From Phycisphaerales bacterium (GTDB lineage: Bacteria; Planctomycetota; Phycisphaerae; Phycisphaerales; UBA1924), in the NCBI GenBank assembly GCA_007693785.1, contig RECY01000033.1, forward strand, positions 62,001 through 126,000: a DNA stretch of 64,000 nucleotides, written 5' to 3'. Within the stretch, counting starts at the first letter, position 1; each line of letters opens with the position of its first letter. The translations under genes were made by a program, and so were the position numbers. The notes beneath the pieces were generated by a model, which did no database searches, had not been told where the DNA came from, and saw nothing but the letters and a program-made list of their open reading frames with translations. This document shows positions 1 to 64,000 of the stretch, piece after piece.

Positions 1-1
1 C

Positions 2-769
2 GCGTTCTGGCTCCGCTGGATCGAGAACCAGGGCCTCGCCCGCACGCATCTGCGCTCCACAGACGCCAGCGACGTCCCCGAGGACGCCTTCGAGCCCGGC
101 GGCACCACCCGGGCGGAACTCTTGGGGCGGGTCACGATCGGGCGGCGATGCCGCGTGCTCCCGGTGGAGTTCGTTGTTCGCGGCTATCTCGAAGGGAGCG
201 GGTGGCGGGACTACCTCGCGACGGGTGCGGTCTGCGGGCATGAACTGGAGCCCGGGCTTCTCCGGTGCGCCCGCCTGCCGGCGCCGATCTTCACACCCGC
301 GACCAAAGCCGAGCAGGGCGAGCACGACGAGAACATCGCCGAAGACCGGGCGCGCGAGATCCTGGGCACGGCGCACTTCGAGTTCTGCAAACGCGCCTCG
401 CTCGCGATTTACAACGCGGCCGCCGAATACGCCCTCGAACGCGGGATCATCATCGCGGACACGAAGTTCGAGTTCGGCCTCCCGCTCGACGCCACCGGCG
501 AGCCGATCGAGGGCGCCGACCCCATCGTGATCGACGAGGCGCTGACCCCCGACAGCAGCCGCTTCTGGCCCGCGAGCGACTACGAGCCCGGGCGGACGCA
601 GCGGAGCTTCGACAAGCAGTTTGTGCGAGAGCACCTGGAGTCGCTGGTCGAGCGCGGGGCGTGGGACAAAGCCGCCCCGGGGCCGGACCTGCCCGACGAG
701 GTCGTCGCCGGGACGCTCGCCCGGTATCGGGAGGCCGCCGAACGGCTGACCGCTCAGCCCGCGCGCTGA
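2..769 (+). CDS. purC: SAICAR synthase (PurC), 3' part
   Basis: This is the C-terminal 255 residues of phosphoribosylaminoimidazole-succinocarboxamide synthase, which condenses CAIR with aspartate in cytosolic purine synthesis. The frame is open to the window edge, so the start lies outside. The visible family motifs are the segment RCRVLPVEFVVRGYLEGSGW, then DTKFEFG, then DEALTPDSSRFWP and the KQFVREHLE stretch near the end. The family is about 240-310 residues long, so only some tens of residues are missing. An in-frame TTG at 122 is not a real start, because conserved PurC sequence continues upstream of it. The next gene is convergent, 35 bp away. Confidence 0.95.
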   Translation, partial: AFWLRWIENQGLARTHLRSTDASDVPEDAFEPGGTTRAELLGRVTIGRRCRVLPVEFVVRGYLEGSGWRDYLATGAVCGHELEPGLLRCARLPAPIFTPATKAEQGEHDENIAEDRAREILGTAHFEFCKRASLAIYNAAAEYALERGIIIADTKFEFGLPLDATGEPIEGADPIVIDEALTPDSSRFWPASDYEPGRTQRSFDKQFVREHLESLVERGAWDKAAPGPDLPDEVVAGTLARYREAAERLTAQPAR

Positions 770-804
770 ATCGCCTTGGCGGGGCCGTGCGTTCGAACGC
801 GGGC

Positions 805-2820
805 TTACTGCGGGACCAGATCCAGCTCGCGCTGGCGGCGTGTGAGCCGCTCCTCGAGCTCGCGCCGGAAGCGGTCCATATTGGGCGGCTCCGGGAAGAG
901 CACCGCGAACGGCTCGCTCTGATTCGCAGCCGCGAGGGCGTCGAGCTCGTTCTGGTACATCGCCGACACGAGATCGAACCCGTACCGGCGGAGCGACATC
1001 GGGGCGTTGGTGTACATCGTCTCCGCGTCCTCGAGCGAGACGGCCCGCATCGCCTGCGCGAACGTCGTTCCGAGGAGCAGGTCGAAGTCCGCCGGGATCA
1101 CCTCGGCCCGCCCCACCGCGCCGGACGCGGTCACGAGCCGACGGCTCGTCTCCATGTACCGGCGGTGGAACTCCCGCGCGTAGTCCATGTTGCTGCGAAA
1201 AACCTCGTCGTTACCGTTGAGCAGCCCCACCAGGAACGCCGCCTGCAACGCCGCCACGATCTCGCTGGACGCGACGTAGGTCGTGCGGAACCGCTCCTCG
1301 CGGAACTGATACTGGATGAACTCATCGAGCGGCAGCGTCCGCCACTCCGCGGTCATCGGGTCGTTTAGGTTCTGCTCCGCGAACGTCCGCAGGCTGCTGT
1401 AATACCGCTCGGCCTGCTCGCGCTGCCCGCGTCGGTACAGGAAGCGGATCGCGTCCTGCAGGAAGTTTTCGTACCCGGCCGAGTACGTTGTGAACGCGCG
1501 CGTGCGGCTCTCGAAGATCCCCGCGCGATCCCGCATCTCGGTCATGATCCGGCCGTAGGTATCCAAGAAATGGATGTTGGGCATCGCGAGGTACGAGCCC
1601 AACTCGCCGCGATGCAGGAAGTCGAGCGGATCGAACAGCAACTCGCCGAAGCGGTACAGCTCCTGCACGCCCTGGAGCAAAATCCGCTCGGAGTTGACGA
1701 TATCCACGTCGGCGGCGCTCGTGCCCGTCACGGTTTCTTCGGACTCTTCCGAGCCTCGGGCGGACCAGTAGACGGCGTGAGCCGCCGGATGACGCCAGTC
1801 GATCGGTCCGAACCGTCGCGTGTACCGGATCATCCGGTACGGGTCCATCCGATACTCGTTGACGAGCACGTGGCGTCGCGTGTGCGCGAGCAGAATCGGC
1901 CATGCGCTCTCATACTGCGGGTCGTCGAGCAGTGCCTGCAACCGCAGCGTGCGCGCGCCGAAAACAGCGCGGTACGCCTCGCGCCGGGCGCTCCGCTCGA
2001 CCTCGCGGTTCATCCCGACGCGCTCGAGCAGGGTGTAGTTCGGGCGCAGGTCGATCGCCGCGAGCTCATCGACCAATCGCGGCAGGGCCGGGCGGGTGTC
2101 GCGCGGGATCGTGCCCTCTTCCATGCCCTCGCGGATCAGGCGTCGTTCGAGCTCGTACGCGCCGGCAAGCGTTCGTGGGGCGTCGGCGATCTCGCCCAGC
2201 CAGGCCGCGTACGCCTCGATCGTCGCGTCCCGCCCGCTCAGGCCGATCGCGTTCGTCGGGGGGCGACCCAGCAGCCAGTGCCACTCGGCCGCGAGCGCCC
2301 GCTTGTAATACTGGTTTGCGTCGTCGGTGATCCCGGACACCTTGTGCAGGAACGTCCACGCCAGCTCGCGGTGCAGCAGCATGTCGTTGGGGTTCGCCGG
2401 GATCGCCTCTTCGCGGAGCAGGCGGATCCCCTTGTTCACCCACTGCCAACGCTCCTCGCGCGTGTTCGTCGTGACCGAAATGTTGTACGCCATGTTCCAC
2501 GCGTGGAACGCCCACACCCGCGGGAACCGGGGCTGCAGCGTCGTGATCGCGCGGCTCAGGTTGATCGCCTCGTGGTACCGCCCCGCCTCTTTCAGGTCGT
2601 TGGCGCGCATCCACAGCATGTTGACAAAAATCCCGCGGAACGCGCCCATCGCGATCCCGAGCGCCACCTGCGGCGGGTCGCCCTCCTCGGCGCGGTCCGC
2701 GTAGGTCAGGCGGTGCTTGCCGGCCGAGGCCGTGAGCTGCATACCCAGCACCGTCGAAACGCCGGCGAACAGCAGCGCCATCAGCAACGCCACGAGCTGG
2801 ATCACGCGGTCTCGGCTCAT
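805..2820 (-). CDS. Membrane-anchored TPR-like protein, last gene of an ABC exporter unit
   Basis: This is a 671-residue protein of unknown function. Residues about 7-27 form one hydrophobic segment that would be an uncleaved signal anchor, leaving the rest outside the cytoplasm. The region around residues 60-200 is rich in TPR-like helical pairs (for example LKEAGRYHEAINLSRAI and FPRVWAFHAWNMAYNIS). The middle is aromatic- and arginine-rich and the last 60 residues are charged. A GAGGAG ribosome site lies 6 nt before the ATG. It follows the ABC permease gene by 65 bp on the same strand, so it probably belongs to the same transcript and may assist that exporter. The function is inferred only from the context. 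Confidence 0.8.
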   Translation of the reverse strand: MSRDRVIQLVALLMALLFAGVSTVLGMQLTASAGKHRLTYADRAEEGDPPQVALGIAMGAFRGIFVNMLWMRANDLKEAGRYHEAINLSRAITTLQPRFPRVWAFHAWNMAYNISVTTNTREERWQWVNKGIRLLREEAIPANPNDMLLHRELAWTFLHKVSGITDDANQYYKRALAAEWHWLLGRPPTNAIGLSGRDATIEAYAAWLGEIADAPRTLAGAYELERRLIREGMEEGTIPRDTRPALPRLVDELAAIDLRPNYTLLERVGMNREVERSARREAYRAVFGARTLRLQALLDDPQYESAWPILLAHTRRHVLVNEYRMDPYRMIRYTRRFGPIDWRHPAAHAVYWSARGSEESEETVTGTSAADVDIVNSERILLQGVQELYRFGELLFDPLDFLHRGELGSYLAMPNIHFLDTYGRIMTEMRDRAGIFESRTRAFTTYSAGYENFLQDAIRFLYRRGQREQAERYYSSLRTFAEQNLNDPMTAEWRTLPLDEFIQYQFREERFRTTYVASSEIVAALQAAFLVGLLNGNDEVFRSNMDYAREFHRRYMETSRRLVTASGAVGRAEVIPADFDLLLGTTFAQAMRAVSLEDAETMYTNAPMSLRRYGFDLVSAMYQNELDALAAANQSEPFAVLFPEPPNMDRFRRELEERLTRRQRELDLVPQ

Positions 2821-2885
2821 CCAAGGCTCCTCACCAATTCCGTACGCCCGTCTCTTGGCAGCGGTTCACCACCCGCCGAGGCGGC

Positions 2886-4943
2886 TCAGCGACCCGAGTA
2901 GATCGCCAGCTCGCGACGCCGGAACGCCAGCACCGCCAGGGCGTACAGCACGCCCGTCCACGCCGCGATCACGCCCAGACCCGCCGCCACGCTCGACCAG
3001 CTCAGCAGTTGCCCGTCCACGAGGCGCTGCGTCGGGCGCAGCTCCGCATAAACCTGGAACGCCCGCGCGATCGGGCCCGCGATCCCGACCGTGATCACCT
3101 TGTGCCACTGCGTGTTGCCCTCGGCGTCCGTCGTCCCGTACAGCTCGATCGCGTTGAGCATGAACGTGGACATCTCGGCCGCGATGAACGTCCCCAGCGT
3201 CACCATCGCCGCGACCGGGAAGCTCAGGAACGTCGCCGCGAGCACGCCGACCATCGCGACGAACGCCAGCTTCAGCCAGAGCACGCCCATCACGCGCGCA
3301 AAGTTGGCCCGGTACGAGCCGGCCTCGTACGAGACCTCCATCCCGCCCCGACGCGCGAAGCTGATCGCCCGCGGCGTCCCCAGACGCATCTGCTCCACGT
3401 CCCCGTTCCACACGTCCAGCACCAGCTCCCCGGCGTCGTTGATCACCGACGGGCTCAGCGGCGGCAGCGTCTGGCTGAACCCGGGCGAGATCTCCCGGAC
3501 CTGCGTCTGGCCTACGTGCGGGAACCCGAACGTGATGTAGAAAAACTCGTCCGGGCTGTTCGAGCCCGCGTCGGCTCGGAAGCGCAGCGAGATCGGGCTG
3601 CCCGAGCTCTTCGCACCCCCCAGGCCCCGGAACACGAAACGCTGCGACTGCCCGGGGTCGATCGAGAAGTACGTCGTCATCGTTGTTTCGTACAGCTCGC
3701 CCACCACGCGGGCCTCGGCCTCCGGCGTCGCCGCGAACGACGGGTCCGACCGGCGCTGCATCTCGATGAACTCCAGCGCGCTGCGCACAAACTCCGGGTC
3801 GTTCCGTGGGAACGGCATCGACGGCTGCACCGACACCCGGGCCGCGAGAATCTGCGTCTCCAGAATCAACCGGTCGCTGGTGATCACCGACGCCTCGCTC
3901 GCGGGGATGAACGCCTGGCGCTCGCCGATCGCCGGCTGCCCGCGCAGATACTCGGTGAACAGGAACACGCCAGAGCCGCAGACCGCCAGCAGCACCGCGT
4001 TGAGCGTCACCACCCCGAGCCACTTGCCCAGCAGGTACTGCCAAGCCGCGACGGGCTTGGTGACGGTCTGCCAGATCGTCTTGTCTCGCTGCTCGAACGC
4101 GACGGTCGCGGTGCTGAAGAAGACGGTGAGCAGCGCGACGATCCAGAACGAGCCCGAGGTGCCGTATTGCAGGAACGACTGCACCCGGTACCGCAGCTCT
4201 TCCTGCGCGTCCAGCAGGCCGGGCAGGGTCGAGAGCCCGAAAATCAGCAGCACGATGAAGACCACGCTCAGGCGCAGGCGCACGGCTTCGGCGAGCACGT
4301 TCTTCGCGACCGCCGTCACCGCGTTGCCCGGGCTCATCACCGCCCGCGCCGCCTGCAAGAGCGCCGTGAAGCTCGCCGTCAGTATCGCTATTCCCAAAAT
4401 TGCGGTGGTGAGTAGATGAAGGGTTGCTAAAAGACGTGGTGAAATGGATATTTGGAAAGGATTTAAACGATGGTCTAGGGCTAGAACCGACAACCACATA
4501 AACGAAATTAACAAGACTGTACCTATCGCCAGCCCCAGGTACGTCAGCCCGAGCCCCATCCAGATGACCACGACCGCCAGCCCCGCGCCGATCGCCAGCC
4601 CCGAGGCGACGCCCGTCGGGTCGCTCCGCCCGCGGAGCACGTTCTCGAGCGCCCGACGCCCCTCGTCGATCGCCGTGTCCGGCGCCACCTCGCCCTCGAC
4701 CAGCGGCACGCCTTCCTCGCGGGATCGCTCGGCGGCCTCCCGCCGGGCCTCGTCGGCCATCTCCGCCTCGAACGCCCGGATCGACTCCAGGCGAGAGAGC
4801 CCGTCCTCGGGCGAGGTCATCACGAGCCAGTATGTCAGGAACAGACCCGCCGCCGCGAGTGCCACGACGATCGTCGCCGACACCTTGAACGCGAAGGATC
4901 GCTGCGCCACGTCCGCGCGTCGGAAGAACTCGCCCGCGATCAC
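2886..4943 (-). CDS. ABC-2-type transporter permease
   Basis: This is a 685-residue integral membrane subunit of an ABC exporter. Hydrophobic segments occur near residues 20-42 and 113-190, at 220-240 and 260-285, and again in the last 170 residues, with a large polar domain between about 325 and 520. The stretch AKNVLAEAVRLRLSVVFI near residue 210 looks like the usual beginning of such permeases, so the first 200 residues are an N-terminal addition. The GTG start overlaps the stop of the ATPase gene by 4 bp (GTGA), so the two are translationally coupled. A roughly 140 bp patch (4381-4520, residues about 142-188) is strikingly AT-rich compared with the rest of the gene. Confidence 0.85.
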   Translation of the reverse strand: MIAGEFFRRADVAQRSFAFKVSATIVVALAAAGLFLTYWLVMTSPEDGLSRLESIRAFEAEMADEARREAAERSREEGVPLVEGEVAPDTAIDEGRRALENVLRGRSDPTGVASGLAIGAGLAVVVIWMGLGLTYLGLAIGTVLLISFMWLSVLALDHRLNPFQISISPRLLATLHLLTTAILGIAILTASFTALLQAARAVMSPGNAVTAVAKNVLAEAVRLRLSVVFIVLLIFGLSTLPGLLDAQEELRYRVQSFLQYGTSGSFWIVALLTVFFSTATVAFEQRDKTIWQTVTKPVAAWQYLLGKWLGVVTLNAVLLAVCGSGVFLFTEYLRGQPAIGERQAFIPASEASVITSDRLILETQILAARVSVQPSMPFPRNDPEFVRSALEFIEMQRRSDPSFAATPEAEARVVGELYETTMTTYFSIDPGQSQRFVFRGLGGAKSSGSPISLRFRADAGSNSPDEFFYITFGFPHVGQTQVREISPGFSQTLPPLSPSVINDAGELVLDVWNGDVEQMRLGTPRAISFARRGGMEVSYEAGSYRANFARVMGVLWLKLAFVAMVGVLAATFLSFPVAAMVTLGTFIAAEMSTFMLNAIELYGTTDAEGNTQWHKVITVGIAGPIARAFQVYAELRPTQRLVDGQLLSWSSVAAGLGVIAAWTGVLYALAVLAFRRRELAIYSGR
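4381..4520. other. AT-rich patch inside the ABC permease gene
   Basis: By hand count, 51 of the 120 bases from 4381 to 4500 are G or C (about 42%), while the flanking gene is near 65-70%. The frame stays open and still encodes a hydrophobic stretch. Codons ending in A or T, which are rare elsewhere in the window, are common here on the minus strand. Confidence 0.7.
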
Positions 4944-6337
4944 GAGCCGCCCCCGGGCCCGCGACGGGCGTCATCGTCCGTCGGGCCGCCCCGCGGTGGA
5001 GCCCCGTCCGCGTCACGCGCCACCCCATCGGGCTTGCCCTCGTCCTCGTCCGGATCTTCCCCGAGCAGGGAGCCGATGACGCCGAGATCGACGTCCTCGC
5101 TTGCGGGCGGGGCCTTCGGGGCGGTGGACGACGACGGCGCGTCGCTCCGGGGCGATGCTTCGGAAGGCGACGCTTCGCGGGCCGCCTCGTCCTCGGCCTC
5201 AAGCTCCGTACGCTCGGCCCGCTCCGCTTCCGAACCCTCGCCGGTATCCACAAGACCCGCGAGGGCCGCCGTCGGCTCCGACTCGGGCGGCTTCGACGCC
5301 GACTCGCGATCCGACGCCTCCCCATCTTCGGGCATCGGCTCGACCGACTCGGCGACCAGACGATCGATCAGCGCCGCACCGTCTTCGCCGTCGCGCTCGC
5401 CGCTTCGCAGGAACTCGGCCGTCTGCCCGCCACTCGTGGCGCCGCTCGTCTCCAGGCGCTCGGCCTTCGCCTTCTCCACGATGTCGAGGAACAGCTCTTC
5501 CAGCTTCTGACGCGGGCGCGACACCTTGATCAGCTCCCGCGTGCCGCCCGTCCGCTCGCGGATCAGCGTGTCGATCGCCGCGATCGTCGCGTCGTCCAGG
5601 TCCTCGGTCTCGATCGTCGTCCGCCCCTGGCGCACAAGCAGCTCGCTCGCGTTGCCGGCCGAGCGGATCTTCCCGCCGTAGAGGATGACCATCCGGTCCA
5701 CGCAGTCCTCAACGTCCGCGAGCAGGTGGCTGGAGAGCAGCACGGTCTTGCCACGCCGCCCGAGTTCCAGGATCAGGTCCTTCACCTGGCGCGTGCCGAG
5801 CGGGTCCAGGCCCGTCGTCGGCTCGTCGAGGATCAACAGGTCCGGGTCGTTGATCAGCGCCTGCGCCAGCCCGATCCGGCGCTGCATGCCCTTGGAGTAC
5901 TCGCGCACCGGGCGGTGCTGGGCCGCTGTCAACCCGACCATGTCCAGCAGCTCGTCGATCCGGCGCGTCCGCGTCCGCGCGTCGATCTCGAAGAGCTTGG
6001 CGTAGTAGTCCAGCGTCTCCCGTGCGTTCAGGAACGGGTAGAGGTACGACTCCTCCGGGAGGTACCCGATCCGCTTCTTGATGCTCACGTCGTTCGCCGG
6101 CTTGCCGAACACCGCGAGCCGACCCGACGTCGGACGAAGCAAGCCCAGGATCATCTTGATCGTCGTGGATTTGCCAGAGCCGTTCGGCCCCAGCAGCCCG
6201 AAGATCTCGCGCGGGCGGATCTCAAAATCCACGCCGTCGACCGCGCGGGCGCGGTCGCGCATCCAGAAATCCTTGAACGTCTTGGTGAGGCGCTGGCAGG
6301 CGACCACGGGCCTGGCGTTGCCTTTCGGATCGCCCAT
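4940..6337 (-). CDS. ABC transporter ATP-binding protein with acidic C-terminal tail
   Basis: This is the 465-residue ATPase partner of the permease encoded next. Walker A is GPNGSGKST at residues 50-58, the signature YSKGM is at 147-151 and Walker B LLILDEP is at 167-173, followed by the D-loop and a switch histidine in SSHLLADV. The NatA/CcmA-like ATPase domain ends near residue 300. The remaining 165 residues are low-complexity and acidic (Glu, Asp, Ala, Ser), which is long for the family. A GGAGG lies 11 nt upstream of the ATG. The 4 bp overlap with the permease gene supports a two-subunit exporter. The substrate cannot be told. Confidence 0.92.
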   Translation of the reverse strand: MGDPKGNARPVVACQRLTKTFKDFWMRDRARAVDGVDFEIRPREIFGLLGPNGSGKSTTIKMILGLLRPTSGRLAVFGKPANDVSIKKRIGYLPEESYLYPFLNARETLDYYAKLFEIDARTRTRRIDELLDMVGLTAAQHRPVREYSKGMQRRIGLAQALINDPDLLILDEPTTGLDPLGTRQVKDLILELGRRGKTVLLSSHLLADVEDCVDRMVILYGGKIRSAGNASELLVRQGRTTIETEDLDDATIAAIDTLIRERTGGTRELIKVSRPRQKLEELFLDIVEKAKAERLETSGATSGGQTAEFLRSGERDGEDGAALIDRLVAESVEPMPEDGEASDRESASKPPESEPTAALAGLVDTGEGSEAERAERTELEAEDEAAREASPSEASPRSDAPSSSTAPKAPPASEDVDLGVIGSLLGEDPDEDEGKPDGVARDADGAPPRGGPTDDDARRGPGGGS

Positions 6338-6410
6338 ACTTGCTCCGGCCTCCTTGCGTGTCCGAAATCGCCGGTGACGCCCCGTGCGCTCCCGGGCCCA
6401 ACACCGCGCC

Positions 6411-7925
6411 TCAGCCCCCGGTCACCGTGCCGCCCGTTTGTGTCCGGAACCGGTCCATCATCCGCTCACGGTTCCGACGCTCGAGGGCGTCTTCCGCTTC
6501 CTGACGCTTCTGCTCGCGGTCGAGCTGGCGCGCCAACTCCGGGTCCTGGCTGATCCGCACCCGCAGCACGTCCTCGCCGTCCACCGGCAGCATGAACGTC
6601 TGCACGAACGGGCGCCCGAGCACCGACGTCAGCGCCCCCTGCCACGCCAGACGCACCGTCAGCTCCGGGTTCTCCGCGTACTGCGCCTCGAACGCCCGGA
6701 AGCTTTCCAGCCCCGAACGCGCCCGGCTCACCGAGCTCGTCGCGCTCCGGCGCGCATCGTTGAGGATCTCCGTCACGCGACCCGACACCATCACCGGAGC
6801 CGCGAACTCGCCCCCCGGCACGGCCTCGCCCTCGAGCACCGCGTCGATCCGCGCCAGGAGCGACGCCGCCTCCTCCGCGTCGCCTAGCTCCATCGCATTC
6901 CCGTACGACTCGATCAGCTCGGTGAGCGACGCCACCGCCTGCCCGGCCGTGCTGTTCAGGAGCTGGCGCGCGTCACGCTCCGCCTCGCTGACCACGCGCG
7001 ACGCGTTCGCTTCCGCGTCCTGCACGGAGTTGAACGCCTGACGCAACGCCCCCGGCGGCACGCGGTCGATCATCCGCAACTGCTCGATGAACAGCCCCGT
7101 CTCCGCCTCATCAAGCATCTGCTGAGCAATCTGACGCGCACGCGCCGCGACCGAGCCCGCCTCGCTCGAAGATTGCTTGAGCAACTCGTCGATGTCCACC
7201 TCCGCGACGGCGGTCACCACCCCGCGACGGACCGCCGCCAGCAGCAGGCGCTCCTCGTGCGCCGGGTAGATGTTCCGGACATAACGCCCCAGGTCGTTCC
7301 GCCGGTACACGATGTTGAACCGCGCGTGCGCAATGTTCCCGTCGGCCGTGATCAGCGAGCCCTCCCGCCCGGGCTCCAAACTCCCCCGCGCGCGGATCTG
7401 GTCCGCCGAGCGGGACGCCCCGCCGTCCATGCCCGGCCAGAACCGGCTCTCCTCGCTCAACGGCGGCGGGTTCGTCTGCACCCGCACCAGCTCCCCGAAC
7501 GGGTACGGCAGGCTGAACTGAAACCCGGGACCGACGTCGCTCGCCTGCACCGCGCCGAACACCGTGCGCACCGCGCGCTCGCCCTCGTTCACCGGCTGGA
7601 AGCCGCTCAGGAAGTACGCGCCCGCGAGCACGAACATCCCGCCGATCAGCAGGCGGAACGTGATCCGCAAAGCGTCGAGCAGGCTCGCGTTGGCCGTGTC
7701 CAGGCGGTCGCGCTCGTCCACGGGCGTCCCGTCCGGATCGATCACCTGCCCGGCGCGAGCCAGCTTCATGCTCGCGACCCGCGGCTTCACGCCCGCGACG
7801 TCCTCCGCCTTCTCCTCGGGCGTCGGCTCGTCACCGGGCGGGGGCGGCAGGTTGTGCTGCGGCGGCAGGTTGTCCGGGCGGTCCTCGCCCGGGCCGCCGT
7901 CCTGCGGCGGACGGGGATCGCTCAT
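6411..7925 (-). CDS. SPFH/band-7 membrane protein, HflK-like
   Basis: This 504-residue protein resembles HflK, which with HflC forms large membrane rings around the FtsH protease. The order is a Pro/Asp/Glu-rich cytosolic N-terminus (1-80), one membrane segment near 88-110, the band-7 domain starting at VNEGERAVRTVFG and GPGFQFSLPYPFGELVRV, and a long helical C-terminal part rich in Ala, Glu and Arg. The start ATG overlaps the stop of the HflC-like gene by 4 bp, so the pair is coupled. With the next two upstream genes it makes three SPFH proteins in a row. The symbol hflK is withheld because orthology is not certain. Confidence 0.82.
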   Translation of the reverse strand: MSDPRPPQDGGPGEDRPDNLPPQHNLPPPPGDEPTPEEKAEDVAGVKPRVASMKLARAGQVIDPDGTPVDERDRLDTANASLLDALRITFRLLIGGMFVLAGAYFLSGFQPVNEGERAVRTVFGAVQASDVGPGFQFSLPYPFGELVRVQTNPPPLSEESRFWPGMDGGASRSADQIRARGSLEPGREGSLITADGNIAHARFNIVYRRNDLGRYVRNIYPAHEERLLLAAVRRGVVTAVAEVDIDELLKQSSSEAGSVAARARQIAQQMLDEAETGLFIEQLRMIDRVPPGALRQAFNSVQDAEANASRVVSEAERDARQLLNSTAGQAVASLTELIESYGNAMELGDAEEAASLLARIDAVLEGEAVPGGEFAAPVMVSGRVTEILNDARRSATSSVSRARSGLESFRAFEAQYAENPELTVRLAWQGALTSVLGRPFVQTFMLPVDGEDVLRVRISQDPELARQLDREQKRQEAEDALERRNRERMMDRFRTQTGGTVTGG

Positions 7926-8914
7926 CGCTCACCCCCCGACGACGGCATCGGCTCGGCAAAGCTCGGCAACTCGCCCGGCGCCCGCGACTGCAGACGCGAG
8001 GCGTCCAGCAACTCGAAGCCCGCCGTCTTGTTCGTGAACATCAGCGTCGCCTGACGAGCCGTCAGGCTGTCGCGGAAGAACTCCACGTTCGCCAGGAAGA
8101 CCGCCAGGTCCGGGTTCGTGCTCAGCTGAGCGAGGAACTCGGCCGCCTCACGCTCGCCGAGCGCCCGCACCTGCGCCGCACGCTGCTCCGCGAACGCCTC
8201 GATCGTCTGCGCCGCCGCCACCGCCTCCGCGATGATCGTGTCCGCACGGCTCGAACCCTGGCTCTCCAGGTCGCTCGCCAAGCGCTGACGCTCGGCCTTC
8301 ATCCGCTCGAACACCGCACGCGTCACCTCCTGCGGGAACACGATGCTCGAGATCCCCACGCTCACGACCTCGATCCCGTACTCCTCGCGTAGCGAATCGC
8401 CGTCCGTCCCGCCCTGGCGGACCGAACGCAGCACACGCTCCTCGAGCTCCGGCAGGCGAGAGCCCTCGCCCCCGGCCGTGAACAGCTCGCTCATGCGATA
8501 TCGGCTCAACTCGCCCAGTGAGCTCCGCAGGTTCGAACGCAGGATCTCTTCCGCACGCTCGAAGTGCTGCTCGGCACGCTCGCCCGCGTTGCTGAACCGC
8601 GAGAAAAACACGCGAGGATCCACCACCCGGTAGGTCGCGAACGCTTCGACCACGACCTGCCGGTCGTCGGCCGTCTGCTGCGCTTCCTGACGGGTGCTCA
8701 TGAACCGGATCCGCGTGTCGTACTTCGTCACGCCCTGGATCGGGTACGGCAAGCGAAAGCCGGGGCCCGGCTCGGTCACGATCGAACGCTCGTCGGCCTG
8801 ACCGAACGTCGTCACCACCGCCGCCTCGGTGAACTTCACCGTGTACGTGAACATGAACGAGGCGATCGCTAGAACCACCAGCCCCACCAGCACAAAGATC
8901 GAGATCAGACGCAC
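7922..8914 (-). CDS. SPFH/band-7 membrane protein, HflC-like
   Basis: This is a 330-residue HflC-like protein. A single membrane segment (residues about 4-25) is followed at once by the band-7 domain (EAAVVTTFG, then GPGFRLPYPIQGVTKYDTRI) and a helical Ala/Glu-rich region (about 190-270) as in HflC. The start is a GTG at 8914 with GGAGG nine bases upstream. The longer reading from 8986 would put 24 arginine-rich residues before the anchor and has no better ribosome site. HflK/HflC in other bacteria modulate FtsH proteolysis of membrane proteins. No ftsH is visible here. Confidence 0.85.
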   Translation of the reverse strand: MRLISIFVLVGLVVLAIASFMFTYTVKFTEAAVVTTFGQADERSIVTEPGPGFRLPYPIQGVTKYDTRIRFMSTRQEAQQTADDRQVVVEAFATYRVVDPRVFFSRFSNAGERAEQHFERAEEILRSNLRSSLGELSRYRMSELFTAGGEGSRLPELEERVLRSVRQGGTDGDSLREEYGIEVVSVGISSIVFPQEVTRAVFERMKAERQRLASDLESQGSSRADTIIAEAVAAAQTIEAFAEQRAAQVRALGEREAAEFLAQLSTNPDLAVFLANVEFFRDSLTARQATLMFTNKTAGFELLDASRLQSRAPGELPSFAEPMPSSGGER

Positions 8915-9021
8915 GGTGCAAAACCTCCAGGTCTGTCCGCTCCGGCGCACGCCGCGCCGCGGCACACGCCACACCAATCCAAGCACGCATCACCCAGCCA
9001 TCACGACCAAGCCCACGATCA

Positions 9022-11112
9022 TCACGGGTCCGGCACCGCGTCCGGGTCGAACGGGTCCACCATCGCCGCGCTCTGCTCCAGGTTCAGGTCCACCCAGAGC
9101 CGCGGGCCGGAATCCACCACCATCACGCGGTTGCCCGCGAGCGCCTCGCCGAGAGCGGACAGGTACGTCCGCCAGCGGTACACCTCGGGCTGCGCCTCGA
9201 ACGCGACGCTCTGGCCCAGGAACTCCATCGCACGCGAGCGGGCCGCCATGTGCGACCGCCAGCGGGCCGCCCGGGCCGCCGCCAGACGCTGCGCCGCGAC
9301 CCCCCCCGCCTCGGCGAGCAACTGCTCGACTTCCTGCTCTTTCGACGTGATCAGCTCCGGGTCCGCGTCCGATCGGCGGAGGCGGTTGAACGCCTCGATC
9401 GCCTCGGCCACCTCGCCCGCGAGCTCCACCGACCCCACCACCTCGGTCAGGATCTCGATCGCCCGCGCCTCCGCTTCCAGGATCATCCCTTCGCGGTTCT
9501 GCTGCGCCGACACGACGTTCTCGAACGCCTCGGCGGTGTCCTTCGGCGGGTGGACGCCCTCGGCCCCCACGAACAGCACGCGCACCCCGGCGCCGCGAGC
9601 CACCCCGTCCGCGCCCGGGTTCAACTCCGCAAACGCCGCCTCGACACGCTCCCGCAGCACCGACGCCATCTCCGTCCGACGAGCCGCGAGCACATCGTCG
9701 ATCGTCAGCCCCGAGATGTACCGCAGCACCGCGCGACGGCCCACCGCCTCCAGCAACTGATCCCGCTCCCCGGGCGGCCCGAGACGCTCGTACAGCTCCA
9801 CGTTCTCGATCGAGTAGTGCAACGGCACTTCGATCGCCACCAAGCCAAAGTCCGTCGCGCTCTGCCCGCTCCGACCCACCGCCCGCAGCGAACTCGGCTG
9901 CGTCAGCGTGAACGTCTCGTTCTCGGCGTGGTCTGTTGTCCACAAGATCGGGTCCGTCCCCGGACGCGGACGCGTCGTGCCGAGCTCCAGGCGGCGGATC
10001 CCCGTCGCCGTCCGAACCGTCCGCACCGCGCGGCCACGCGCATCGGTCTGCACAAACTCCGGGATCACCACCGTGTCGATCGGCCAAGGCGCCTTCAGAT
10101 GCAGACCCGGCCCGATGTCCGCACGCTGCACCTCGCCGAACCGCAGGATCATCGCGCGCTGGTGCGGCTCGATCACCACCAGGCAACTCAGCAGCCACAC
10201 CACCACGGCCGCGAAACCGATCAGCCAGCGAGCGCTCCGGCTCATCAGCTGATACATCCAGCCGCCCGTGACGTTGAACCCGAGCTGGTAATTGATCGCC
10301 TCCGAGATCGACTCGGCGACGCGGTCCGGCGCCGCGACGAAGGCCAGCACGCGGCTGTCGAACGCCGGACGGTCCGGCTCGCCGGCCTTCCGCGGGCGGT
10401 ACAGGTCCAGCAGGAAGTTCAGGAAGAACTCCGCCCCCACCAGGATCATCAGCACCGGCACCGCGATCAGCAGCACACGCTGCCCGGTGTCCGGCCCCGC
10501 GTACTGAATGAAGCTCGCGATCGTCAGCCCGAGCCCGATGAGGCTCGAGCCCACCGCGAAGCCGGCGCCCGCACGCAGCGCCGACCACTCGAAACGCTTG
10601 GCCATCCCCGCCGCGTACCGCGCGAAGATGAACCCCACCACCGCGATCACGATGCCCACGAACAGCCCGACCGTCGGCTGCGTCGGACGCGTGAACGACC
10701 CGGGCGGGAAGATCTCCTGAGCCGAGGCGAACCGCGCCACGCCCGTGCCCACGAGCAGGCCGCCGATCAGCAGGCCGGCCCCGGGCATCAGGATCCGACG
10801 AACAAAACGCAGGCGACGCGCCGCAACGCGGAGGTCCGCCTCGTTCTCCGCGAAGACCGAGCCCGCGTCGTCTTCCGCGAGGGCCTCGGCCTCCATCGCC
10901 TCCAGACGCTCGCGACGGTGCTGATCAAACAGGACCGTCAACGCGATCCAGGCCAGCACACCGATGCCCGCGAAAATCGCGGCGCTCACCGACGCGTGGT
11001 CGCTGGTCTGCAAGCCGTAAATCAGGAACGTCAGCGCGACAATCGTCTGGACGACCAGTCCGAACAGACTGGTGCTGGTCGCGCGCCTGTAGGTCAGGTG
11101 ATCAGCGGTCAT
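9022..11112 (-). CDS. Polytopic SPFH/band-7 protein, third of a triplet
   Basis: This is a 696-residue protein whose C-terminal half is an HflK-like SPFH domain (EPHQRAMILRFGEVQ, GPGLHLKAPWPIDTVVIPEF from about residue 320) with a helical tail. Unlike classical HflK it carries a long N-terminal part with about six hydrophobic segments (around residues 15-35, 40-62, 108-130, 150-165, 180-205 and 215-240) before the usual anchor at about 298-318. The gene precedes the HflC-like and HflK-like genes on the same strand, with about 107 bp to the next start. It probably forms a mixed complex with them. The extra membrane domain is not a family I can name. Confidence 0.8.
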   Translation of the reverse strand: MTADHLTYRRATSTSLFGLVVQTIVALTFLIYGLQTSDHASVSAAIFAGIGVLAWIALTVLFDQHRRERLEAMEAEALAEDDAGSVFAENEADLRVAARRLRFVRRILMPGAGLLIGGLLVGTGVARFASAQEIFPPGSFTRPTQPTVGLFVGIVIAVVGFIFARYAAGMAKRFEWSALRAGAGFAVGSSLIGLGLTIASFIQYAGPDTGQRVLLIAVPVLMILVGAEFFLNFLLDLYRPRKAGEPDRPAFDSRVLAFVAAPDRVAESISEAINYQLGFNVTGGWMYQLMSRSARWLIGFAAVVVWLLSCLVVIEPHQRAMILRFGEVQRADIGPGLHLKAPWPIDTVVIPEFVQTDARGRAVRTVRTATGIRRLELGTTRPRPGTDPILWTTDHAENETFTLTQPSSLRAVGRSGQSATDFGLVAIEVPLHYSIENVELYERLGPPGERDQLLEAVGRRAVLRYISGLTIDDVLAARRTEMASVLRERVEAAFAELNPGADGVARGAGVRVLFVGAEGVHPPKDTAEAFENVVSAQQNREGMILEAEARAIEILTEVVGSVELAGEVAEAIEAFNRLRRSDADPELITSKEQEVEQLLAEAGGVAAQRLAAARAARWRSHMAARSRAMEFLGQSVAFEAQPEVYRWRTYLSALGEALAGNRVMVVDSGPRLWVDLNLEQSAAMVDPFDPDAVPDP

Positions 11113-11862
11113 CGTGCTCCGGCGTCCTGCAGAAGAGGGCGGCCCGCGACGGGGAACCCCGGGCGAGCGGTCAAACGCGTTTATCAGGCGAACGGGCCAA
11201 ACAACCCGAACACCCGCGGCCGAAGGCTCCGTCCTCCGACCCGTCGGCCCAGGCCCACGGCCTGCCCATCCGACCCGTCAACCGGCGGCACCGCCGCCCG
11301 ATGACGCTGCAACGCGGCCTCCCAGCCGCGAAACGCTCTCTACTCCCCCCACGCCGAACCCACCAACCCGCCGCACGCGGCGACCCGCCATCGCAGACAA
11401 AACCGGGAACAGGTCAAACCGGGCGAGCCCGAGCCACACCCAGACCCCTGTTCAAGGCCGCCTATTCTCGCCCGGGCAACAGAACCTGTCCACCCGAGCC
11501 CGAAACAGTTCAACAACCGACAGGCCGCGCCAGACATCCGGCGTCCACGCAAGCCCCAACCCCCGTCCCAAATCACCGACCCCCGCGCACGCCACAGCCT
11601 CGCGCGGGCGATGGAGCGAATTGATGTACGCCCGAGACGAACCTATGTTCGCCTCGCGTCGAACGATTTTCCGGACCCGCAGCCGAACCGGGACCGTTCG
11701 ATTCAGGTCGAGCGGCTTCAAAGACCGATTCCGGGGTGATCTCCACCCGCGCTGCCGAAGCAGCCGCCACCAACCGCGGGCACGCGCCTGGGTTCTTCGC
11801 CTCAGCCCCGTTTTGACGAGCGTCCCTTTCTGATTTCTGGGGAACGCCCCGCCGAGCAACGC
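11113..11862. other. Gene-free 750 bp region between divergent genes
   Basis: No convincing gene is seen. The open frames here have arginine- and proline-rich, shadow-like composition and no ribosome site. The part from about 11620 to 11720 is less GC-rich than its surroundings, as promoter regions often are. Two copies of AAACCGGG (around 11400-11430) stand close together. I compared it by eye with tmRNA, RNase P, SRP and 6S RNA landmarks and saw no match. It must hold the promoters for the SPFH genes (minus) and the ABC-2 permease (plus), but I cannot place them. Confidence 0.5.
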
Positions 11863-13221
11863 ATGCCGATTCAGATCCTCACGATCGCCCGCAACGCGTT
11901 CATCGAGTCGCTCCGCCAGCCGGTGCTCATCATCCTCGTGCTCCTCTGCGGCGTGCTCCAAGCCTTCACCACCGGCTCGACCGGCTTCGCGATGGGCATG
12001 ACCACCAGCGCCGAAGTCTCGGGTGACAACAAACTCCTGCTCGACGTCGGGCTCGCGACCGTCTTCGTCCTCGGCCTGCTCCTGGCCGCCTTCCTCGCGA
12101 CCGCCGTCCTCAGCCGAGAAATCGAGGACAAAACCGTCCTCACCGTCGTCAGCAAGCCCGTCGCACGCACCAGCCTGGTCCTCGGCAAATACCTCGGCGT
12201 CACCGCCGTCATCCTCATCGGCGTCGCCGCGATGCTCATCACCCTCCTCCTGGCCGTGCGCCACGGGGTCCAGAGCACCGTCGCCGACGACATCGATTGG
12301 CCGGTCGTGGTCTTCGGCGTCTCCGCGGGGCTTGTCGCCGTCGGCGTCGGCGCATGGGGCAATTTCTTCTACGGGTGGTCCTTCCCGCAGACCGCGAGCC
12401 TCCTGCTCCTCCCCCTGCTCGTGCTCGCTTATCTCGCCGTGCTGCTCATCGGTAAACGCTGGAATATCCAGCCGCTGGACACCGACTTCAAGCCGCAGAT
12501 CTTTGTCGCCTGTCTCGCTGTCCTGCTCTCGATGCCGGTGATCTGCGCCGTCGCGACAGCCGCCAGCACACGCCTCGGCCAAGTCATGACGATCGTCGTC
12601 GTCGCGGGCGTCTTCATGCTCGGGCTGCTCAGCAACCACTTCTTCGGCTCCCGCGCCATCCTCAACGACCCGATCGGACGCATCGTCGCCGTCGAAGAAG
12701 TCCAGGGCTCCGAGGCCGAGTTCCGCGAGCCCGGCGATCGCCTCCGCGTCGAACTCCTGCGCCCGACCGATCAGCCCCTTCGCCCCGGCTCAAGCTTTTA
12801 TTACGGGCCCAACCCCAACGGCGTCGCGCTCGTCGTCCGCCCGTTCCCACCCTTCCAAGGCGATCCCACCCAGCTCAACCAGCTCGCCGGTGCCGACGCC
12901 CCCAGCGGCGTTGTCGTCGCGGAGATCCGCGACGGGCGGCTTCTCACCGTTCGGCGGTCCGGGCAGCAATCCCGAGCCGTCCAAAGACCGCCCCAACCCG
13001 GTGACTACGCCTTCCTCCAGCCGACGAGCTACAACCCCGGCGCGATGGCCGTCTGGGGTCTCATCCCCAACATGCACTACTTCTGGCTCATCGACGCGGT
13101 CACCCAGAACAACCCAGTCCCCCTGAGTTACCTCGCCATGCTCGCGATGTACACGCTCACACAGATCGGCTTCCTGCTCGCGATCGGCGTGGCCCTCTTC
13201 CAGCGGCGCGACGTCGGATGA
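11863..13221 (+). CDS. ABC-2-type permease, orphan
   Basis: This is a 452-residue membrane protein of the ABC-2/NosY type. It opens with QILTIARNAFIESLRQPVLII, a typical start of these permeases, and has hydrophobic segments near residues 20-40, 67-90, 113-135, 146-170, 178-198, 208-230 and 238-258. A polar domain (about 270-405) and a last membrane segment at 420-445 follow. The stretch LSREIEDKTVLTVVSKPVAR between segments 2 and 3 is the cytosolic loop seen in this family. No ATPase gene adjoins it, so it may use one encoded elsewhere. The ribosome site is weak. Confidence 0.85.
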   Translation: MPIQILTIARNAFIESLRQPVLIILVLLCGVLQAFTTGSTGFAMGMTTSAEVSGDNKLLLDVGLATVFVLGLLLAAFLATAVLSREIEDKTVLTVVSKPVARTSLVLGKYLGVTAVILIGVAAMLITLLLAVRHGVQSTVADDIDWPVVVFGVSAGLVAVGVGAWGNFFYGWSFPQTASLLLLPLLVLAYLAVLLIGKRWNIQPLDTDFKPQIFVACLAVLLSMPVICAVATAASTRLGQVMTIVVVAGVFMLGLLSNHFFGSRAILNDPIGRIVAVEEVQGSEAEFREPGDRLRVELLRPTDQPLRPGSSFYYGPNPNGVALVVRPFPPFQGDPTQLNQLAGADAPSGVVVAEIRDGRLLTVRRSGQQSRAVQRPPQPGDYAFLQPTSYNPGAMAVWGLIPNMHYFWLIDAVTQNNPVPLSYLAMLAMYTLTQIGFLLAIGVALFQRRDVG

Positions 13222-13481
13222 CGTTTCGGCTATACTCGGCACGCGTCCCAGGCACCCGCCGCGACGCTTCGGCGGAGCCGAATGCCCCATTCTCGGGATT
13301 CTCGGTGCGGACCGGGAACGATCCGAACCGCCCAGGGGTTGCCCTCCTGTGCGACCCGGATCAAACGCAGGACGATATCTGAACCAACACCCATGCGGCC
13401 TGAGCCCGCGTGAACATCACAACCATGCCCGGAACGCCGAGCTGGCACACGGGTCGCACGCCGAATCGGAAGAGATAATCC

Positions 13482-13697
13482 ATGGAAAAGAACGACAAGA
13501 TCAAGGCGATCGTCGCCGCGGTGCTCCTGGTCGTTGCCGGGCTGTTCATCGCCAATGCCCTCGGCCTCTTCGGCACCGGCGGCCCACCCCCTGAAGTCCC
13601 CCAGCTCAGCCCTGAAGAAGAAGCCCGCGTCCAGCAAGCCGAGGAAGAGCTCGAACGACGCATGCGCGAGCAACGCGTCGAGCCCAGCGGCTCCTGA
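13482..13697 (+). CDS. Small single-pass membrane protein
   Basis: This is a 71-residue protein of unknown function. Lysine-rich N-terminus (MEKNDKIKAI), one membrane segment at about residues 10-30, a Gly/Pro linker and a highly charged Glu/Arg tail that is probably helical. GGAAGAG lies 7 nt before the ATG, and the codon use matches the neighbours, which supports a real gene. It stands alone, 260 bp after the ABC-2 permease gene. A TATACT box at 13231-13236 lies far upstream and might be a promoter -10 element, but I see no -35 partner. Confidence 0.6.
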   Translation: MEKNDKIKAIVAAVLLVVAGLFIANALGLFGTGGPPPEVPQLSPEEEARVQQAEEELERRMREQRVEPSGS

Positions 13698-13808
13698 TCG
13701 CACCCGCAGCCGACCACGAGCGGCATCCCAGGTCGACTCACACACCACCCCGCCAAGGCCCGAAGCCGGCGGGAGTGCGAGCCGCCACCGGTGCCGCGAG
13801 CGAGGCTG

Positions 13809-13838
13809 TTGCATCAGGAGGGCTTCACGAGGTATGCT
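13809..13838 (+). promoter_or_regulatory. Candidate sigma-70-type promoter
   Basis: TTGCAT (13809-13814) and TATGCT (13833-13838) are separated by 18 bp. The predicted transcript start is near 13845, 17 nt before the small gene at 13862, and the leader contains GAGGAGAGG. The -35 match is weak. Confidence 0.35.
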
Positions 13839-13861
13839 GGGCCGTGTGAGGAGAGGCGGCG

Positions 13862-14092
13862 ATGTTGGAACCCGAGAATCACCGCAAGGCATCCCGACCA
13901 AGGGTCGGGGCGAAGGAATACACGCTCACCATCGCGGCGATCGCAGCGGGTGTAATCAGTTCGCTCCTCCACGCCGGTGTGATCGAGTTCCCCCAAGCCT
14001 GGAAGCCCGCCCCTCCCGAGCACGAGCCGCTCCCCGAGTGGATCGACGACGACGCGCCCGAGCCCGACCCGCGCGACATCAGCGGCCTCTAA
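13862..14092 (+). CDS. Small membrane protein with acidic tail
   Basis: This is a 76-residue protein of unknown function. A basic N-terminus (residues 1-20) precedes one membrane segment at about 22-42 and a proline- and acid-rich tail (EHEPLPEWIDDDAPEPDP). GGAGAGG sits 7 nt before the ATG, a promoter-like pair stands just upstream, and a good intrinsic terminator follows 57 bp after the stop. Together these make a complete one-gene transcription unit, which is the main reason to believe it. Its plan resembles that of the small protein at 13482, but I see no clear sequence similarity. Confidence 0.6.
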   Translation: MLEPENHRKASRPRVGAKEYTLTIAAIAAGVISSLLHAGVIEFPQAWKPAPPEHEPLPEWIDDDAPEPDPRDISGL

Positions 14093-14148
14093 ACCCAAGG
14101 CCGCCCAACCGCGCCGCTCCTTCCATCACAACGTTTCAAAGACGAACC

Positions 14149-14172
14149 CGAGCCGCTCACGCGGCTCGTTTT
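14149..14172 (+). terminator. Intrinsic terminator
   Basis: A perfect 8 bp stem (CGAGCCGC and GCGGCTCG) with a 4 nt loop TCAC is followed by TTTT. It lies 57 bp after the stop of the small membrane protein and before the convergent glycosyltransferase gene. Confidence 0.75.
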
Positions 14173-14232
14173 CATGCGGGAGTTCAGCACCACCGCCCGC
14201 AAGCCACTTCGTGAACGCGAGGCACGCCGCGC

Positions 14233-15837
14233 TCACATCACCATCACACCCGCGCGGTGATAGCTCCGGACGACCAGGTCGGCCGCGCGTTCCCACGTCA
14301 GGCGGTGCAACTCGATCGAGCCGTGCTCCCGCAGCGTCTCCCGCAGCGGCGGGTGGCGAAGGACCGCGACGATCTTGTTCGCCATTTCCTCCACGTCCCA
14401 AAAATCCACCTTGAGCGCGTGCTCGAGCACCTCCGCCACGCCGGACTGCTTGCTCACAATCACCGGTGTCTCGCTCCGCATCGCCTCGAGCGCCGCGATC
14501 CCGAACGGCTCGGACACGCTCGGCATCACGTAGCAATCCGCCAGTTCGAACACGCGGCGCACGTCGTCCCCGCGGAGAAAACCCGTGAACAGCACGCGCG
14601 GGCCGATCCCCGCAGCCGCCGCCTGCTCCACCATCTTCACGCCCTGATCGCCCGATCCCGCGACCACGAACCGCGCGTTCGGCACCTTCTCCAGGACGCG
14701 CTTCGCTGCCTGAATGAAGTACTCCGGCCCCTTCTGCGAGGTGATCCGCCCGAGGAACAGCACGATCTTGTCGTCACGCTCGATCCGCGCCCCGGCCGCC
14801 GGCTGCGCCGCCGATCGCTCGACGCCGTTATACACCACGTCGATCCGCTCCGGCGCGACGCCGTACTTCCGCTCGCAGACCGACCGCGTCAGTTCGCTGA
14901 CCACGATCACCCGGTCGGCCCCGTGCATCCCCGCTCGCTCGATGTCGTACACCTGCGCGTTCACGTCCGCCCCCGCCCGGTCGAACTCCGTCGCGTGCAC
15001 GTGCACCACCAGCGGCTTCCGCGCCACCGCCCGCAACGCCAGGCCCGCGGGGTACGTCAGCCAGTCGTGCGCATGGATCACGTCGAACGTCTCGCGACGC
15101 GCCAGCGAGACCGCCAGACGCGCGTACCGCTGCGCCGCGTCGAACAGGTTCCCCGCATACGGCCCGCTCGACTGACCGCCCGCCGACGCCCGACCCTCCC
15201 CCTGCTCGCGACGCACCGCCTCCACCGCCGCCTGCGCGCCACGCCAGATGTCCGCGAACGCGGCCTTCGCCTCCGCCTGCGCCAGAAACTCGCTCGGGAG
15301 CCCCGCGTTCGGCGGCGCGCCGCCGGGGCCGCGCGCAAAACCCGGATCGTCCGACGGGTACGGGCTCGAAAACGTCGCCGGGAGCTCGCGGAAAACCGTG
15401 CGCTCAAACGACCCACGCCCCGCATCGCCGGACTCAGGATCCGCCCCGGAACCCGCGCCACCGCGGGGTGCCGCGCCCGCAACGGGTGCCGGTGTCCCTC
15501 GCGGGTGAACGACGATCGAACCCCCGCCGACCGCCCCCCCGCTGCTGGAGCTTTGACCGACCGAGCCGCCGGAGCCTGACGCGATCGACGAGGGCGGCTG
15601 CGGCGCAGTCGCGCCTATCCCTGCACGCTCGGCTTCGCTCGGGCCCACCACGCGATAGCGCGTCTCGCCCTGCTCGGGCGCCCCGGCCGACGCCGGCCCG
15701 CGCCCGACCGCACGGGGCAGCACGAACACCACCTCATGCCCCATCTGATCGAGGGCCTTGGTCAAGCCGTGACAGGCTGTGCCCAGACCACCCGCCACGT
15801 GCGGGGGAAACTCCCACCCCAACATCAGGATCCGCAT
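14233..15837 (-). CDS. Glycosyltransferase, GT4/GT5 (glycogen synthase-like) fold
   Basis: This is a 534-residue GT-B glycosyltransferase. The N-terminus MRILMLGWEFPPHVAGGLG is the nucleotide-sugar-binding start typical of archaeal/bacterial glycogen synthase-like enzymes, with the domain resuming at FDVIHAHDW near residue 252. The C-terminal domain has the NGVE segment, FLGRITSQKGPEYFI and the EPFGIAALEAM motif near residue 443 that holds the donor-binding glutamates. Residues about 45-215 are an unusual Gly/Ser/Ala/Pro-rich insert between the two halves of the first domain. The product (glycogen or another glycan) cannot be decided. The gene stands alone, convergent with the small genes to its left. 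Confidence 0.85.
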   Translation of the reverse strand: MRILMLGWEFPPHVAGGLGTACHGLTKALDQMGHEVVFVLPRAVGRGPASAGAPEQGETRYRVVGPSEAERAGIGATAPQPPSSIASGSGGSVGQSSSSGGAVGGGSIVVHPRGTPAPVAGAAPRGGAGSGADPESGDAGRGSFERTVFRELPATFSSPYPSDDPGFARGPGGAPPNAGLPSEFLAQAEAKAAFADIWRGAQAAVEAVRREQGEGRASAGGQSSGPYAGNLFDAAQRYARLAVSLARRETFDVIHAHDWLTYPAGLALRAVARKPLVVHVHATEFDRAGADVNAQVYDIERAGMHGADRVIVVSELTRSVCERKYGVAPERIDVVYNGVERSAAQPAAGARIERDDKIVLFLGRITSQKGPEYFIQAAKRVLEKVPNARFVVAGSGDQGVKMVEQAAAAGIGPRVLFTGFLRGDDVRRVFELADCYVMPSVSEPFGIAALEAMRSETPVIVSKQSGVAEVLEHALKVDFWDVEEMANKIVAVLRHPPLRETLREHGSIELHRLTWERAADLVVRSYHRAGVMVM

Positions 15838-15918
15838 CGGTCCGCCCGTTCATCAAGATGGAGTCGGTCCGAACAACCCGCCGCCCCACGCACGCCTCAG
15901 AAACACCCGCCACGCCAT

Positions 15919-15958
15919 GCTCCGTCGCTCCGTCGCTCCGTCGCTCCGTCGCGCCATC
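15919..15958. repeat. Octamer tandem repeat (GCTCCGTC)
   Basis: Four perfect copies of GCTCCGTC run from 15919 to 15950, followed by one degenerate copy (GCGCCATC). It sits in the 139 bp between the glycosyltransferase start and the stop of the next minus-strand gene. It has no spacer-repeat structure, so it is not a CRISPR. Confidence 0.9.
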
Positions 15959-15976
15959 GGCGCACCGCCCGCCGCC

Positions 15977-16459
15977 TCAGTCCTCTTCGTCCGACTCGTC
16001 CATGTCCCCGAGCTGTCGGAACGCCGCCTCATAGCCGAGCAGCGCCTGCACCGCCAGCGCCACCTCCGCCGCGGGCGCGGGACTGGGCGCGGGGACCGTC
16101 ACCGGGACCGCCGATCGGAAGGTGAAGAGCTTGTCCTCGGAGCGATAGTGCTGCATCGGGAGCTGCCCGCCAGAGTAGCCAAGCTCGACCATCTCCTCGT
16201 CGATGAGTTCTTCGATCTTGTCGCCGGAGTGGAGCAGCTCGGTCTCGATCGACTCGCTCAGCCACCGGTCGGCGGTGACGAGGCTGACCCAGAGGCGGCC
16301 CTCCTCGGCTTCCATGCGATACTCCGCCGGGGCCGCCGAACCGGACGCTTCGCAGACCAGACGCCCCCCCGAGAGTCGGACGTCCCCGAACACCCCGGCC
16401 TCACGGGCGCGGGCCGCCACGGGCTCCAGCAACGCGGAAACATCGGTCGCGGTCGTCAT
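15977..16459 (-). CDS. Small conserved-looking protein of unknown function
   Basis: This is a 160-residue soluble protein. I take the ATG at 16459 (MTTATDVSALLEPVAAR) because GGAGG lies 11 nt upstream and because the longer reading would run through the tRNA gene. An alpha/beta pattern (RLVCEASGS, YRMEAEEGRLWVSLVTAD) is followed by a helical acidic segment (EELIDEEMVELG) and a short hydrophobic strand (LFTFRSAVPV). The acidic end is DMDESDEED. The layout recalls the YbjN/type III chaperone-like fold, but that is only an impression. Confidence 0.65.
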   Translation of the reverse strand: MTTATDVSALLEPVAARAREAGVFGDVRLSGGRLVCEASGSAAPAEYRMEAEEGRLWVSLVTADRWLSESIETELLHSGDKIEELIDEEMVELGYSGGQLPMQHYRSEDKLFTFRSAVPVTVPAPSPAPAAEVALAVQALLGYEAAFRQLGDMDESDEED

Positions 16460-16532
16460 CGCACACGTCCTCCAGCACAACTTGGCATCCACAGACAGAC
16501 GGTTCTCGGACCGCCCACCACCCGCCCCGCCA

Positions 16533-16560
16533 ACCATAGCGCGCACGCCACCGCTCACAA
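16533..16560 (-). promoter_or_regulatory. Candidate sigma-70-type promoter
   Basis: Read on the minus strand, TTGTGA (16560-16555) and TATGGT (16538-16533) are 16 bp apart. The predicted start near 16526 would give a leader of about 67 nt before the gene starting at 16459. Confidence 0.3.
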
Positions 16561-16682
16561 GCCTCGACGACGCCCGCACCCACGAACTGCACCGACCGTG
16601 CGCCGACCCGCTCGACCGCCCGCCCGCCCCGGCGTACAGTTGCCACCCGCCGAGGCCCCGGGCCCCGACGCGGACACCTGAT

Positions 16683-16766
16683 GCCCAGGTGGCGGAATTG
16701 GCAGACGCGCTACCTTGAGGTGGTAGTCCTGGAAACAGGGTGGAGGTTCGAGTCCTCTCCTGGGCA
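16683..16766 (+). tRNA. tRNA-Leu, anticodon GAG
   Basis: The acceptor arms GCCCAGG and CCTGGGC pair perfectly, followed by discriminator A. The anticodon stem CTACC/GGTAG encloses the loop TTGAGGT with anticodon GAG, reading CUC and CUU, which are abundant leucine codons in this genome. The D arm contains AATTGGCAGA, a long variable arm follows the anticodon stem as in class II tRNAs, and the T arm is GGAGG/TTCGAGT/CCTCT. The CCA end is not encoded. Confidence 0.95.
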
Positions 16767-16785
16767 CTTTCCGAGTTATTCCCGC

Positions 16786-16804
16786 CCCGCCCGTTCCGGG
16801 CGGG
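16786..16804 (+). terminator. GC-rich hairpin after the tRNA gene
   Basis: An 8 bp stem (16786-16793 with 16797-16804) encloses the loop TTC about 20 bp after the tRNA. There is no T-tract, so this is only a possible terminator or processing hairpin. Confidence 0.35.
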
Positions 16805-17059
16805 CCCCGGGTGGCCGAGCCTGCCCGTTCCCGCGGCACACCGCTCACGCCCCTCGATCCTCTCCACTCAGAACCATACTCGCCTGAACCAAAGCCGGGG
16901 ACGGTCTGTCCGCTCGGATCGCGGTCGTGCCGGTTGATCGCTCGGGATTCACGCGTGGTTGGCTGAAGACGGGCGCGGCCGCGTCCGATACGCCGAGTGC
17001 TGCGCGCAGGCGTCCGTTGAGGGCTCGTGCCGAGCGTGCGGCGGAAGCGGAGGCCGACC

Positions 17060-18145
17060 GTGCGCGTGCTGGTGGTGGACGATTCCGCGGTGGTCCGCCG
17101 CGCCATGACCGCCCTGATCGAGAGCGACCCCTCGATGAAGGTCGTCGACTATGCACGCAACGGTGCCGACGCGGTGGAGAAAGCCAAACGCCTCCGCCCG
17201 GACCTGATCGTGATGGACGTGGAGATGCCCGTGCTCGACGGGCTGAGCGCCCTGAGCCGCATCCAGGTCGAATGCGAGGACCCCAAGCCCGCGGTGGTCA
17301 TCTGCTCCGGGCTCACCAGCGCCGGGAGCGCCGAGGCCCTGCACGCGATGCGGCTCGGCGCGGCCGACGTCATCGCGAAAGACCCCGAACGCCTCTCGCT
17401 CGCCGCCCCGGAGCGCGTCCGCACCGAGCTGGTCGCGCGTCTCCGCGCGATCGGCGAGGGACGCGCCCGCCAGCACCGGCTCCTCCGAGCCCCCAGCCTC
17501 ACGACGATCCGCGCGCCGAGCGATCTCGATCTCTCCATCGACAAGTTCGACCTGCTCGCGATCGGGTGCTCCACCGGGGGCCCGCCCGTGCTCGAACAGA
17601 TCGTCACGGCGCTCCCGCCGGACCTGCCCGTCCCCGTTGTGGTCGCCCAGCACATGCCCGAGATGTTCACGCGGAGCCTGAGCCACCGACTCGACGCCCA
17701 GTGCCGCGTCACCGTGGTGCACGCCGATCAGGGCATGCCGCTGGTCGCGGGCACCGTCTACATCATCCGTGGCGGCGCGCACGGGATGGTCGCCCGCACC
17801 CCCACCGGGCGCCTCGCGCTGACCATCAAAACCGAGGGGTGCGAGGGCTATGTCTACAAGCCATCGGTCGACCTGCTCTTTGAAAGCATCGCCAAAACCA
17901 TCGGCGGGCGATGCCTCGGCGTCGTGCTCACCGGCATGGGCGACGACGGCAGCCGCGGCGCGGCCTCGCTGGTCGCCCTCGGTGCCACCATCCTCACCCA
18001 GAACGAAGCCTCCTGCGTCGTCTACGGCATGCCACGCGCGATCGCGACCGCGGGGCTCAGCGCCCGGGCCATGAGCCCCGCGGAACTCGCCGACGTGATG
18101 TCCGAACTCTCCCCCCCGCCCGAAACCGAGCGCCGCACGGCATGA
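17060..18145 (+). CDS. cheB: Chemotaxis protein-glutamate methylesterase CheB
   Basis: This is a 361-residue two-domain enzyme that removes methyl groups from chemoreceptors. The receiver domain (1-120) has acidic residues D7/D8 and the phosphorylation site D53 in VMDVEMP. The methylesterase domain (about 163-355) has the nucleophile S171 in GCSTGG, H198 in AQHMP and the aspartate pair D295/D296 in GMGDDG, so the triad is complete. I choose the GTG at 17060, because GGAGG lies 6 nt upstream and it starts right at the receiver domain, rather than the frame opening at 17027. It heads the chemotaxis cluster. The leader between the tRNA and this start shows no clear promoter. Confidence 0.95.
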   Translation: MRVLVVDDSAVVRRAMTALIESDPSMKVVDYARNGADAVEKAKRLRPDLIVMDVEMPVLDGLSALSRIQVECEDPKPAVVICSGLTSAGSAEALHAMRLGAADVIAKDPERLSLAAPERVRTELVARLRAIGEGRARQHRLLRAPSLTTIRAPSDLDLSIDKFDLLAIGCSTGGPPVLEQIVTALPPDLPVPVVVAQHMPEMFTRSLSHRLDAQCRVTVVHADQGMPLVAGTVYIIRGGAHGMVARTPTGRLALTIKTEGCEGYVYKPSVDLLFESIAKTIGGRCLGVVLTGMGDDGSRGAASLVALGATILTQNEASCVVYGMPRAIATAGLSARAMSPAELADVMSELSPPPETERRTA

Positions 18146-18226
18146 ACGCCGCACGACACCAGACACCGGTTCCGGGCACCCCCCCGGGCGTTACCGGGCC
18201 GGGTGCCGGCCCTCGCCCAAGGGGAT

Positions 18227-18242
18227 TGGCCCAAGGCTTGCG
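18227..18242 (+). promoter_or_regulatory. Candidate sigma-54 promoter before cheW
   Basis: TTGGCCCA-AGGC-TTGC (18226-18241) fits the -24/-12 pattern (TTGGCACG-N4-TTGC) with GG and GC at the right distance and only two mismatches outside the invariant bases. The transcript would start near 18253, about 165 nt before cheW. A sigma-54 activator gene is present in the flagellar cluster of this window. Confidence 0.5.
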
Positions 18243-18416
18243 CGGGGGATCAAGGCGGCTCGGGGAGGATCCGATAGATCGCGATGCCAGCGCGAACCGG
18301 GCTCGTGCCCGGCCAGCGTGTCGGCAGATGCAAACGCCGACGCCGTCCGATCGGCGCCGGTGACCGAGAGCACGGGATCGCCCGCCGACCGAAGCGGGCA
18401 GGAAACGGGGCGCACC

Positions 18417-18938
18417 ATGAGCGAGCTGCAAGACCACATCAGCAACAGCCTGACCAACAGCGGAGAGGTCGGGGACGACCAGCTTCAGCTCGTGACCTTC
18501 GAGGTCGCCGGCGAGGAGTTCGCCGTGGACATCCTGGCGGTCCAGGAGATCAACCGCATGATGGAGCTCACCCGCGTGCCGCAGTCTCCGCCCGAGGTCG
18601 AGGGCGTGATCAACCTTCGCGGCAAGATCATCCCCGTGCTCGACCTGCGCAATCGCTTCGGGTTCAAGGTGCAGGAGTCTACCGCCCAGAGCCGCATCGT
18701 CGTCGTGGAGGTCGGCGGGCGCGTGCTCGGGTTCATCGTGGACCGCGTGCACGAGGTGCTCCGCATCCCGCAGAGCATCGTCGAAGCCGCCCCCGCGATG
18801 GTCAGCTCGATCGATTCGGACTTCATCGCCGGCGTGGGCAAGCTCGACGACCGCCTCCTGATCCTGCTCGACCTCGGACGCCTGTTCAGCACCGAGGCCG
18901 AGACGATCGATAAAACCCTCGCCGCCGCCGCAGCCTAA
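18417..18938 (+). CDS. cheW: Chemotaxis coupling protein CheW
   Basis: This is a 173-residue adaptor linking chemoreceptors to CheA. A short polar N-terminus precedes the CheW SH3-like domain: LQLVTFEVAGEEFAVDI, then VQEINRM, GVINLRGKIIPVLDLR and the final LLILLDLGRLF. I start at the ATG at 18417 (MSELQDH), where AGGAAACGGGG precedes the start. An in-frame GTG at 18318 would add 33 low-quality residues and has no ribosome site. It begins a plus-strand run of six genes with gaps of 45, 32, 132, 49 and 89 bp. Confidence 0.95.
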   Translation: MSELQDHISNSLTNSGEVGDDQLQLVTFEVAGEEFAVDILAVQEINRMMELTRVPQSPPEVEGVINLRGKIIPVLDLRNRFGFKVQESTAQSRIVVVEVGGRVLGFIVDRVHEVLRIPQSIVEAAPAMVSSIDSDFIAGVGKLDDRLLILLDLGRLFSTEAETIDKTLAAAAA

Positions 18939-18983
18939 ACGCAGCCCGCACCGCGCCCGCAAGCCCGCAAGAGGAGCAACACG

Positions 18984-19847
18984 ATGGCGGCGACCACGGC
19001 AGTCATGGAGGATCGGCACTTCGACCGACTCCGCAAGATCATCTACGAGCGCAGCGGGATCCACTTCCCCGACAACAAGAAGTACGTCCTCGAGTCCCGC
19101 CTCGGGCACCGCCTCGGCGAGCTTGAAATCGAGGACTACGACCAGTACATCGCCTTCCTGACCATGGGCCCCTACCAGACCGAAGAGTTCCAGGAGATGT
19201 TCAACCGCATCACCATCAACGAGACCAGCTTCTTCCGCAACGAGCCGCAGCTCAACGTCTTCGAGTCCACCGTGCTCCCCAAGGTTCTGGACGCACGCCG
19301 TTCGACCAAGCGCCTCCGCATCTGGTCGGCCGCGTGCTCCAGCGGCGAGGAGCCCTACACCCTCGCGATGATGATCCACCGCACGCTCGGCGTCCGCCTC
19401 GCGGACTGGCACGTCGAGATCCTCGGCACCGATATCTCCGAAAAAGTCCTCAAAATCGCCGAAGAAGGCAAGTACACCGACTACGCCCTTCGCTCCACGC
19501 CCGAGCTGGTCAAGAACCGCTACTTCAAACAGGACGGTCCCTACTGGCGACTGGACGACACCATCAAGAGCATGGTCGCCTTCGAGCTGCACAACCTCAA
19601 GGACCGCCTCGCCGCGCGTCGCCACGGCACGTGGGACATCATCTTCTGCCGAAACGTCATGATCTACTTCGACGAGGGCATGCGCACCCAGGTCATCAAG
19701 ACCTTCGCAGACCAGCTCGATAAGGACGGGTACCTGTTCATCGGACACTCCGAAACAATCCGAGGCGCGGACGCGCCGTTCGTGGCGCTGCCGATCGCGC
19801 AGGGCTTTGTCTACCAGAAGCCCGCGGCGGTCGCCGCGGCCGCGTAA
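18984..19847 (+). CDS. cheR: Chemotaxis protein methyltransferase CheR
   Basis: This is a 287-residue S-adenosylmethionine-dependent enzyme that methylates glutamates of chemoreceptors. The N-terminal helical domain (1-80) carries ITINETSFFRNEPQL. The SAM-binding domain starts with IWSAACSSGEEPYTLAM, continues with ILGTDIS and ends with the conserved CRNVMIYFDE. The length and motif order match the family. GAGGAG lies 9 nt before the ATG. Together with CheB it forms the adaptation pair, yet no receptor gene lies nearby. Confidence 0.97.
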   Translation: MAATTAVMEDRHFDRLRKIIYERSGIHFPDNKKYVLESRLGHRLGELEIEDYDQYIAFLTMGPYQTEEFQEMFNRITINETSFFRNEPQLNVFESTVLPKVLDARRSTKRLRIWSAACSSGEEPYTLAMMIHRTLGVRLADWHVEILGTDISEKVLKIAEEGKYTDYALRSTPELVKNRYFKQDGPYWRLDDTIKSMVAFELHNLKDRLAARRHGTWDIIFCRNVMIYFDEGMRTQVIKTFADQLDKDGYLFIGHSETIRGADAPFVALPIAQGFVYQKPAAVAAAA

Positions 19848-19879
19848 GCACGCGACGGCATCAGAAAAGGCAGGACGCT

Positions 19880-22147
19880 ATGTCGATGGGTGGCTTCGAT
19901 CCCGAGATCCTTCAAGACTTCCTCACAGAGTGCGGCGAGCTGCTCGACGAGCTCGAGAACCGCCTCGTCGAGCTCGAGTCCAAGCCCGAGGACCTCGATC
20001 TGCTCAACGAGATCTTCCGCGCGCTGCACACCATCAAGGGCAGCGCCTCGTTCCTCGCGCTGACCAACCTCGTCAACGCCGCGCACGCCGCCGAGAGCGC
20101 CCTCAACGTCGCACGCGCCGGCAACGTCGTCGTCGACAAGCGCATCATGGACTGGCTCCTCGCCGCCGTGGACGTCATCAAGCAGCAGTTTGTCGAGCTC
20201 GGCGCGGGCGACCCGCTCACCGCCGCCGACGATCAGCTCCTCGCCAACCTCACCCTGGTGGGCGACGGCAAGTACACCCCCGACACGCCCGAAGCCTCTG
20301 CATCGACGACCGAAGCCGCCCCCACGAACGAGCCGACCGCCGAGGCCCCGTCAAGCGACCTCGCCCCTGGCGCGATCAAGCTCGAGCTGCCCGACAACAA
20401 GCTCGACCTGCTCGACTTCCTCGTGGCGGACCTGGACGAGTCGATCACCAAGCTCCGCGCCTGCGCCGAGGGGCTGGCCGCGGTGGAAACGCGCGCCACC
20501 GCGGCCACCCAGCTCAAGGAGCTCGCCGAGAGCCTGGTCACCAGCGCCGACTTCTTCGAGGTGGACACGCTCGTCGCGCTCGCGAGCGGGCTCCGCGACG
20601 CCGGGCAGGCGCTGCTCAACGGCGCGCTCCCCGGCGCCGACGCCCTCATCGCCCGCGTCCCCGCCGCGATCGAGATGGCCGCGACGCTCAGCGCCGGGCT
20701 GCGCGACTCGGTCGTGCTGCCCGTGCCCGCGGGCGAGCTGCTCCCGCAGATCGCCGCGTTGTGCGACGGGCAGCCCGCGGACCCGTCCTGGCCCGCGTTC
20801 GGCGCCGCCGAAGCCGACCCCGCCGAAGCGCCCGCGCCCGAGGCACCCGAGCCCCCCCCGGCACCGAAGCCCGTCGCACGCATCGGCCCGGAAACCGTGA
20901 GCGAACCCGCCGCCGAAGCCGGCACCAAGACCGTCACCGCGGTCGAGCAGACCATCCGCGTTGAGGTCAAGCGTCTCGAGAGCCTGATGAACCTCGTCGG
21001 CGAACTCGTGCTCCAGAAAAACCGCATCGGCGCGATCGCCCGCGAGGCCGGGCTCAACCAGAGCTTCACGCAGGAGTGGCGCGAGCTCATCACCGGCTCG
21101 GCCGGCGACCTCGACCGTGTCACCGGCGACCTCCAGGTCGCCGTTATGCGCACCCGCATGCAGCCGCTCGACAAGCTCTTCGGCAAATACCCACGTCTCA
21201 TCCGCGACCTCGCCACCAAGACCGGCAAGAAGATGCGCCTGGTCATCGAGGGCGGCGAGACCGAGGTCGACAAGTCCGTCATCGAGGAGCTGGGCGACCC
21301 CCTCGTCCACCTCATGCGCAACAGCGCCGACCACGGCGTCGAAAAGCCCGAGGACCGCCTCGCCAAGGGCAAACCCGAAGAGGGCATCATCCGCCTGACC
21401 GCGAGCCACGAGGGCAGCCACGTCCAGATCGTCATCGCCGACGACGGCAAGGGCCTCCCGCGCGACATCATCGGGCGCAAAGCCGTCGAACGCGGCCTCG
21501 CGACCGAGGGCGAAATCGCCAACCTCAGCGATCAGGAAATCTACCGCTTCATCATGCTCCCGGGCTTCAGCACCGCCGAGCAGGTCAGCGACCTCTCCGG
21601 ACGCGGCGTCGGCATGGACGTCGTCCGCACCAACATCGAAGCCCTCAAAGGCACCCTCGACCTCGACAGCACCCCCGGGCAGGGCACCACCTTCACCATC
21701 ACCATCCCCCTCACCGTCGCGATCATGCCCGCGATGATGGTCGGCGTCGGCGAAGAACGCTACGCGATCCCGCTCGGGAATATCCTCGAGATCGTCCGCC
21801 CGGGCCAGGCCGAGATGAGCACCGTCGGCGAGCACCCCGTCATGCGTCTGCGCGACCGCGTGCTCCCCCTCATGAGCGCCGCCGAGCTGTTCGACCTGCC
21901 CGGACGCGAGAACCTCGCCCAGCCGTTCGCCGTGGTGCTCTCGCTCAACGGCAAGAGCATCGGGCTCATGGTCTCGAGCCTGATCGGGCAGCAGGAAGTG
22001 GTGATCAAGCCGCTCGAAGGCGTCGTCGAGAAGGCCGGGCCCGTCAGCGGCGCGACCGTCCGCGACGACGGCGGCGTCAGCCTGATCGTGGACGTCGCCG
22101 AACTGATGCGGATCGCCGAAGGACGGCGGACCGTCGCCGCGGCCTGA
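19880..22147 (+). CDS. cheA: Chemotaxis histidine kinase CheA with a second, degenerate HPt region
   Basis: This is the 755-residue cytosolic kinase that phosphorylates CheY and CheB. The HPt domain (1-125) has the phospho-acceptor H50 in ALHTIKGSASF. Residues about 170-290 form another helical region that resembles an HPt domain without the histidine. A Pro/Ala linker (300-345) leads to the dimerisation domain (355-435), the ATPase domain with N-box LMRNSADHG (479-487) and G-boxes DDGKGLP and GRGVGMD, and the CheW-like domain at the C-terminus. No clear CheY-binding P2 domain is seen. AGGCAGG precedes the start. Confidence 0.96.
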   Translation: MSMGGFDPEILQDFLTECGELLDELENRLVELESKPEDLDLLNEIFRALHTIKGSASFLALTNLVNAAHAAESALNVARAGNVVVDKRIMDWLLAAVDVIKQQFVELGAGDPLTAADDQLLANLTLVGDGKYTPDTPEASASTTEAAPTNEPTAEAPSSDLAPGAIKLELPDNKLDLLDFLVADLDESITKLRACAEGLAAVETRATAATQLKELAESLVTSADFFEVDTLVALASGLRDAGQALLNGALPGADALIARVPAAIEMAATLSAGLRDSVVLPVPAGELLPQIAALCDGQPADPSWPAFGAAEADPAEAPAPEAPEPPPAPKPVARIGPETVSEPAAEAGTKTVTAVEQTIRVEVKRLESLMNLVGELVLQKNRIGAIAREAGLNQSFTQEWRELITGSAGDLDRVTGDLQVAVMRTRMQPLDKLFGKYPRLIRDLATKTGKKMRLVIEGGETEVDKSVIEELGDPLVHLMRNSADHGVEKPEDRLAKGKPEEGIIRLTASHEGSHVQIVIADDGKGLPRDIIGRKAVERGLATEGEIANLSDQEIYRFIMLPGFSTAEQVSDLSGRGVGMDVVRTNIEALKGTLDLDSTPGQGTTFTITIPLTVAIMPAMMVGVGEERYAIPLGNILEIVRPGQAEMSTVGEHPVMRLRDRVLPLMSAAELFDLPGRENLAQPFAVVLSLNGKSIGLMVSSLIGQQEVVIKPLEGVVEKAGPVSGATVRDDGGVSLIVDVAELMRIAEGRRTVAAA

Positions 22148-22279
22148 TGCGGGATTATCGGCCCGGAATACGAGGGATTGCAACGGGTCCGACTGATCCC
22201 GACCCGCTCAACGGACGATACAGCAGGACCCGGCGCACGGCTGCGTCGGTGCGCACACGACCGACGACGAGGTGAACCC

Positions 22280-22783
22280 ATGGACGCCAGCCTGATTACG
22301 CCGTTTGTCACCAGCATCCAGAACGTCTTCAGCACCATGCTGCAGCTTCCGGTGACCGTCAACACGCCCAAGGTCAAGAGCAACCCGGAGCCCAGCCACG
22401 ACGTCTCCGGCATCATCGGCATGTCCGGCGACGTCACCGGCTCGGTCGTCCTGAGCTTCCCGCTCGAGACCGCCCAGCGCGTCGTCGCCCTCTTCTGCGG
22501 CGAGCAGATGGACCCCCGCAGCGCCGACTTCTCCGACGCGATCGGCGAGCTGGTCAACATGGTCTCCGGCGGCGCCAAGGCCCAGTTCCCCGACAACAAG
22601 AAGGTCTCCATCAGCTGCCCCAGCGTCGTCCTCGGTGAGAACCACGTCGTCGCGACCCAGACCGACACCCCCTGCGTCCTGATCCCCTGCACCACCGACT
22701 GCGGGGACCTGACCATCGAGATCGCCATCCGCGAGCGCGAGGTCGCGGGCAACGCCACCAACAGCCAGCAGGCGACCGCCTGA
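22280..22783 (+). CDS. cheX: CheX-type CheY-P phosphatase
   Basis: This is a 167-residue protein of the CheX/CheC family, which dephosphorylates CheY-P. The catalytic helix reads DAIGELVNMVSGGAKAQF near residues 88-105, with the conserved glutamate and asparagine (E and N, three apart). The N-terminal part GIIGMSGDVTGSVVLSF is the typical strand pair. I use the ATG at 22280 (MDASLITPF), preceded by GAGGTGAA. The longer frame from 22178 adds arginine-rich residues without a ribosome site. It replaces CheZ as the signal terminator in this cluster. Confidence 0.88.
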   Translation: MDASLITPFVTSIQNVFSTMLQLPVTVNTPKVKSNPEPSHDVSGIIGMSGDVTGSVVLSFPLETAQRVVALFCGEQMDPRSADFSDAIGELVNMVSGGAKAQFPDNKKVSISCPSVVLGENHVVATQTDTPCVLIPCTTDCGDLTIEIAIREREVAGNATNSQQATA

Positions 22784-22832
22784 GCCAGACCCCAGAGAAC
22801 CGAAACGATCTGTACCAGCGAGGGCCGAAGCC

Positions 22833-23207
22833 ATGCGGATCATGCTCATCGACGATTCGAAGACGATGCGGAACATCCAGAAGTCCGTCCTATCCCAGCT
22901 CGGGTACACCCAGGTCGAAGAGGCCTGCGACGGGCAGGACGCGCTCAGCAAGGTCGGCGCTTACCAGCCCGAGCTCCTGCTGGTCGACTGGAACATGCCC
23001 AACATGGACGGCCTGACCTTCGTCAAGACCTTCCGCCAGCAGAACAAGTCCGTCCCGATCATCATGGTCACGACCGAAGCGGAGAAAAGCCGCGTGATCG
23101 ACGCGATCAAAGCCGGTGTGAACAACTACGTCGTCAAGCCGTTCACCCCGGACCTGCTCAGCCAGCGCATCAGCGAGACGCTGGCCAAGTGCCAAGCCGC
23201 CGCGTAA
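22833..23207 (+). CDS. cheY: Chemotaxis response regulator CheY
   Basis: This is a 124-residue stand-alone receiver protein that carries the signal to the flagellar switch. Acidic residues D7 and D8, phosphorylation site D52 in LLVDWNMPNMDG, T80/T81 and K102 in VVKPF make a complete active site. Its position between the phosphatase gene cheX and the FapA/DUF342 gene, and after cheA, marks it as the chemotaxis effector. The motor switch protein FliM that it would bind is not encoded in the window. Confidence 0.95.
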   Translation: MRIMLIDDSKTMRNIQKSVLSQLGYTQVEEACDGQDALSKVGAYQPELLLVDWNMPNMDGLTFVKTFRQQNKSVPIIMVTTEAEKSRVIDAIKAGVNNYVVKPFTPDLLSQRISETLAKCQAAA

Positions 23208-23296
23208 GGCCGACCCGGAAGCCCGCCCCAACCGACACGGGGCGAGGCGACCAAGGCGCCTGACGCACGCGGCCCCCGGCACCGGGGAACCGACCG

Positions 23297-24886
23297 ATGG
23301 CCGATGGCATCGACGCCTGTGTCCAGACTTCTTTCGGGCCCGAACGCCTCACGGCGGTCGTACGCCTCGTCCCGGGCATCGACCCCGCCCAGTTCGATCT
23401 CAACACCCTCCTCGCTCTCATCGCCTCGGCGGGCATCGATGCCAAGCTGATCAATGAGCCCGCCGTCCGGCAGCTCCTCGAAAACTACAAGGCCAACCCC
23501 GCCCAGGGCGTCGAGGGCGTCGTCGCCGAGGGCTGCGCAGCGGAGCACGGCCAGGACGGACGCCTCGAACTCACCCCCGAGTTCGACGAGGCCCTCGACC
23601 GCCAGCGCGAGGCCAAGCGACGCAACAAAGCCGTCGCCGAGGGCCAGGAAAAGCCGCCCCAGGACGCCACCCCCGCCGACCACGAAGGCGTCAGCCACTA
23701 CGACCAGTCCCCGTTCTGCATCGTCAAGCCCGGCGTTACCATCGGACGCGTCCACGAACCCACTCAGGGCACCGACGGGCACGACGTCCAGGGCAAGGTC
23801 CTTGCCGCCAAAGAAGGCAAGCCCTTCAAGCTCCAGTGCGATGACACGATCGAACTCCGCGCCGACGGCACCGTCGTCACCCGCGTCCACGGGCAGCTCG
23901 AGCACGCCGGCTCGCTCGTCCGCGTCCTCCCCACCCTCGACATCGAGGGCTACGTCGATTTCTCCACCGGGCACATCCGATTCCCGGGCGACATCGTCGT
24001 CCAGAAGGGCGTCCGCGACAACTTCATCGTCGAGAGCATGCAGGCCGTCCACGTCCGCGAGCTCGTCGAAGCCGCACACATCCAGAGCGAGGACAACGTC
24101 CTCCTCGACCGCGGCATGGCTGGACGCGAAAAAGGACGCCTCGACGTCGGCGCCGACCTCCAAGCCAAATACCTCGACGGCGCCACCGCCGAGATCGCCG
24201 GCGACTGCGTCGTCGCCAAGGAAATCACCAACTGCGACGTCCGCGTCCGCGGACGCCTCGCCAGCCCGACCTGCGCGATCGTCGGCGGCTCCGTCTCCGC
24301 CTCACGCGGGATCGAGGTCCTCCAGGTCGGCACCGGCGCCGGCGCCGTCACCGAGGTCATCGTCGGCAAGATCGAAGAACTCGAGCAGCTCGCCCTCCGC
24401 GCCTCCGAGATGATCCCCGCCCTCGAGGCGCGCCTCACCAAGGCCGAGGGACGCCTCAAGCAACTCGCCAGCGCCGGCGCGCGCAAGACCTCCCAACAGG
24501 CCGAGGAACTGACCGAACTCCAGTTCGAGGTCACCAGCGCCCAGTCGCAGATGCAACCGGTCATCGACGCCCTCCTCCGCACGCTCCAGATGATCGATCG
24601 AGCGACGCTGCCCGAGCTCGTCGTCCACCGTCGCCTGCACGCCAAGGCCGTCGTCTGGATCGGCGCGTTCAAGGCCGAGATCACCGACGAGCTCAAGGGC
24701 CCGCTCCGCGTCAGCCTCGACGCGTCGGGCGACCCCGTCCTGACCGACCTGACCACCGAGAGCCAGGTCCCCCTTCGCCAGATCGCCCGAGTCGTGCGCG
24801 AAACACGCTTCCCGGACCTCGCCGCACTCCAGGCGATCGCCCGCGGCGAGGAATCCACCGAAGCCTTCCGACGTCCCGCAGCCTGA
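23297..24886 (+). CDS. FapA family (DUF342) protein
   Basis: This is a 529-residue protein with the DUF342/FapA plan: a glycine-rich central region of regular short strands (about residues 130-350; for example KPGVTIGRVHEPTQGTDGHDVQG) that probably forms a beta-helix, followed by a coiled coil (about 355-435) and a small C-terminal domain. FapA-like proteins are known near polar flagellar and chemotaxis genes and affect polar localisation in some Vibrio. Here it follows cheY by 89 bp on the same strand, so a role in flagellar or chemotaxis-array placement is a reasonable inference. Confidence 0.82.
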   Translation: MADGIDACVQTSFGPERLTAVVRLVPGIDPAQFDLNTLLALIASAGIDAKLINEPAVRQLLENYKANPAQGVEGVVAEGCAAEHGQDGRLELTPEFDEALDRQREAKRRNKAVAEGQEKPPQDATPADHEGVSHYDQSPFCIVKPGVTIGRVHEPTQGTDGHDVQGKVLAAKEGKPFKLQCDDTIELRADGTVVTRVHGQLEHAGSLVRVLPTLDIEGYVDFSTGHIRFPGDIVVQKGVRDNFIVESMQAVHVRELVEAAHIQSEDNVLLDRGMAGREKGRLDVGADLQAKYLDGATAEIAGDCVVAKEITNCDVRVRGRLASPTCAIVGGSVSASRGIEVLQVGTGAGAVTEVIVGKIEELEQLALRASEMIPALEARLTKAEGRLKQLASAGARKTSQQAEELTELQFEVTSAQSQMQPVIDALLRTLQMIDRATLPELVVHRRLHAKAVVWIGAFKAEITDELKGPLRVSLDASGDPVLTDLTTESQVPLRQIARVVRETRFPDLAALQAIARGEESTEAFRRPAA

Positions 24887-24928
24887 ACCCCGCCGCGAAC
24901 GCCACCGCCCCCACAAGCGGGCCGGCGG

Positions 24929-26476
24929 ATGAAAACGCCCACGACTGGACAAACCCGCCCGAACATGGGCACAATGCAAATGATGAACCCAGCCCACCGC
25001 ACCGGGGCCGGGGTCGTGGTGGTCGGCGTGCTGGCATGGCTTCTGGCGATCGGGGGGCTGACCCCCCCGCGCGATCCGCCCACAGACCAGCACTCGATCC
25101 TCCGACCCGCCGCACACCGGCAACCGGACCCCGAGCCACAACCCGACTCCTACGGGAACGACCCCGATCAAAACGAGACGGATCCGGACAAGCCGGATCA
25201 CGACGATCCGGATCAGGAACCGCCCCCACCCCCACCCCGCCCGGAGGAACCGGTCGAGGTCGACGTGCGCCTCCGCACCGGCACCCGCCTCACCGGCCTG
25301 CTCGCGCGGGAAACGCCCGAAGAAATCGTCATCCGCGTCTCCGGCGTCGAAACCCGGATCCCTCGCGAGAGCATCGCCGAACTCCGACGCCTCCCCCCCC
25401 TCCGCGAGCGGTACCGCGAGATCCGCGATTCCATCGCCCACGACGACATCGCCACGCGCCTCATGCTCGTCGACTGGTGCGAGGCCCGCGAGCTCTACGC
25501 CGAAGCGCTGTACGAGCTCGAACTCATCCTCCTCATCGCCCCCAACGAGCCCAGGGCCCTCCAGAAGCGCCAGCTCATCCGAAGCCTCCGAGCCCTGCAG
25601 GTCGAGTCCATCCGACGACGCGCGGGCAACGATCAGCCGCGTGAGAGCGACCGAGAGCCCCCGCGCCCCGGCGATCCCGAGCCCCCGCCCGGCTCCGGGC
25701 GCGACCGCATCGTCGTCCAGCCCCCCCGCCCCACCGCGCGCGAGCGCGAAGAAGCCTTCGGGCTCATCTCCAACGACGACATCAACATCCTCCGCATCTA
25801 CGAGACCGACCTCCGCGACCCCCCACGCCTCGTTCACCGCCGAGACCTGATCGACACCCTCATCCGGCGCTACGGCGACCACGAGTTCATGCCCGTCACC
25901 CGCGAAGGCCGCCAGGCCCTCTACCGCCTCCCCTCCGCGCAGGTCCTCGACCTTCTCTTCCGTCTCCAGGCCCGCGACCTCTACGCCCAGATCCAGGTCC
26001 TCGACCACCCCCGGGCCTTCGCCCTCTTCCGGAACCACGTCCACGCCGACTGGCTCATGAACTCCTGCGCCACCGCCCGCTGCCACGGCGGGCAGGAAGC
26101 CGGGCGCCTCTGGCTCTGGTCCACGCAGGGCAACAGCAACCGCACCGTCTACAGCAACTTCCTCGTCCTCGAACGCTTCCGACTCGAAGACGGCACCCCC
26201 CTGATCGACTACACCAGCCCCGCACGCTCTCCACTCCTTCAGATGGGCCTCCCACGCGAGGACAGCCTCTATCCACACCCACCCCTCCCCGGGCTCGACG
26301 GCACCCCGCGCGGGTGGCGCCCCGTCTTCGAACGCGTCGAAGACCGCAAATTCCGACAAGCCGTCGAGTGGATCAACGCCATGTACCGACCCCGCCCCGA
26401 CTACCCCGTGGACTTCCAGCCCCCCAACCCCAGGCCCGCACGCGGCGTCACCGATCCCTACCAAGGCGAACGCTGA
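24929..26476 (+). CDS. Anchored protein with a Cx4CH motif, unknown function
   Basis: This is a 515-residue protein. A membrane segment (about 29-48) is followed by a long Asp/Pro/Gln-rich linker, then a small domain VRLRTGTRLTGLLARETPEEI that looks like an Sm-like or beta-barrel fold, helical TPR-like segments (about 165-220), a second Pro/Arg linker, and a C-terminal domain with CATARCHGG near residue 385. CxnCH motifs usually bind haem c, though here there are four residues between the cysteines. Several ATGs lie in the first 60 bp (24929, 24965, 24974), so the start is uncertain. The anchor places the bulk outside the cytoplasm. Confidence 0.7.
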   Translation: MKTPTTGQTRPNMGTMQMMNPAHRTGAGVVVVGVLAWLLAIGGLTPPRDPPTDQHSILRPAAHRQPDPEPQPDSYGNDPDQNETDPDKPDHDDPDQEPPPPPPRPEEPVEVDVRLRTGTRLTGLLARETPEEIVIRVSGVETRIPRESIAELRRLPPLRERYREIRDSIAHDDIATRLMLVDWCEARELYAEALYELELILLIAPNEPRALQKRQLIRSLRALQVESIRRRAGNDQPRESDREPPRPGDPEPPPGSGRDRIVVQPPRPTAREREEAFGLISNDDINILRIYETDLRDPPRLVHRRDLIDTLIRRYGDHEFMPVTREGRQALYRLPSAQVLDLLFRLQARDLYAQIQVLDHPRAFALFRNHVHADWLMNSCATARCHGGQEAGRLWLWSTQGNSNRTVYSNFLVLERFRLEDGTPLIDYTSPARSPLLQMGLPREDSLYPHPPLPGLDGTPRGWRPVFERVEDRKFRQAVEWINAMYRPRPDYPVDFQPPNPRPARGVTDPYQGER

Positions 26477-26688
26477 CCCCACGCCACGCGACCCCAACGC
26501 CCAACGCCCGCCCAAGAGTTGCTAGAGTGTGCCCCCGCACCGTCGCCCCCGGCCCGTCCGGATTGGCGACCCCGGCGCGGGCCGATCCGCTCCCCACACC
26601 CGACCGTACCGACTCCCACACCCTCCGCTTCTGCAAATCAACCCGAACACCGCCCAGGACTCCACCGCGCGAGACCACGAGGACGCCG

Positions 26689-28668
26689 ATGCAACCGCTC
26701 AACACCACCCCCCTCCCCCCGAAGACGACCCGCGCGCCCCGCCCGCGCCGACGCGCCGCAGCCGCGGTCGCGATCCTCGCCGGGCTCGCCACCCTCGGCA
26801 TGAACGGCTGCGACGCCCCGAGCGGCGCGTCCGCCGCTCTCGAAGAGGCCTCGGCCCTCATGGCCCAGCTCTCCGCCTCCGCCAGCACGCCCGCCTCCCG
26901 CGAGTTCGCCCGCGACAGCGTCTACCAGCGGATCGTCTCCACCTTGGAGCCCGTCCAGGGCCAGGGCACCGAGACCGAGCAGGCCGCCGCCCGTCTCTTG
27001 CTCGCGCAGGCCCGCATCGGGCTCGCCGACCAGCCCTTCGCCGAGGCGTCCGCAGCGCAGGCCCGCGTGCTGAACCGCGTCGCGATTGCGCAGGGCTCGC
27101 TCTCGAGCTACGTCCGCCTCGGCGGGCACGCCGCCGCCCTCGAGCGGTTCGACCCGCGCGACACGCTCGCCGACCTGCGCGAGCGCACCAGCCGCCTCGA
27201 CCGCGAGCGACAGGACACGATCGCCGAGCGCGACGAGCTCGCCGCCGAGATCGCGGGCCTGCGCGAGCAGGCCGAGGCCCGCAACGACGACGCCCGTCGC
27301 CTCCGCGACGCGGTCGCGGAGGTCCGCCTCCGCGCCGCGCGCCAGACCGCGACCGAAGCCGCCGAGATGCTCGCCGGCGTCCGCGGGCAGACGCGCGAAG
27401 CCGACCGCCTCGAGATGGAGGGCGCGGACCTGCTCGCCCAGGCCGACCTGCTCGATCCCGCCCTCAACGAGCTCCGCATCGAGATCGAGCGGATCGAGGC
27501 CCAGGAGGGGGCTTTGGTCCGCGCCGGCGACCGCGTGCAGGCGACCACCGCCCGCGGCACCGAGGACGCCCGCACCGCCCGCGACGAGGCCGACCGCGTC
27601 GCCCGCGACCTCGCAACGCAGATCGACGAGTTGCTCCGCCTCCACGCCGAGGAAGCCGAGCCGAATATCGAAGAGACGGTCTCGGGCCTCGAGCGCGCGG
27701 TGTCGCTCGCCAACCAGGCGGCCCGCGAGCTCCGCTCCGGAGCCCGCGCCACGGCCGCCCAGGCGAGCCAGTCCCTCGCGCACACCCACGCCCAAGCCGC
27801 CTCGACGCTTACCCGCGTCGCGGGGTTCCTGGAGTCGGCCGCGAGCGCCACCCCCGCCCTGCCCCAGGCCGACCGATACCGTCGCACCGCGAGCGAGCTC
27901 CGGGATCGCGCCCGGACCCACCGCGAGGCCGCCGAAGCCGCCGACCAGGCCGCGGAGGAAGGCTTCGTCGCCGCTGGCGTCCGCCGGGGTGCCGACGAGC
28001 CCGCTTTGGCGGGGGACTACGGGGACGAATGGTCCGACTCGGGTGTGGTCGGCACCGAAGACAGCGTCCGCGACTTCCTCGCGGAGCTTGAAGCCGCCAA
28101 CAGCCGCGGCGACATGGATTTCATCGCCGACGCGATCGTTGCCGAAGGCCCGATCATGGAGCGTATGGTCCGAGAGATGCGCCCCTTCCTGGAGGCCTTC
28201 GCTCGACTCAACCAAATTACCGAAGACGCCTTCGGGCGATCCTTCAGCGAGTATCTCGCCTCGCCAGAAGCCGCCCAGAGCGGCTCCATGACCGCCATGA
28301 TGTTCGCCGATGGGGCCATGACCACCCAGATCGTCCCGGACGCCGGAGGCGGTGACGCACAGATCGACGTCTTCGGCGACGAAGCCCTCGTGACCATCCC
28401 CGGCACGCCCGTCCCCACCCGTCTCCGCATGCGCGACGGACGCTGGGCGATCCTCATGAGCGACGACGCCTTTGAAGGCATGGAAGACATGATGCCCGAA
28501 GGCATGCTGGACGCGATCACCGACGCCTACGCACCGATGGCCCGCGCCATGGACGACCTCGCCCAACGCGTCGAACGCGGGCAGCTCGAGAGCGAGCAGG
28601 CCGTCCTGACCGCCTTCGAAGGCGAGATGATGACCCTCATGATGCGTCTCATGGGCGGCGGGGACTAA
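26689..28668 (+). CDS. Large coiled-coil lipoprotein
   Basis: This is a 659-residue protein of unknown function. The N-terminus has a basic stretch, a hydrophobic core (AVAILAGLATLG) and the lipobox MNGC near residue 41, so it is probably a lipoprotein. Residues about 150-430 are an alanine-, arginine- and glutamate-rich coiled coil, and a small C-terminal domain (about 460-600) contains FIADAIVAEGP and ALVTIPGTPVPTRLRMRDG, which recalls an NTF2-like fold. The ATG at 26689 has GAGGACG just upstream. The long frame upstream of it is Pro/Arg-rich shadow. It may act as an envelope spacer. Confidence 0.78.
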   Translation: MQPLNTTPLPPKTTRAPRPRRRAAAAVAILAGLATLGMNGCDAPSGASAALEEASALMAQLSASASTPASREFARDSVYQRIVSTLEPVQGQGTETEQAAARLLLAQARIGLADQPFAEASAAQARVLNRVAIAQGSLSSYVRLGGHAAALERFDPRDTLADLRERTSRLDRERQDTIAERDELAAEIAGLREQAEARNDDARRLRDAVAEVRLRAARQTATEAAEMLAGVRGQTREADRLEMEGADLLAQADLLDPALNELRIEIERIEAQEGALVRAGDRVQATTARGTEDARTARDEADRVARDLATQIDELLRLHAEEAEPNIEETVSGLERAVSLANQAARELRSGARATAAQASQSLAHTHAQAASTLTRVAGFLESAASATPALPQADRYRRTASELRDRARTHREAAEAADQAAEEGFVAAGVRRGADEPALAGDYGDEWSDSGVVGTEDSVRDFLAELEAANSRGDMDFIADAIVAEGPIMERMVREMRPFLEAFARLNQITEDAFGRSFSEYLASPEAAQSGSMTAMMFADGAMTTQIVPDAGGGDAQIDVFGDEALVTIPGTPVPTRLRMRDGRWAILMSDDAFEGMEDMMPEGMLDAITDAYAPMARAMDDLAQRVERGQLESEQAVLTAFEGEMMTLMMRLMGGGD

Positions 28669-28740
28669 CGCCCGCACCTTTGCACGTTCTTGATACGAGC
28701 CGCCACCCCCGGGCCGGGTGACCGGTTTAGCATCCCCGCG

Positions 28741-30069
28741 ATGCTGATCAAGACCACCCTCGCGTGCGCCCTCGCGGCGCTGAGTTCCCTCACGATGCAA
28801 CCCGCCGCGCCGGCGCTCGCCGCCGGCGACGAAGCCCCCGCCGCCGGGAATCCCGCACCCGCGACCGTCGTCTGGATCAGTCTCGACGGCTTCCGCTGGG
28901 ATTACTTCGACCGCGGCGCCCGCACCCCCACCCTCGACCGCCTCGCCCGCGAGGGCGCCTTCACCCGCGCCCTCGCCCCCGCCTTTCCCACGCTCACCTT
29001 CCCCACCCACGTCTCGCTCTACACCGGCGTCCCCGTCAGCGTCCACGGCATCGCCGCCAACGGCTACTTCGATCAGCGCTCCGGGCAGGTCCTCCGCTAC
29101 CCGCCCGAGGCCGCCCTGCTCCAGGCCGAGCCGATCTGGATCACCGCCGAGCGCCAGGGCGTTCGCACCGCCGTCCTCGATTGGCCCGTCAGCCACCGCC
29201 AGACCGGCGAGATCACCGCGAGCCACTTCGGCGACGGCTACAACCCCCGCATGCCCGACGACGCCCGCCTCCACCAGGTCATCCACGCCTGGCGAAACGA
29301 TCGGGGCGAGACGCCACTCCGCCTGCTGATGGGCTACGCCGTCGCGACCGACAGCCCCGGGCACCGCTACGGGCCGGACGCGCCCGAAATGATCGGCGTC
29401 ATCGAAGAAGCCGACGCCCTCATCGAACGCTTCCTCGAAAAAGTCCTCGAGACCGCCCGCGACCAACTCCCAGACGGGGAAGAGCTCTACCTCGTCATCA
29501 CCACCGACCACGGCATGAGCCTCGTCCGCCACGCCTGCAACCCATGGCATCTCCTCGGGCTCGACCCTGACAACGAGGACGCCCGCGTCATCACCAGCGG
29601 CAACATCGCCAATATCTATCTCACCGGGCTCGAGCCCGAGAGCGCCCGCCAGCGGGCCGCCGACGAGATCATCGCCGCCGCCCGAGAGCACCCCTTCGCG
29701 AACGCCTACCGGCGCGAGCACGTCCCCGCACGCCTCGGCTACAACAACCCCGACACCGTCGGCGACGTCGTCGTCATCCTCGACCGCGGCTACATCTTCA
29801 GTTCCCGCCCCGAAGCCCCCATCGTCCCCATCGAAGAGATCGGCGGCCCGCTCGGCATGCACGGGTACGACGTCGAAACCAACCCCGAGATGTACGGCTT
29901 CTCCGTCATCTGGAGATACCCCACGCCCCTCGGCGGCCTCGACCTCGGACGCGTCGACTACACCCAGATCCACCCCACCATCTGCCGCATCCTCGGCATC
30001 GAACCCGCCCCCGACGCCACCGGCACCCCGCTCGAACTCGAACCCGCCGCCCAGCCCGCCGCCCGCTGA
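28741..30069 (+). CDS. Type I phosphodiesterase/nucleotide pyrophosphatase (NPP family)
   Basis: This is a 442-residue secreted metalloenzyme of the alkaline phosphatase superfamily. A signal peptide (about 1-28, ending LAAG) is followed by VWISLDGFRWDY (first metal aspartate), FPTLTFPTHVSLYTG with the nucleophilic threonine, the DSPGHRYGP metal site, TTDHGM and finally LGMHGYD. All the expected zinc-binding and nucleophile positions are present. Substrates in the family are nucleotides, phosphodiesters or phospholipids, and it cannot be narrowed down here. The ATG at 28741 follows a 72 bp gap after the lipoprotein gene. Confidence 0.9.
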   Translation: MLIKTTLACALAALSSLTMQPAAPALAAGDEAPAAGNPAPATVVWISLDGFRWDYFDRGARTPTLDRLAREGAFTRALAPAFPTLTFPTHVSLYTGVPVSVHGIAANGYFDQRSGQVLRYPPEAALLQAEPIWITAERQGVRTAVLDWPVSHRQTGEITASHFGDGYNPRMPDDARLHQVIHAWRNDRGETPLRLLMGYAVATDSPGHRYGPDAPEMIGVIEEADALIERFLEKVLETARDQLPDGEELYLVITTDHGMSLVRHACNPWHLLGLDPDNEDARVITSGNIANIYLTGLEPESARQRAADEIIAAAREHPFANAYRREHVPARLGYNNPDTVGDVVVILDRGYIFSSRPEAPIVPIEEIGGPLGMHGYDVETNPEMYGFSVIWRYPTPLGGLDLGRVDYTQIHPTICRILGIEPAPDATGTPLELEPAAQPAAR

Positions 30070-30151
30070 AGACAGCCCCGTCCCCACGCAACGCCACGAA
30101 TCAGCGCACGCCCACGCCTTGCCCCGGCCCGCCCCGGCGCTTCAATGCCCC

Positions 30152-31123
30152 ATGAGCCAGACCGACACCCCACGCGAGCGACGCGACCACGGGCCCGAAC
30201 TGCCCGAAGTCAAGATGCACCTCCACCCGCCCGCCGACCCCGGCGTCGGCGTCGTCGTCGAAAACAAACGCTGCACCGCGCGAAAATCCGCCAGCTTCGT
30301 CCGACACGTCGCGATCGACGTCAGCAAGACCAGCCTCGCCGGCAACTTCCGAGCCGGACAAAGCTTCGGCGTCATCCCGCCCGGCCAGGACGAACGCGGC
30401 CGCCCCCATAAGCTCCGCCTCTACTCCATCGCCAGCCCCTCCAAAGGCGAAGACGGGCAGGGCCACGTCCTCGCCACCACCGTCAAGCGAACCATCGACG
30501 AGCACTGGGAGACCGGCAAGCTCTTCCTCGGCGTCGCCAGCAACTACCTCGCCGACCTCCAGCCCGGCGACGAGATCCGCGTCACCGGGCCCAGCGGCAA
30601 GCGCTTCCTCACCCCCGCCCATCCTGAAGATCACGACTACATCTTCTTCGCGACCGGCACCGGCATCGCCCCCTTCCGCGGCATGATCCACGACCTCCTC
30701 GACGCCGGCGCCCAGAGCCGCGTCACTTTGGTCATGGGCGCCGCCTACGCGACCGACCTGCTCTACCACGCCGACCTGCTCCGCCTCGAGCAGGAGCACG
30801 AGAATTTCACCTACCTCACCGCCATCAGCCGCGAGACTCAGGGCGACGGGCACGACCCCCTCTACGTTCAGGACCGCCTCCGCACCCACCAGGACCACTT
30901 CCTCCCCCAGCTCGAGACCGACCGGGCCCTGATCTACGTCTGCGGCATCGCCGGCATGGAGCTCGGCATCTTCCAGCAACTCGCCCGCCTGCTCCCCCCG
31001 AGCCGCCTGGACCGCTTCCTCCGCTGCGATTCCAAGGCCCTGAGCCAGGTCGAGCACTGGGAGCGTCGCATGATCCACAAGGAAGTCGCCCCCACGAGGC
31101 GCGTCTTCCTGGAGGTGTACTGA
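30152..31123 (+). CDS. Plant-type ferredoxin-NADP(H) reductase-like flavoprotein
   Basis: This is a 323-residue cytosolic FAD enzyme that moves electrons between NADP(H) and ferredoxin or flavodoxin. The FAD-binding motif LRLYSIAS, the GHVLATTVKR strand, the CSNYL-like VASNYLADL segment, the NADP loop FATGTGIAPFRGM and the C-terminal CGIAGMELGI with the FLEVY end are all present. The terminal tyrosine stacks on the flavin in plant-type enzymes. I use the ATG at 30152. There is no recognisable ribosome site, so it may be translated from a short leader. It is not clearly linked in function to its neighbours. Confidence 0.9.
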   Translation: MSQTDTPRERRDHGPELPEVKMHLHPPADPGVGVVVENKRCTARKSASFVRHVAIDVSKTSLAGNFRAGQSFGVIPPGQDERGRPHKLRLYSIASPSKGEDGQGHVLATTVKRTIDEHWETGKLFLGVASNYLADLQPGDEIRVTGPSGKRFLTPAHPEDHDYIFFATGTGIAPFRGMIHDLLDAGAQSRVTLVMGAAYATDLLYHADLLRLEQEHENFTYLTAISRETQGDGHDPLYVQDRLRTHQDHFLPQLETDRALIYVCGIAGMELGIFQQLARLLPPSRLDRFLRCDSKALSQVEHWERRMIHKEVAPTRRVFLEVY

Positions 31124-31463
31124 CGGGCACGCCGACCACCGGAACACCCGGGCGGAGGAACACCCGTGCCCGCGGTTCGGTTGACCGTCCCGGAGCCGGC
31201 TGGTAGCTTTCGAGCCCGCGCCGGGTGTGGTCCCGGGGGGGGCGACGGACAAAGATGCTCCGGGAGCTCGCCCCCACCCGGAAACGGGCGAACCCCATCC
31301 GAGCGGTCTGGAACGACCGGGCTGGAACGGACCCGGGGCTAGGACTGGGCTGGAACAGGGGTCCCCGCGGGCCCGAACCGTGCAGGGCCCGCCGCGTTTG
31401 GGCGGGCAGGACTTGAACCGTGCGACCGCCAAGCCGCGGCTGACGCACCGAGGAACACCGACC
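31124..31463. other. Gene-free leader with hairpin and small direct repeats
   Basis: This 340 bp stretch precedes the HEAT-like gene. CTGGAAC occurs three times (31308, 31322, 31350), GGAACACC three times (near 31140, 31157 and 31451), and GAACCGTGC twice. A perfect 8 bp inverted repeat (GCGGGCCC at 31367-31374 and GGGCCCGC at 31385-31392) encloses a loop containing one of these. It looks like a structured leader, but I do not recognise a known riboswitch. Confidence 0.5.
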
Positions 31464-32618
31464 TTGGGCCAGACCACGACCCGACACCGACGCCCCGCCC
31501 GCCCGTTGCTCCGCCGGTCGGCCCGCGCCTTCCGTCCCCGGCTCCTCCTCGCGTCGGTGGTCGCCGTCGCGATGGTCGCCCTCACTCCCCACGCCGCTCT
31601 CGCCCAAGCGAACGAGCTCCCCGCGGAGGTTGTCACCACGACGCGGCTGACGGGCGAGCAGGAGCAGGCCGTCCGCGCGTTCGCCCGCCAGCAGGCGGAA
31701 GAGCTGGGCAGCGCCGACGCCGAGATCCGACGCCGCGCCCGCGGGCGGCTTCTTCGCCCGCTCGCGACGCCCAACGCCTCCGTCTCCTTCCGCCTCGCCT
31801 ACAGCGGGGCGCTGATGCCCGAGCTCGACCGCCTCGCCCGCCAGAGCGAGATCGAGATCCGCCTGAACGCGATCCGCGTTGCGGGCGAGCTCGCGACGCA
31901 GGACTCCAGCGACCTGATCCTCCGGGCCCTCGACGCCGACGCGACCGAGGTCCGGATCATGGGCTCCTACGCCCTCCGGCGCACGTTTGAGTCGCTCGCG
32001 ACCCAGCCCCCGGCCCTCGCCGAAGGGCGCGTCCGATCGCTGCTCGACCGGGCCGCCGCGATGGTCGAGCGCGAGCCCGACCCGCTCGCGTTCGACTCGG
32101 CCGTGCGCACGCTCGCCGCCGCCGGACGCATCGCACGCCCCAACCTCAACCTCCGCAACGACGCGTATCGGCGCCTCGCCGAGAGCGTGAGCGAGCGGAT
32201 CCGCGCCAACCCGATCCCGCGCGACGCGCTCGGCGTCATGCGCACCGGCGAGGCCCTGCTCGACGTGCTCCGCTCGGTCGAGAGCCTCGACACCCGCGCC
32301 GCGATCGCCGCCGGTGGCTTCGCGGGCGACGCCCTCGCGATGGTCCGCGACGCGCTCGCCTCCGACGCCGCCCTGCCCGCCTCCGATCGCGAACGCCTGG
32401 TCAGCCTCGCTCAGATCGTCGAAGCCGTGGTCTTCTTCGCCCGCACCGTCGCCGACCCGAGCCAGACCCCCGAGCCGACCAACCACGCCACCAGCCTCCG
32501 CGATCACGGCGATCTCGACCGCTTCAACGCTGGCCTCGAACGCGACCTCATCGGCGCCAACGGCGCCCTCACCCGTCGCCCCTTCGGCTTCAACGCCGAC
32601 CGATTCGAGCAACGCTAA
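31464..32618 (+). CDS. Exported alpha-helical (HEAT-like) protein
   Basis: This is a 384-residue protein of unknown function. A signal peptide runs from the basic N-terminus through LLLASVVAVAMVAL to about residue 42 (HAALAQ, likely cleavage). The rest is all-helical with repeat-like pairs such as EIEIRLNAIRVAGELA and VRIMGSYALRRTFES, suggesting HEAT/Armadillo repeats. The most likely start is TTG at 31464, with GAGG 10 nt upstream. The longer frame from 31227 is arginine/proline-rich and crosses the structured leader. It is convergent with flbD. Confidence 0.65.
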   Translation: MGQTTTRHRRPARPLLRRSARAFRPRLLLASVVAVAMVALTPHAALAQANELPAEVVTTTRLTGEQEQAVRAFARQQAEELGSADAEIRRRARGRLLRPLATPNASVSFRLAYSGALMPELDRLARQSEIEIRLNAIRVAGELATQDSSDLILRALDADATEVRIMGSYALRRTFESLATQPPALAEGRVRSLLDRAAAMVEREPDPLAFDSAVRTLAAAGRIARPNLNLRNDAYRRLAESVSERIRANPIPRDALGVMRTGEALLDVLRSVESLDTRAAIAAGGFAGDALAMVRDALASDAALPASDRERLVSLAQIVEAVVFFARTVADPSQTPEPTNHATSLRDHGDLDRFNAGLERDLIGANGALTRRPFGFNADRFEQR

Positions 32619-32759
32619 CTTCCGCGTATCGCAGCGCCGGAGCTCGATCGAACGGCGAAACCCGGTGTCTCGAAGACCCCCGTCCATCCGATCGCATCAC
32701 GCCCTGTGCCCATGCAGCGCGACCCACGCCACGCTCACCCGTGACGCGTCGCCCGCGCC

Positions 32760-32957
32760 TCAGCTCCGCGGCTCCAGCCCGCGCAGCAGACGCCCGTACG
32801 CCACCGCCTTGCTCACCACTTCCGTCATCCGCTCTTTGACAACGTACTTGTCGCCGGACGTCAGGGTCACGACCGTATCCGGGTTCTCTTCGACCACGCG
32901 GATCAGTTCCGCGTTCAGAACGAACCGCCCGCCGTTTAATCGCGTTACCGTGATCAC
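32760..32957 (-). CDS. flbD: Flagellar protein FlbD (SwrD family)
   Basis: This is a 65-residue cytosolic protein. It has the compact FlbD/SwrD sequence MITVTRLNGGRFVLNAELI, followed by VVEENPDTVVTLTSGDKYVVKE. The family lies between flgE and motA in many bacteria and in Bacillus raises flagellar power. This is not the NtrC-type Caulobacter FlbD. Here it is the last gene of the flagellar cluster, 39 bp after flgE, and the expected motA, motB and fliL genes are missing from its far side. Confidence 0.9.
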   Translation of the reverse strand: MITVTRLNGGRFVLNAELIRVVEENPDTVVTLTSGDKYVVKERMTEVVSKAVAYGRLLRGLEPRS

Positions 32958-32996
32958 CGCACAAACCCTCCAACGATCACACCCGAGCCACTCGGC

Positions 32997-34757
32997 TCAC
33001 CGACCCAGCACCAGCAACTGCTGGAGCAGGTCATCGGAGGTCTGAATCACGCGGCTCGAAGCCGAGTACCCCGTCGAAGCCAGGATCAGGTTGATGAACT
33101 CCTGCCCGAGATCGACGTTGCTCAGCTCCAACGCCCCGCCGATGACCCGACCGGACCCCAGCGCCGCCGCGTTCACGACCACCGGGTTCCCGGCGTTCGG
33201 GCCGACGTCGTACAGATTCCCCCCGACCTCGACCAGCCCGGCGTCATTGGTGAACGTCGCGAGCGGGATCGCCCCGATCGTGCGCGTCAGCCCGTTGGTG
33301 AACGCCCCGGTGATCACGCCGTCCGGGCCCACGCCGAAGTCGCTCAGCGTCCCGATCGGCGCCCCGTCGCGGAACGTCGCCCCGAGCTGCGAACGCGCGT
33401 CGGCGAGCGACGTCACGTTGTCCCGCTCGCTCTGAAAGAACAGATTGAAGTTCAGCGGCGTCGCCGCACCCGTCCCTGCGCGATCGATGTTCACCGCGAT
33501 CGGCGCCTGATCCAGAAGCTGCCCGTTCGTGTCAAAACGCACGGTGCCGGTGCCCACCGCGTCCTCGAGCCCCTGGTTCCCGGGGCTCTCGACATAGTAA
33601 CGCCAGGTCGTCCCCGCCATCCCGCGCCCTTCGAGCACCATCGATACGTCCACCGTCACCGGCGAGCCCAGCGAGTCGTAAACCACGAACGAGGTCCGCA
33701 CCGATTCCCCGTCGGCCGACGCCGCTTTCTCCACCATGAACGGCGAGCGGACCAGTTCCCCCGTCGGCGAAAGCAGGCGCAGGTCCGTCGCCTCGATCGT
33801 CAGGTCGTTGACCCCGCCCGCGTTGCCCACGATCTCGATCACGCCCCCCGCGCCGTCCAGCGTCACGCCCGGCGTGCGCCCGTCCGGGTTCGCCCCCGTC
33901 GCGCCCTGCAAGCCCATCGCCGCGTTCAGAAACGCCATCAGGTCCTCGACTGTGGTCGCCGGGTTGATCGCGAGTTGCTTGGTGGGGAGCAGACGCCCGT
34001 CCCCTTTCTGCACCGCCCGCGTCTCGAAGACCTGCCCGTCGGCGAACAGCGGCACGCCCGAGCCCGGCAGGGCCGGGTCCTCGATCTCCGTCAGCAGGCT
34101 CGCTACTTCGAGCAGGTTCCCCGCGTTCGCAGGGTTGGTCGCCCCCGCGATCAGACGCAGCCCCGCGTCCACCGCGCCCATCAGCCGGTTGAGCGAGCCC
34201 TGCGTCGGCATCGCGCCGTCGGCGTCCAGGTTCCCGCTCATGCGCACGTTCCGCGTCGCTTCGGCGATCGTCAGCGTCCCCAGCGGGATCTCAACCGGGC
34301 GCAACGCGCCCTCGAGCACGTTGTTCTCCCCGTCGACGCCGTAGCCCATCAGGACCTCGCCGCCGACGGTCGTGAGCACGTTGTTCTCGTTCGGACGGAA
34401 CGCCCCGGCGCGGGTGAACAGCGTCTGCCCGCCGCGATCGACGATGAAAAAGCCCTTGCCGTCGATCGCCATGTCGCGTTGATCGCCGGTGACGTTGAGC
34501 CCGCCCGAGGACATGTCGCGCTGGGTGCCGCCGATGCGCACGCCGAGCCCGATCTGCGTCGGGTTCGTCCCGCCGCTCCGGGCGCTCGGCTCGGAGCCGA
34601 TGCCGATCGAGTGCGAGAACTGCGTCTCGAACATCATGCGCGACGACTTATACGCCGTGGTGTTGACGTTCGAGATGTTGTTGCCGATCACCTCGACGTT
34701 CCGCCCGTTGGCGTTCAGCCCGCTGAGGCCCGTGAACAACGATGTCGTCAGACCCAT
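32997..34757 (-). CDS. flgE: Flagellar hook protein FlgE
   Basis: This 586-residue protein is the subunit of the external hook. The N-terminal rod-type motif SLFTGLSGLNANGRNVEVIG and NNISNVNTTAYKSSR, the FFIVDRGGQTLFTRAGAF segment and the C-terminal coiled segment (FINLILASTGYSASSRVIQT, ending DDLLQQLLVLGR) identify it. It is longer than the roughly 400 residues of enteric FlgE, which is common outside enterics and reflects larger outer domains. I start at the ATG at 34757 with GGAG 7 nt upstream, because the longer frame from 34856 is arginine-rich. Confidence 0.95.
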   Translation of the reverse strand: MGLTTSLFTGLSGLNANGRNVEVIGNNISNVNTTAYKSSRMMFETQFSHSIGIGSEPSARSGGTNPTQIGLGVRIGGTQRDMSSGGLNVTGDQRDMAIDGKGFFIVDRGGQTLFTRAGAFRPNENNVLTTVGGEVLMGYGVDGENNVLEGALRPVEIPLGTLTIAEATRNVRMSGNLDADGAMPTQGSLNRLMGAVDAGLRLIAGATNPANAGNLLEVASLLTEIEDPALPGSGVPLFADGQVFETRAVQKGDGRLLPTKQLAINPATTVEDLMAFLNAAMGLQGATGANPDGRTPGVTLDGAGGVIEIVGNAGGVNDLTIEATDLRLLSPTGELVRSPFMVEKAASADGESVRTSFVVYDSLGSPVTVDVSMVLEGRGMAGTTWRYYVESPGNQGLEDAVGTGTVRFDTNGQLLDQAPIAVNIDRAGTGAATPLNFNLFFQSERDNVTSLADARSQLGATFRDGAPIGTLSDFGVGPDGVITGAFTNGLTRTIGAIPLATFTNDAGLVEVGGNLYDVGPNAGNPVVVNAAALGSGRVIGGALELSNVDLGQEFINLILASTGYSASSRVIQTSDDLLQQLLVLGR

Positions 34758-34809
34758 GACCAATCTCCGCCACGCGGCGAGCCCGCCGCGGCTTTGTCTC
34801 TCCAGACCC

Positions 34810-35316
34810 TCAACCCGCCCGCTTCGCCAGCATCTCCAGCACCGATTTCGACGCACGCGGCAGCCCGCCCCCGCCGGGCACCGGCACCACCTTCGCCGCC
34901 TCCTCGGGCCCCCCGGCGCCTATCGCGCCGCCCGCGTGCACCACCGCGTCGATCCGCGTCAGCACGTCCCCTTCATCCAGCACCACCTCGCGCGTCACCG
35001 TCCGGCGCAGCACGTCCACCTCGAACGCACGCCCGTCGATCGTCACCAGCGCGTTCGTCGCGCCCTGGCTCTGCGCCTTGTCGAGCGCGAGGCCAAGTCG
35101 CGCGAGCTGGTCCTCGCTCAGCTCGATCGCCTCGCCCCGAGCCAGCCGCACCGGCAGGTCGCTCTTGATCAGCCCCGCCCCGGCCTTTTCCAGCAGCGCC
35201 CCGAACGACACGCCCCCGGGCGAGCCGGCCCCCTGCGTTTTGACAGCGCCCGACGCCGGGCGTGCGCCGCCGAGCGCTTCCATCAGGCGCTCGCCGACCC
35301 GCTCCTGCCCGCTCAC
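34810..35316 (-). CDS. TIGR02530-type flagellar operon protein
   Basis: This is a 168-residue protein of the small family that lies between flgD and flgE in many bacteria. The family-like core is VSFGALLEKAG, LSEDQLARLGLALDKAQSQG and NALVTIDGRAFEVDVLRRTV. Its job is not settled; an assembly role in the hook or rod is likely from position. Its start overlaps the stop of flgD by 4 bp. Gly/Pro-rich stretches flank the core. Confidence 0.8.
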   Translation of the reverse strand: MSGQERVGERLMEALGGARPASGAVKTQGAGSPGGVSFGALLEKAGAGLIKSDLPVRLARGEAIELSEDQLARLGLALDKAQSQGATNALVTIDGRAFEVDVLRRTVTREVVLDEGDVLTRIDAVVHAGGAIGAGGPEEAAKVVPVPGGGGLPRASKSVLEMLAKRAG

Positions 35317-35825
35317 GGCGTCTGCTCCGCGTCGTCATCATCCTCGTCCGGGGCGGGATCGTCCGCGCCGTCCGGATCGGTGCTGCCGCCCGAGCCGAAC
35401 GGGTCGCCGAAGAGCACATCCTCGGTCACGATCTCGTCCACCTGCGACATCTTCACCCGCGCCCCGTCCTGGAGGTTCAAAATCGCCCCGTCGGCGGTCC
35501 GCGTCACGCTGACGACATAATCGATCACGCGCGTGTTGTTCGTGTCGAGCCCGGAAACGATCTTCCCGATCAGCCCCGCGGCCGACGCCAGCTCGTTCTG
35601 CGCCACCAGCGCCCCGAGTTGCCTCCCGAGCGCCTCGTTGCTCTCGATGCTGCGCAGGTCGCTGAGCTGCTGGATCAACGCCGAGGTGTCCTGCGGCTCG
35701 AACGGGTCCTGCTGCGACAGCTCCGTCAGCACGATTTTCATGAACTGTTCCGACGACAACGCGTCGAACCCGTTCGTCCCGCTCGTCTTCGGCGCTACGC
35801 CGTTCAATGCCTCGACCACGGACAT
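35313..35825 (-). CDS. flgD: Flagellar hook capping/scaffold protein FlgD
   Basis: This 170-residue protein guides assembly of the hook from its tip. The conserved N-terminal half reads FMKIVLTELSQQDPFEPQD with TSALIQQLSDLRSIES, and a short beta domain (VIDYVVSVTRTADGAILNL) follows. The protein is shorter than enteric FlgD (about 230), lacking most of the outer domain, and ends in an acidic Asp-rich tail. I start at the ATG at 35825 because GGGAGG lies 7 nt upstream. The ATG two codons earlier has worse spacing. Confidence 0.9.
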   Translation of the reverse strand: MSVVEALNGVAPKTSGTNGFDALSSEQFMKIVLTELSQQDPFEPQDTSALIQQLSDLRSIESNEALGRQLGALVAQNELASAAGLIGKIVSGLDTNNTRVIDYVVSVTRTADGAILNLQDGARVKMSQVDEIVTEDVLFGDPFGSGGSTDPDGADDPAPDEDDDDAEQTP

Positions 35826-35935
35826 GCGCACACCTCCCGCAGAACCCAGGCGGCCCCGCCACGCTCACGCACCGATCGCGCCCGGGCGCGTCGCTCGCGC
35901 CCGTCAACCCCGGCGCGCCGCGCGCACCGAACAGG

Positions 35936-37330
35936 TCAGACGATCCGGTCCAGACGCACCACGGCTCCGCCGCTCGGCGCTGCGTTCTGCGGGGCTCCGC
36001 CCCGATCCTCACCGCCCGGCCCGGCCTCCGCCGTGCCGACCGCGGGTGGTGCGTCCGTGTCGTCCGTGACACGAACGCGACGTCCCTCGGCGTGCGCATC
36101 TCTCGCGCCCGCCCGCCCGCCGGGATCCTCCCGGCCGCTCCCCGACGATGACGGGTCGTCCCCGCCCCCGCCGAGCCCTCTCTCACGCGAGCCCGACCCG
36201 CCCGAGCCTCCTTGCTCGTGCGCCTGGCCCGCCTCCGCCCCTCTGCCGCCCGCGCTCCACGCCGGCTGCACCGTGATCCGCTCCACCGCGAGGCCCTTGC
36301 TCTCCAGCGCGGCCCGCAGCGTCTCCACCGAACGTTCCAGCAACCGCTGTGCCTGTTCGCTCGTCGGCTCAAACGTCGCCTGCACCCGAGCCCCCTGCAC
36401 CGAGAGCCGCACCGTTAACGCGCCGAGCGCGTCCGGCGCGAGCCGCATCGTTACCGAACCCCCCTGCTGACGCAAAGCCGCGAACAACCCCCGCTGCACC
36501 TGAGCCGCGAGCTGCGCCTCCTGACCGCGCGACGGCGCCGGCGCTCCGGGCTTGGTCGCGACCGTCGGCCCGGGGCGCGAGCCCTCGCTTCGCCCGGTCG
36601 CCGCGATCGCGTTCGGCGCTGCCGCCTGCGCCGCGCCCGGCGACGGAGGCGCCGCACCCGCTCCGCGAGCCGGGACCACCCCCGAAACACTCGGCGTCCA
36701 TACCGAAGCCCCGGGCGATGATGGAGCCCCGCCATGCCCACCGGCGCTCGACGCCGGCGCGTGCTGCCCTTGCTCGGACGGGTGTTCCTGGCGGCCCTGC
36801 CCGTGCCGATCACCGTGCGGCGTTGTTTGAGACGTGCTTGGTTCGCCGAGCGACGATGACGCTCGGGCGGGCGCGTTCGGCGGCGCGGGCTCGCCGGTTC
36901 GATCGATGGCGTGTGCGCGAGCCGCACCCGCCGTCAGCGGGCGGCTCCCGCCCACCTCCGGGCGTGCAGCCTGCTCGGCGATGACGCGTCCCTCGGTCGG
37001 CTGTGTCAGCGATGCCGCCGCACGCTCGCCCGCGGTCATCGGCGCGTGCTTCGCCGCCCCTTGCCCCGCGGGCGAGACGCCCCGCTCGCCCATCGCGTCG
37101 GTCTGATCGCCGAGCGCGGCCCCGATCCGGAGCAGCTGCGACGAGGCCGCGTGCGAGGTGAGCTGCGCGCCGAATAACTGGGCGAAGACCGCACCCGAAG
37201 CCTCCTCCGGCGCAGTTTCTGCGTTGCCAAGTGAGCGTTCCGTGCGCACAACGCGCAACCCGTGCAGCCCACCCTGCAGCGTTGTCCCCCGGTCCTGTGT
37301 GCTGTGGTTGCTCGCTGCGTTCGCCGTCAC
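35936..37330 (-). CDS. fliK: Flagellar hook-length control protein FliK
   Basis: This 464-residue protein has the usual FliK plan: a long Ala/Gly/Pro/Ser-rich disordered N-terminal part (about 1-270) that measures hook length, and a compact C-terminal Flg_hook domain (about 275-355) with VTMRLAPDALGALTVRLSVQ, VQATFEP and LRAALESKGLAVERITV. This domain switches export specificity by binding FlhB. A further disordered Gly/Asp-rich tail of about 110 residues follows the domain. The GTG start overlaps the MotE-like gene by 4 bp. Confidence 0.88.
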   Translation of the reverse strand: MTANAASNHSTQDRGTTLQGGLHGLRVVRTERSLGNAETAPEEASGAVFAQLFGAQLTSHAASSQLLRIGAALGDQTDAMGERGVSPAGQGAAKHAPMTAGERAAASLTQPTEGRVIAEQAARPEVGGSRPLTAGAARAHAIDRTGEPAPPNAPARASSSLGEPSTSQTTPHGDRHGQGRQEHPSEQGQHAPASSAGGHGGAPSSPGASVWTPSVSGVVPARGAGAAPPSPGAAQAAAPNAIAATGRSEGSRPGPTVATKPGAPAPSRGQEAQLAAQVQRGLFAALRQQGGSVTMRLAPDALGALTVRLSVQGARVQATFEPTSEQAQRLLERSVETLRAALESKGLAVERITVQPAWSAGGRGAEAGQAHEQGGSGGSGSRERGLGGGGDDPSSSGSGREDPGGRAGARDAHAEGRRVRVTDDTDAPPAVGTAEAGPGGEDRGGAPQNAAPSGGAVVRLDRIV

Positions 37331-38097
37331 ACGCCCTGCCTCTCCGGATCACGGGGCCCGAGCCCCTTCATCCGGAGACGCTCCAGCAATTCCGCGGCCA
37401 GTTCCGGGTCGCGCTCCACGAACGAGTCCATCAAGCGCGTCCGCTGGCGGTCCGGCAACGCGTCGATGTACAGCACCGCGCGGGTCACCCCGTCCTCGCG
37501 ATCCCCCGTCCCGAGCCCGTCGGCCGACACGCCCGCGATGATCTGCTCCAGCATCTCCCGCGCCGGATCCGCCTTCAGCCCTGCGAGCACGCTCAACGCC
37601 TTGCGGAACTGCGCGCTCCCCTCGATCTCCTCGATCCGCCCGCGCACCAGTTCGAACGCGCGACGCTCCTGCTCAAGCTGCTCCCGCTCGCGGTCGATCG
37701 CGACCCGCTCGCGACGGAGCGTCCGCGTCAGGTCGTCGATCTCGCGCCGTGTGCGTTCGATCCGCTGCCGGTCCAGGCGCGTCGCGTCGGTGTGCTGCGC
37801 CACGAGCTCCGGCGAGCTCAGGGGCACCGCGCCGGGCGTGCCCGCCGGGGCCCCGAGCTCCGGATCCGCGCCGTGCGGGAGCCCGGCGAGCAACGCCTCG
37901 GCCTCCGCATCCGCCGTCGCCTGCTCGCGCGCCACGCGCGCCCGCTCGGCCGTCTCCGTCTCGCTGAGCAGGTCCCGGATTTGCTCCAGCCGCGAGATCG
38001 ACAGGCGATCCGTCGCCGTCAGATACCCCGCCAGCGCAAGCAGCGCAAGGATGTTCGCAGCCGCCACCACGCCGATCGCTGTCCACAGCGTTTTCAT
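37327..38097 (-). CDS. MotE-like membrane coiled-coil protein
   Basis: This is a 256-residue protein. One membrane segment (about 7-27) precedes a long charged coiled coil (about 40-170) and a conserved C-terminal helix pair (MLEQIIAGVSADGLG, AVLYIDALPDRQRTRLMDSF) as in the MotE/YlxF family that lies between fliJ and fliK in many bacteria. MotE proteins act as chaperones for the stator protein MotC/MotB in some species. Both ends overlap neighbours by 4 bp, so it is made together with FliJ and FliK. Confidence 0.75.
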   Translation of the reverse strand: MKTLWTAIGVVAAANILALLALAGYLTATDRLSISRLEQIRDLLSETETAERARVAREQATADAEAEALLAGLPHGADPELGAPAGTPGAVPLSSPELVAQHTDATRLDRQRIERTRREIDDLTRTLRRERVAIDREREQLEQERRAFELVRGRIEEIEGSAQFRKALSVLAGLKADPAREMLEQIIAGVSADGLGTGDREDGVTRAVLYIDALPDRQRTRLMDSFVERDPELAAELLERLRMKGLGPRDPERQGV

Positions 38098-38558
38098 CCC
38101 GCGCCTCCCGTGCGCCCGTGGCGCATGACGACCAGGTCATCCATCGCCGCCGCCTCGGCCCGCGCTTGCGCCCGGCGCCACGCCTCGAACCGCGACTCAC
38201 GCAGCAGCTCCATCGCCCGGCGTTCGCCCGCCGCCTTTAGAAGCAACGCGCGTGCCGATTCCAACCTTTTCAGCACCCCTGCGAGCTCGATCGCCGCCCG
38301 CTGCGCCGCGGCCGTCCGCCCGAGCGACGCGCTCGCCTGGCGGCGCAGCATCCCGACGTCGAGCGTGGCACCCGGCGCCACGCTCGCGCCCGCGCGCCAC
38401 GCCGCCCGTTCTTCATCGATCCCGCGCTGGTGCCCCCGGATCACGCCTTCCAGCCGCAGACGCTCGCGCTCCAGCACGGCCACCTCGCGCTGACGCTGCT
38501 CCTCCGCGGCGCGACGCTGACGCAGCACGGGATCGAGTTCGAACCGGAACGTCGCCAC
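38094..38558 (-). CDS. fliJ: Flagellar export protein FliJ
   Basis: This is a 154-residue all-helical coiled-coil protein, the central stalk of the flagellar export ATPase. It begins TFRFELDPVLRQRRAAEEQR, the common FliJ pattern, and continues with an alanine-, arginine- and glutamate-rich coil to LRESRFEAWRRAQARAEA near the end. It lies 3 bp after fliI, the usual partner. Sequence conservation in FliJ is low, so length, position and coil content carry the assignment. Confidence 0.85.
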   Translation of the reverse strand: MATFRFELDPVLRQRRAAEEQRQREVAVLERERLRLEGVIRGHQRGIDEERAAWRAGASVAPGATLDVGMLRRQASASLGRTAAAQRAAIELAGVLKRLESARALLLKAAGERRAMELLRESRFEAWRRAQARAEAAAMDDLVVMRHGRTGGAG

Positions 38559-38561
38559 CGG

Positions 38562-39938
38562 TTACGCCCCCCGCCCTGATGCCGCGCCCGTTGGCGCCGC
38601 GAGGCGCTGCGCCGCGGCCTCCGCGACCGCGATCAGCCGGTCGCACGCCGGCTTGAACGCCTCGACCTCGTCCCCGCCCTGACGCATGAGCGCCTCGATC
38701 GCCGGCTGCACGTCGATCGCCGTGTCCGTCTCCGCGTTCGACCCCCGCGCGTACGCGCCGATCCGCACCAGTTCCTCCACCTCGCGGTAGAGCGCCAGCA
38801 TCCGCAACGCCGAGCGACGCGCCGACGCGTGCGCCGCGTCGCTCACCTCGTCCGCCACGCGGCTGACCGAGTCCAGGACGTCGATCGCCGGAAAGTGCGC
38901 CCGCTGCGCGAGCCTGCGGCTCAGCACGACGTGACCGTCCAGGATCCCCCGCGCCGCGTCCGCGATCGGCTCGGTCATGTCGTCGCCCTCGACCAGGATC
39001 GTGTACAGACCCGTTACGCTCCCGCCGCCAGCCTCGCCCTCCATCGCCCCGGCGCGCTCCAGCAGCACCGCCATCTGCGCGAACACGCTCGGCGTGTACC
39101 CCTTCGTCGCCGGCGGCTCCCCCGCGTTGAGCCCGACCTGACGCTGCGCGTGCGCGAACCGCGTCACCGAATCCATCATCAGCAGCACGTGCCGCCCGCG
39201 CTCGCGGAAGAACTCGGCCGCTGTGCACGCGAGCTTGGCCGCACGCAGACGCATCGGCGGGCTCTCGTCCCCGGTCGCGACCACCACCACCGACCGCGCC
39301 AGCCCCTCGGGCCCGAGCGCGTGCTCGATAAAGTCCCGCACCTCGCGCCCGCGCTCGCCGATCAGCGCGATCACGTTCACGTCCGCGTCGGTCCGGCGTG
39401 CGATCGTGCCCAGCAGCGTGCTCTTGCCCACGCCCGGGCCGGCGAAGATCCCGAGGCGCTGCCCGCGCCCCATCGGCATCATGAGATCGATCGCGCGCAC
39501 GCCCGTCCGCAAGGGCTCGGTGATCCGCTTCCGTGACATCGGGCCGATCGGTGGCGGATCGAGCGGGCGTGCGACGGCCGCCGGCACCCCGCCCCGCCCG
39601 TCGATCGGTCGCCCCAGCCCGTCTACGACGCGCCCGAGCAGGCGCTCACCCACGGGCGCGATCGGCGTCGCCTGCTCGCTGCGCACGTCGTCGCCCGGGC
39701 GGATCCCGGCGTTCGCGCCCAGCAGCATGACGATCGCGTGCGAAGCCGTGAACCCGACGACCTCTCCGAGCACGGGCGCCTGCTCACCCCGCGCCTCGCC
39801 GATCGAGACCAGCGAGCCGACCGGCATCGGCAGGTCCGTCACCAGCACGGTCATCCCGCGCACCTCGCCGACGCGACCGACGACCATGATCGGCTCTAGG
39901 CGTCGCCCCGACGCGATCTCGGCCGACAGCAGGCTCAC
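38562..39938 (-). CDS. fliI: Flagellar export ATPase FliI
   Basis: This 458-residue ATPase of the F1-beta type unfolds and releases substrates at the flagellar export gate. Walker A GPGVGKST (167-174), GERGREV (194-200) and Walker B VLLMMDS (251-257), followed by SVTRFAHAQRQVGLNAGEPP, are all present. The N-terminal beta-barrel domain covers about residues 1-95. Its GTG start overlaps the stop of fliH by 4 bp. The length agrees with the family. Confidence 0.97.
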   Translation of the reverse strand: MSLLSAEIASGRRLEPIMVVGRVGEVRGMTVLVTDLPMPVGSLVSIGEARGEQAPVLGEVVGFTASHAIVMLLGANAGIRPGDDVRSEQATPIAPVGERLLGRVVDGLGRPIDGRGGVPAAVARPLDPPPIGPMSRKRITEPLRTGVRAIDLMMPMGRGQRLGIFAGPGVGKSTLLGTIARRTDADVNVIALIGERGREVRDFIEHALGPEGLARSVVVVATGDESPPMRLRAAKLACTAAEFFRERGRHVLLMMDSVTRFAHAQRQVGLNAGEPPATKGYTPSVFAQMAVLLERAGAMEGEAGGGSVTGLYTILVEGDDMTEPIADAARGILDGHVVLSRRLAQRAHFPAIDVLDSVSRVADEVSDAAHASARRSALRMLALYREVEELVRIGAYARGSNAETDTAIDVQPAIEALMRQGGDEVEAFKPACDRLIAVAEAAAQRLAAPTGAASGRGA

Positions 39939-40777
39939 GCCGCCGCCCCCCGCGACGCGTCGCCCCCATTGCTCTGACGCTTATCCGCATCGCCCGCATC
40001 GCTCTCCCGCCTGTCCGCGTCGTCCTCGCTCGCCAGCAGTTCTGGAGAGTCCTCCCGCGGCGGCGAGAGCAGCTCCCGTGCGCCCGGCATCGCGGCCTCC
40101 ACCGCGCGCTCGAGCTGCGTCCGGATCGTCGCGTCGATCCGACCGCCCCCGACGCAACGCGCCACGCAAGACCCACGCTCCATGTGCTCGTCGGTCACCA
40201 GGCTCGCGTGCGAGGCGGCCTCCAGCTCGCGCGTCAGACGCGACAACGCCTGGCTCGCGAGCGTCATGTCCGCCGGGTGCACCGCGATCTCCAAAGCCGT
40301 CGGCTTGACCACCTGGCGGAGCACCGCCTCGAGCTGCGCCGACGCCACGCCACGATCGACCTCCACCGTCCGCTTGGTCACACGCTCGGCCAGCACCAAC
40401 GCCAGCTCCAGCACGTCCTGGCGTGCCGAAAGCAGCATCGCGTCCCGTTCCACTTCAAAAGCCGACAACGCCGACTCCCAGTTCTGGATCAGGCGTTCAA
40501 GCGCCTCCCCGTGCGCACGCACGGCCTCGGCCCGCCCCAGTTCCTTCCCCTGCGCCAGCCCCTCCGCGCGACCCGCCGCGCGACCCGCCTCGAAGCCGTC
40601 GGTCCGCGCGCCCTCGATCAGACGCTCCCGCTCGGCCCGCGCCTCGGCGAGGATCTTCGACGCCTCCTCCCGCGCCGCCTCGCGCAGCATCTCCCCCCGG
40701 CGCTCCATGTCGCCGAGGTCCATGACACGCGCTTCCCGCGTCAAACGATCCAGATCCGCGCGCTTGATCAACGCCAC
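39935..40777 (-). CDS. fliH: Flagellar export stator protein FliH
   Basis: This 280-residue protein regulates the FliI ATPase. It has a central helical stretch with glycine-spaced repeats (AGRAAGRAEGLAQGKELGRAEA, near residues 62-84; AxxxG-type repeats are typical of FliH) and a C-terminal domain (about 110-235) with LELALVLAERVTKRTVEVD. The N-terminus has a short basic segment, and the tail is rich in Asp, Ser and Glu. It lies 35 bp after fliG. Confidence 0.88.
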   Translation of the reverse strand: MALIKRADLDRLTREARVMDLGDMERRGEMLREAAREEASKILAEARAERERLIEGARTDGFEAGRAAGRAEGLAQGKELGRAEAVRAHGEALERLIQNWESALSAFEVERDAMLLSARQDVLELALVLAERVTKRTVEVDRGVASAQLEAVLRQVVKPTALEIAVHPADMTLASQALSRLTRELEAASHASLVTDEHMERGSCVARCVGGGRIDATIRTQLERAVEAAMPGARELLSPPREDSPELLASEDDADRRESDAGDADKRQSNGGDASRGAAA

Positions 40778-40812
40778 AACAACCCCTCAGCCTCGCCCCG
40801 CTCGCGTGCCAC

Positions 40813-41853
40813 TCAGACCACCAGTTCCGTGTCCCCGCCGCGTCCCTGGATGATCACCTCCCCGGCCTCCTCCAGGCGACGCACGATGTCCACGATCCGC
40901 TGCTGCGCCGCCTCCACATCGCTCACACGCACCGGGCCCATGTACTCCATGTCCTCCTTGATCAGGCTCGACGCGCGCTCCGACATGTTCGTGAAGATCT
41001 TCTGCTGCAGCTCTGTGCTCGCCGTCTTGAGCGCCAGCGACAGCTCTTCGTTCTCCACTTCCTTCAGCACCGCCTGGATGCCCTTGTCGTTCACAAGCAG
41101 GATGTCCTCGAACACGAACATCAGGCGACGGATCTGCTCGACCAGGTCCGGGTCCTCCGCTTCCAAACCCTCCATGATCGACTTCTCGGTCGCCCGGTCG
41201 GCCAGGTTCAGGATCTCCGCGACCGTCTCCACGCCGCCCGCTTTCTCCATGCTCTGCAGCAGCATGTTGCTCAGGCGGCTCTCCAGCCCGCGCTCCACCT
41301 CCCGGATCACCTCCGGGTTGGTCTGCTCCATGTTCGCCATCCGCTTGATCACCTCGACCTGCTTCTGCATCGGCAGCCCGACCAAGATCTCCGCCGCCTT
41401 ATGGTGCGGCAGGTGGCAGATGATCAGCGCGATCGTCTGCGGGTGCTCGTCCTGGATGAACGTCAGCAGGTTCTCGCTCTCGGCACGCTGCAAAAAGCTG
41501 AACGGCGTCTTCTGCACCTGCGTCTGGATCTGCTGCAGCACACGCTCGGCCATCTTCGGGTCCAGCGAGTTCTGCAGCACCATCTTCGCGTATTCCAGGC
41601 TCCCCTCCGACGCGTTCCGAGACGCGATCGACAGGTGGTAGAACTCCTCCACCACCGCCGCCGACAGCGGCGGCGGCACGCGACCCAGGCTCGCCAGCTC
41701 CCGCGTCACCTCTTCCACCGACTCGTTCGGCAGGCTCCGCAGCACGCCCGCCGCCTCGTCCGGGCCCACCGCCAGCAGCAGGATCGCCGCCTTGGTCAGC
41801 GGCTCCAGCTCCGCCGGGTTCGACGGCAACTTTTCATAAGGCTTCCGAGCCAA
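40813..41853 (-). CDS. fliG: Flagellar motor switch protein FliG
   Basis: This is the 346-residue cytosolic rotor protein that interacts with the stator. Middle and C-terminal motifs are clear: ENLLTFIQDEHPQTIALIIC, LPHHKAAEILVGLP, and the C-terminal torque helix region MFVFEDILLVNDKGIQAVLK with LSLALKTASTELQQKIFTNM, ERASSLIKEDMEYMGPVRVS. The charged torque residues are conserved by eye. The N-terminal domain that binds FliF is present (LTKAAILLLAVGPDEAAGVL). Confidence 0.97.
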   Translation of the reverse strand: MARKPYEKLPSNPAELEPLTKAAILLLAVGPDEAAGVLRSLPNESVEEVTRELASLGRVPPPLSAAVVEEFYHLSIASRNASEGSLEYAKMVLQNSLDPKMAERVLQQIQTQVQKTPFSFLQRAESENLLTFIQDEHPQTIALIICHLPHHKAAEILVGLPMQKQVEVIKRMANMEQTNPEVIREVERGLESRLSNMLLQSMEKAGGVETVAEILNLADRATEKSIMEGLEAEDPDLVEQIRRLMFVFEDILLVNDKGIQAVLKEVENEELSLALKTASTELQQKIFTNMSERASSLIKEDMEYMGPVRVSDVEAAQQRIVDIVRRLEEAGEVIIQGRGGDTELVV

Positions 41854-41924
41854 CGCCGACCCCCAAGCTCACAACGCCCACCATCAACCCGCGACCACAA
41901 CGCCCCGCACGCCAGAGCTCACAC

Positions 41925-43685
41925 TCAATAGTCGTCCACCTGGATCCAGCGGTTCAGCAGCTTCGCCGCGACCTGCGGCTCGTTCCGCACCATCTCCGCC
42001 ACCTGATCGAGCATTTTCGAGCTCCGCACATCGTCGTCCCCCACCTCGATGCCCGTCATCGGCGCGTCGCCTTCTTCCGCCTCGCCCACCAGGTCCGTGT
42101 TGGTCTCCAGCGTCGGGGGGATGCCGACCAGCTCCGCCGCCGTCGGCAGGTCCACCCGCTTCGACGCCTTACGAACCATCAGCAGCATCATCACCACCGC
42201 GAAGCCCGCCAGCCCGAGCACGAGCACCTGCGAAACCAACCCGCCCGGCCCCAGCCCGAGATCGCCCCCCCCGCCCGAGCCGCCCCCAGCGATCATCCCG
42301 AATAAGCCGCCCGGCGAGCCGGTCATCCCCGGGACCGCAAAGTCCAGCGGCACCATCGCAACCGCGAGCTGCGCCGCCGCCTCCTCCGCCGTCGTCACGC
42401 CCCCACCCGCCGACATCGCCAGCACGTGCGGCAGCACCGTCTGGCGGATCCGCGGCTCCACCTCCGCGAACGCTTCTTCCAGTTCCTCGGGCGTCGGGCC
42501 CGCCGCCCGCGCGGGCGCGCCGTCCTCGCCCTCGCCCGCCTCCGCCGGCGGGCGTGTGAACGCGATCAGCTCTGCCACGTATGAACGCGGGATGTTGATG
42601 CTCACCGCGACCCGCGTCGGCATCCCCCGCGGATCGCTGATCCGCTCGACCTGCTGACCCGGGAACGCGTTGAACTCGATCTCGTCGTCCGCGCGCTCGT
42701 ACGCCGTCCCCGAGCCCCCGCCCGTGTTGATCTCCGCCGACTGGTTGCTCCGCATCCCGGGCTCGGCCGAGGTCGCCCGTCGCTCCTGATTCTCGCTCTG
42801 GTTCCGCTCGCGCAGCGCCAGGTTCAGCGTCCCCTCGCCCTCGGGCAGGTAGCTCCGCGTCTCGCGGTTCACTCGCGTCACGTCCACCTGAGCCGTCACC
42901 GCGACCTGCACGCCCGGGATGTACCCGAGCAGGTCCAGCAGCTTCTCACGCGTCATCGTCTCGATCCGCGAGGCGTGCTCGATGTACGTGCTCGGCACGA
43001 TGTCGTCCGGATCCGACGGGCGACGGCTCCGCCCCGTCGCCGCATCGATCACACGAACGTTCCGGACGTCCAGCCCCGCGCGGCTCCACGCCACCAGCTC
43101 CGCGATCGCGTCCACCATCCCCTGGCTCAGCCCGCTCCCGCTCTCCGGCTGCACCACCACCGAAGCCGTCGGCGTCCGCACCACGCGACCGATCCCGTTC
43201 GCCTCCGGCACGTCGAGCTGCACCTCCGCCCGGCGCACGCCGCGAACCTTCTCGATCATCCGAGACAGCTCGTTCTGCGTCGCGATCACGAAGAGCTGCT
43301 CGTTCTGACGACGGCTGTTCTGCCAGCTCTGACGCTCGCTCAGGTTCGTATAAAGAATCTGCTCGCCGTCGGCCGGCAGCGCCCGGTTCGCCGCGAGCTG
43401 CACCATCGCCCGGTGCTGATCGCTCGCGGTCACCATCAGCCGCCCCTGGCGAGACTCGGCCGAGATCCCCGCCGACGCCAGCGTCACCTCGGCCCGAGAC
43501 ATCTCCTCGGCCGTCGCGCCCGGCAGCAGCTCCACCATCGCCGGGCGACCCGCGTACTGGCCCACCACGAACAGCGTCATCACCAGAATGACAGCAAGGC
43601 TCCCGATCAGGAGCTTCTGCGTCGCGGTCATCTGACCGAGCTGTTCGCGAATGGTCGCCAGCGCGCCCCGCAGCCGCTCCGGCAT
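41925..43685 (-). CDS. fliF: Flagellar MS-ring protein FliF
   Basis: This 586-residue protein forms the inner-membrane MS ring. The first membrane segment is at about residues 25-46. The ring-building periplasmic domains follow (LPGATAEEMSRAEVTLASAG, LEVSRMIEKV-like NELSRMIEKVRGVRRAEVQLDV is the typical 140-165 segment), the second membrane segment is at about 475-500, and the C-terminal cytosolic tail (VAEMVRNEPQVAAKLLNRWI) binds FliG. The family motif and length fit. A glycine-rich loop precedes the second segment. Confidence 0.96.
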   Translation of the reverse strand: MPERLRGALATIREQLGQMTATQKLLIGSLAVILVMTLFVVGQYAGRPAMVELLPGATAEEMSRAEVTLASAGISAESRQGRLMVTASDQHRAMVQLAANRALPADGEQILYTNLSERQSWQNSRRQNEQLFVIATQNELSRMIEKVRGVRRAEVQLDVPEANGIGRVVRTPTASVVVQPESGSGLSQGMVDAIAELVAWSRAGLDVRNVRVIDAATGRSRRPSDPDDIVPSTYIEHASRIETMTREKLLDLLGYIPGVQVAVTAQVDVTRVNRETRSYLPEGEGTLNLALRERNQSENQERRATSAEPGMRSNQSAEINTGGGSGTAYERADDEIEFNAFPGQQVERISDPRGMPTRVAVSINIPRSYVAELIAFTRPPAEAGEGEDGAPARAAGPTPEELEEAFAEVEPRIRQTVLPHVLAMSAGGGVTTAEEAAAQLAVAMVPLDFAVPGMTGSPGGLFGMIAGGGSGGGGDLGLGPGGLVSQVLVLGLAGFAVVMMLLMVRKASKRVDLPTAAELVGIPPTLETNTDLVGEAEEGDAPMTGIEVGDDDVRSSKMLDQVAEMVRNEPQVAAKLLNRWIQVDDY

Positions 43686-43904
43686 CGTCGGCCTCCTTGC
43701 CAGGGTTCATGCGCGATCCTCGCGCCCCCTCGCAAGCCGCCAACAGCACAACCCCGCGCCGACGGCTCGCACCGTCAACTTCGGCTCCACCATCCCAAAT
43801 GCTTGAAAGTGCGCCCCGAAGCGCAAAGACCGCGCAGAACCCGCGCTCACGCGCACCTTCCGCCGCCCACCAGCCACGCCCGGATCAGCCCCGCTTCACG
43901 CGGC

Positions 43905-44216
43905 TCAGATCCGGACCTGCTGGATCTCCTGGTACGCCTCGACCACCTTGTTCCGAACCGCCTGCAAGCTCTGGAACGCCAGGTCCGCCTTCTGCGTCGC
44001 CTGGATCACGCCCTCGACGTCGCCACGCCGACCGGCTTGCAGATCCTCGACCGCCCGCGTCGCGTCGGCCTGTAACTTGTTGACCTGCTTGAGGTTCTCG
44101 AGCAGCACGTCCTTGAACGCCGCGCCGCCCTCGCCCCCGGCGCGAGCCCCCGCGCCCGCCGCCGCGTTCGGGCGGACGCCCCCGTTGCCACCGATCAGCC
44201 CGACTGGGTCGCTCAT
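43905..44216 (-). CDS. fliE: Flagellar hook-basal body protein FliE
   Basis: This 103-residue protein joins the MS ring to the rod. The conserved half is FKDVLLENLKQVNKLQADA and GDVEGVIQATQKADLAFQSL, ending QAVRNKVVEAYQEIQQVRI. It is preceded by a Gly/Ala-rich N-terminus. The gene lies between flgC (75 bp) and fliF (219 bp) on the same strand, the usual flgB-flgC-fliE-fliF order. Confidence 0.93.
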   Translation of the reverse strand: MSDPVGLIGGNGGVRPNAAAGAGARAGGEGGAAFKDVLLENLKQVNKLQADATRAVEDLQAGRRGDVEGVIQATQKADLAFQSLQAVRNKVVEAYQEIQQVRI

Positions 44217-44291
44217 CGATCAACTCCACTCGCCGCCGAACACCCGGCGCTCACGCGCCCGGCCCCCGGGGAGGCTCTCTCGTTGCTCCAC

Positions 44292-44708
44292 TCACGCCAG
44301 CAACCGCAACGCCTGTGCCAGCATCTGCTTGGTCACCTCCGCCGCCTGCACGTTCGCCTCGTACGCCCGCACCGCCTGCATCGAGTTGATCGTCTCGATC
44401 GCCGGGCTGATATCCGGCACCATCACGATCCCCCGCTCATCGGCAAAGGGGCTCGTCGGATCGTACCGCGCCCGCAGCGCCTCCTCGTTCACGTGGATCC
44501 GCTCGACGTGGACACCCATCGCCCGCCCGTCCCGCGTCGGGCTCGTGGGGTCGCCCGGGGCGAACATGACTTCGCGCCGCTTGTACGGCTCATACTCCCC
44601 CGCCGCGTTGAGCAGCGTCTCGCTGTTCGCCAGGTTCGCTGCGATCGCGGCGTGGCGCGTCCGCTGGGCGACCATGCCGCTGACCGAGATATCCAAAGAT
44701 CCCCACAC
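44292..44708 (-). CDS. flgC: Flagellar basal-body rod protein FlgC
   Basis: This 138-residue protein is a proximal rod subunit. It begins SLDISVSGMVAQRTRHAAI with AANLANSETL, the rod-protein N-terminal motif, and ends with INSMQAVRAYEANVQAAEVT and KQMLAQALRLL. The length is typical. It lies 38 bp after flgB. Confidence 0.95.
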   Translation of the reverse strand: MWGSLDISVSGMVAQRTRHAAIAANLANSETLLNAAGEYEPYKRREVMFAPGDPTSPTRDGRAMGVHVERIHVNEEALRARYDPTSPFADERGIVMVPDISPAIETINSMQAVRAYEANVQAAEVTKQMLAQALRLLA

Positions 44709-44746
44709 GCTTCAGCCCCTTTCAGACGCCCCGCCGACGCGATCAC

Positions 44747-45190
44747 TCACCCCACCCGCTCGCCGAGCGCCGACTGCAAACGCAGCGTGTGGCTCCGGAG
44801 CAGGTCGCTCGCGAGCCGGTACACGCCGTAGTTCTCGGTCAGGTCCTGCATCATCCGCTCCAGGTCGCGGTCGTTGCGGTCGTGGAACAGGATGTTCCCG
44901 CTGGTCGTCTGCGGCTGGATCATCAGCTCCCCGCGATCCCCCACGCGCAGCTCCCGCGAGGATTCGAGCTGCAACGCCCCGAACGAGCCGCCGCTGCGCC
45001 CGCGACGACGGTCGATCGCCTCGCCCAGCACCGTCTGGAAGTGGGCCGGCGAAACGTCCAGCGGGCGAAAGTTCGGCGTCTCCGCGTTCGCGATGTTGTG
45101 CGCGATCAGCTTCTGACGCTGCCCCGCGAACGACATCGTCGCCCGCAGCGAAGGCAAGGCCCCAGCGTTGGTGATCTGATCGATAAACAT
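44747..45190 (-). CDS. flgB: Flagellar basal-body rod protein FlgB
   Basis: This 147-residue protein is a proximal rod subunit. The N-terminal motif RQKLIAHNIANAETPNFRPL and the C-terminal NYGVYRLASDLLRSHTLRLQ are those of FlgB. I start at the ATG at 45190 (MFIDQITNAG). The longer frame from 45250 would cross the sigma-54 promoter. It is the first structural gene of the minus-strand run. Confidence 0.95.
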   Translation of the reverse strand: MFIDQITNAGALPSLRATMSFAGQRQKLIAHNIANAETPNFRPLDVSPAHFQTVLGEAIDRRRGRSGGSFGALQLESSRELRVGDRGELMIQPQTTSGNILFHDRNDRDLERMMQDLTENYGVYRLASDLLRSHTLRLQSALGERVG

Positions 45191-45218
45191 GCCGCCAGAA
45201 GACCTCCGCCAAACCCCA

Positions 45219-45234
45219 CGCAACCCGCGTGCCG
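45219..45234 (-). promoter_or_regulatory. Sigma-54 promoter of the flgB operon
   Basis: On the minus strand the bases read CGGCACG-CGGG-TTGCG (45234 to 45219), matching TGGCACG-N4-TTGCW with one change. The transcript would start about 18 nt before flgB, with the GGAGG (45207-45203) almost at the 5' end. The gene just upstream encodes a sigma-54 activator. Confidence 0.65.
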
Positions 45235-45287
45235 CCTCACTCAACGCCAAGGAAGCGTTCCCCTTCGCCCCTCCCCCTTCTCCCCCC

Positions 45288-45323
45288 TAATGCCTAATGC
45301 CTATAATGCCTAGTGCCTAGTGC
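45288..45323. repeat. Heptamer tandem repeat (TARTGCC)
   Basis: Five heptamer units follow each other: TAATGCC twice, a 2 bp TA interruption, TAATGCC, TAGTGCC and TAGTGC. The array lies between the activator gene stop (45330) and the flgB promoter. Confidence 0.9.
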
Positions 45324-45329
45324 GTTCCC

Positions 45330-46922
45330 CTAGAGCCCCGCCTCCACCAACTCCTGCTCCTTCCACTTCTTCAGCTTGAGCCCCAGCGTCCGCACCCCGA
45401 TCCCGAGCGCCCGCGCCGTCTTCTGCCGGTGCCCGTTGAACGACCGCAGGCGGCTCACGATCACCTCACGCTCGATCTGCTCCAGCGTCTTCTCCCCGGG
45501 CTCCATCGGCTTCGGCTCCACCGTCGTCCCCGACGACAAACCGTCCGAATCCGACAACGACCCGAGACGGAACGCCTCCGGCGCATGACCGTTCGGCACC
45601 TGCGGCACATACGCCCCGCTCGACGAATCCACGTACGACCCCTGCAAACCGCCCGACCCCTGCGACATCCCGCCCAGCCCGCTCGCCGCACGCGGGCACA
45701 GCCAGCCCTCGATCAGCCCCCGCGTCACCCGCGCCGTCGCGCCCCGGCTCGTCCCCGCCCCGCTCAGCACCACCGCCCGCTCGCAGATGTTCTGCAGCTC
45801 ACGCACGTTGCCAGGCCACGGGTACGCCTCCAGCAACGCCAGCGCCTCCTCGGTGAACACCGCCGGCGTTCGCCCCTCCCGCGCCGCGATCGTCGCCGCG
45901 AAGTGCCCCACCAGCTCCGGGATGTCCTCCGCCCGGTCCCGCAGCGGCGGCAGGTGGATCGGCAGCACGTTCAGCCGGAAGAACAGGTCCTGGCGGAACT
46001 CACCGGCCGCCACCGCACGCGGCAAATCCCGGTTGCTCGTCGCGACGACCCGCACGTCCACCCCGATCGGCGTGCTCGAGCCCACCCGCTCGAACGTCCG
46101 CTCCTGCAGAATCCGCAAGAGCTTCGCCTGCAGACGCGGGCTGATCTCGCTGATCTCATCCAGCAGCAGCGTGCCGCGGTCGCTGAGCTCGAACCGCCCC
46201 TTGCGCAGGCGTTCCGCGCCCGTGAACGCGCCTTTTTCGTGCCCGAACAGCTCGCTCTCGAGCAGGCTCTCGCTGAGGGCCGCGCAGTTGACCGCGAGGA
46301 ACGCCTCGTCCGTGCGCGGGCTCAGCTCGTGCACCGCCCGCGCGACGACCTCCTTGCCGGAGCCGCTCTCGCCGACGATGAGCACCGTCCCCGCGCTCGC
46401 CGCGACCGCGATGACCTGTTCCTTCACGCGCCGCATCGCGGGCGAGGAGCCGATGAGCCGCCCGAGCCCGCCGCCGCCGGTCGGGTTGCCGCCGGGCCCG
46501 CCCGACGCCGCGCCCTGCTCGCTCGCCCCGGCCCGAAGCACGGCGTTCTCCCGCACGATCTTCGCGTGCGCGATCGCCCGCTTGACCGCGATCACCAGCT
46601 CGTCGCCCTCGAACGGCTTGGTGATGTAATCGAACGCGCCGCGCTTGATCGCCTGCACCGCCGTCTCGATCGTCCCGAACGCCGTCATGAGCACGACCGG
46701 GATCGCGTCGTCCAGCCCACGCAATCGCTCAAGCAGCTCCATGCCCGTCATGCCGGGCATCTTGAGATCCGTCACGACCGCGTCCGGTCGCCTCCGGGCG
46801 GCCGTCTCGACCGCCTGCTCCCCGCCGCTCGCCGCGACCACCTCGAAGCCCGCGCGCCGCAGCGTCGAGCCGACGCTGTCGCGCATCATTTCCTTGTCGT
46901 CCACGACCATGACCAGGCTCAT
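45330..46922 (-). CDS. Sigma-54-dependent response regulator (NtrC/FlrC type)
   Basis: This is a 530-residue transcription activator. The receiver domain (1-120) has D9/D10-type acids (VDDK) and phospho-site D52 in VVTDLKMPG. The AAA+ domain (about 155-395) has Walker A GESGSGKE (184-191) and the sigma-54 contact loop GAFTGA (231-236). The C-terminal Fis-type helix-turn-helix reads HRQKTARALGIGVRTLGLKL. I start at ATG 46922, right at the receiver domain with GGAGG 10 nt upstream. The ATG at 46958 overlaps the kinase stop and is possible too. Its place beside flgB and a sigma-54 promoter makes it the likely flagellar regulator. Confidence 0.93.
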   Translation of the reverse strand: MSLVMVVDDKEMMRDSVGSTLRRAGFEVVAASGGEQAVETAARRRPDAVVTDLKMPGMTGMELLERLRGLDDAIPVVLMTAFGTIETAVQAIKRGAFDYITKPFEGDELVIAVKRAIAHAKIVRENAVLRAGASEQGAASGGPGGNPTGGGGLGRLIGSSPAMRRVKEQVIAVAASAGTVLIVGESGSGKEVVARAVHELSPRTDEAFLAVNCAALSESLLESELFGHEKGAFTGAERLRKGRFELSDRGTLLLDEISEISPRLQAKLLRILQERTFERVGSSTPIGVDVRVVATSNRDLPRAVAAGEFRQDLFFRLNVLPIHLPPLRDRAEDIPELVGHFAATIAAREGRTPAVFTEEALALLEAYPWPGNVRELQNICERAVVLSGAGTSRGATARVTRGLIEGWLCPRAASGLGGMSQGSGGLQGSYVDSSSGAYVPQVPNGHAPEAFRLGSLSDSDGLSSGTTVEPKPMEPGEKTLEQIEREVIVSRLRSFNGHRQKTARALGIGVRTLGLKLKKWKEQELVEAGL

Positions 46923-46954
46923 CTTCGCCGCTCCTCCGCCCCGTCCATGAGGCG

Positions 46955-47908
46955 TCATTCGTGCGCCGCCGGCTCGACCGCCGGCAGCACGATCTCGAAA
47001 CGGGCGCCGCGAGCGCCCGCCTCATCCTCCGCGTTGTTCCGAACTTCCACCCGCCCGCCGTGCGCATCCGCGATGCGGTGCACGATCGACAGCCCCAGCC
47101 CCGTCCCCGTCGCCCGTGTCGTAAAGAACGGGTTGAACATCCGATCGATCACGTCCCGGGTCACGCCCGGGCCCGAGTCGCGGACGACCAGCGCCACCTC
47201 GTCGCGACCGTCCGCGTCCGTGCGCACTTCCGCGTCCAGCGTCAGCCGTCGGGGGGCGACCTCGCCCTCCGCAGCCGCTTCCAGCCCGTTCCGCACGACG
47301 TTCACGAGCGCCTGGTGCGTCAGGTGCGGGTCGCACCAGCACTCCACGCCCTCGCCCAGCCCGCCGCCGATCTCCACGCCAACGCACAAGTCGCGGCACG
47401 CGTCGAGCGCCCGCGCAAACAGCACCCCCGCCTCGCACGCCCGCGACTGCACGCGGACCTCGCGGGCGAAGTGCAGCACGTCGGTCACGATCGCGTCGGC
47501 CGCACGCACGGCGCTGGCGATCTTTCCCGCGCACGCCCGCTGCTCGGGCATCGACGCCAGGTCCGCGATCAGCATCTCCGCATAGAGACGGATCGAGCCG
47601 AGCGGGTTGCGCACCTCGTGCGCGATCCCCGCCGCCATCTCACCGAGCGCCGCGAGCCGCCTCGACCGCTGCAGACGCTCGTTCGCCTCGCTCAGCTCGC
47701 CCCGCAGTCGTGCGACCTCCGCGTGCAGCGTCGCGTGCGTCGACTGCAGCTGCGACGTCACATCGTGAAAGGCGCCGAGCAGCTCCGCGAGGTCCGCAGG
47801 GCTGAGGGCGCGCGACGACGCCGGCGGCACGCTCGCCACCTCCACGCGCACCGGCTCCACACCCACCGGCTCGACGCCCACACCCATGGACCCGCTCGGT
47901 GCGCTCAT
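46955..47908 (-). CDS. Soluble histidine kinase (FlrB/AtoS-like)
   Basis: This 317-residue kinase has no membrane segment, so it senses a cytosolic cue. A Val/Glu/Pro-rich N-terminal stretch (residues 9-24, VGVEPVGVEPVRV) precedes a helical region, the dimerisation helix with phospho-site H97 in AAGIAHEVRNPLGSI, the N-box VNVVRNGLEAA, G1 DSGPGV and G2 GTGLGLSIVHRI. Its neighbour downstream, coupled by a 4 bp overlap, is the activator, so the two are a cognate pair. The partner upstream is a FlgN-like chaperone, also overlapping by 4 bp. Confidence 0.93.
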   Translation of the reverse strand: MSAPSGSMGVGVEPVGVEPVRVEVASVPPASSRALSPADLAELLGAFHDVTSQLQSTHATLHAEVARLRGELSEANERLQRSRRLAALGEMAAGIAHEVRNPLGSIRLYAEMLIADLASMPEQRACAGKIASAVRAADAIVTDVLHFAREVRVQSRACEAGVLFARALDACRDLCVGVEIGGGLGEGVECWCDPHLTHQALVNVVRNGLEAAAEGEVAPRRLTLDAEVRTDADGRDEVALVVRDSGPGVTRDVIDRMFNPFFTTRATGTGLGLSIVHRIADAHGGRVEVRNNAEDEAGARGARFEIVLPAVEPAAHE

Positions 47909-48378
47909 CCCTTGCGGTCCTCAAACCGCGGGCCCGCGGGCCCCGCGCCGTTCCCGTAGGCACGCACCGCACGCCCGCCGCCGCGAACCCCGTGCAGCTC
48001 GCGACCGATCGCGTCTTTGCGCTCCAGCATCGCCCGCTCGGCCCGACGGTCCGCCTCGGCGATCTGCGCCCCGATCGACGTCACCGCCGTCAGCCCCGCC
48101 TCGACGCGCGCCCGGGCCGCCTCGTCCATCGCGTCCAGGCCGCCCGGCTGGTCGAGCCCCATGTCGCGCAGCCCCGCCCCCGCCTGCTCGATCCGCGTCA
48201 CGATCTCCTCGCGACGCTCGACCAGGCGCACCAGCGATTCCGTCTCGCCCCGCTCGATCAACGCGTCCTGCTCGCGCGTGATCTCGAGGAGCTGCTCGCA
48301 CAGCGTCCGCGTGTGCCCGATCAACGCCTCGGCCTCGTCCGCCGACGCGCGTCGCCCGCCCGTGTTGCCGGTCATCAT
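47905..48378 (-). CDS. FlgN-like flagellar chaperone
   Basis: This is a 157-residue all-helical protein with a FlgN/FliT-type pattern: EALIGHTRTLCEQLLEITRE, QDALIERGETESLVRLVERR, EEIVTRIEQAG. Such chaperones deliver FlgK and FlgL. The assignment rests on helical pattern and position, as the family diverges quickly. Its stop overlaps the kinase start, and the Gly/Arg-rich C-terminal tail is unusual. A chaperone, a kinase and an activator in one overlapping unit suggests that export status may be read by the kinase. Confidence 0.65.
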   Translation of the reverse strand: MMTGNTGGRRASADEAEALIGHTRTLCEQLLEITREQDALIERGETESLVRLVERREEIVTRIEQAGAGLRDMGLDQPGGLDAMDEAARARVEAGLTAVTSIGAQIAEADRRAERAMLERKDAIGRELHGVRGGGRAVRAYGNGAGPAGPRFEDRKG

Positions 48379-48433
48379 GACCCTTCCCCGGCGCCTCCGG
48401 CGCCGTCTCGAACCCCGGACCGCGGCTTCCCGC

Positions 48434-50950
48434 CTACCGCCCGCTCCCCTGCTCCAACGCGTACAGCCGGAGCCTCGAACTCGAATCCAACCATCGCTCC
48501 CAGTCCCGACGCGTCATCGGCAGCGTCGGGTCGTTCAGCACCCCGTCGGGCAGCGTCATGAAGAATCGACGCGCCCGCTCGTCGGCCGTCCGCGCCCGCT
48601 CCAGGTCCCCCATCTCGACGTAGGCGTTCACGATCTGCACCAGCGCCACCAGCGACGAGGGGTCGCGGCTGAACCGGTCCACCGCCGCCCCGTAGTGCCG
48701 GATCGCGTCCCGGTACTCGCCGAGATCGAACGCGCAGTCCCCGAGGTAGTACGACGCGTTCCGCAGATACACCGCCTCCAGCGGCGTGAGCCGCGGGCGG
48801 GCGTCGAACGCGTCCCGCACCTCCGCGAACAGCGTCAGCGCCCGGCGAAGACGCTGCTCACGCGTCCGCTCCAGCTCCAGGCGTCGGCTCTCGAAGGTCG
48901 CCTCCGTGCGCAGCTCCTCGGCGATCGAGGCCGCCGACTGGCGGTAGCTGTCGGCCAGGAGATACCGCACCTGATCCAGCTCCGGGTCGTCCGGGTACCG
49001 CTCGATCGCCTCTTCCAGACGCTCGGCCGCCCGCTCGAAACGCCCCGACTGGTAGTAGTGCTGACCCAACTCCAGCAACGCCTCGCGGTACACCGGGATC
49101 CGCGTCGCGCCGATCTCGCCCGAGAGCACGCGCATCAGCAAAGCCTCCGCCTCCGCGTCGTTGCCCGCTTCTCCGTCCAGCAGCAGACACCGCGCGAGCG
49201 GGACGTAGCTCCGCTCCGCGAACGGGCCCACGCCCAGCGACCCGCCCGAGCTCGCGCCGTCGCGGATCAGCCCGCGGAAATACGACGCCGCCTGCGCGTA
49301 GTCCGATTGCGCCAGGTGCGCCTGCCCGAGCCGGAACCGCGCCTCGGCCTGTCGCGGGTCGTCCGGGAAGCCGCCCGCGTACTCCGCGAACGCGTCCACC
49401 GCCTGCTGGCGTTCCCCGGCCCGGTCGAACGCGTCGGCCGCCTGCCAGAGCGAATCCGCGTGCGCTTCGTTATCCAAAAGCGCCACGCGCTCCGCGTGCG
49501 CCCGGTAGTACGCCCCGGCGGCACGAAGATGGCGGCTCACCTCGCGCTGCGTCGCGGGGTCCAGACGACGCGACGACGCCGAACGCGACGCCTCCCCCTC
49601 CCGCTCATCCTCCGGCAGCATCTCGTTCGCCAGGCGGCGGTTGCTCCGCGCGATCGCGAGCAGCGTGTCCGCAGGCACCTCGTCCGGCGCGAACAAACGC
49701 TCGGCGAGCTGCGCCCGCACCAACGCGTCCCGCACCTGGCCGCTGTTGTACCGCTCGTCGAACCGTGACATCAGGCTCCGCGCCACCACCGGGCGCGTCA
49801 CCTCCGGGTGCGTCAGCCCGCCCTCGATCGACTCGATGAGCTGGCGGTACATCGCCAGCGAGTCCGGGTGCGCCCCGAGCCCCGCGTCCACCTCCGCGAG
49901 CGCCAGCATCGCCGGCAGCTTCGAAGGTGAATCGCCGAACCGCTCCAGCACCGTCGTCAGCCGGTCGCGAGCGTCGTCCAGACTCTCCCGAGCCCTGTCC
50001 ACGCGCGCGAGCTGGAGCAACGCCCGCGCAGCCGTCGCCCCCGCGCCCCGAGACAGCTCCTCAGCGCGCAGGCTGTTCTTCTCCGATTCACTCAGCTCCC
50101 CGAGGCGGAAGTAGCCCTCGCCCAGCAGGACGAACAGGTCCGCGAGCGCCGCGGAGCTCGCCTCACGCAGCTTGGGCATCTCGCGCAGCAAACGCTCCAC
50201 CGCGTCGCCCGGGTACCCCTCGCTCAGGCGGATCCGGGTCTGCTCGCCCACCACCCACGCCCGCTCGTCCAGCGGCAGGTCCGGGTCCATACCCATCCGC
50301 GTCAGCAGCTCGATCGCGCCGTCCTTGTCCGGCTCCGCCAGCGACAGACGCGAGCGGATCGCACGCTTGTACAGCTCGAAACGCTGCTCGGCGTGCTCAC
50401 GCCCCAGCGTGTTCGCACGCTCGATCGCCTCGTCGAACATCCGCAAGCGACGGAACGTGTCCGCCAGATAAAACGTGTCGGTCGGGCCCAGCACCGCGTA
50501 GCGACGCTCGGCCGCCAGATACTCCGCGATGATGTTCCGGTGGTTCTCGCTCTCGTCGATCTCCCCGGCCTCCTGAGCCAGGTACAACGCCCGGGCGCGC
50601 AGAATATGGAACCGGCGCACGTCGTCCGCGGTCGTGTACCCGGCGCCCAGGTGCGGGCGGACCACGGTGTTCAGGTCACGCAGCGCCAGGTCCGTCCGGT
50701 CGATCCGCACGCGCTCCTCGATCTCGTCGAGCATCGCGCCGATGTCCGGCGTTGGGCTGGTCAGCATCGAAGCCGCCAGCGCCCCCGCCAGCAGCAGCCC
50801 CGCCCCCGCCAGCGCCGGCACGTGCCACGAGGTGCGCAGACGCGACCAGAACGCGCGGGAGGCCTCGCCGACCTCACCCCACGTCGGGCGTGTCCGGCCT
50901 CCGGGCTCGCCCGGAGGGGTGCTGCTGGATGGACTCGGCCGCTCCGCCAC
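48434..50950 (-). CDS. Large anchored TPR protein
   Basis: This is an 838-residue protein of unknown function. A Pro/Ser-rich cytosolic N-terminus is followed by one membrane segment (about 44-66), so the rest lies outside the cytoplasm. Many TPR-like helical pairs run through it, for example DTFYLADTFRRLRMFDEAIE, RFRLGQAHLAQSDYAQAASYF, YYQSGRFERAAERLEEAIER and YYLGDCAFDLGEYRDAIRHY. The GTG at 50950 starts it. It sits at the beginning of the flagellar run, 55 bp before the FlgN-like gene. Such large TPR proteins are common in planctomycetes. Confidence 0.8.
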   Translation of the reverse strand: MAERPSPSSSTPPGEPGGRTRPTWGEVGEASRAFWSRLRTSWHVPALAGAGLLLAGALAASMLTSPTPDIGAMLDEIEERVRIDRTDLALRDLNTVVRPHLGAGYTTADDVRRFHILRARALYLAQEAGEIDESENHRNIIAEYLAAERRYAVLGPTDTFYLADTFRRLRMFDEAIERANTLGREHAEQRFELYKRAIRSRLSLAEPDKDGAIELLTRMGMDPDLPLDERAWVVGEQTRIRLSEGYPGDAVERLLREMPKLREASSAALADLFVLLGEGYFRLGELSESEKNSLRAEELSRGAGATAARALLQLARVDRARESLDDARDRLTTVLERFGDSPSKLPAMLALAEVDAGLGAHPDSLAMYRQLIESIEGGLTHPEVTRPVVARSLMSRFDERYNSGQVRDALVRAQLAERLFAPDEVPADTLLAIARSNRRLANEMLPEDEREGEASRSASSRRLDPATQREVSRHLRAAGAYYRAHAERVALLDNEAHADSLWQAADAFDRAGERQQAVDAFAEYAGGFPDDPRQAEARFRLGQAHLAQSDYAQAASYFRGLIRDGASSGGSLGVGPFAERSYVPLARCLLLDGEAGNDAEAEALLMRVLSGEIGATRIPVYREALLELGQHYYQSGRFERAAERLEEAIERYPDDPELDQVRYLLADSYRQSAASIAEELRTEATFESRRLELERTREQRLRRALTLFAEVRDAFDARPRLTPLEAVYLRNASYYLGDCAFDLGEYRDAIRHYGAAVDRFSRDPSSLVALVQIVNAYVEMGDLERARTADERARRFFMTLPDGVLNDPTLPMTRRDWERWLDSSSRLRLYALEQGSGR

Positions 50951-51114
50951 CGGTCACGCTCCGCTCGATGGTGCTCGGCGCAGGTCCTTCCACGCCGACG
51001 GCGGCCGCCACGGGCGAACGCCGACCGAGCGTCTATCGGAACAACCCACGCGCAGACTTGACCGATCGGGTGGGTTGACGCGCAGATTCCGCCGACGGAC
51101 GCCGACGGTCGCAG

Positions 51115-52812
51115 CTATTTCCCCTCCTTGGGCCCGTCGCCTGGTGAAGGGTCGGGATCGGGCTCGCGCGCGACGACGACCGCGGCCCGGGCGATGACGT
51201 CGCCCCGATGTCGCGCGTTCGGATCGAAGATCAGCATCGCCGCGACGGGCGGGGCGAACCACTTGACGGCGTTCCGCGCCCCGCACGCGACCAGCCCCGG
51301 CGGGCGACCAAACCGACGCCCCTTGCGGTCCACACTCACCACCGCCGAGCCGGCGAGCATCTTCCCGAGGCTGCGCCCCGTGAGGGCCTCCATCGCGGTG
51401 CCGAGCACAAAGCCGACCGCGAGCATGAGCAGGATCGGGCCTTCCCCGCCGGGCTTGCCGAGCCCGCCGAGAAAGACGGTGTCCCCGAGGGTCGAGCCGG
51501 TGGACCAGGCCGCGATCATCCCAGCCGCCACGAGGTCGATCATCGCTCCGAAGACGCGCCGCCCGGGCTCGGCGAGCGCCGCCCAGTCTGGCAGTTCCGC
51601 GACGCCGGACTCCGCCCCCCCTCGCATGATCAGCAGCAGCACCGCCAGCAGCACCGCGACCAGCACCACCATCAGCAGGCGCACGTCCTGCCCGGTGACG
51701 GGCGTCCCGCCCATCAGCAGGCCCTCGTGCATCGGGCGGCCCGTCACCAGCGAGGTCTCCGACGCCAGCAGCCGCCCGCTCCGCCCCTCGCCCGCGTCAA
51801 GACGCACCACCATCGCCCGAGCCGGCCCGCCGACGACCGCCAGGCCGCCCGGCCATCCCACGCCCCGCGCCCCGTCATCGCTCCCGTCCGTCGTGCGCAC
51901 CGGCCCGAGACGGCGCGCGTACCCCTCTCCGATCGCGTGCAGCTCGCCCGAGCCGTCGAGCACGACCCAGCCGCTCGTATCCATCGCGACCGCGTGCTCG
52001 AAAGGGTCAGGCGCTCCGCCCCAGACCGACGCCTCGACGGGATCGGGCGTCCAGTCAATCGTCTCGCCCCGCCCGCGGGTCCCGCGCCAGGCGAGGCGGT
52101 CCCCCTCGCCGGTCTCGGCGAGCAGCCCGATCACGCCGGGCCCGTCGATCAGGCGTAGACGTATCGCGGCCGCGGGATCCAAGCCGCTCGGCCAGGCGTC
52201 CAGCTCGCTCCAAGCCCCGCCCGAGAGCGCGACCAACGCCGGCGGGTCCTCGTTAAGCAGGAGCACCAGCGTCTCCCCGATCGCGCCGGCCCCGAGGACC
52301 GGCGCGCTCCGTCGGAGCTGCGGCAGGACCTCGAACCGCCCCACCGGCTCGTACCCCCAGACCCCCGGCGCGGGCGTCGGCGTCGCGACCAGCGCCCGCA
52401 CCGGTCGGCGAAGCTCGCCCGCGCGACGGACCAGCTCGTCCACGATGAACACGCGGTCGCGACCGCCCGCGATCGCGACCGGGCGCTCCGAGAGGCGACG
52501 GGCGACCCGCCCCGTCCCGCTGACCGCGCCCCCCGCGGCTCGCGGGGGGAGGTGCACGATTGCGGACTCGAGCGTGTCGGTGGATGGCGCAAGCGTCCAG
52601 GCGTGCCACGCGCCGGTCGGGAGCGGATCCCCCGCCGCCGCGGGCCAGGGCCAGATCGGGCGGGCCGACTCGCCCGGCGCGGGCTCGGGCGACGCGCCGG
52701 CGTCGGGCTCGTCCGCGAACGCCGCTCCCGCGAGCAGCCACGCGGAGCACACGCCCAGCCAGGCCGCGATCTTCACGAACCGACACCCTCGGCGACAGGC
52801 GTGAACCGTCAC
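51115..52812 (-). CDS. RDD-family membrane protein with exported N-terminal domain
   Basis: This is a 565-residue protein. A signal peptide (about 1-35, ending GAAFADEP) leads to a large beta-rich domain (about 40-370), possibly propeller-like, with GVWGYEPVGRFEVLPQL and AVAMDTSGWVVLDGSGEL. One membrane segment (about 385-405) precedes a C-terminal RDD domain (GRRVFGAMIDLVAAGMIAAW, TGRSLGKMLAGSAVVSVD). The GTG at 52812 overlaps the stop of the previous gene by 4 bp (GTGA), the reason for this start. RDD proteins have been linked to transport, but the function here is unknown. Confidence 0.82.
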   Translation of the reverse strand: MTVHACRRGCRFVKIAAWLGVCSAWLLAGAAFADEPDAGASPEPAPGESARPIWPWPAAAGDPLPTGAWHAWTLAPSTDTLESAIVHLPPRAAGGAVSGTGRVARRLSERPVAIAGGRDRVFIVDELVRRAGELRRPVRALVATPTPAPGVWGYEPVGRFEVLPQLRRSAPVLGAGAIGETLVLLLNEDPPALVALSGGAWSELDAWPSGLDPAAAIRLRLIDGPGVIGLLAETGEGDRLAWRGTRGRGETIDWTPDPVEASVWGGAPDPFEHAVAMDTSGWVVLDGSGELHAIGEGYARRLGPVRTTDGSDDGARGVGWPGGLAVVGGPARAMVVRLDAGEGRSGRLLASETSLVTGRPMHEGLLMGGTPVTGQDVRLLMVVLVAVLLAVLLLIMRGGAESGVAELPDWAALAEPGRRVFGAMIDLVAAGMIAAWSTGSTLGDTVFLGGLGKPGGEGPILLMLAVGFVLGTAMEALTGRSLGKMLAGSAVVSVDRKGRRFGRPPGLVACGARNAVKWFAPPVAAMLIFDPNARHRGDVIARAAVVVAREPDPDPSPGDGPKEGK

Positions 52813-53831
52813 TCCCCCGCCCCCTCTGAGCGTTCCGGGCCCACGACCGTCACCGCCCACGCCGGGATGCGGTACCGCTCCAGCAGCTCCAGCGGGTCGA
52901 ACGGGAGGTCGGCCAGTGGGCGGATCTCCGGGTCCCAGATGTTCAGACGCACCTGCGCCTCGGCACGGGGCAGGTCGATGACATAGCGGCTCGGGATCAT
53001 CGGGCCCGGGAGCCCGGTCGGGAGCGAGACCGATCGTGTCCCCTGCGTCTCGGCCGTCAGCAGAAGCTCACCGTTGCGGCTCCGGATCGCGGCCCCGAGC
53101 AGGTCGAGCGTCGTCGGGTCGAGGTCCAGAAGCTTCTCGCCCGAGCGGGCCGGCAGACGCACGCGGAGGGCGCGCCCGTCCGCTCTCCACGCGACCGTGC
53201 CGCCCTCGGCGGGCATCGGCGTCACGGGGAGCACCTCCAGCAGGTCCAGCGGGTGAAGCGGGACACCGAACGCCTCGATGACCTCCGGCGAGGCCTCGTC
53301 GTGACGCCCGATGGTGGCTCGCCGGTTGTCGCGGTCGAGCATGTCGAACCACCAGTACAGCTCGTCGTTGGAGCCGAGGTAGAAGAACGTCTCGCCCAGC
53401 TTGCCGAGCTGGAGCGCGAGGCGGCGCGGGCGCTGGAGCTGGAGAAAGCCCTCCCCCTGGTCGCGGGTCTCGCGCCCGCGTGCGGTCTGCTGGACGACCT
53501 GGACGGTGGCGCGGGCCCAAAGGGTTTCCATGGGCTGGACGCGCCGGTTGTAGGCGGCCGCGAGCTCGCTGTAGGAGGGCGGCGGGCCGAGCGTTTCGAT
53601 GTCGATCGGCTTCGGCTGGGAGGTGCACCCGGAGAGCGCGAGCCCGAGGAGCACGCAGAGAACGCCGAGCAAGGTTGTCCGGTGCCCCGGAAACGCGGAG
53701 CCGACCGTCCGCGGTCGGCGGAGCTTTGCCGGGTCGGGCATCGCGGACGATCCGAACCCGGAGAAGCCCCGCGGACGTGGCGTTTCCGGGGCACCGGACA
53801 TCGCGGCCTGGGGCTCGGGGCTGGTTTGCAT
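52809..53831 (-). CDS. Lipoprotein (LolB-like?) carrying an in-frame repeat element
   Basis: This is a 340-residue protein. The hydrophobic core LLGVLCVLLGLALSGC (54-69) ends in a lipobox, so C69 is the acylated residue. The core domain YNRRVQPMETLWARATVQVV, GFLQLQRPRRLALQLGKLG and ELYWWFDM has the plan of LolB-like outer-membrane lipoproteins. I start at the ATG at 53831 (GGAGG, 6 nt upstream, TGATG junction with the previous gene). Residues about 12-51 are encoded by repeat copy A1, inserted in the signal-peptide region. An internal ATG at 53741 inside the element could also start translation. Confidence 0.75.
   Translation of the reverse strand: MQTSPEPQAAMSGAPETPRPRGFSGFGSSAMPDPAKLRRPRTVGSAFPGHRTTLLGVLCVLLGLALSGCTSQPKPIDIETLGPPPSYSELAAAYNRRVQPMETLWARATVQVVQQTARGRETRDQGEGFLQLQRPRRLALQLGKLGETFFYLGSNDELYWWFDMLDRDNRRATIGRHDEASPEVIEAFGVPLHPLDLLEVLPVTPMPAEGGTVAWRADGRALRVRLPARSGEKLLDLDPTTLDLLGAAIRSRNGELLLTAETQGTRSVSLPTGLPGPMIPSRYVIDLPRAEAQVRLNIWDPEIRPLADLPFDPLELLERYRIPAWAVTVVGPERSEGAGE
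53679..53797 (-). repeat. Cloverleaf repeat element A, copy 1 (in frame in a gene)
   Basis: The ends CCGGTGCCCCGGAAAC and GTTTCCGGGGCACCGG are inverted repeats. Inside are three hairpins: a short CGTCCGCGG one, an inner TTC/TCCGGG-CCCGG one and a perfect 8 bp GCCGACCG/CGGTCGGC one. Relative to copies A2-A4 it is inverted. It lies fully within the coding sequence of the lipoprotein gene. Confidence 0.9.
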
Positions 53832-54394
53832 CACGCGCCTCCCTTGCCGTCGTCGTCGTCCAGGTTGAGGATCGCGCCGAGTTCTTCGGTGACTTCGGCG
53901 ATCGCGTGCTCGTCGAGGCCGGGGTCTTCGACTTCGAGCAGGGGCGGGCCCTCGCCGCCGCGTTCCGGCGGGAGCTCGACACCCTTGGGGCGGAGGAGCA
54001 TGGTGCCGCCCTTGCTGCCCTCGAGGCGGAGCAGTCGCTTGCGGATGAGGATGAGGGCGAGGATGAAGCGGAGGGCGCGCCGCTTGGGCTCGGTCGCCTC
54101 GGCGAGCTGCTCGAAGAAGTCCAGCAGTTCGCCGTCGCCGATGAGCAGGCGCTTGGGGGCGTCGCGCTCGGGCATGACGGTCTTCCAGTGCCCGACGAGC
54201 GCGAGGGGGCGCTGGGGGCGGGCGCCGTCCTGCCAGGCGCGGAGGGCGAAATCCATGCGTTCGAGGCGTTGGTCCTCTTCGGCGTGCTCGACGAGGCTCG
54301 CGATGAAGCGGTCGCCGGGGCGGATGGGCTCGCCGGTGGCGGCACAGACGCCGGTGGGTCGGGCGACTTCGAAATTAGCCTGGCCTGCGCTCAT
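53831..54394 (-). CDS. Conserved-looking hypothetical protein with acidic tail
   Basis: This is a 187-residue soluble protein. Residues 10-30 (ARPTGVCAATGEPIRPGD) look like the start of a small zinc- or turn-rich module but only one cysteine is seen. The middle is helical (EPKRRALRFILALILIRKRL), followed by the turn GSKGGTMLLRPKGVELP and an acidic C-terminus. Its stop shares bases with the start of the lipoprotein gene (TGATG). I cannot name a family. Confidence 0.65.
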   Translation of the reverse strand: MSAGQANFEVARPTGVCAATGEPIRPGDRFIASLVEHAEEDQRLERMDFALRAWQDGARPQRPLALVGHWKTVMPERDAPKRLLIGDGELLDFFEQLAEATEPKRRALRFILALILIRKRLLRLEGSKGGTMLLRPKGVELPPERGGEGPPLLEVEDPGLDEHAIAEVTEELGAILNLDDDDGKGGA

Positions 54395-54479
54395 GGGTCG
54401 AGTCTAGCGGTCTCGCGGGACGCGTCGGCCCGCGGGTATGCGCACGTTTGGAGCGATGCCGTCGCGAGCGTCGTCGCCG

Positions 54480-54818
54480 TCAGCAGGAAACCTCAAACAT
54501 CCTGCGGCTCGTCCCGCTCGCGCCCACGCGGAAGGTGCAGCTTTTGGCGCAGAGCGGGCAGATGGCCTCGTAGGCCGACCCGTCCCGGTTCTTGTACACA
54601 CGCCGGTACTGCCCGGCGCATTTGAACCAGACCTGAAGAAAAGGGGCCGCCGGGCCCGCGCCGGGCGGGCCCTGGGCCTGACCTTGGGCCTGGCCTTGGA
54701 TCGGGGCTCCCGCGCGAGCCGGGCGGGGCGGGACGCCGTGGGCGTAAAGCGGCTCGGACCGCTCAAACGTGTCCTTCCGGGGCGAAGGCGGGCCGTGCTG
54801 GGGATCGGGCGGGGGCAT
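54480..54818 (-). CDS. Small protein with a C-terminal zinc-ribbon-like half
   Basis: This is a 112-residue protein. Its first half is Pro/Arg/Gly-rich with a short imperfect repeat (GQAQGQAQG). The second half FLQVWFKCAGQYRRVYKN, ICPLCAKSCTFRVG, ending MFEVSC, has cysteines spaced like half a zinc ribbon (CPLC plus others). Such proteins are often accessory factors, but no function can be given. It is the first minus-strand gene of this run, divergent from lpxI. Confidence 0.6.
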   Translation of the reverse strand: MPPPDPQHGPPSPRKDTFERSEPLYAHGVPPRPARAGAPIQGQAQGQAQGPPGAGPAAPFLQVWFKCAGQYRRVYKNRDGSAYEAICPLCAKSCTFRVGASGTSRRMFEVSC

Positions 54819-55014
54819 CAGGGGTGCTTATCGGTCGGGACAGGGGTGCGGGCCCACTCGCCGATGGTTGGGGATGACGAATCAGTGGTATGCGGCGGGG
54901 TGTTGGACCGCTGCATCTGGTAGATTGGGCGAGATGTGCCGTCTTTGGGTGGTGGACCACCCAGAAGGCGGCGTTCGGCCCTAGACTTGGAGTCGATTGG
55001 GGTCGGGCGTCGAT

Positions 55015-55029
55015 GTTGGAACATCCAAC
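55015..55029. promoter_or_regulatory. Inverted repeat before lpxI
   Basis: GTTGGA-ACA-TCCAAC is a perfect inverted repeat 24 bp before the lpxI start. It overlaps a second one (GATGTT-GG-AACATC). It could be an operator or a small leader hairpin. Confidence 0.3.
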
Positions 55030-55052
55030 GCGTCATCCGGGATCTTGAACTG

Positions 55053-56003
55053 ATGCAAAGCGCGCTGACCATCCTGCCGGACCCACCCCCGCCGCCGACC
55101 GCGATCGGTCTGATCGCGGGGGGCGGGCGTTTACCCCTGCTGATCGCGCGGAATCTTCGCGACATGGGGCACGAGGTGCACGGGCTGGGGCTCGCGAATC
55201 AGTACGAGGGCGAGCTGCCCGGCATGTGCGCGTCCTTCCGCGAGGTCGGGCTGCTGCGGGTCGGGAGCTGGGGACGGATCCTGAACCGCTTGGGCGTGCA
55301 CCACGCGATCATGGTCGGCAAGGTCGACAAAGCGAAGCTGATGCATGACCCGTTCCGGATGTACCGGAACCTGCCGGACTTCCGGACGCTGGTCGGCTGG
55401 TTCCGGCACCTGCGCCACGATCGGCGGAGCCACGCCGTGCTGGCGGCGATCGCCGAGGAGCTCGACCGCGCGGGCGTGAGCCTGATCGATTCGACGGCCC
55501 CGATCCCCGACCAGCTCGCGACGGCGGGCGTGATGACGCGGACGCAGCCGACGCGGGAGCAGCAGGCGGATATCGAGTTTGTGTGGCCGCTGCTGACCGA
55601 GACGCTCCGCCTGGACATCGGGCAGGCGATCGCGGTGCGCGAGCGGGACGTGATCGCGGTGGAGGCGGTCGAGGGGACGGACCGGATGATCCAGCGCGTC
55701 GGCGAGTTGTGCCGGGCGAAGGGCTGGACGCTGTGCAAGGGCGCGCGGGCCGGTCATGACCGTCGGAGCGACGTGCCGACGGTGGGTCTGACGACGATCG
55801 AGCGGATGCGCGAGACGGGCGGGCGCTGCCTGGCGCTGGCGGCGGGGGACGTGATCATGCTCGACCGCGAGGCGATGCTGCACCGGGCCGACGAGTGCGG
55901 GATCGCGGTGGTCGGCGTGCCGCACGCGAGGCCGATGCGTCGCGGCGAGCTGCGCGAGGTCAAGCTGAGCCCGGCCCCGGTGGGGCCCGCGGTCGGCGTG
56001 TGA
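55053..56003 (+). CDS. lpxI: UDP-2,3-diacylglucosamine pyrophosphatase LpxI
   Basis: This 316-residue enzyme (DUF1009 family) hydrolyses UDP-2,3-diacylglucosamine to lipid X in lipid A synthesis; LpxI replaces LpxH in many lineages. The motifs IGLIAGGGRLPLLIARNLRD, HHAIMVGKVDKAKL, and late AVRERDVIAVEAVEGTDRMI, KGARAGHDRRSDVPTVG, with a final ACDVIMLD-like AAGDVIMLDREAM, are those of the family. I start at ATG 55053. The stretch before it in the same frame is arginine-rich. Its stop overlaps the next gene's GTG. Confidence 0.93.
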   Translation: MQSALTILPDPPPPPTAIGLIAGGGRLPLLIARNLRDMGHEVHGLGLANQYEGELPGMCASFREVGLLRVGSWGRILNRLGVHHAIMVGKVDKAKLMHDPFRMYRNLPDFRTLVGWFRHLRHDRRSHAVLAAIAEELDRAGVSLIDSTAPIPDQLATAGVMTRTQPTREQQADIEFVWPLLTETLRLDIGQAIAVRERDVIAVEAVEGTDRMIQRVGELCRAKGWTLCKGARAGHDRRSDVPTVGLTTIERMRETGGRCLALAAGDVIMLDREAMLHRADECGIAVVGVPHARPMRRGELREVKLSPAPVGPAVGV

Positions 56004-56683
56004 CGCGCCCGGGCGTGACGCAGGAACCCAGATCATCTGAAGTGTTTTTGATCCCGGAGCCGCCGGTGTTTGTCGGTCGGGGCGGGGTCAAGCTCTGGCA
56101 CGCGTTGCACGCCTTTGAGATCGACCCACGCGGGCGCACGTGCGCGGACTTCGGCTGCTCGACCGGTGGGTTTACGGATTGCTTCCTGCAACTCGGGGCC
56201 GCACGCGTCCACAGCGTCGACACGGCGTATGGGCAGCTCGCGTGGAAGCTTCGCAACGATCCGCGCGTGGCCGTCCATGAGCGCACGAACGCGCTGCACG
56301 CCGAGGTTCCGGGGGAGGGGCCGACCGATCTGATCGCGATCGATCTGGGCTGGACGCGTCAGCGCCACGCGATCCCGGCGGCTTTGCGCTGGCTCGCGCC
56401 GGGCGGGTCGATCGTGACGCTGGTGAAGCCGCACTATGAGTTGGAGGCGAGCGAACGCGCCATGCTCGGCGCGGGAGGCGTTCTGGAGGCAGGCGATGCG
56501 CTGCGCGTCGTTCGGCGCACGCTCGATGAGATCGAGACGCTGGGCGCGCGCACGGTCGCGGTCTGCAAGAGCCCGGTGCTGGGCGGGGCGGTCGGGGGGA
56601 AGCGGAAGCGCGGGAAAAAGGCGGGCGAGCCGGCGGCCGGGAAGGGGAACGCGGAGTGGCTGGCTTGGGTGCGAGCGGGGTGA
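56000..56683 (+). CDS. TlyA-like rRNA methyltransferase without S4 domain
   Basis: This 227-residue protein matches the FtsJ-type methyltransferase half of TlyA (FVGRGGVKLWHALHAFEID, FGCSTGGFTDCFLQLGAARV, VDTAYGQLAWKLRNDPRVAV, LVKPHYELEA). TlyA modifies 16S and 23S rRNA riboses. The usual N-terminal S4 RNA-binding domain is missing: only about 25 residues precede the first motif. The GTG at 56000 overlaps the lpxI stop (GTGA), so the two genes are coupled. A basic KRKRGKK segment near the end might partly replace the S4 domain. Confidence 0.85.
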   Translation: MTRPGVTQEPRSSEVFLIPEPPVFVGRGGVKLWHALHAFEIDPRGRTCADFGCSTGGFTDCFLQLGAARVHSVDTAYGQLAWKLRNDPRVAVHERTNALHAEVPGEGPTDLIAIDLGWTRQRHAIPAALRWLAPGGSIVTLVKPHYELEASERAMLGAGGVLEAGDALRVVRRTLDEIETLGARTVAVCKSPVLGGAVGGKRKRGKKAGEPAAGKGNAEWLAWVRAG

Positions 56684-56706
56684 GCGGGAGCGACAGAGAG
56701 GGGGAG

Positions 56707-56736
56707 CACTGACCTCTCGGAAGAGGTCAGTGGCAC
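56707..56736 (-). repeat. Hairpin repeat element B, copy 3 (divergent arms)
   Basis: On the minus strand GTGCCACTGACC... forms a hairpin with a CACTGACCTCT/AGAGGTCAGTG stem around TTCCG. The flank GACAGACCCC before it resembles the flank of copy B1 (TCTGTCCCCC). It lies between the convergent methyltransferase and obgE stops and may end both transcripts. Confidence 0.7.
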
Positions 56737-56746
56737 GGGGTCTGTC

Positions 56747-57938
<1,192 letters not shown>

Positions 57939-57960
57939 GAAGGGAGAGGGAGAGGGAGAG

Positions 57961-57985
57961 GACACAGCTCGGAGAGCTGTGCCAC
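57961..57985 (-). repeat. Hairpin repeat element B, copy 1
   Basis: On the minus strand GTGGCACAGCTCTCCGAGCT leads into a 7-8 bp stem (CACAGCT/AGCTGTG) around CTCCG, with TGTGTC after it. It lies 12 nt after the PilZ stop, is followed by a pyrimidine-rich run, and then by element A2. A purine-rich tract on the plus strand (57939-57960) separates the two. Confidence 0.85.
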
Positions 57986-57996
57986 GGGGGACAGAT

Positions 57997-58434
57997 TCAG
58001 GCGACGAGGGTGTAAAGGCCGCTGGTGAGCTGGCGGAGGAGTCGTTCGCGGTCGCCGAGGCGGCAAAATCGGGTGAAGGCGACGGCGTGTCGGACGGGGC
58101 CGGCGACATCGTCGTCGTCGATCCAGACCACGTTGCCGATCGCGAAGACCGCGCGCCCGGGGCCGATGTCGGGCTGGAGCCCGCGACGGCTCGCAAAGCC
58201 CAGCGGCGCGGGCAGGTCAATCCGCAGCGCCACGGCTCGCCCGGGCTCGATCGGGTGGTCCAGCTCGAACTGGATCCCGCCCTCGCTGATGTTGTACGCG
58301 TGCCCCTCGAATCGGAAGCCCTCTTCATCGAGCGGGCGGACGGCGATGCCGGTGTACATCGGCGGCGTCACATACCGCTGGTGGCGGCGACGGTTCGCGG
58401 GGTCCGGCGAAGGGCTCGAGCGGAGGGCGGACAT
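57997..58434 (-). CDS. PilZ-domain protein
   Basis: This is a 145-residue protein with the c-di-GMP-binding PilZ pattern: RRRHQRYVTPPMYTGIAVR (an RxxxR-type N-terminal arm), then NISEGGIQFELDHPIEPG (the [DN]xSxxG motif; here N-I-S-E-G-G). Both motifs are intact, so c-di-GMP binding is likely. I start at ATG 58434 (GGGAG 7 nt upstream). The longer frame from 58719 is repeat A3 read through. PilZ proteins often modulate flagella or envelope synthesis; no target is visible here. Confidence 0.88.
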   Translation of the reverse strand: MSALRSSPSPDPANRRRHQRYVTPPMYTGIAVRPLDEEGFRFEGHAYNISEGGIQFELDHPIEPGRAVALRIDLPAPLGFASRRGLQPDIGPGRAVFAIGNVVWIDDDDVAGPVRHAVAFTRFCRLGDRERLLRQLTSGLYTLVA

Positions 58435-58497
58435 GACAGGCTCCCTAGTCTGCGGTTCGGGCATGCGCGGGGGGACCGGCGTGCCAAAGGCTGTAGA

Positions 58498-58527
58498 AAT
58501 ATCGGCCGGGTGGTGGGATCGCTCCAA
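58498..58527 (-). promoter_or_regulatory. Candidate promoter of the PilZ gene
   Basis: Read on the minus strand, TTGGAG (58527-58522) and GATATT (58503-58498) are separated by 18 bp. The start would be near 58491, about 57 nt before the PilZ ATG. Confidence 0.35.
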
Positions 58528-58584
58528 CCCTTTTGGGCGGGGAGGGGGCCTGGAATCGGTGGTATCCAAGCCATGTCTCAGTGA

Positions 58585-58722
58585 CCGGTGCCCCGGAAAC
58601 GGCCCGTCTGCGGGGCTTTTCCGGGATCGGGGGCGGGACGGCGCGATGGGTCGGTAATGGCGGGGAAACCCGGAAAAACTGCGCCGACCGCGGCGGTCGG
58701 CTCCGTGTTTCCGGGGCACCGG
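58585..58722. repeat. Cloverleaf repeat element A, copy 3
   Basis: The ends CCGGTGCCCCGGAAAC and GTTTCCGGGGCACCGG are perfect. Internal hairpins: CCCG-TCTG-CGGG, TTTTCCGGG/CCCGGAAAAA around a long loop, and GCCGACCG-CGG-CGGTCGGC. It lies directly downstream of the fur stop, before PilZ. Confidence 0.92.
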
Positions 58723-58733
58723 GCGGTAGAGCC

Positions 58734-59159
58734 TTAGCGGGATTCGGTGACGAGTTGGACGGAGACGCGTCCGATCCGCATGCCGGTTCGGCGTTCGAGT
58801 TCGGCGACGAGTTCGTCGCTGAGCTGGTCGAGGAATCGCTCGGAGAGGTCGTCGGGGACGTCCATGATCCGTCCGTCGGGGGTGGTGAGGTGGACGTGCT
58901 CGTGGGTGTCGGCGTCGTAGCGGCAGGGGCCGGAGCCGAGCGTGCTGGGGAGGCGTCGGATGAGCCCGGCGGCTGTGAAGGCGTCAAGCGTGTTGTAGAC
59001 GGTGGCGAGGCTGAGCCCGGCGTCCTGATCGCGGACGCGGTCGTGGAGTTCCTCGGCCGTGGGGTGGGACTTGGTGACTTTGAGGGCGGCGTAGAGCGTC
59101 TCACGCTGGCGGGTGCAGCGGAGGCCGTGGCGGGTGAAGATGTCGCGGTAGGTGGTCAC
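58734..59159 (-). CDS. Fur-family transcription regulator without CxxC zinc motifs
   Basis: This is a 141-residue Fur/PerR-type repressor. The winged helix (about 10-85) has HGLRCTRQRETLYAAL, HPTAEELHDRVR and LSLATVYNTLDAFTAAGLI. The metal region reads DADTHEHVHLTTPDG, with histidines H and H at the usual ligand positions. The CxxC pairs that hold structural zinc in many Fur proteins are absent. The metal cannot be predicted. Palindromes in front of the gene may be its own operator. Confidence 0.9.
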   Translation of the reverse strand: MTTYRDIFTRHGLRCTRQRETLYAALKVTKSHPTAEELHDRVRDQDAGLSLATVYNTLDAFTAAGLIRRLPSTLGSGPCRYDADTHEHVHLTTPDGRIMDVPDDLSERFLDQLSDELVAELERRTGMRIGRVSVQLVTESR

Positions 59160-59193
59160 GCTGAGGAACTATTGGAGGGCGGCGGGGGAGGGA

Positions 59194-59237
59194 CCAGCCA
59201 AGGGCTGGAGATTTGGAATGATTCTAAGCCTTGGCTT
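59194..59237. promoter_or_regulatory. Fur-gene upstream region with palindromes
   Basis: CCAGCC-AAG-GGCTGG (59194-59208), GAATGATTC (59216-59224) and AAGCC-TT-GGCTT (59226-59237) follow each other, and AGCCAAGG/CCTTGGCT pairs the outer two. The region is much less GC-rich than its surroundings. It could hold the promoter and operator of the Fur gene. Confidence 0.35.
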
Positions 59238-59269
59238 CAAAATGGGATAGAGATCGCAACATGGGCAGT

Positions 59270-59405
59270 CCGGTGCCCCGGAAACGGCCCGTCCGCGGGC
59301 CTTTTCCGGGATCCGGGGCGGACGGCGTGATGGCAACGGCTGACAGGCCGACCCGGAAAAACTGCGCCGACCGGGGCGGTCGGCTCCGTGTTTCCGGGGC
59401 ACCGG
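59270..59405. repeat. Cloverleaf repeat element A, copy 4
   Basis: The ends match copy 3 exactly. Internal hairpins: CCCG-TCCG-CGGG, TTTTCCGGG/CCCGGAAAAA and GCCGACCG-GGG-CGGTCGGC. It lies between the Fur-gene promoter region and the GNAT gene and is followed by a purine-rich run (59406-59436) and element B2. Confidence 0.92.
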
Positions 59406-59436
59406 GGGATAGAGAAGATAAGGAGAGTGAGGGGGA

Positions 59437-59461
59437 GACACAGCTCGGAGAGCTGTGCCAC
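59437..59461 (-). repeat. Hairpin repeat element B, copy 2
   Basis: Its 25 bases are identical to those of copy B1 (57961-57985). It begins 19 nt after the GNAT stop (minus strand), again followed by a pyrimidine-rich run and then element A4. Confidence 0.88.
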
Positions 59462-59479
59462 CAAGGGGGCCAGATCCGG

Positions 59480-59971
59480 TCAGGCCGGGCCGTTGGCTCG
59501 GAGGGTCATGCGGTGGTGCGGGATGCCGGCCTCGGTGAAGCCTTCGGGGTCGGTCGCCCAGCCGAGCTTTTCGTAGAAGGGCATCGCCTCGTCGCGGGCG
59601 TGGCAGAAGAGCTCTTCGATGCCGAGCTCGCCGAACGCACGGCTCTCGACGGCCATCACCAGGCGACGCCCGATGCCCTCGCCCTGTCGTTGCAGGTCGA
59701 CGGCCATCTGCATGAGCTTGCCGATGCCCTGGTCCGGATGGTGCGGGAGGAGGCAGGCGCACCCGATGACACGCGGGGCGACGGAGCCGTCGGGCTGGGG
59801 GTGGTTGAAGACGGCGACGAAGTGCTCGAAGGCTTCCTCAAGCCCGGGGTATTCGCGGATAAAGCGGGCGATGTCGTAGCCGATGGGGCCGAGGAGAACC
59901 TGCTCGCGCAGGGCCTGCTCCTGGGCGAGCAGGTCGTGATCTTCGGGCTGGAGTCGGAGGATCTGGATCAT
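59480..59971 (-). CDS. GNAT-family acetyltransferase
   Basis: This is a 163-residue N-acetyltransferase-type protein. The acetyl-CoA site is in QRQGEGIGRRLVMAVESRA (Q/RxxGxG/A pattern), preceded by the strand KLMQMAVDLQ and followed by the last-helix motif HARDEAMPFYEKLGWAT. The substrate is unknown; close relatives by pattern are the ElaA/YjcF-type group. The ATG at 59971 opens it. It is flanked by repeats on the 3' side and by the divergent zinc-ribbon gene on the 5' side. Confidence 0.88.
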   Translation of the reverse strand: MIQILRLQPEDHDLLAQEQALREQVLLGPIGYDIARFIREYPGLEEAFEHFVAVFNHPQPDGSVAPRVIGCACLLPHHPDQGIGKLMQMAVDLQRQGEGIGRRLVMAVESRAFGELGIEELFCHARDEAMPFYEKLGWATDPEGFTEAGIPHHRMTLRANGPA

Positions 59972-60078
59972 CGGTCGTGGTCTCGGGGCGACGGGTCGGA
60001 ATTGGGCGGCGGATACTGTAGCGATTGAGGGCTTCGGGGGTAGCTCGGCGGGGTGTGCCCGTGAATGGAGCGGGCGAA

Positions 60079-60102
60079 GACGGGCGGGACGCCCGTCCCA
60101 CC
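60079..60102. repeat. Palindromic repeat element C
   Basis: GACGGGCG-GGA-CGCCCGTC forms a perfect 8 bp hairpin, followed by CCACC. It lies between the divergent GNAT and zinc-ribbon genes, so it is not simply a terminator. I recall this kind of sequence as recurrent in planctomycete genomes, unverified here. Confidence 0.7.
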
Positions 60103-60129
60103 GAGATGTGGAAGCTTGAAGGGACGGGC

Positions 60130-60939
60130 ATGGCGAGGGAGCGAATCGATCCCGACGCCGTGCTCTGCGAGGGGTGCGGGTACGAGATCGGCGGGCTGGG
60201 GGAGGGGTACGCGGCCAACGCGTGCCCGGAGTGCGGGCGGGCGCTGGCGGATTCGATGCCGGGGCATCGGAAGGGGTCGCCCCTGCAACGCGAGCCCGGG
60301 CGCGGGCCGGGCGCGATCTGTCGCACGTGGTGGCGGGTGGTCCGTCACCCGTGGCGTGTGTGGGACGAGGTGCAGCCGGCGGAGTCGGGCGAACTCGCGT
60401 CGCGGGCCCGCGTGCTGCGTCTGTGCACGAACGCGATGGCGGTTCTGCCCGTGCTGGCGCTCCTGGTTTCGGTCGTGTATGCGGAGTCGATCACGCCGGT
60501 GGCGGCGGCGTTGCGTTGGATGGTGCCGCTCTTGGCTGGGTTCTTTGTGCTGCTGGAGGTGCTGTGCCGGATCGAGTCGATCGGGATCCGCACGATCGGG
60601 CGTCAGCGAGGTTGGCGGGTGACGCCGGGAGTGGCGCGGGCGGTGATCGCGCACGCGAGCGTGGGTTGGCTGCTCGCGGCGGTGCTGATCGCGGGCGGGT
60701 TCTGGCTCGGGCGGTGGTTCCAAGGGCTGGTGGGCGTGGGGCGTCCGTTGCCGGCGGGGGACTGGCTCGGGGCGATCGTTGAGACCGCCCCGCTGCTGTT
60801 CCCGGCCGTCGGTTTCCTGATCGGGATGCTGGTGTTCGAAGCCTTGGTCTACGTCGGCGTTCGGCGGATGCGGTTTGTGAATCGGGTGCCCGCGGGGGGC
60901 GAAGCAGACCTTGCCGTTCTGGACGAGCCGCGACCCTGA
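60130..60939 (+). CDS. Zinc-ribbon membrane protein
   Basis: This is a 269-residue protein. A zinc ribbon with two CxxC pairs (CEGCGYEIGGL and CPECGRAL, at about residues 13-38) precedes four hydrophobic segments near residues 95-120, 125-145, 178-200 and 220-245. I choose ATG 60130, because AAGGGACGGG lies just upstream, over 60106, which would add 8 residues; the frame further upstream is repeat C. Similar zinc-ribbon membrane proteins of unknown role are common in this phylum. Confidence 0.72.
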   Translation: MARERIDPDAVLCEGCGYEIGGLGEGYAANACPECGRALADSMPGHRKGSPLQREPGRGPGAICRTWWRVVRHPWRVWDEVQPAESGELASRARVLRLCTNAMAVLPVLALLVSVVYAESITPVAAALRWMVPLLAGFFVLLEVLCRIESIGIRTIGRQRGWRVTPGVARAVIAHASVGWLLAAVLIAGGFWLGRWFQGLVGVGRPLPAGDWLGAIVETAPLLFPAVGFLIGMLVFEALVYVGVRRMRFVNRVPAGGEADLAVLDEPRP

Positions 60940-60969
60940 TGGAGCGGGTACGCGGGTATCAAACGACGT

Positions 60970-61007
60970 GCCGCTGCCGGAGGACCGCTCCCTGACGGTC
61001 GCGGCTC
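60970..61007. repeat. Palindromic repeat element D
   Basis: An inner hairpin GACCG-CTCCCTGA-CGGTC sits within an outer GCCGC/GCGGC pairing. It stands between the zinc-ribbon gene and ispG. On the minus strand it reads GAGCCGCGACCGTCAGGGAG. I recall such sequences in other planctomycetes, unverified here. It may terminate the zinc-ribbon transcript. Confidence 0.65.
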
Positions 61008-61037
61008 CTTCCGGGCTCAGTCCCTAGGATCCTCGCG

Positions 61038-62345
61038 ATGCAGCACAGACGACCCACGCGACCTGTTTATGTCGGCAACGCCCGAACCGGCGTCCTCCAG
61101 ATCGGGGGCGGGCTGCCCAATGCCCGCGGCGAGGCGACGACGCCCGCGCCGGTCTCGGTCCAGACCATGACGGCGGGCTACACGCACGACGTGGACAAGT
61201 GCGTCGCGGAGATCCACAAGATGCACGCGGGCGGGGCGGACATCGTCCGCGTCGCGGTGCCGGAGAAGAAGGACACCGAGGCGCTCAAAGAGATTTTGAA
61301 GCAGACGACGGTGCCGATCGTCGCGGACGTCCACTTTCACTTCCAGCGCGCGCTCGAAGCGGTCGAAGCCGGCGTCCACAAGATCCGGCTGAACCCCGGG
61401 AACATCAGCGACCGCGACCAGGTCAACGCCGTCATCGACGCGTGCAAGGGGGCGGGGATCCCGATCCGTATCGGCGTCAACGAGGGCTCGATCATAGAGC
61501 GGCGTGACAAGCAGAAGCGGGTGAAGGAGCTCGGCGCGGTCTTCAGTGCGCACAAGGACGGCTACCTGCTCGCGATCATGATCACCAAGCTCGAAGAGTA
61601 CCTCGATATCTTCTACGAGCGGGATTTCCGCGATGTGGTGATCAGCGCCAAGAGCATGAGCGCGCCGCTGGTCATCGACGCGTACACGGAGATCGGCAAG
61701 CGGTTCGAGCACCCGCTGCACTTGGGCGTGACGCACGCGGGGCCGAAGGAGACGGGGTGCATCCGGAGCGTGGTGGCGCTCGGGACGCTGCTCGCGAACG
61801 GCTTCGGCGACACGATCCGCATCAGCTACGCGAACGACCCGATTTATGAGGTCGAGGACGGGCTGGAGCTGCTGTGGTCCCTCGGGCTGCGGGAGCGCGT
61901 GGGTGCGGAGCTGATCGCGTGCCCGACGTGCGGTCGGATCCAGGTGGACCTGTTCACGCTGGTGCAGGAGGTGCGGGGGAAGCTGGCGGCAGCGGTGCGG
62001 GTGCCGATGAAGGTGGCGGTGATGGGGTGCGTGGTGAACGGGCCGGGCGAGGCGGAGGGGGCGGACGTGGCGGTCTTCGCGGGGGACCGTCGCGGGATTA
62101 TTTATGTGCAGGGGGAGAAGGTCGCGAACGTGAAAGAGGAGGAGATCCTCGATCGTTTGCTGGAAGAGTGCCTCAAGTTCCAAGACATGGTGGACCGCGG
62201 CGAGGCGAAGCTCGGAGAGAAGAAGGTGGACATCGTGCCGCCGGATCCTTTGGGCGAGCTTGGGAGCGGGTGGGAAAAGATGGCGGCGGCCCGGATCGGC
62301 GCCGGCGACGGCGGCGCGACCGAGCTGACGATCGGGCGTTCCTGA
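61038..62345 (+). CDS. ispG: 4-hydroxy-3-methylbut-2-enyl-diphosphate synthase IspG
   Basis: This 435-residue iron-sulfur enzyme makes HMBPP in the MEP isoprenoid pathway. The TIM-barrel half has VSVQTMTAGYTHDV, VPIVADVHFHFQRALEA, KIRLNPGNI and IGVNEGSI. The cluster-binding half has ACPTCGRIQVD and MGCVVNGPGEAE, supplying three cysteines and the glutamate ligand. The length fits the bacterial form (about 370-430). Its stop shares one base with the start of the lipase gene (TGATG), so the two are coupled, although they are not known partners. Confidence 0.96.
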   Translation: MQHRRPTRPVYVGNARTGVLQIGGGLPNARGEATTPAPVSVQTMTAGYTHDVDKCVAEIHKMHAGGADIVRVAVPEKKDTEALKEILKQTTVPIVADVHFHFQRALEAVEAGVHKIRLNPGNISDRDQVNAVIDACKGAGIPIRIGVNEGSIIERRDKQKRVKELGAVFSAHKDGYLLAIMITKLEEYLDIFYERDFRDVVISAKSMSAPLVIDAYTEIGKRFEHPLHLGVTHAGPKETGCIRSVVALGTLLANGFGDTIRISYANDPIYEVEDGLELLWSLGLRERVGAELIACPTCGRIQVDLFTLVQEVRGKLAAAVRVPMKVAVMGCVVNGPGEAEGADVAVFAGDRRGIIYVQGEKVANVKEEEILDRLLEECLKFQDMVDRGEAKLGEKKVDIVPPDPLGELGSGWEKMAAARIGAGDGGATELTIGRS

Positions 62346-63295
62346 TGCATCGGCGCGGGGCGCGCAGACGCCTGCCTCGCGCAGCCCTGCTCGCTTTGGC
62401 GCCGGTCGTTCTGGCCTTGCTCCCGGCGTGCGGGTACACGGCCGGCCCTGAAAACGAACTGTTCACAATCGCACGGGCTGACGCACGGGCTGAGTTTGCG
62501 CGGATGCGGGCGAGCCCGGTCGAGCTGGAGCGCCCCGTGGTGATCCTGAACGGCTACCGCGGGCCCGGCTACGCGGTGCAGCCGTTCCTGCGTCGCATGG
62601 CGCGTCTGACGAGCAACGAGCGGCGCGACTGGCACGCGGTGAACTACACCGAGGTGAGCTCGATCGAGCGTGCGGCGGAGATCGCGGCGAACGCCGTCGA
62701 TGCGCGCTGGCCCTCGGACGACCCGGACGAGACGATCGAGGTGGACGTGATCGGGATCTCGATGGGTGGGTTGGTGGCGCGGGAGGCGGCGATCCCGTCG
62801 GAGGGTCGGGGGCGCGGGGGCAAACGCCTTCGGATCGCGCGCCTGTACACGATCGGGACGCCGCACCGGGGCGCGACGGTTGCGGAGCGGTTCGCGGTCG
62901 TGAACCCGGGGCTGCAGATGTCGCCGGGGAGCGCGTACCTGGCGTCGCTGGATGAGGCGTTCGAGGCGGCGGACTACGAGCTGATCGCGTACACGCAGCT
63001 CAACGATACGTGGGTGGGCGATCAGAACACGGCCCCGCCGGGGGTGGACGCGATCTGGTCCCCGGGCACGCCGATTTTCAGCCATTTCCGCATGACGGGC
63101 AACCGGCTGATCGTCGCGGACCTCGCGCGCCGCTTGCGGGGGGAGACGCCGCTGGCCGAGCCTTCGCCGATCCCGGATCTCGACCGCCCGCGCCCCGGGC
63201 TCCGGGGGCGAAACCGCGCGGCGGGGTCATCGAAAGAAGAAGAGGTCGGGCCGAAGCTTCCAGAGAGGCCGGAGGCGGGTGACGGCGAGGGCTGA
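62345..63295 (+). CDS. Lipase/esterase-like lipoprotein 1
   Basis: This is a 316-residue alpha/beta-hydrolase. The N-terminus has a basic stretch, a hydrophobic core and lipobox LLPAC (C near residue 31), so it is probably a lipoprotein. The nucleophile elbow GISMGGLVAR carries the GxSxG serine, the oxyanion strand is VVILNGYRGPG, and TIGTPHRGA follows. The C-terminal tail is charged and disordered. The ATG shares one base with the ispG stop. The next gene is a paralogue. Confidence 0.85.
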   Translation: MHRRGARRRLPRAALLALAPVVLALLPACGYTAGPENELFTIARADARAEFARMRASPVELERPVVILNGYRGPGYAVQPFLRRMARLTSNERRDWHAVNYTEVSSIERAAEIAANAVDARWPSDDPDETIEVDVIGISMGGLVAREAAIPSEGRGRGGKRLRIARLYTIGTPHRGATVAERFAVVNPGLQMSPGSAYLASLDEAFEAADYELIAYTQLNDTWVGDQNTAPPGVDAIWSPGTPIFSHFRMTGNRLIVADLARRLRGETPLAEPSPIPDLDRPRPGLRGRNRAAGSSKEEEVGPKLPERPEAGDGEG

Positions 63296-63329
63296 CGCGG
63301 GAAAGGTGGCGGTTTTGAGCGAAGGGGGC

Positions 63330-64000
63330 ATGAGCGCGAGGAGGCCGGCGGCGGCGCGGCCGGGCGGGCGTCGGCGGGCGTGGGTGCGATCACTGCTGGC
63401 GGTGCCGGCGTTCTGCTTCGGGCCGACGGGGTGCATCGCGATCCATACGCCAAACCCGGACTTTGTCGCGACGCCCGCGGAGATCCGCGAGGAGGTCCGG
63501 CGTCTGCGGAACGAGCCGATCGAGTTGGATCGCCCGGTGGTGGTGCTGAGCGGGTACCGGGCGGCTCACTCGATGGCGGCCCGGTGCGCGAGTGTGCTCG
63601 CGCGTCTCACCAGCGGCGACCAGGGCGACACGCTCGCGGTGAGCTACACGCTGACCGGCGACATCGAGCGGGCGGCGGCGATCGCGGTCGAACGGGTCAA
63701 CCGGCGTTGGCCGAGCGACGACCCGACGCGGACCATCGAAGTCGATGTGGTCGGCATCTCGATGGGCGGGCTTGTGGCGCGTGTCGCGGCTCTCCCGCCG
63801 AGCGAACGCCCCCGCGCGAACGGCAACGAAACCGGGATGCGGTTGAACGTGCGCCGGGTGTACACGCTGGGCACGCCCCACCGCGGCGCGCTGCTGGCCG
63901 AGCGCCTCCACCCGGACCGGGCGGCCCGGGACATGCGCGCGGGTTCGTGGTTCCTCGAACAGCTCGACGCGACGTTCGAGGACCGGGATTACGAGCTGAT
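63330..64000 (+). CDS. Lipase/esterase-like lipoprotein 2, 5' part
   Basis: This is the first 223 residues of a paralogue of the preceding gene, cut by the window end. It starts at ATG 63330 with GAAGGGGG upstream. A basic N-terminus, a hydrophobic core and FGPTGC (possible lipobox) suggest a lipoprotein. The shared motifs are VVVLSGYRAAHS, VVGISMGGLVARVA and TLGTPHRGALL. It shares LRNEPIELDRPVVVLSGYR with its neighbour's SPVELERPVVILNGYR. The two genes are a tandem duplication, 34 bp apart. Confidence 0.85.
   Translation, partial: MSARRPAAARPGGRRRAWVRSLLAVPAFCFGPTGCIAIHTPNPDFVATPAEIREEVRRLRNEPIELDRPVVVLSGYRAAHSMAARCASVLARLTSGDQGDTLAVSYTLTGDIERAAAIAVERVNRRWPSDDPTRTIEVDVVGISMGGLVARVAALPPSERPRANGNETGMRLNVRRVYTLGTPHRGALLAERLHPDRAARDMRAGSWFLEQLDATFEDRDYEL

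Follow-up and report, generated by a model that had tools for sequence, protein, structure and literature searches.

How a palindromic repeat came to lie within the first codons of a lipoprotein gene, and whether it is translated there, are the questions raised by this locus, which belongs to a 64-kb stretch of analysed DNA hereafter called the window. The sequence-only reading had placed this repeat, A1, inside the gene, ahead of the hydrophobic core and the lipobox cysteine Cys69, and this position was confirmed: A1 encodes residues 12/13-51, numbered from ATG 53831, and falls between codon 12 and residue R52. Based on the analyses described below, we consider it probable that A1 is a REPIN moved by a RAYT transposase, inserted in frame in the lipoprotein gene and read through from ATG 53831, so that about 40 residues were added to the n-region of the signal peptide. 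The features concerned are as follows.

52809-53834, minus strand: lipoprotein gene, starting at GTG 53834 or ATG 53831, with lipobox Cys69 counted from the ATG; no Pfam or NCBIfam match
53678-53798, minus strand: REPIN A1, with its core at 53681-53795 and the palindrome extended to TCC...GGA; placed in frame within the lipoprotein gene
53681-53733, plus strand: REP 1 of A1, composed of the tag GGTGC and a long hairpin, with one outer-stem pair broken (A:G)
53757-53795, minus strand: REP 2 of A1, inverted, composed of the tag GGTGC and a short hairpin, with one outer-stem pair broken (A:C)

A1 consists of two inverted REP hairpins carrying the same tag and is a member of a species-specific family. 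Its core, GGTGCC...GGCACC, spans 115 bp and is extended on both sides by TCC/GGA, while most sibling copies have a stronger inner stem in REP 2. A scan of the genome collection with the lipoprotein revealed no close relative, and hence no empty site for comparison, without which the exact ends of A1 cannot be fixed; an in-frame insert being a multiple of three, lengths of 117, 120 or 123 bp fit. Folded as DNA, the 121-nt element has a z of -7.4, and a very stable hairpin was predicted for the RNA of the region (z = -5.6), with a possible effect on lipoprotein expression. No match was returned by an Rfam search of positions 53000-60000.

Whether A1 is translated depends on the start codon in use, for which three further features are relevant.

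53831-54394, minus strand: conserved upstream gene of 187 aa, whose stop overlaps the lipoprotein start (TGATG)
53838-53845, minus strand: Shine-Dalgarno sequence AAGGGAGG, whose GGAGG lies 6 nt before ATG 53831
53739-53741, minus strand: internal ATG within A1, an alternative start without a Shine-Dalgarno sequence

The lipoprotein comprises 341 aa from GTG 53834 and 340 aa from ATG 53831, and neither it nor eight orthologues matched any Pfam family above the cutoff. The lipoprotein loci of 29 relatives, about 30-39% identical, were retrieved for comparison. The 187-aa gene adjoins the lipoprotein gene in 28 of them, the exception (L005) being a match located 37 bases from a contig end, and the lipoprotein start lies on the upstream stop codon (as ATGA, GTGA, TTGA or TGATG) in 22 of these 28, as does ATG 53831 here. 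In the 23 relatives with a scorable lipobox, 43-119 nt (median 68) separate the upstream stop from the lipobox cysteine; the corresponding distance is 203 nt at the present locus and would be about 83 nt once the element of about 120 nt is subtracted. Alignment of the orthologous lipoproteins, which the sequence-only reading had called for, showed that most of them match the A1-bearing protein only from about residue 50 on. Together with the stop-to-cysteine distance and the stop/start overlap, this alignment supports the proposed in-frame insertion in the n-region. The start overlap in relatives, the stop-to-cysteine distance and the Shine-Dalgarno sequence at 53831 thus make the insertion of A1 into the lipoprotein gene itself a well-supported reading of these sequences.

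An alternative view is that A1 disrupted the original start and that translation now begins at ATG 53741, leaving A1 mostly as a 5' leader that contributes some 17-20 residues to a shorter n-region (MPDPAKLRRPRTVGSAFPGH...). The internal ATG, already pointed out before this analysis, does exist in frame and is followed by a basic n-region ahead of the hydrophobic core; it is also where the codon-based gene caller starts the lipoprotein, a caller that by construction penalises inserted non-coding sequence and so tends toward internal starts. Moreover, REPs found at annotated N-termini in other species often prove to be extragenic through misannotation (PMC3733652). Against this view, a clear Shine-Dalgarno sequence precedes 53831 and none precedes 53741, strong sequences of this type being found before 19% of predicted starts in the same genome versus 2.6% of internal ATG/GTG codons; the start overlapping the upstream stop is kept in the 22 relatives mentioned above; and the RNA at 53741 is predicted to lie within the very stable hairpin. 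Initiation within A1 is therefore unlikely, and because only ATG 53831 is preceded by a Shine-Dalgarno sequence, read-through from this codon appears to be the likeliest course of translation.

The family to which A1 belongs was sought across the genome (3.06 Mb, 45 contigs), which by its gene content is probably that of a planctomycete. Allowing up to two mismatches, the terminus GGTGCCCCGGAAAC of A1 occurs 8 times in the window versus 0.68 expected, and within one mismatch 75 genome matches were found versus 3 for the reversed control, a recurrence that is not due to chance. Genome-wide, 50 paired copies were recovered, plus some single or decayed ones, all pairs being built as GGTGC and a hairpin, a spacer, and an inverted hairpin and GCACC. 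Over these 50 copies, 795 of 800 outer-stem pairs are intact and pairs 2-3 change jointly between CC/GG and AT/AT in a compensatory manner, which indicates that pairing is conserved. Stems are asymmetric in most copies (one CCGG, the other CATG), with CCGG on both sides in nine, including all four copies of the window. Besides A1, these are as follows.

57823-57938, no strand assigned: REPIN copy A2, intergenic
58587-58720, no strand assigned: REPIN copy A3, intergenic
59272-59403, no strand assigned: REPIN copy A4, intergenic

Copies A2-A4 (57823-59403) separate consecutive genes beside the obg GTPase gene, one of which, at about 58740-59160, is a probable Fur-family regulator gene, as named by eye. 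A search of 162 further genomes of the same family did not find the GGTGCCCCGGAAAC terminus, indicating that the repeat family spread after divergence. In a 17-mer scan of a 257-Gb collection, 47 scattered stretches with one match each were obtained, a result that chance can account for.

Gene context was examined over 290 kb, comprising the stretches around copies and the window itself. The sole paired copy overlapping a predicted coding region is A1; the other 49 lie outside such regions in DNA of which 83% is coding, an approximate figure obtained with a home-made codon-based caller on stretches chosen around the copies. Two candidates for further in-frame copies that had been suggested by protein searches, C2:66061 and C13:205289, were both intergenic by gene calling and inspection. 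A third, C2:51721, was coding by a naive frame score and was placed between genes by the caller, its upstream frame being unsupported.

This distribution bears on the resemblance to Rickettsia palindromic elements (RPEs) that had been noted at the outset. In forming an open insert that keeps the frame of a protein gene, A1 does recall these elements, and the likeness holds as an analogy. That A1 is a selfish element targeted specifically at reading frames is nevertheless very improbable, as the avoidance of coding DNA by 49 of 50 copies is the opposite of what a coding-targeting element would show, the many in-frame copies inside protein genes that characterise RPEs are reduced to A1 alone, and A1 is open in each of its six frames, which is what GC-rich sequence would be expected to give. 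The tests place A1 instead with RAYT/REPIN repeats.

Openness of the frame is indeed of little weight, given that 77% of frames are open over all 50 copies; since A1 is open in all six, an open frame alone is no evidence of selection, and the earlier proposal that the insertion was tolerated owing to a compatible frame describes an unremarkable property. With 77% of frames open, about one random insertion in four (0.77 x 1/3) would be accommodated in frame. The same proposal had regarded the insertion as recent, for which no support was found: A1 has the most stem damage of all 50 copies, and in no other copy is an outer-stem pair broken in each of the two REPs. Only five broken outer stems occur among the 100 REPs, two of them in A1 (hypergeometric P about 0.002, post hoc). 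Such damage is consistent with greater age of A1, or with its having been freed from functioning as a REP.

One Y1/HUH transposase was identified in the genome (C13:27098-27628); it matches the NCBIfam model REP_Tyr_transpos (NF047646) with 107.7 bits (cutoff 80) as well as the solved TnpArep structure 4er8. Its gene is bracketed by REPIN-family copies at 26942 and 27653 of the same contig. An inverted doublet of tagged REPs, mostly extragenic copies and a RAYT gene flanked by REPs are among the hallmarks of REPINs, and these three were found here. Very probably, the A1 family is moved in trans by this single RAYT. Over the 50 copies, flanking direct repeats indicative of target-site duplication were not in excess. 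The absence of such duplication is expected for a transposase of the IS200/IS605-family type. The inverted ends, extended as TCCGGTGCC...GGCACCGGA, could also suggest that A1 is a MITE derived from a DDE-type insertion sequence and bounded by terminal inverted repeats. This origin is very improbable, as such elements are recognised by the target-site duplication lacking over the 50 copies, the interior is made of two REP hairpins whose tags are conserved, and the RAYT gene is flanked by family copies.

Two observations were made alongside. In the RAYT (L092:2096-2794), EHVH stands in place of the listed [DN]HxH HUH motifs and YCHINP is found at the tyrosine, so that it fits no subclass neatly in the table of PMC6006769. 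A second REP-like family, GTGGCACAGCTCTCCGAGCTGTGTC, with a canonical GTGG foot, is present on the minus strand at 57961-57985 and 59437-59461; within 3 mismatches, it has 60 genome matches versus 0 for the control, yet just one Y1 transposase was found.

As regards the favoured reading, a REPIN translated from ATG 53831, we propose that the RAYT acted in trans on REPIN DNA via a single-stranded intermediate, and that a copy was inserted about 12 codons after the lipoprotein start, its length and frame fitting by chance. Ribosomes would start at the ATG lying on the upstream stop, behind the Shine-Dalgarno sequence, and would then read through A1, giving the lipoprotein precursor about 40 more residues in the n-region. 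These residues would be lost when the signal peptide is removed, the mature lipoprotein should stay unchanged, and such removal would explain the tolerance of A1 as a presumably neutral insertion. A bolder scheme, which we advance tentatively and regard as possible but doubtful, combines a RAYT lineage of this order using GTGC-tagged REPs with the domestication of one REPIN as a long n-region, its hairpins decaying while the frame was kept.

The tag itself deserves comment. The foot reads GTGC in 94 of the 100 REPs and GTGG in 4, and GTGC-footed hairpins were detected at 21 of 29 RAYT loci of relatives (L114-L142), whereas none stood at any of 29 control loci taken from relatives; this non-canonical tag is widespread in the order. 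Canonical REP feet in two published surveys are GTAG/GTGG or CGTC, with mention of CnGA and other atypical feet, including for RAYT-like genes. GTGC is thus a variant of the REP tag rather than the absence of one. Its novelty is provisional: no word starting with GTGC occurs in these two surveys, and a search of the text of the available papers for GTGC, RAYT and REP together as whole words gave no match. Present at the RAYT loci of most relatives examined, this tag is suggestive of a RAYT lineage whose guide recognition has changed.

Among known systems, the closest is the REPIN/RAYT arrangement described in Pseudomonas fluorescens and E. coli (PMC3116915, PMC6006769), with which the present family shares two inverted tagged hairpins, a variable spacer, tens of copies, an almost entirely extragenic distribution and the presence of copies on either side of a RAYT gene; it differs by its GTGC foot, as opposed to GTAG/GTGG, and by having one copy read in frame in a gene. 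With Rickettsia palindromic elements, A1 has in common a palindromic repeat read in frame and tolerated by the host protein. In contrast to RPEs, many of which are located in coding regions, the A1 family avoids coding sequence apart from A1 itself, and its repeats flank a RAYT gene. Intragenic REPs of the GTAG/CGTC type have already been published in Opitutus terrae, Thauera and others (PMC3733652), where REP dimers within ORFs add residues, often N-terminal, although dimers and groups there usually add 20-30 aa versus about 40 for A1. Many of those N-terminal cases were explained as extragenic REPs combined with wrong start calls, an objection that the operon architecture of relatives allows to be tested; at this locus, that architecture and the Shine-Dalgarno sequence speak against misannotation of the N-terminus. 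A1 is therefore a new, well-supported single case of a phenomenon already on record, and a clean illustration of a supposedly extragenic mobile repeat adding residues to a protein.

Follow-up and report, generated by a model that had tools for sequence, protein, structure and literature searches.

Repeats of the REPIN/BIME type and their RAYT transposases, together termed REPtrons, have been characterized in E. coli and Pseudomonas (PMC6006769, PMC8266576, PMC3733652). In these descriptions, the repeats are inverted hairpins with outward-facing tags, they exist in many intergenic copies that often lie behind the ends of ORFs, and copies are found on either side of a single gene of the Y1/HUH RAYT family. 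The part of PMC3733652 on the GTAG superfamily describes REPs with a tag at the foot of a palindrome, which occur as singles and as HH dimers. In the same paper, section 15 places REPs near the 3′ ends of ORFs, at less than 20 bp for most convergent ones, section 7 reports REP dimers inserted inside other palindromes, and section 16 describes the TIRtron/TIRYT arrangement, in which a Y1 gene lies between partly self-complementary non-GTAG repeats, some of them dispersed and with dimers. In addition, E. coli REPs located within 15 nt of stop codons have been reported to stall ribosomes (PMC12306157).

Two repeat elements that resemble these systems, A and B, are present in the window analyzed here, a stretch of 64,000 nt from a Phycisphaerales bacterium (GenBank assembly GCA_007693785.1, contig RECY01000033.1, positions 62,001 to 126,000 of the forward strand). 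The initial annotation had described, on the minus strand, the same order of a B hairpin, a pyrimidine run, and element A behind the stop codons of a PilZ gene and a GNAT gene, and this order is indeed present at both loci. Behind the PilZ-domain gene (57997..58434, minus strand, PF07238), 11 nt separate the stop from B (57961..57985, minus strand), a GTGG-tagged 19-nt palindrome of the REP type with the sequence GTGGCACAGCTCTCCGAGCTGTGTC. It is followed on the same strand by a run of 21 nt with 100% pyrimidine (57940..57960) and by A1 (57822..57939), an inverted dimer of two tagged hairpins with a decayed distal end; the distal unit is absent from the unit-model output, and the extent of A1 was taken from the alignment of the four window copies. 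The gene downstream of A1 encodes an Obg/CgtA GTPase (56747..57790, minus strand, PF01018, TIGR02729). Behind the GNAT acetyltransferase gene (59480..59971, minus strand, PF13673, PF00583), the stop and the second B (59437..59461, minus strand) are 18 nt apart, so that both stop-to-B distances, previously given as 12 to 19 nt, had been overestimated by one. The identity of the two 25-nt B hairpins (57985-57961 and 59461-59437) was confirmed. A pyrimidine-rich run of 32 nt (59405..59436, minus strand; pyrimidine fraction 0.91 over 34 nt) and A3 (59271..59404, minus strand), again an inverted dimer, complete the second locus.

Two further copies of A in the window lack B. A2 (58586..58721, minus strand), the same element as A1, lies 12 nt behind the stop of a gene for a Fur-family regulator (58734..59159, minus strand, PF01475), and A4 (53680..53796, plus strand), an inverted dimer, is located at the 5′ end of a minus-strand gene and not behind a stop. 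Thus, the window alone already separates A from B. The 5′ end of the minus-strand gene is overlapped or abutted by A4, and its encoded N-terminus looks, by eye, like a lipoprotein signal. All four A copies and both B copies fold more stably than shuffled sequences (z-scores of −4.5 to −8.5 for A and −3.9 for both B). Rfam covariance models gave no match on A or B in the region 53000-61000 at E ≤ 1; the sole, sub-threshold match in this region, mir-2756, is at 60751-60814, outside A and B.

The window and genome-wide analyses lead to the very probable conclusion that A and B are two separate REP-type mobile families, that A is REPIN/BIME-like and probably copied by a RAYT, that both gather behind stop codons, and that A meets B more often than a rough null model predicts. 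Two separate repeats tend to adopt the order of B, tract, and A; it is not the property of one composite. In place of a puzzling composite behind stop codons, there is a REP/RAYT system from a phylum that has received little study.

For element A, an alignment of the window copies, all four of them included and 150 columns long, shows two inverted hairpins with the outer ends CGGTGCC...GGCACCG, the distal end of A1 being decayed. In the 3.06-Mb genome, a covariance model of the 51-position unit gave at least 120 matches at E ≤ 0.01, of which 117 were used after removal of three that overlapped stronger units on the opposite strand. These 117 hairpin units form at least 66 elements, and 52 of the 66 are inverted pairs (+ then −), with lengths of 117–173 nt; the copy numbers may be low, because the search scored 150 of 9266 first-look candidates. 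This genome-wide search superseded an earlier count, which had been obtained by BLAST and a profile on retrieved stretches only and was skewed toward B loci. The A hairpin is conserved as a structure, with strong compensatory change. Among 80 aligned units (out of 84 collected; 79 are distinct), 99.2% of the cells are paired and 90 cells are changed on both sides, compared to a pairing of at most 57.2% in controls with slid partners; units and structure were picked from these same sequences, which favors the unslid structure with respect to pairing and less so with respect to double changes. In columns 10-11 and 54-55, the combinations CC/GG (48 units), AT/AT (30), and AC/GT (2) are compensated in 80/80 units. 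An internal loop, G-N-A/G-N-A (columns 20-22 and 43-45), is kept in 72 of the 80 units and might permit sheared G-A pairing when the DNA is single-stranded. E. coli REPs also have mismatches, forming a bulge that is required for activity (PMC8266576). When the DNA of A3 was searched for in 60 relatives, none of them of the same genus, no empty site came to light and the matches were unconvincing: eight had matches with E ≤ 0.01, all 24–39 nt long, with a best E of 3e-4. The 24-nt A core had no match in viral contigs. At one locus (L086, about 2050-2217, G000:C17), the string CCCCTCTCCCTCTGGGAGAGGGCTGGGGTGAGGG lies beside a single A unit; similar strings occur in many bacterial genomes.

The genome has one match to Y1_Tnp at E ≤ 0.01, and the encoded RAYT protein, used as a query, found its own gene as the only match in the genome. 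The protein scores 106.5 bits with NF047646 (REP_Tyr_transpos; cut-off 80) and contains HVH and YCHINP; the latter fits Y---NP, which PMC6006769 gives as the signature of class 2. Two copies of the A family flank the RAYT gene, located at C13:27098-27610, in the same orientation, one on each side (L076, 1092-1234 and 1803-1944), which is the REPtron layout as described in PMC6006769. The flanking copies differ from the bulk copies, and the link between A and the RAYT is therefore one of family, not of identity. The association of A with the RAYT gene is observed, and we infer from it movement by the RAYT: A, as two tagged, imperfect, inverted hairpins with the tags outward, is probably copied by this single HUH/Y1 single-strand transposase of the genome. 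Compared to the REPIN/BIME systems of E. coli and Pseudomonas, A differs by its tag, by the length of its pairs, and by its host, a planctomycete of the Phycisphaerales. In comparison to TIRtron/TIRYT as described in section 16 of PMC3733652, A is made up of REP-like hairpins whose foot bears a fixed tag, and the GGGGWSAS motif was not seen by eye at the ends of A.

The position behind gene ends is a known habit of REPs, and it is the tag that is unusual. At the foot of the A hairpin, 75 of the 80 units carry GTGC and five carry the canonical GTGG, so that A is a GTGC variant outside the definition of canonical REPs by GT[AG]G, that is, GTAG or GTGG at the foot. Tetranucleotides directly preceding the feet of 7-bp hairpins were scanned blindly within 450 nt of transposase hits. 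At 30 RAYT-relative loci, a subset of all RAYT-relative matches that includes the own locus, GTGC was the top tetranucleotide, with 26 loci, versus seven for GTGG and one for GTAG. At 27 of 30 other Y1 loci (L158, L161, and L162 were excluded), GTAG was the top tetranucleotide with 15 loci, and GTGC and GTGG were found at two loci each. In the shuffles, one per group, the best tetranucleotide reached four and five loci. Two earlier hairpin scans used stricter settings, and one of them found GTGC at 15 of 60 loci. Of 121 genomes, 57 had matches to RAYT relatives, with the own genome included in the count. In a phylogenetic tree, the split between the GTGC lineage and the other Y1 proteins was supported with values of 98/97, with the bootstrap not settled and the split arising partly by construction, because one group had been chosen by its similarity to the own RAYT. 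On the side of the own RAYT, 26 of 31 rows carry GTGC, and one GTAG row with a long branch (L157) is also located there; GTGC requires six label changes on the tree, the least number forced being three.

The string GTGC is absent from the main texts, figures excluded, of PMC3733652, PMC8266576, and PMC6006769, and it does not occur at the start of a word in PMC12306157. In PMC3686654, which writes the tag as GTA/GG, it occurs three times, within listed REP sequences. Among the papers searched, none reported a GTGC tag in its title or the beginning of its abstract, and within this literature RAYT and Planctomycetes appear together as whole words only in PMC3733652 and PMC6006769. What is new is the GTGC tag common to one RAYT lineage, and possibly also the landing of a repeat beside or inside another family. 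Guide rules have been tried with altered tags (PMC8266576), and the GTGC hairpins represent a natural tag change. If the tag serves RAYTs as a guide, other dinucleotides should be cut by this lineage: with C as the fourth tag base, cleavage would shift, under the published guide model, from the dinucleotides CT/CA to GC or GA.

Element B conforms to the canonical REP definition. It has GTGG directly at the foot of an 8-3-8 palindrome and forms tag-outward (HH) dimers; the main type is present in 30 perfect copies in the 306 kb examined, and the arms of other copies differ and yet remain palindromic (CACAGCTC, CACAGGTC, CACGGCTC, GACGGGCG, and others). The 23-nt core had 62 matches with up to three mismatches in the 3.06-Mb genome, versus none for a reversed control pattern. 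Inclusion of the tag resulted in 69 matches, 65 of which are listed; the 62 core matches and five from this second search give at least 67 units. These are located at 48 sites, namely 15 tag-outward pairs (+−), 30 singles, and three runs in one direction, and the −+ arrangement does not occur. With up to three mismatches, B was found in 8 of 60 relatives, mostly in G009 (23), G025 (15), and G008 (9), and exact B outside the own genome was present in 12 stretches titled Phycisphaerales, Phycisphaeraceae, or Planctomycetota. B thus resembles the GTAG-superfamily REPs in its tag, its singles and HH dimers, and its location close behind ORF ends, and it differs from their description in PMC3733652 in having no linked transposase among the loci listed: in a tblastn search with 14 RAYTs against 107 listed loci (L001-L030, L077-L133, and L250-L269), only L103 matched, with the RAYT of the genome analyzed here. 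A possible clue to the enzyme that spread B is the RAYT locus L187, which belongs to the GTGC lineage and carries GTGG-tagged hairpins (CACTGACC...) in a B-like layout. At L179, a B-like palindrome lies about 570 nt from the RAYT.

The positions of both elements relative to genes were analyzed with uncurated, codon-usage-based gene calls made here on 381 kb. For comparison, elements were placed randomly in the same gaps in 4000 runs, the two B of a pair being treated as independent; one of the 66 A (C8:156858) was without a flank, and one A and four B were inside called ORFs. Among the 62 B with both neighbors called, 32 were within 25 nt of a stop, compared to 13.2 expected, a value not reached in any of the 4000 permutations. 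For A, the values were 22 of 61 versus 14.1 expected, reached in six of the 4000 permutations. Near start codons, both were rarer than expected (B, 4 versus 12.1; A, 2 versus 9.5). The gathering behind stops is sharpest for B: of the 34 copies outside ORFs that have a gene 3′ end on their tag side, 31 are 0–24 nt and 22 are 0–15 nt past the stop, and on the non-tag side 3 of 23 are within 25 nt of a stop. Divergent gaps, with no stop nearby, harbor 15 of 61 A and 12 of 62 B, and convergent gaps also harbor 15 of 61 A. Tolerance or targeting may underlie these positions; A and B probably pile up behind stops because insertions there would do the least harm.

A and B meet at a minority of sites. 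B was found within 40 nt of A for 8 of the 66 A elements (Poisson P of 5e-4), at spacings of 6–34 nt, and within 300 nt for 11, compared to 1.78 expected (Poisson P of 2.8e-6). This null model is rough, since it is limited to gaps of at least 30 nt with a gene 3′ end, the number of such gaps (about 1783) is an estimate, and sites may differ in quality beyond gap length. In seven of the eight close contacts, the B tag is outermost, resulting in the order stop-B-A, and at one site A comes first (stop-A-B; C33:23473-23685). A nest of B, 16 nt, A, 16 nt, and B is present at C32:158088-158308, and at C36:69372-69669 B lies on both sides of A, at 17 nt and at 90 nt with another palindrome in between; on C24, half a B lies past A. 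The contacts above the rough null and the nest on C32 indicate that A may land beside B or inside pairs of B, which would produce the B-tract-A order. Tentatively, and with less than even confidence, we propose that a Phycisphaerales RAYT lineage uses GTGC instead of GTAG as REP tag and guide, and that one such REPIN lands preferentially beside or inside another REPIN family, thereby nesting repeats at gene ends. The contacts raise the question of whether one REPIN can land in another.

The most serious competing explanation is that A and B meet merely through a shared tolerance at few places behind stops, without any targeting of B by A. Both elements prefer stops, solo copies are in the majority, the distance between B and A is variable, and A1 and A3 in the window have no B on their far side, all of which would be expected under this explanation. 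However, the excess of contacts over the rough null and the location of A between two B on C32 and C36 argue against it, and we consider it a serious contender with somewhat less than an even chance.

A joint transcription-end or mRNA-processing module, in which the B hairpin, the tract, and A work jointly at 3′ ends and are maintained as a single unit, had been suggested in the initial annotation and is very improbable in the light of the genome-wide data. The prevailing stop-B-A order would agree with a joint module, as would the same order of stop, B, and repeat that occurs once in another genus, in G009, with B 10 nt after the stop and a GTGC repeat unrelated to A 64 nt further on; this is one of 13 repeat stretches, the RAYT locus excluded, and some of the G009 sites are due to chance, as 26 matches to the 16-nt repeat pattern compare with nine to the reversed control. 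It would also account for the terminator-like sites of the window: A1-A3 each contain an 8-bp terminator-like stem with a T5 run behind it on the coding strand (57919-57901, minus strand, in A1), and the region 57000-60500 has six such sites, compared to 1.1 in shuffles, five of the six lying inside these copies. However, 58 of the 66 A have no B within 40 nt, the spacing is not constant, the order is reversed at one site, A is equally common in divergent and convergent gaps, and T5 is present in 7 of 79 distinct A units, most units having T4 inside a longer stem.

The pyrimidine run also argues against a joint module. Nine of the ten stretches between the 3′ end of B and A (8 to 103 nt) contain at least 70% pyrimidine, and two stretches on C33 on the tag side of B have values of 0.42 and 0.33. 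The 25-nt tails have a mean pyrimidine fraction of 0.72 for B near A (12) and of 0.69 for solo B without a nearby A (24), compared to 0.57 for paired B (31), 0.53 for the 25 nt outside the A tags, and 0.49 for control stretches (116). The run therefore belongs with single B units and not with a joint module. The suggestion of a mobile composite that lands after stops survives as far as mobile-type elements and the preference for stops are concerned, but not with respect to one composite; genome-wide, B and A show biases in order and position, with most A lacking B. Plain intrinsic terminators that became alike by convergence are the least probable explanation, because the terminator-like matches in A1-A3 contrast with the conserved primary sequence of A, including its tag and internal loop, with its occurrence in divergent gaps, and with the copies on either side of the RAYT gene.

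By analogy with the REPs of E. coli, the window copies of A may end transcription, and B copies located no more than 15 nt behind a stop may delay the termination of translation or shield the 3′ end; in position, these B copies are similar to the stop-proximal E. coli REPs of PMC12306157. A further B-type GTGG-tagged palindrome with different arms (GACGGGCGTCCCGCCCGTC) is located in the window at 60079-60101, and six such palindromes are present in the 306 kb examined.
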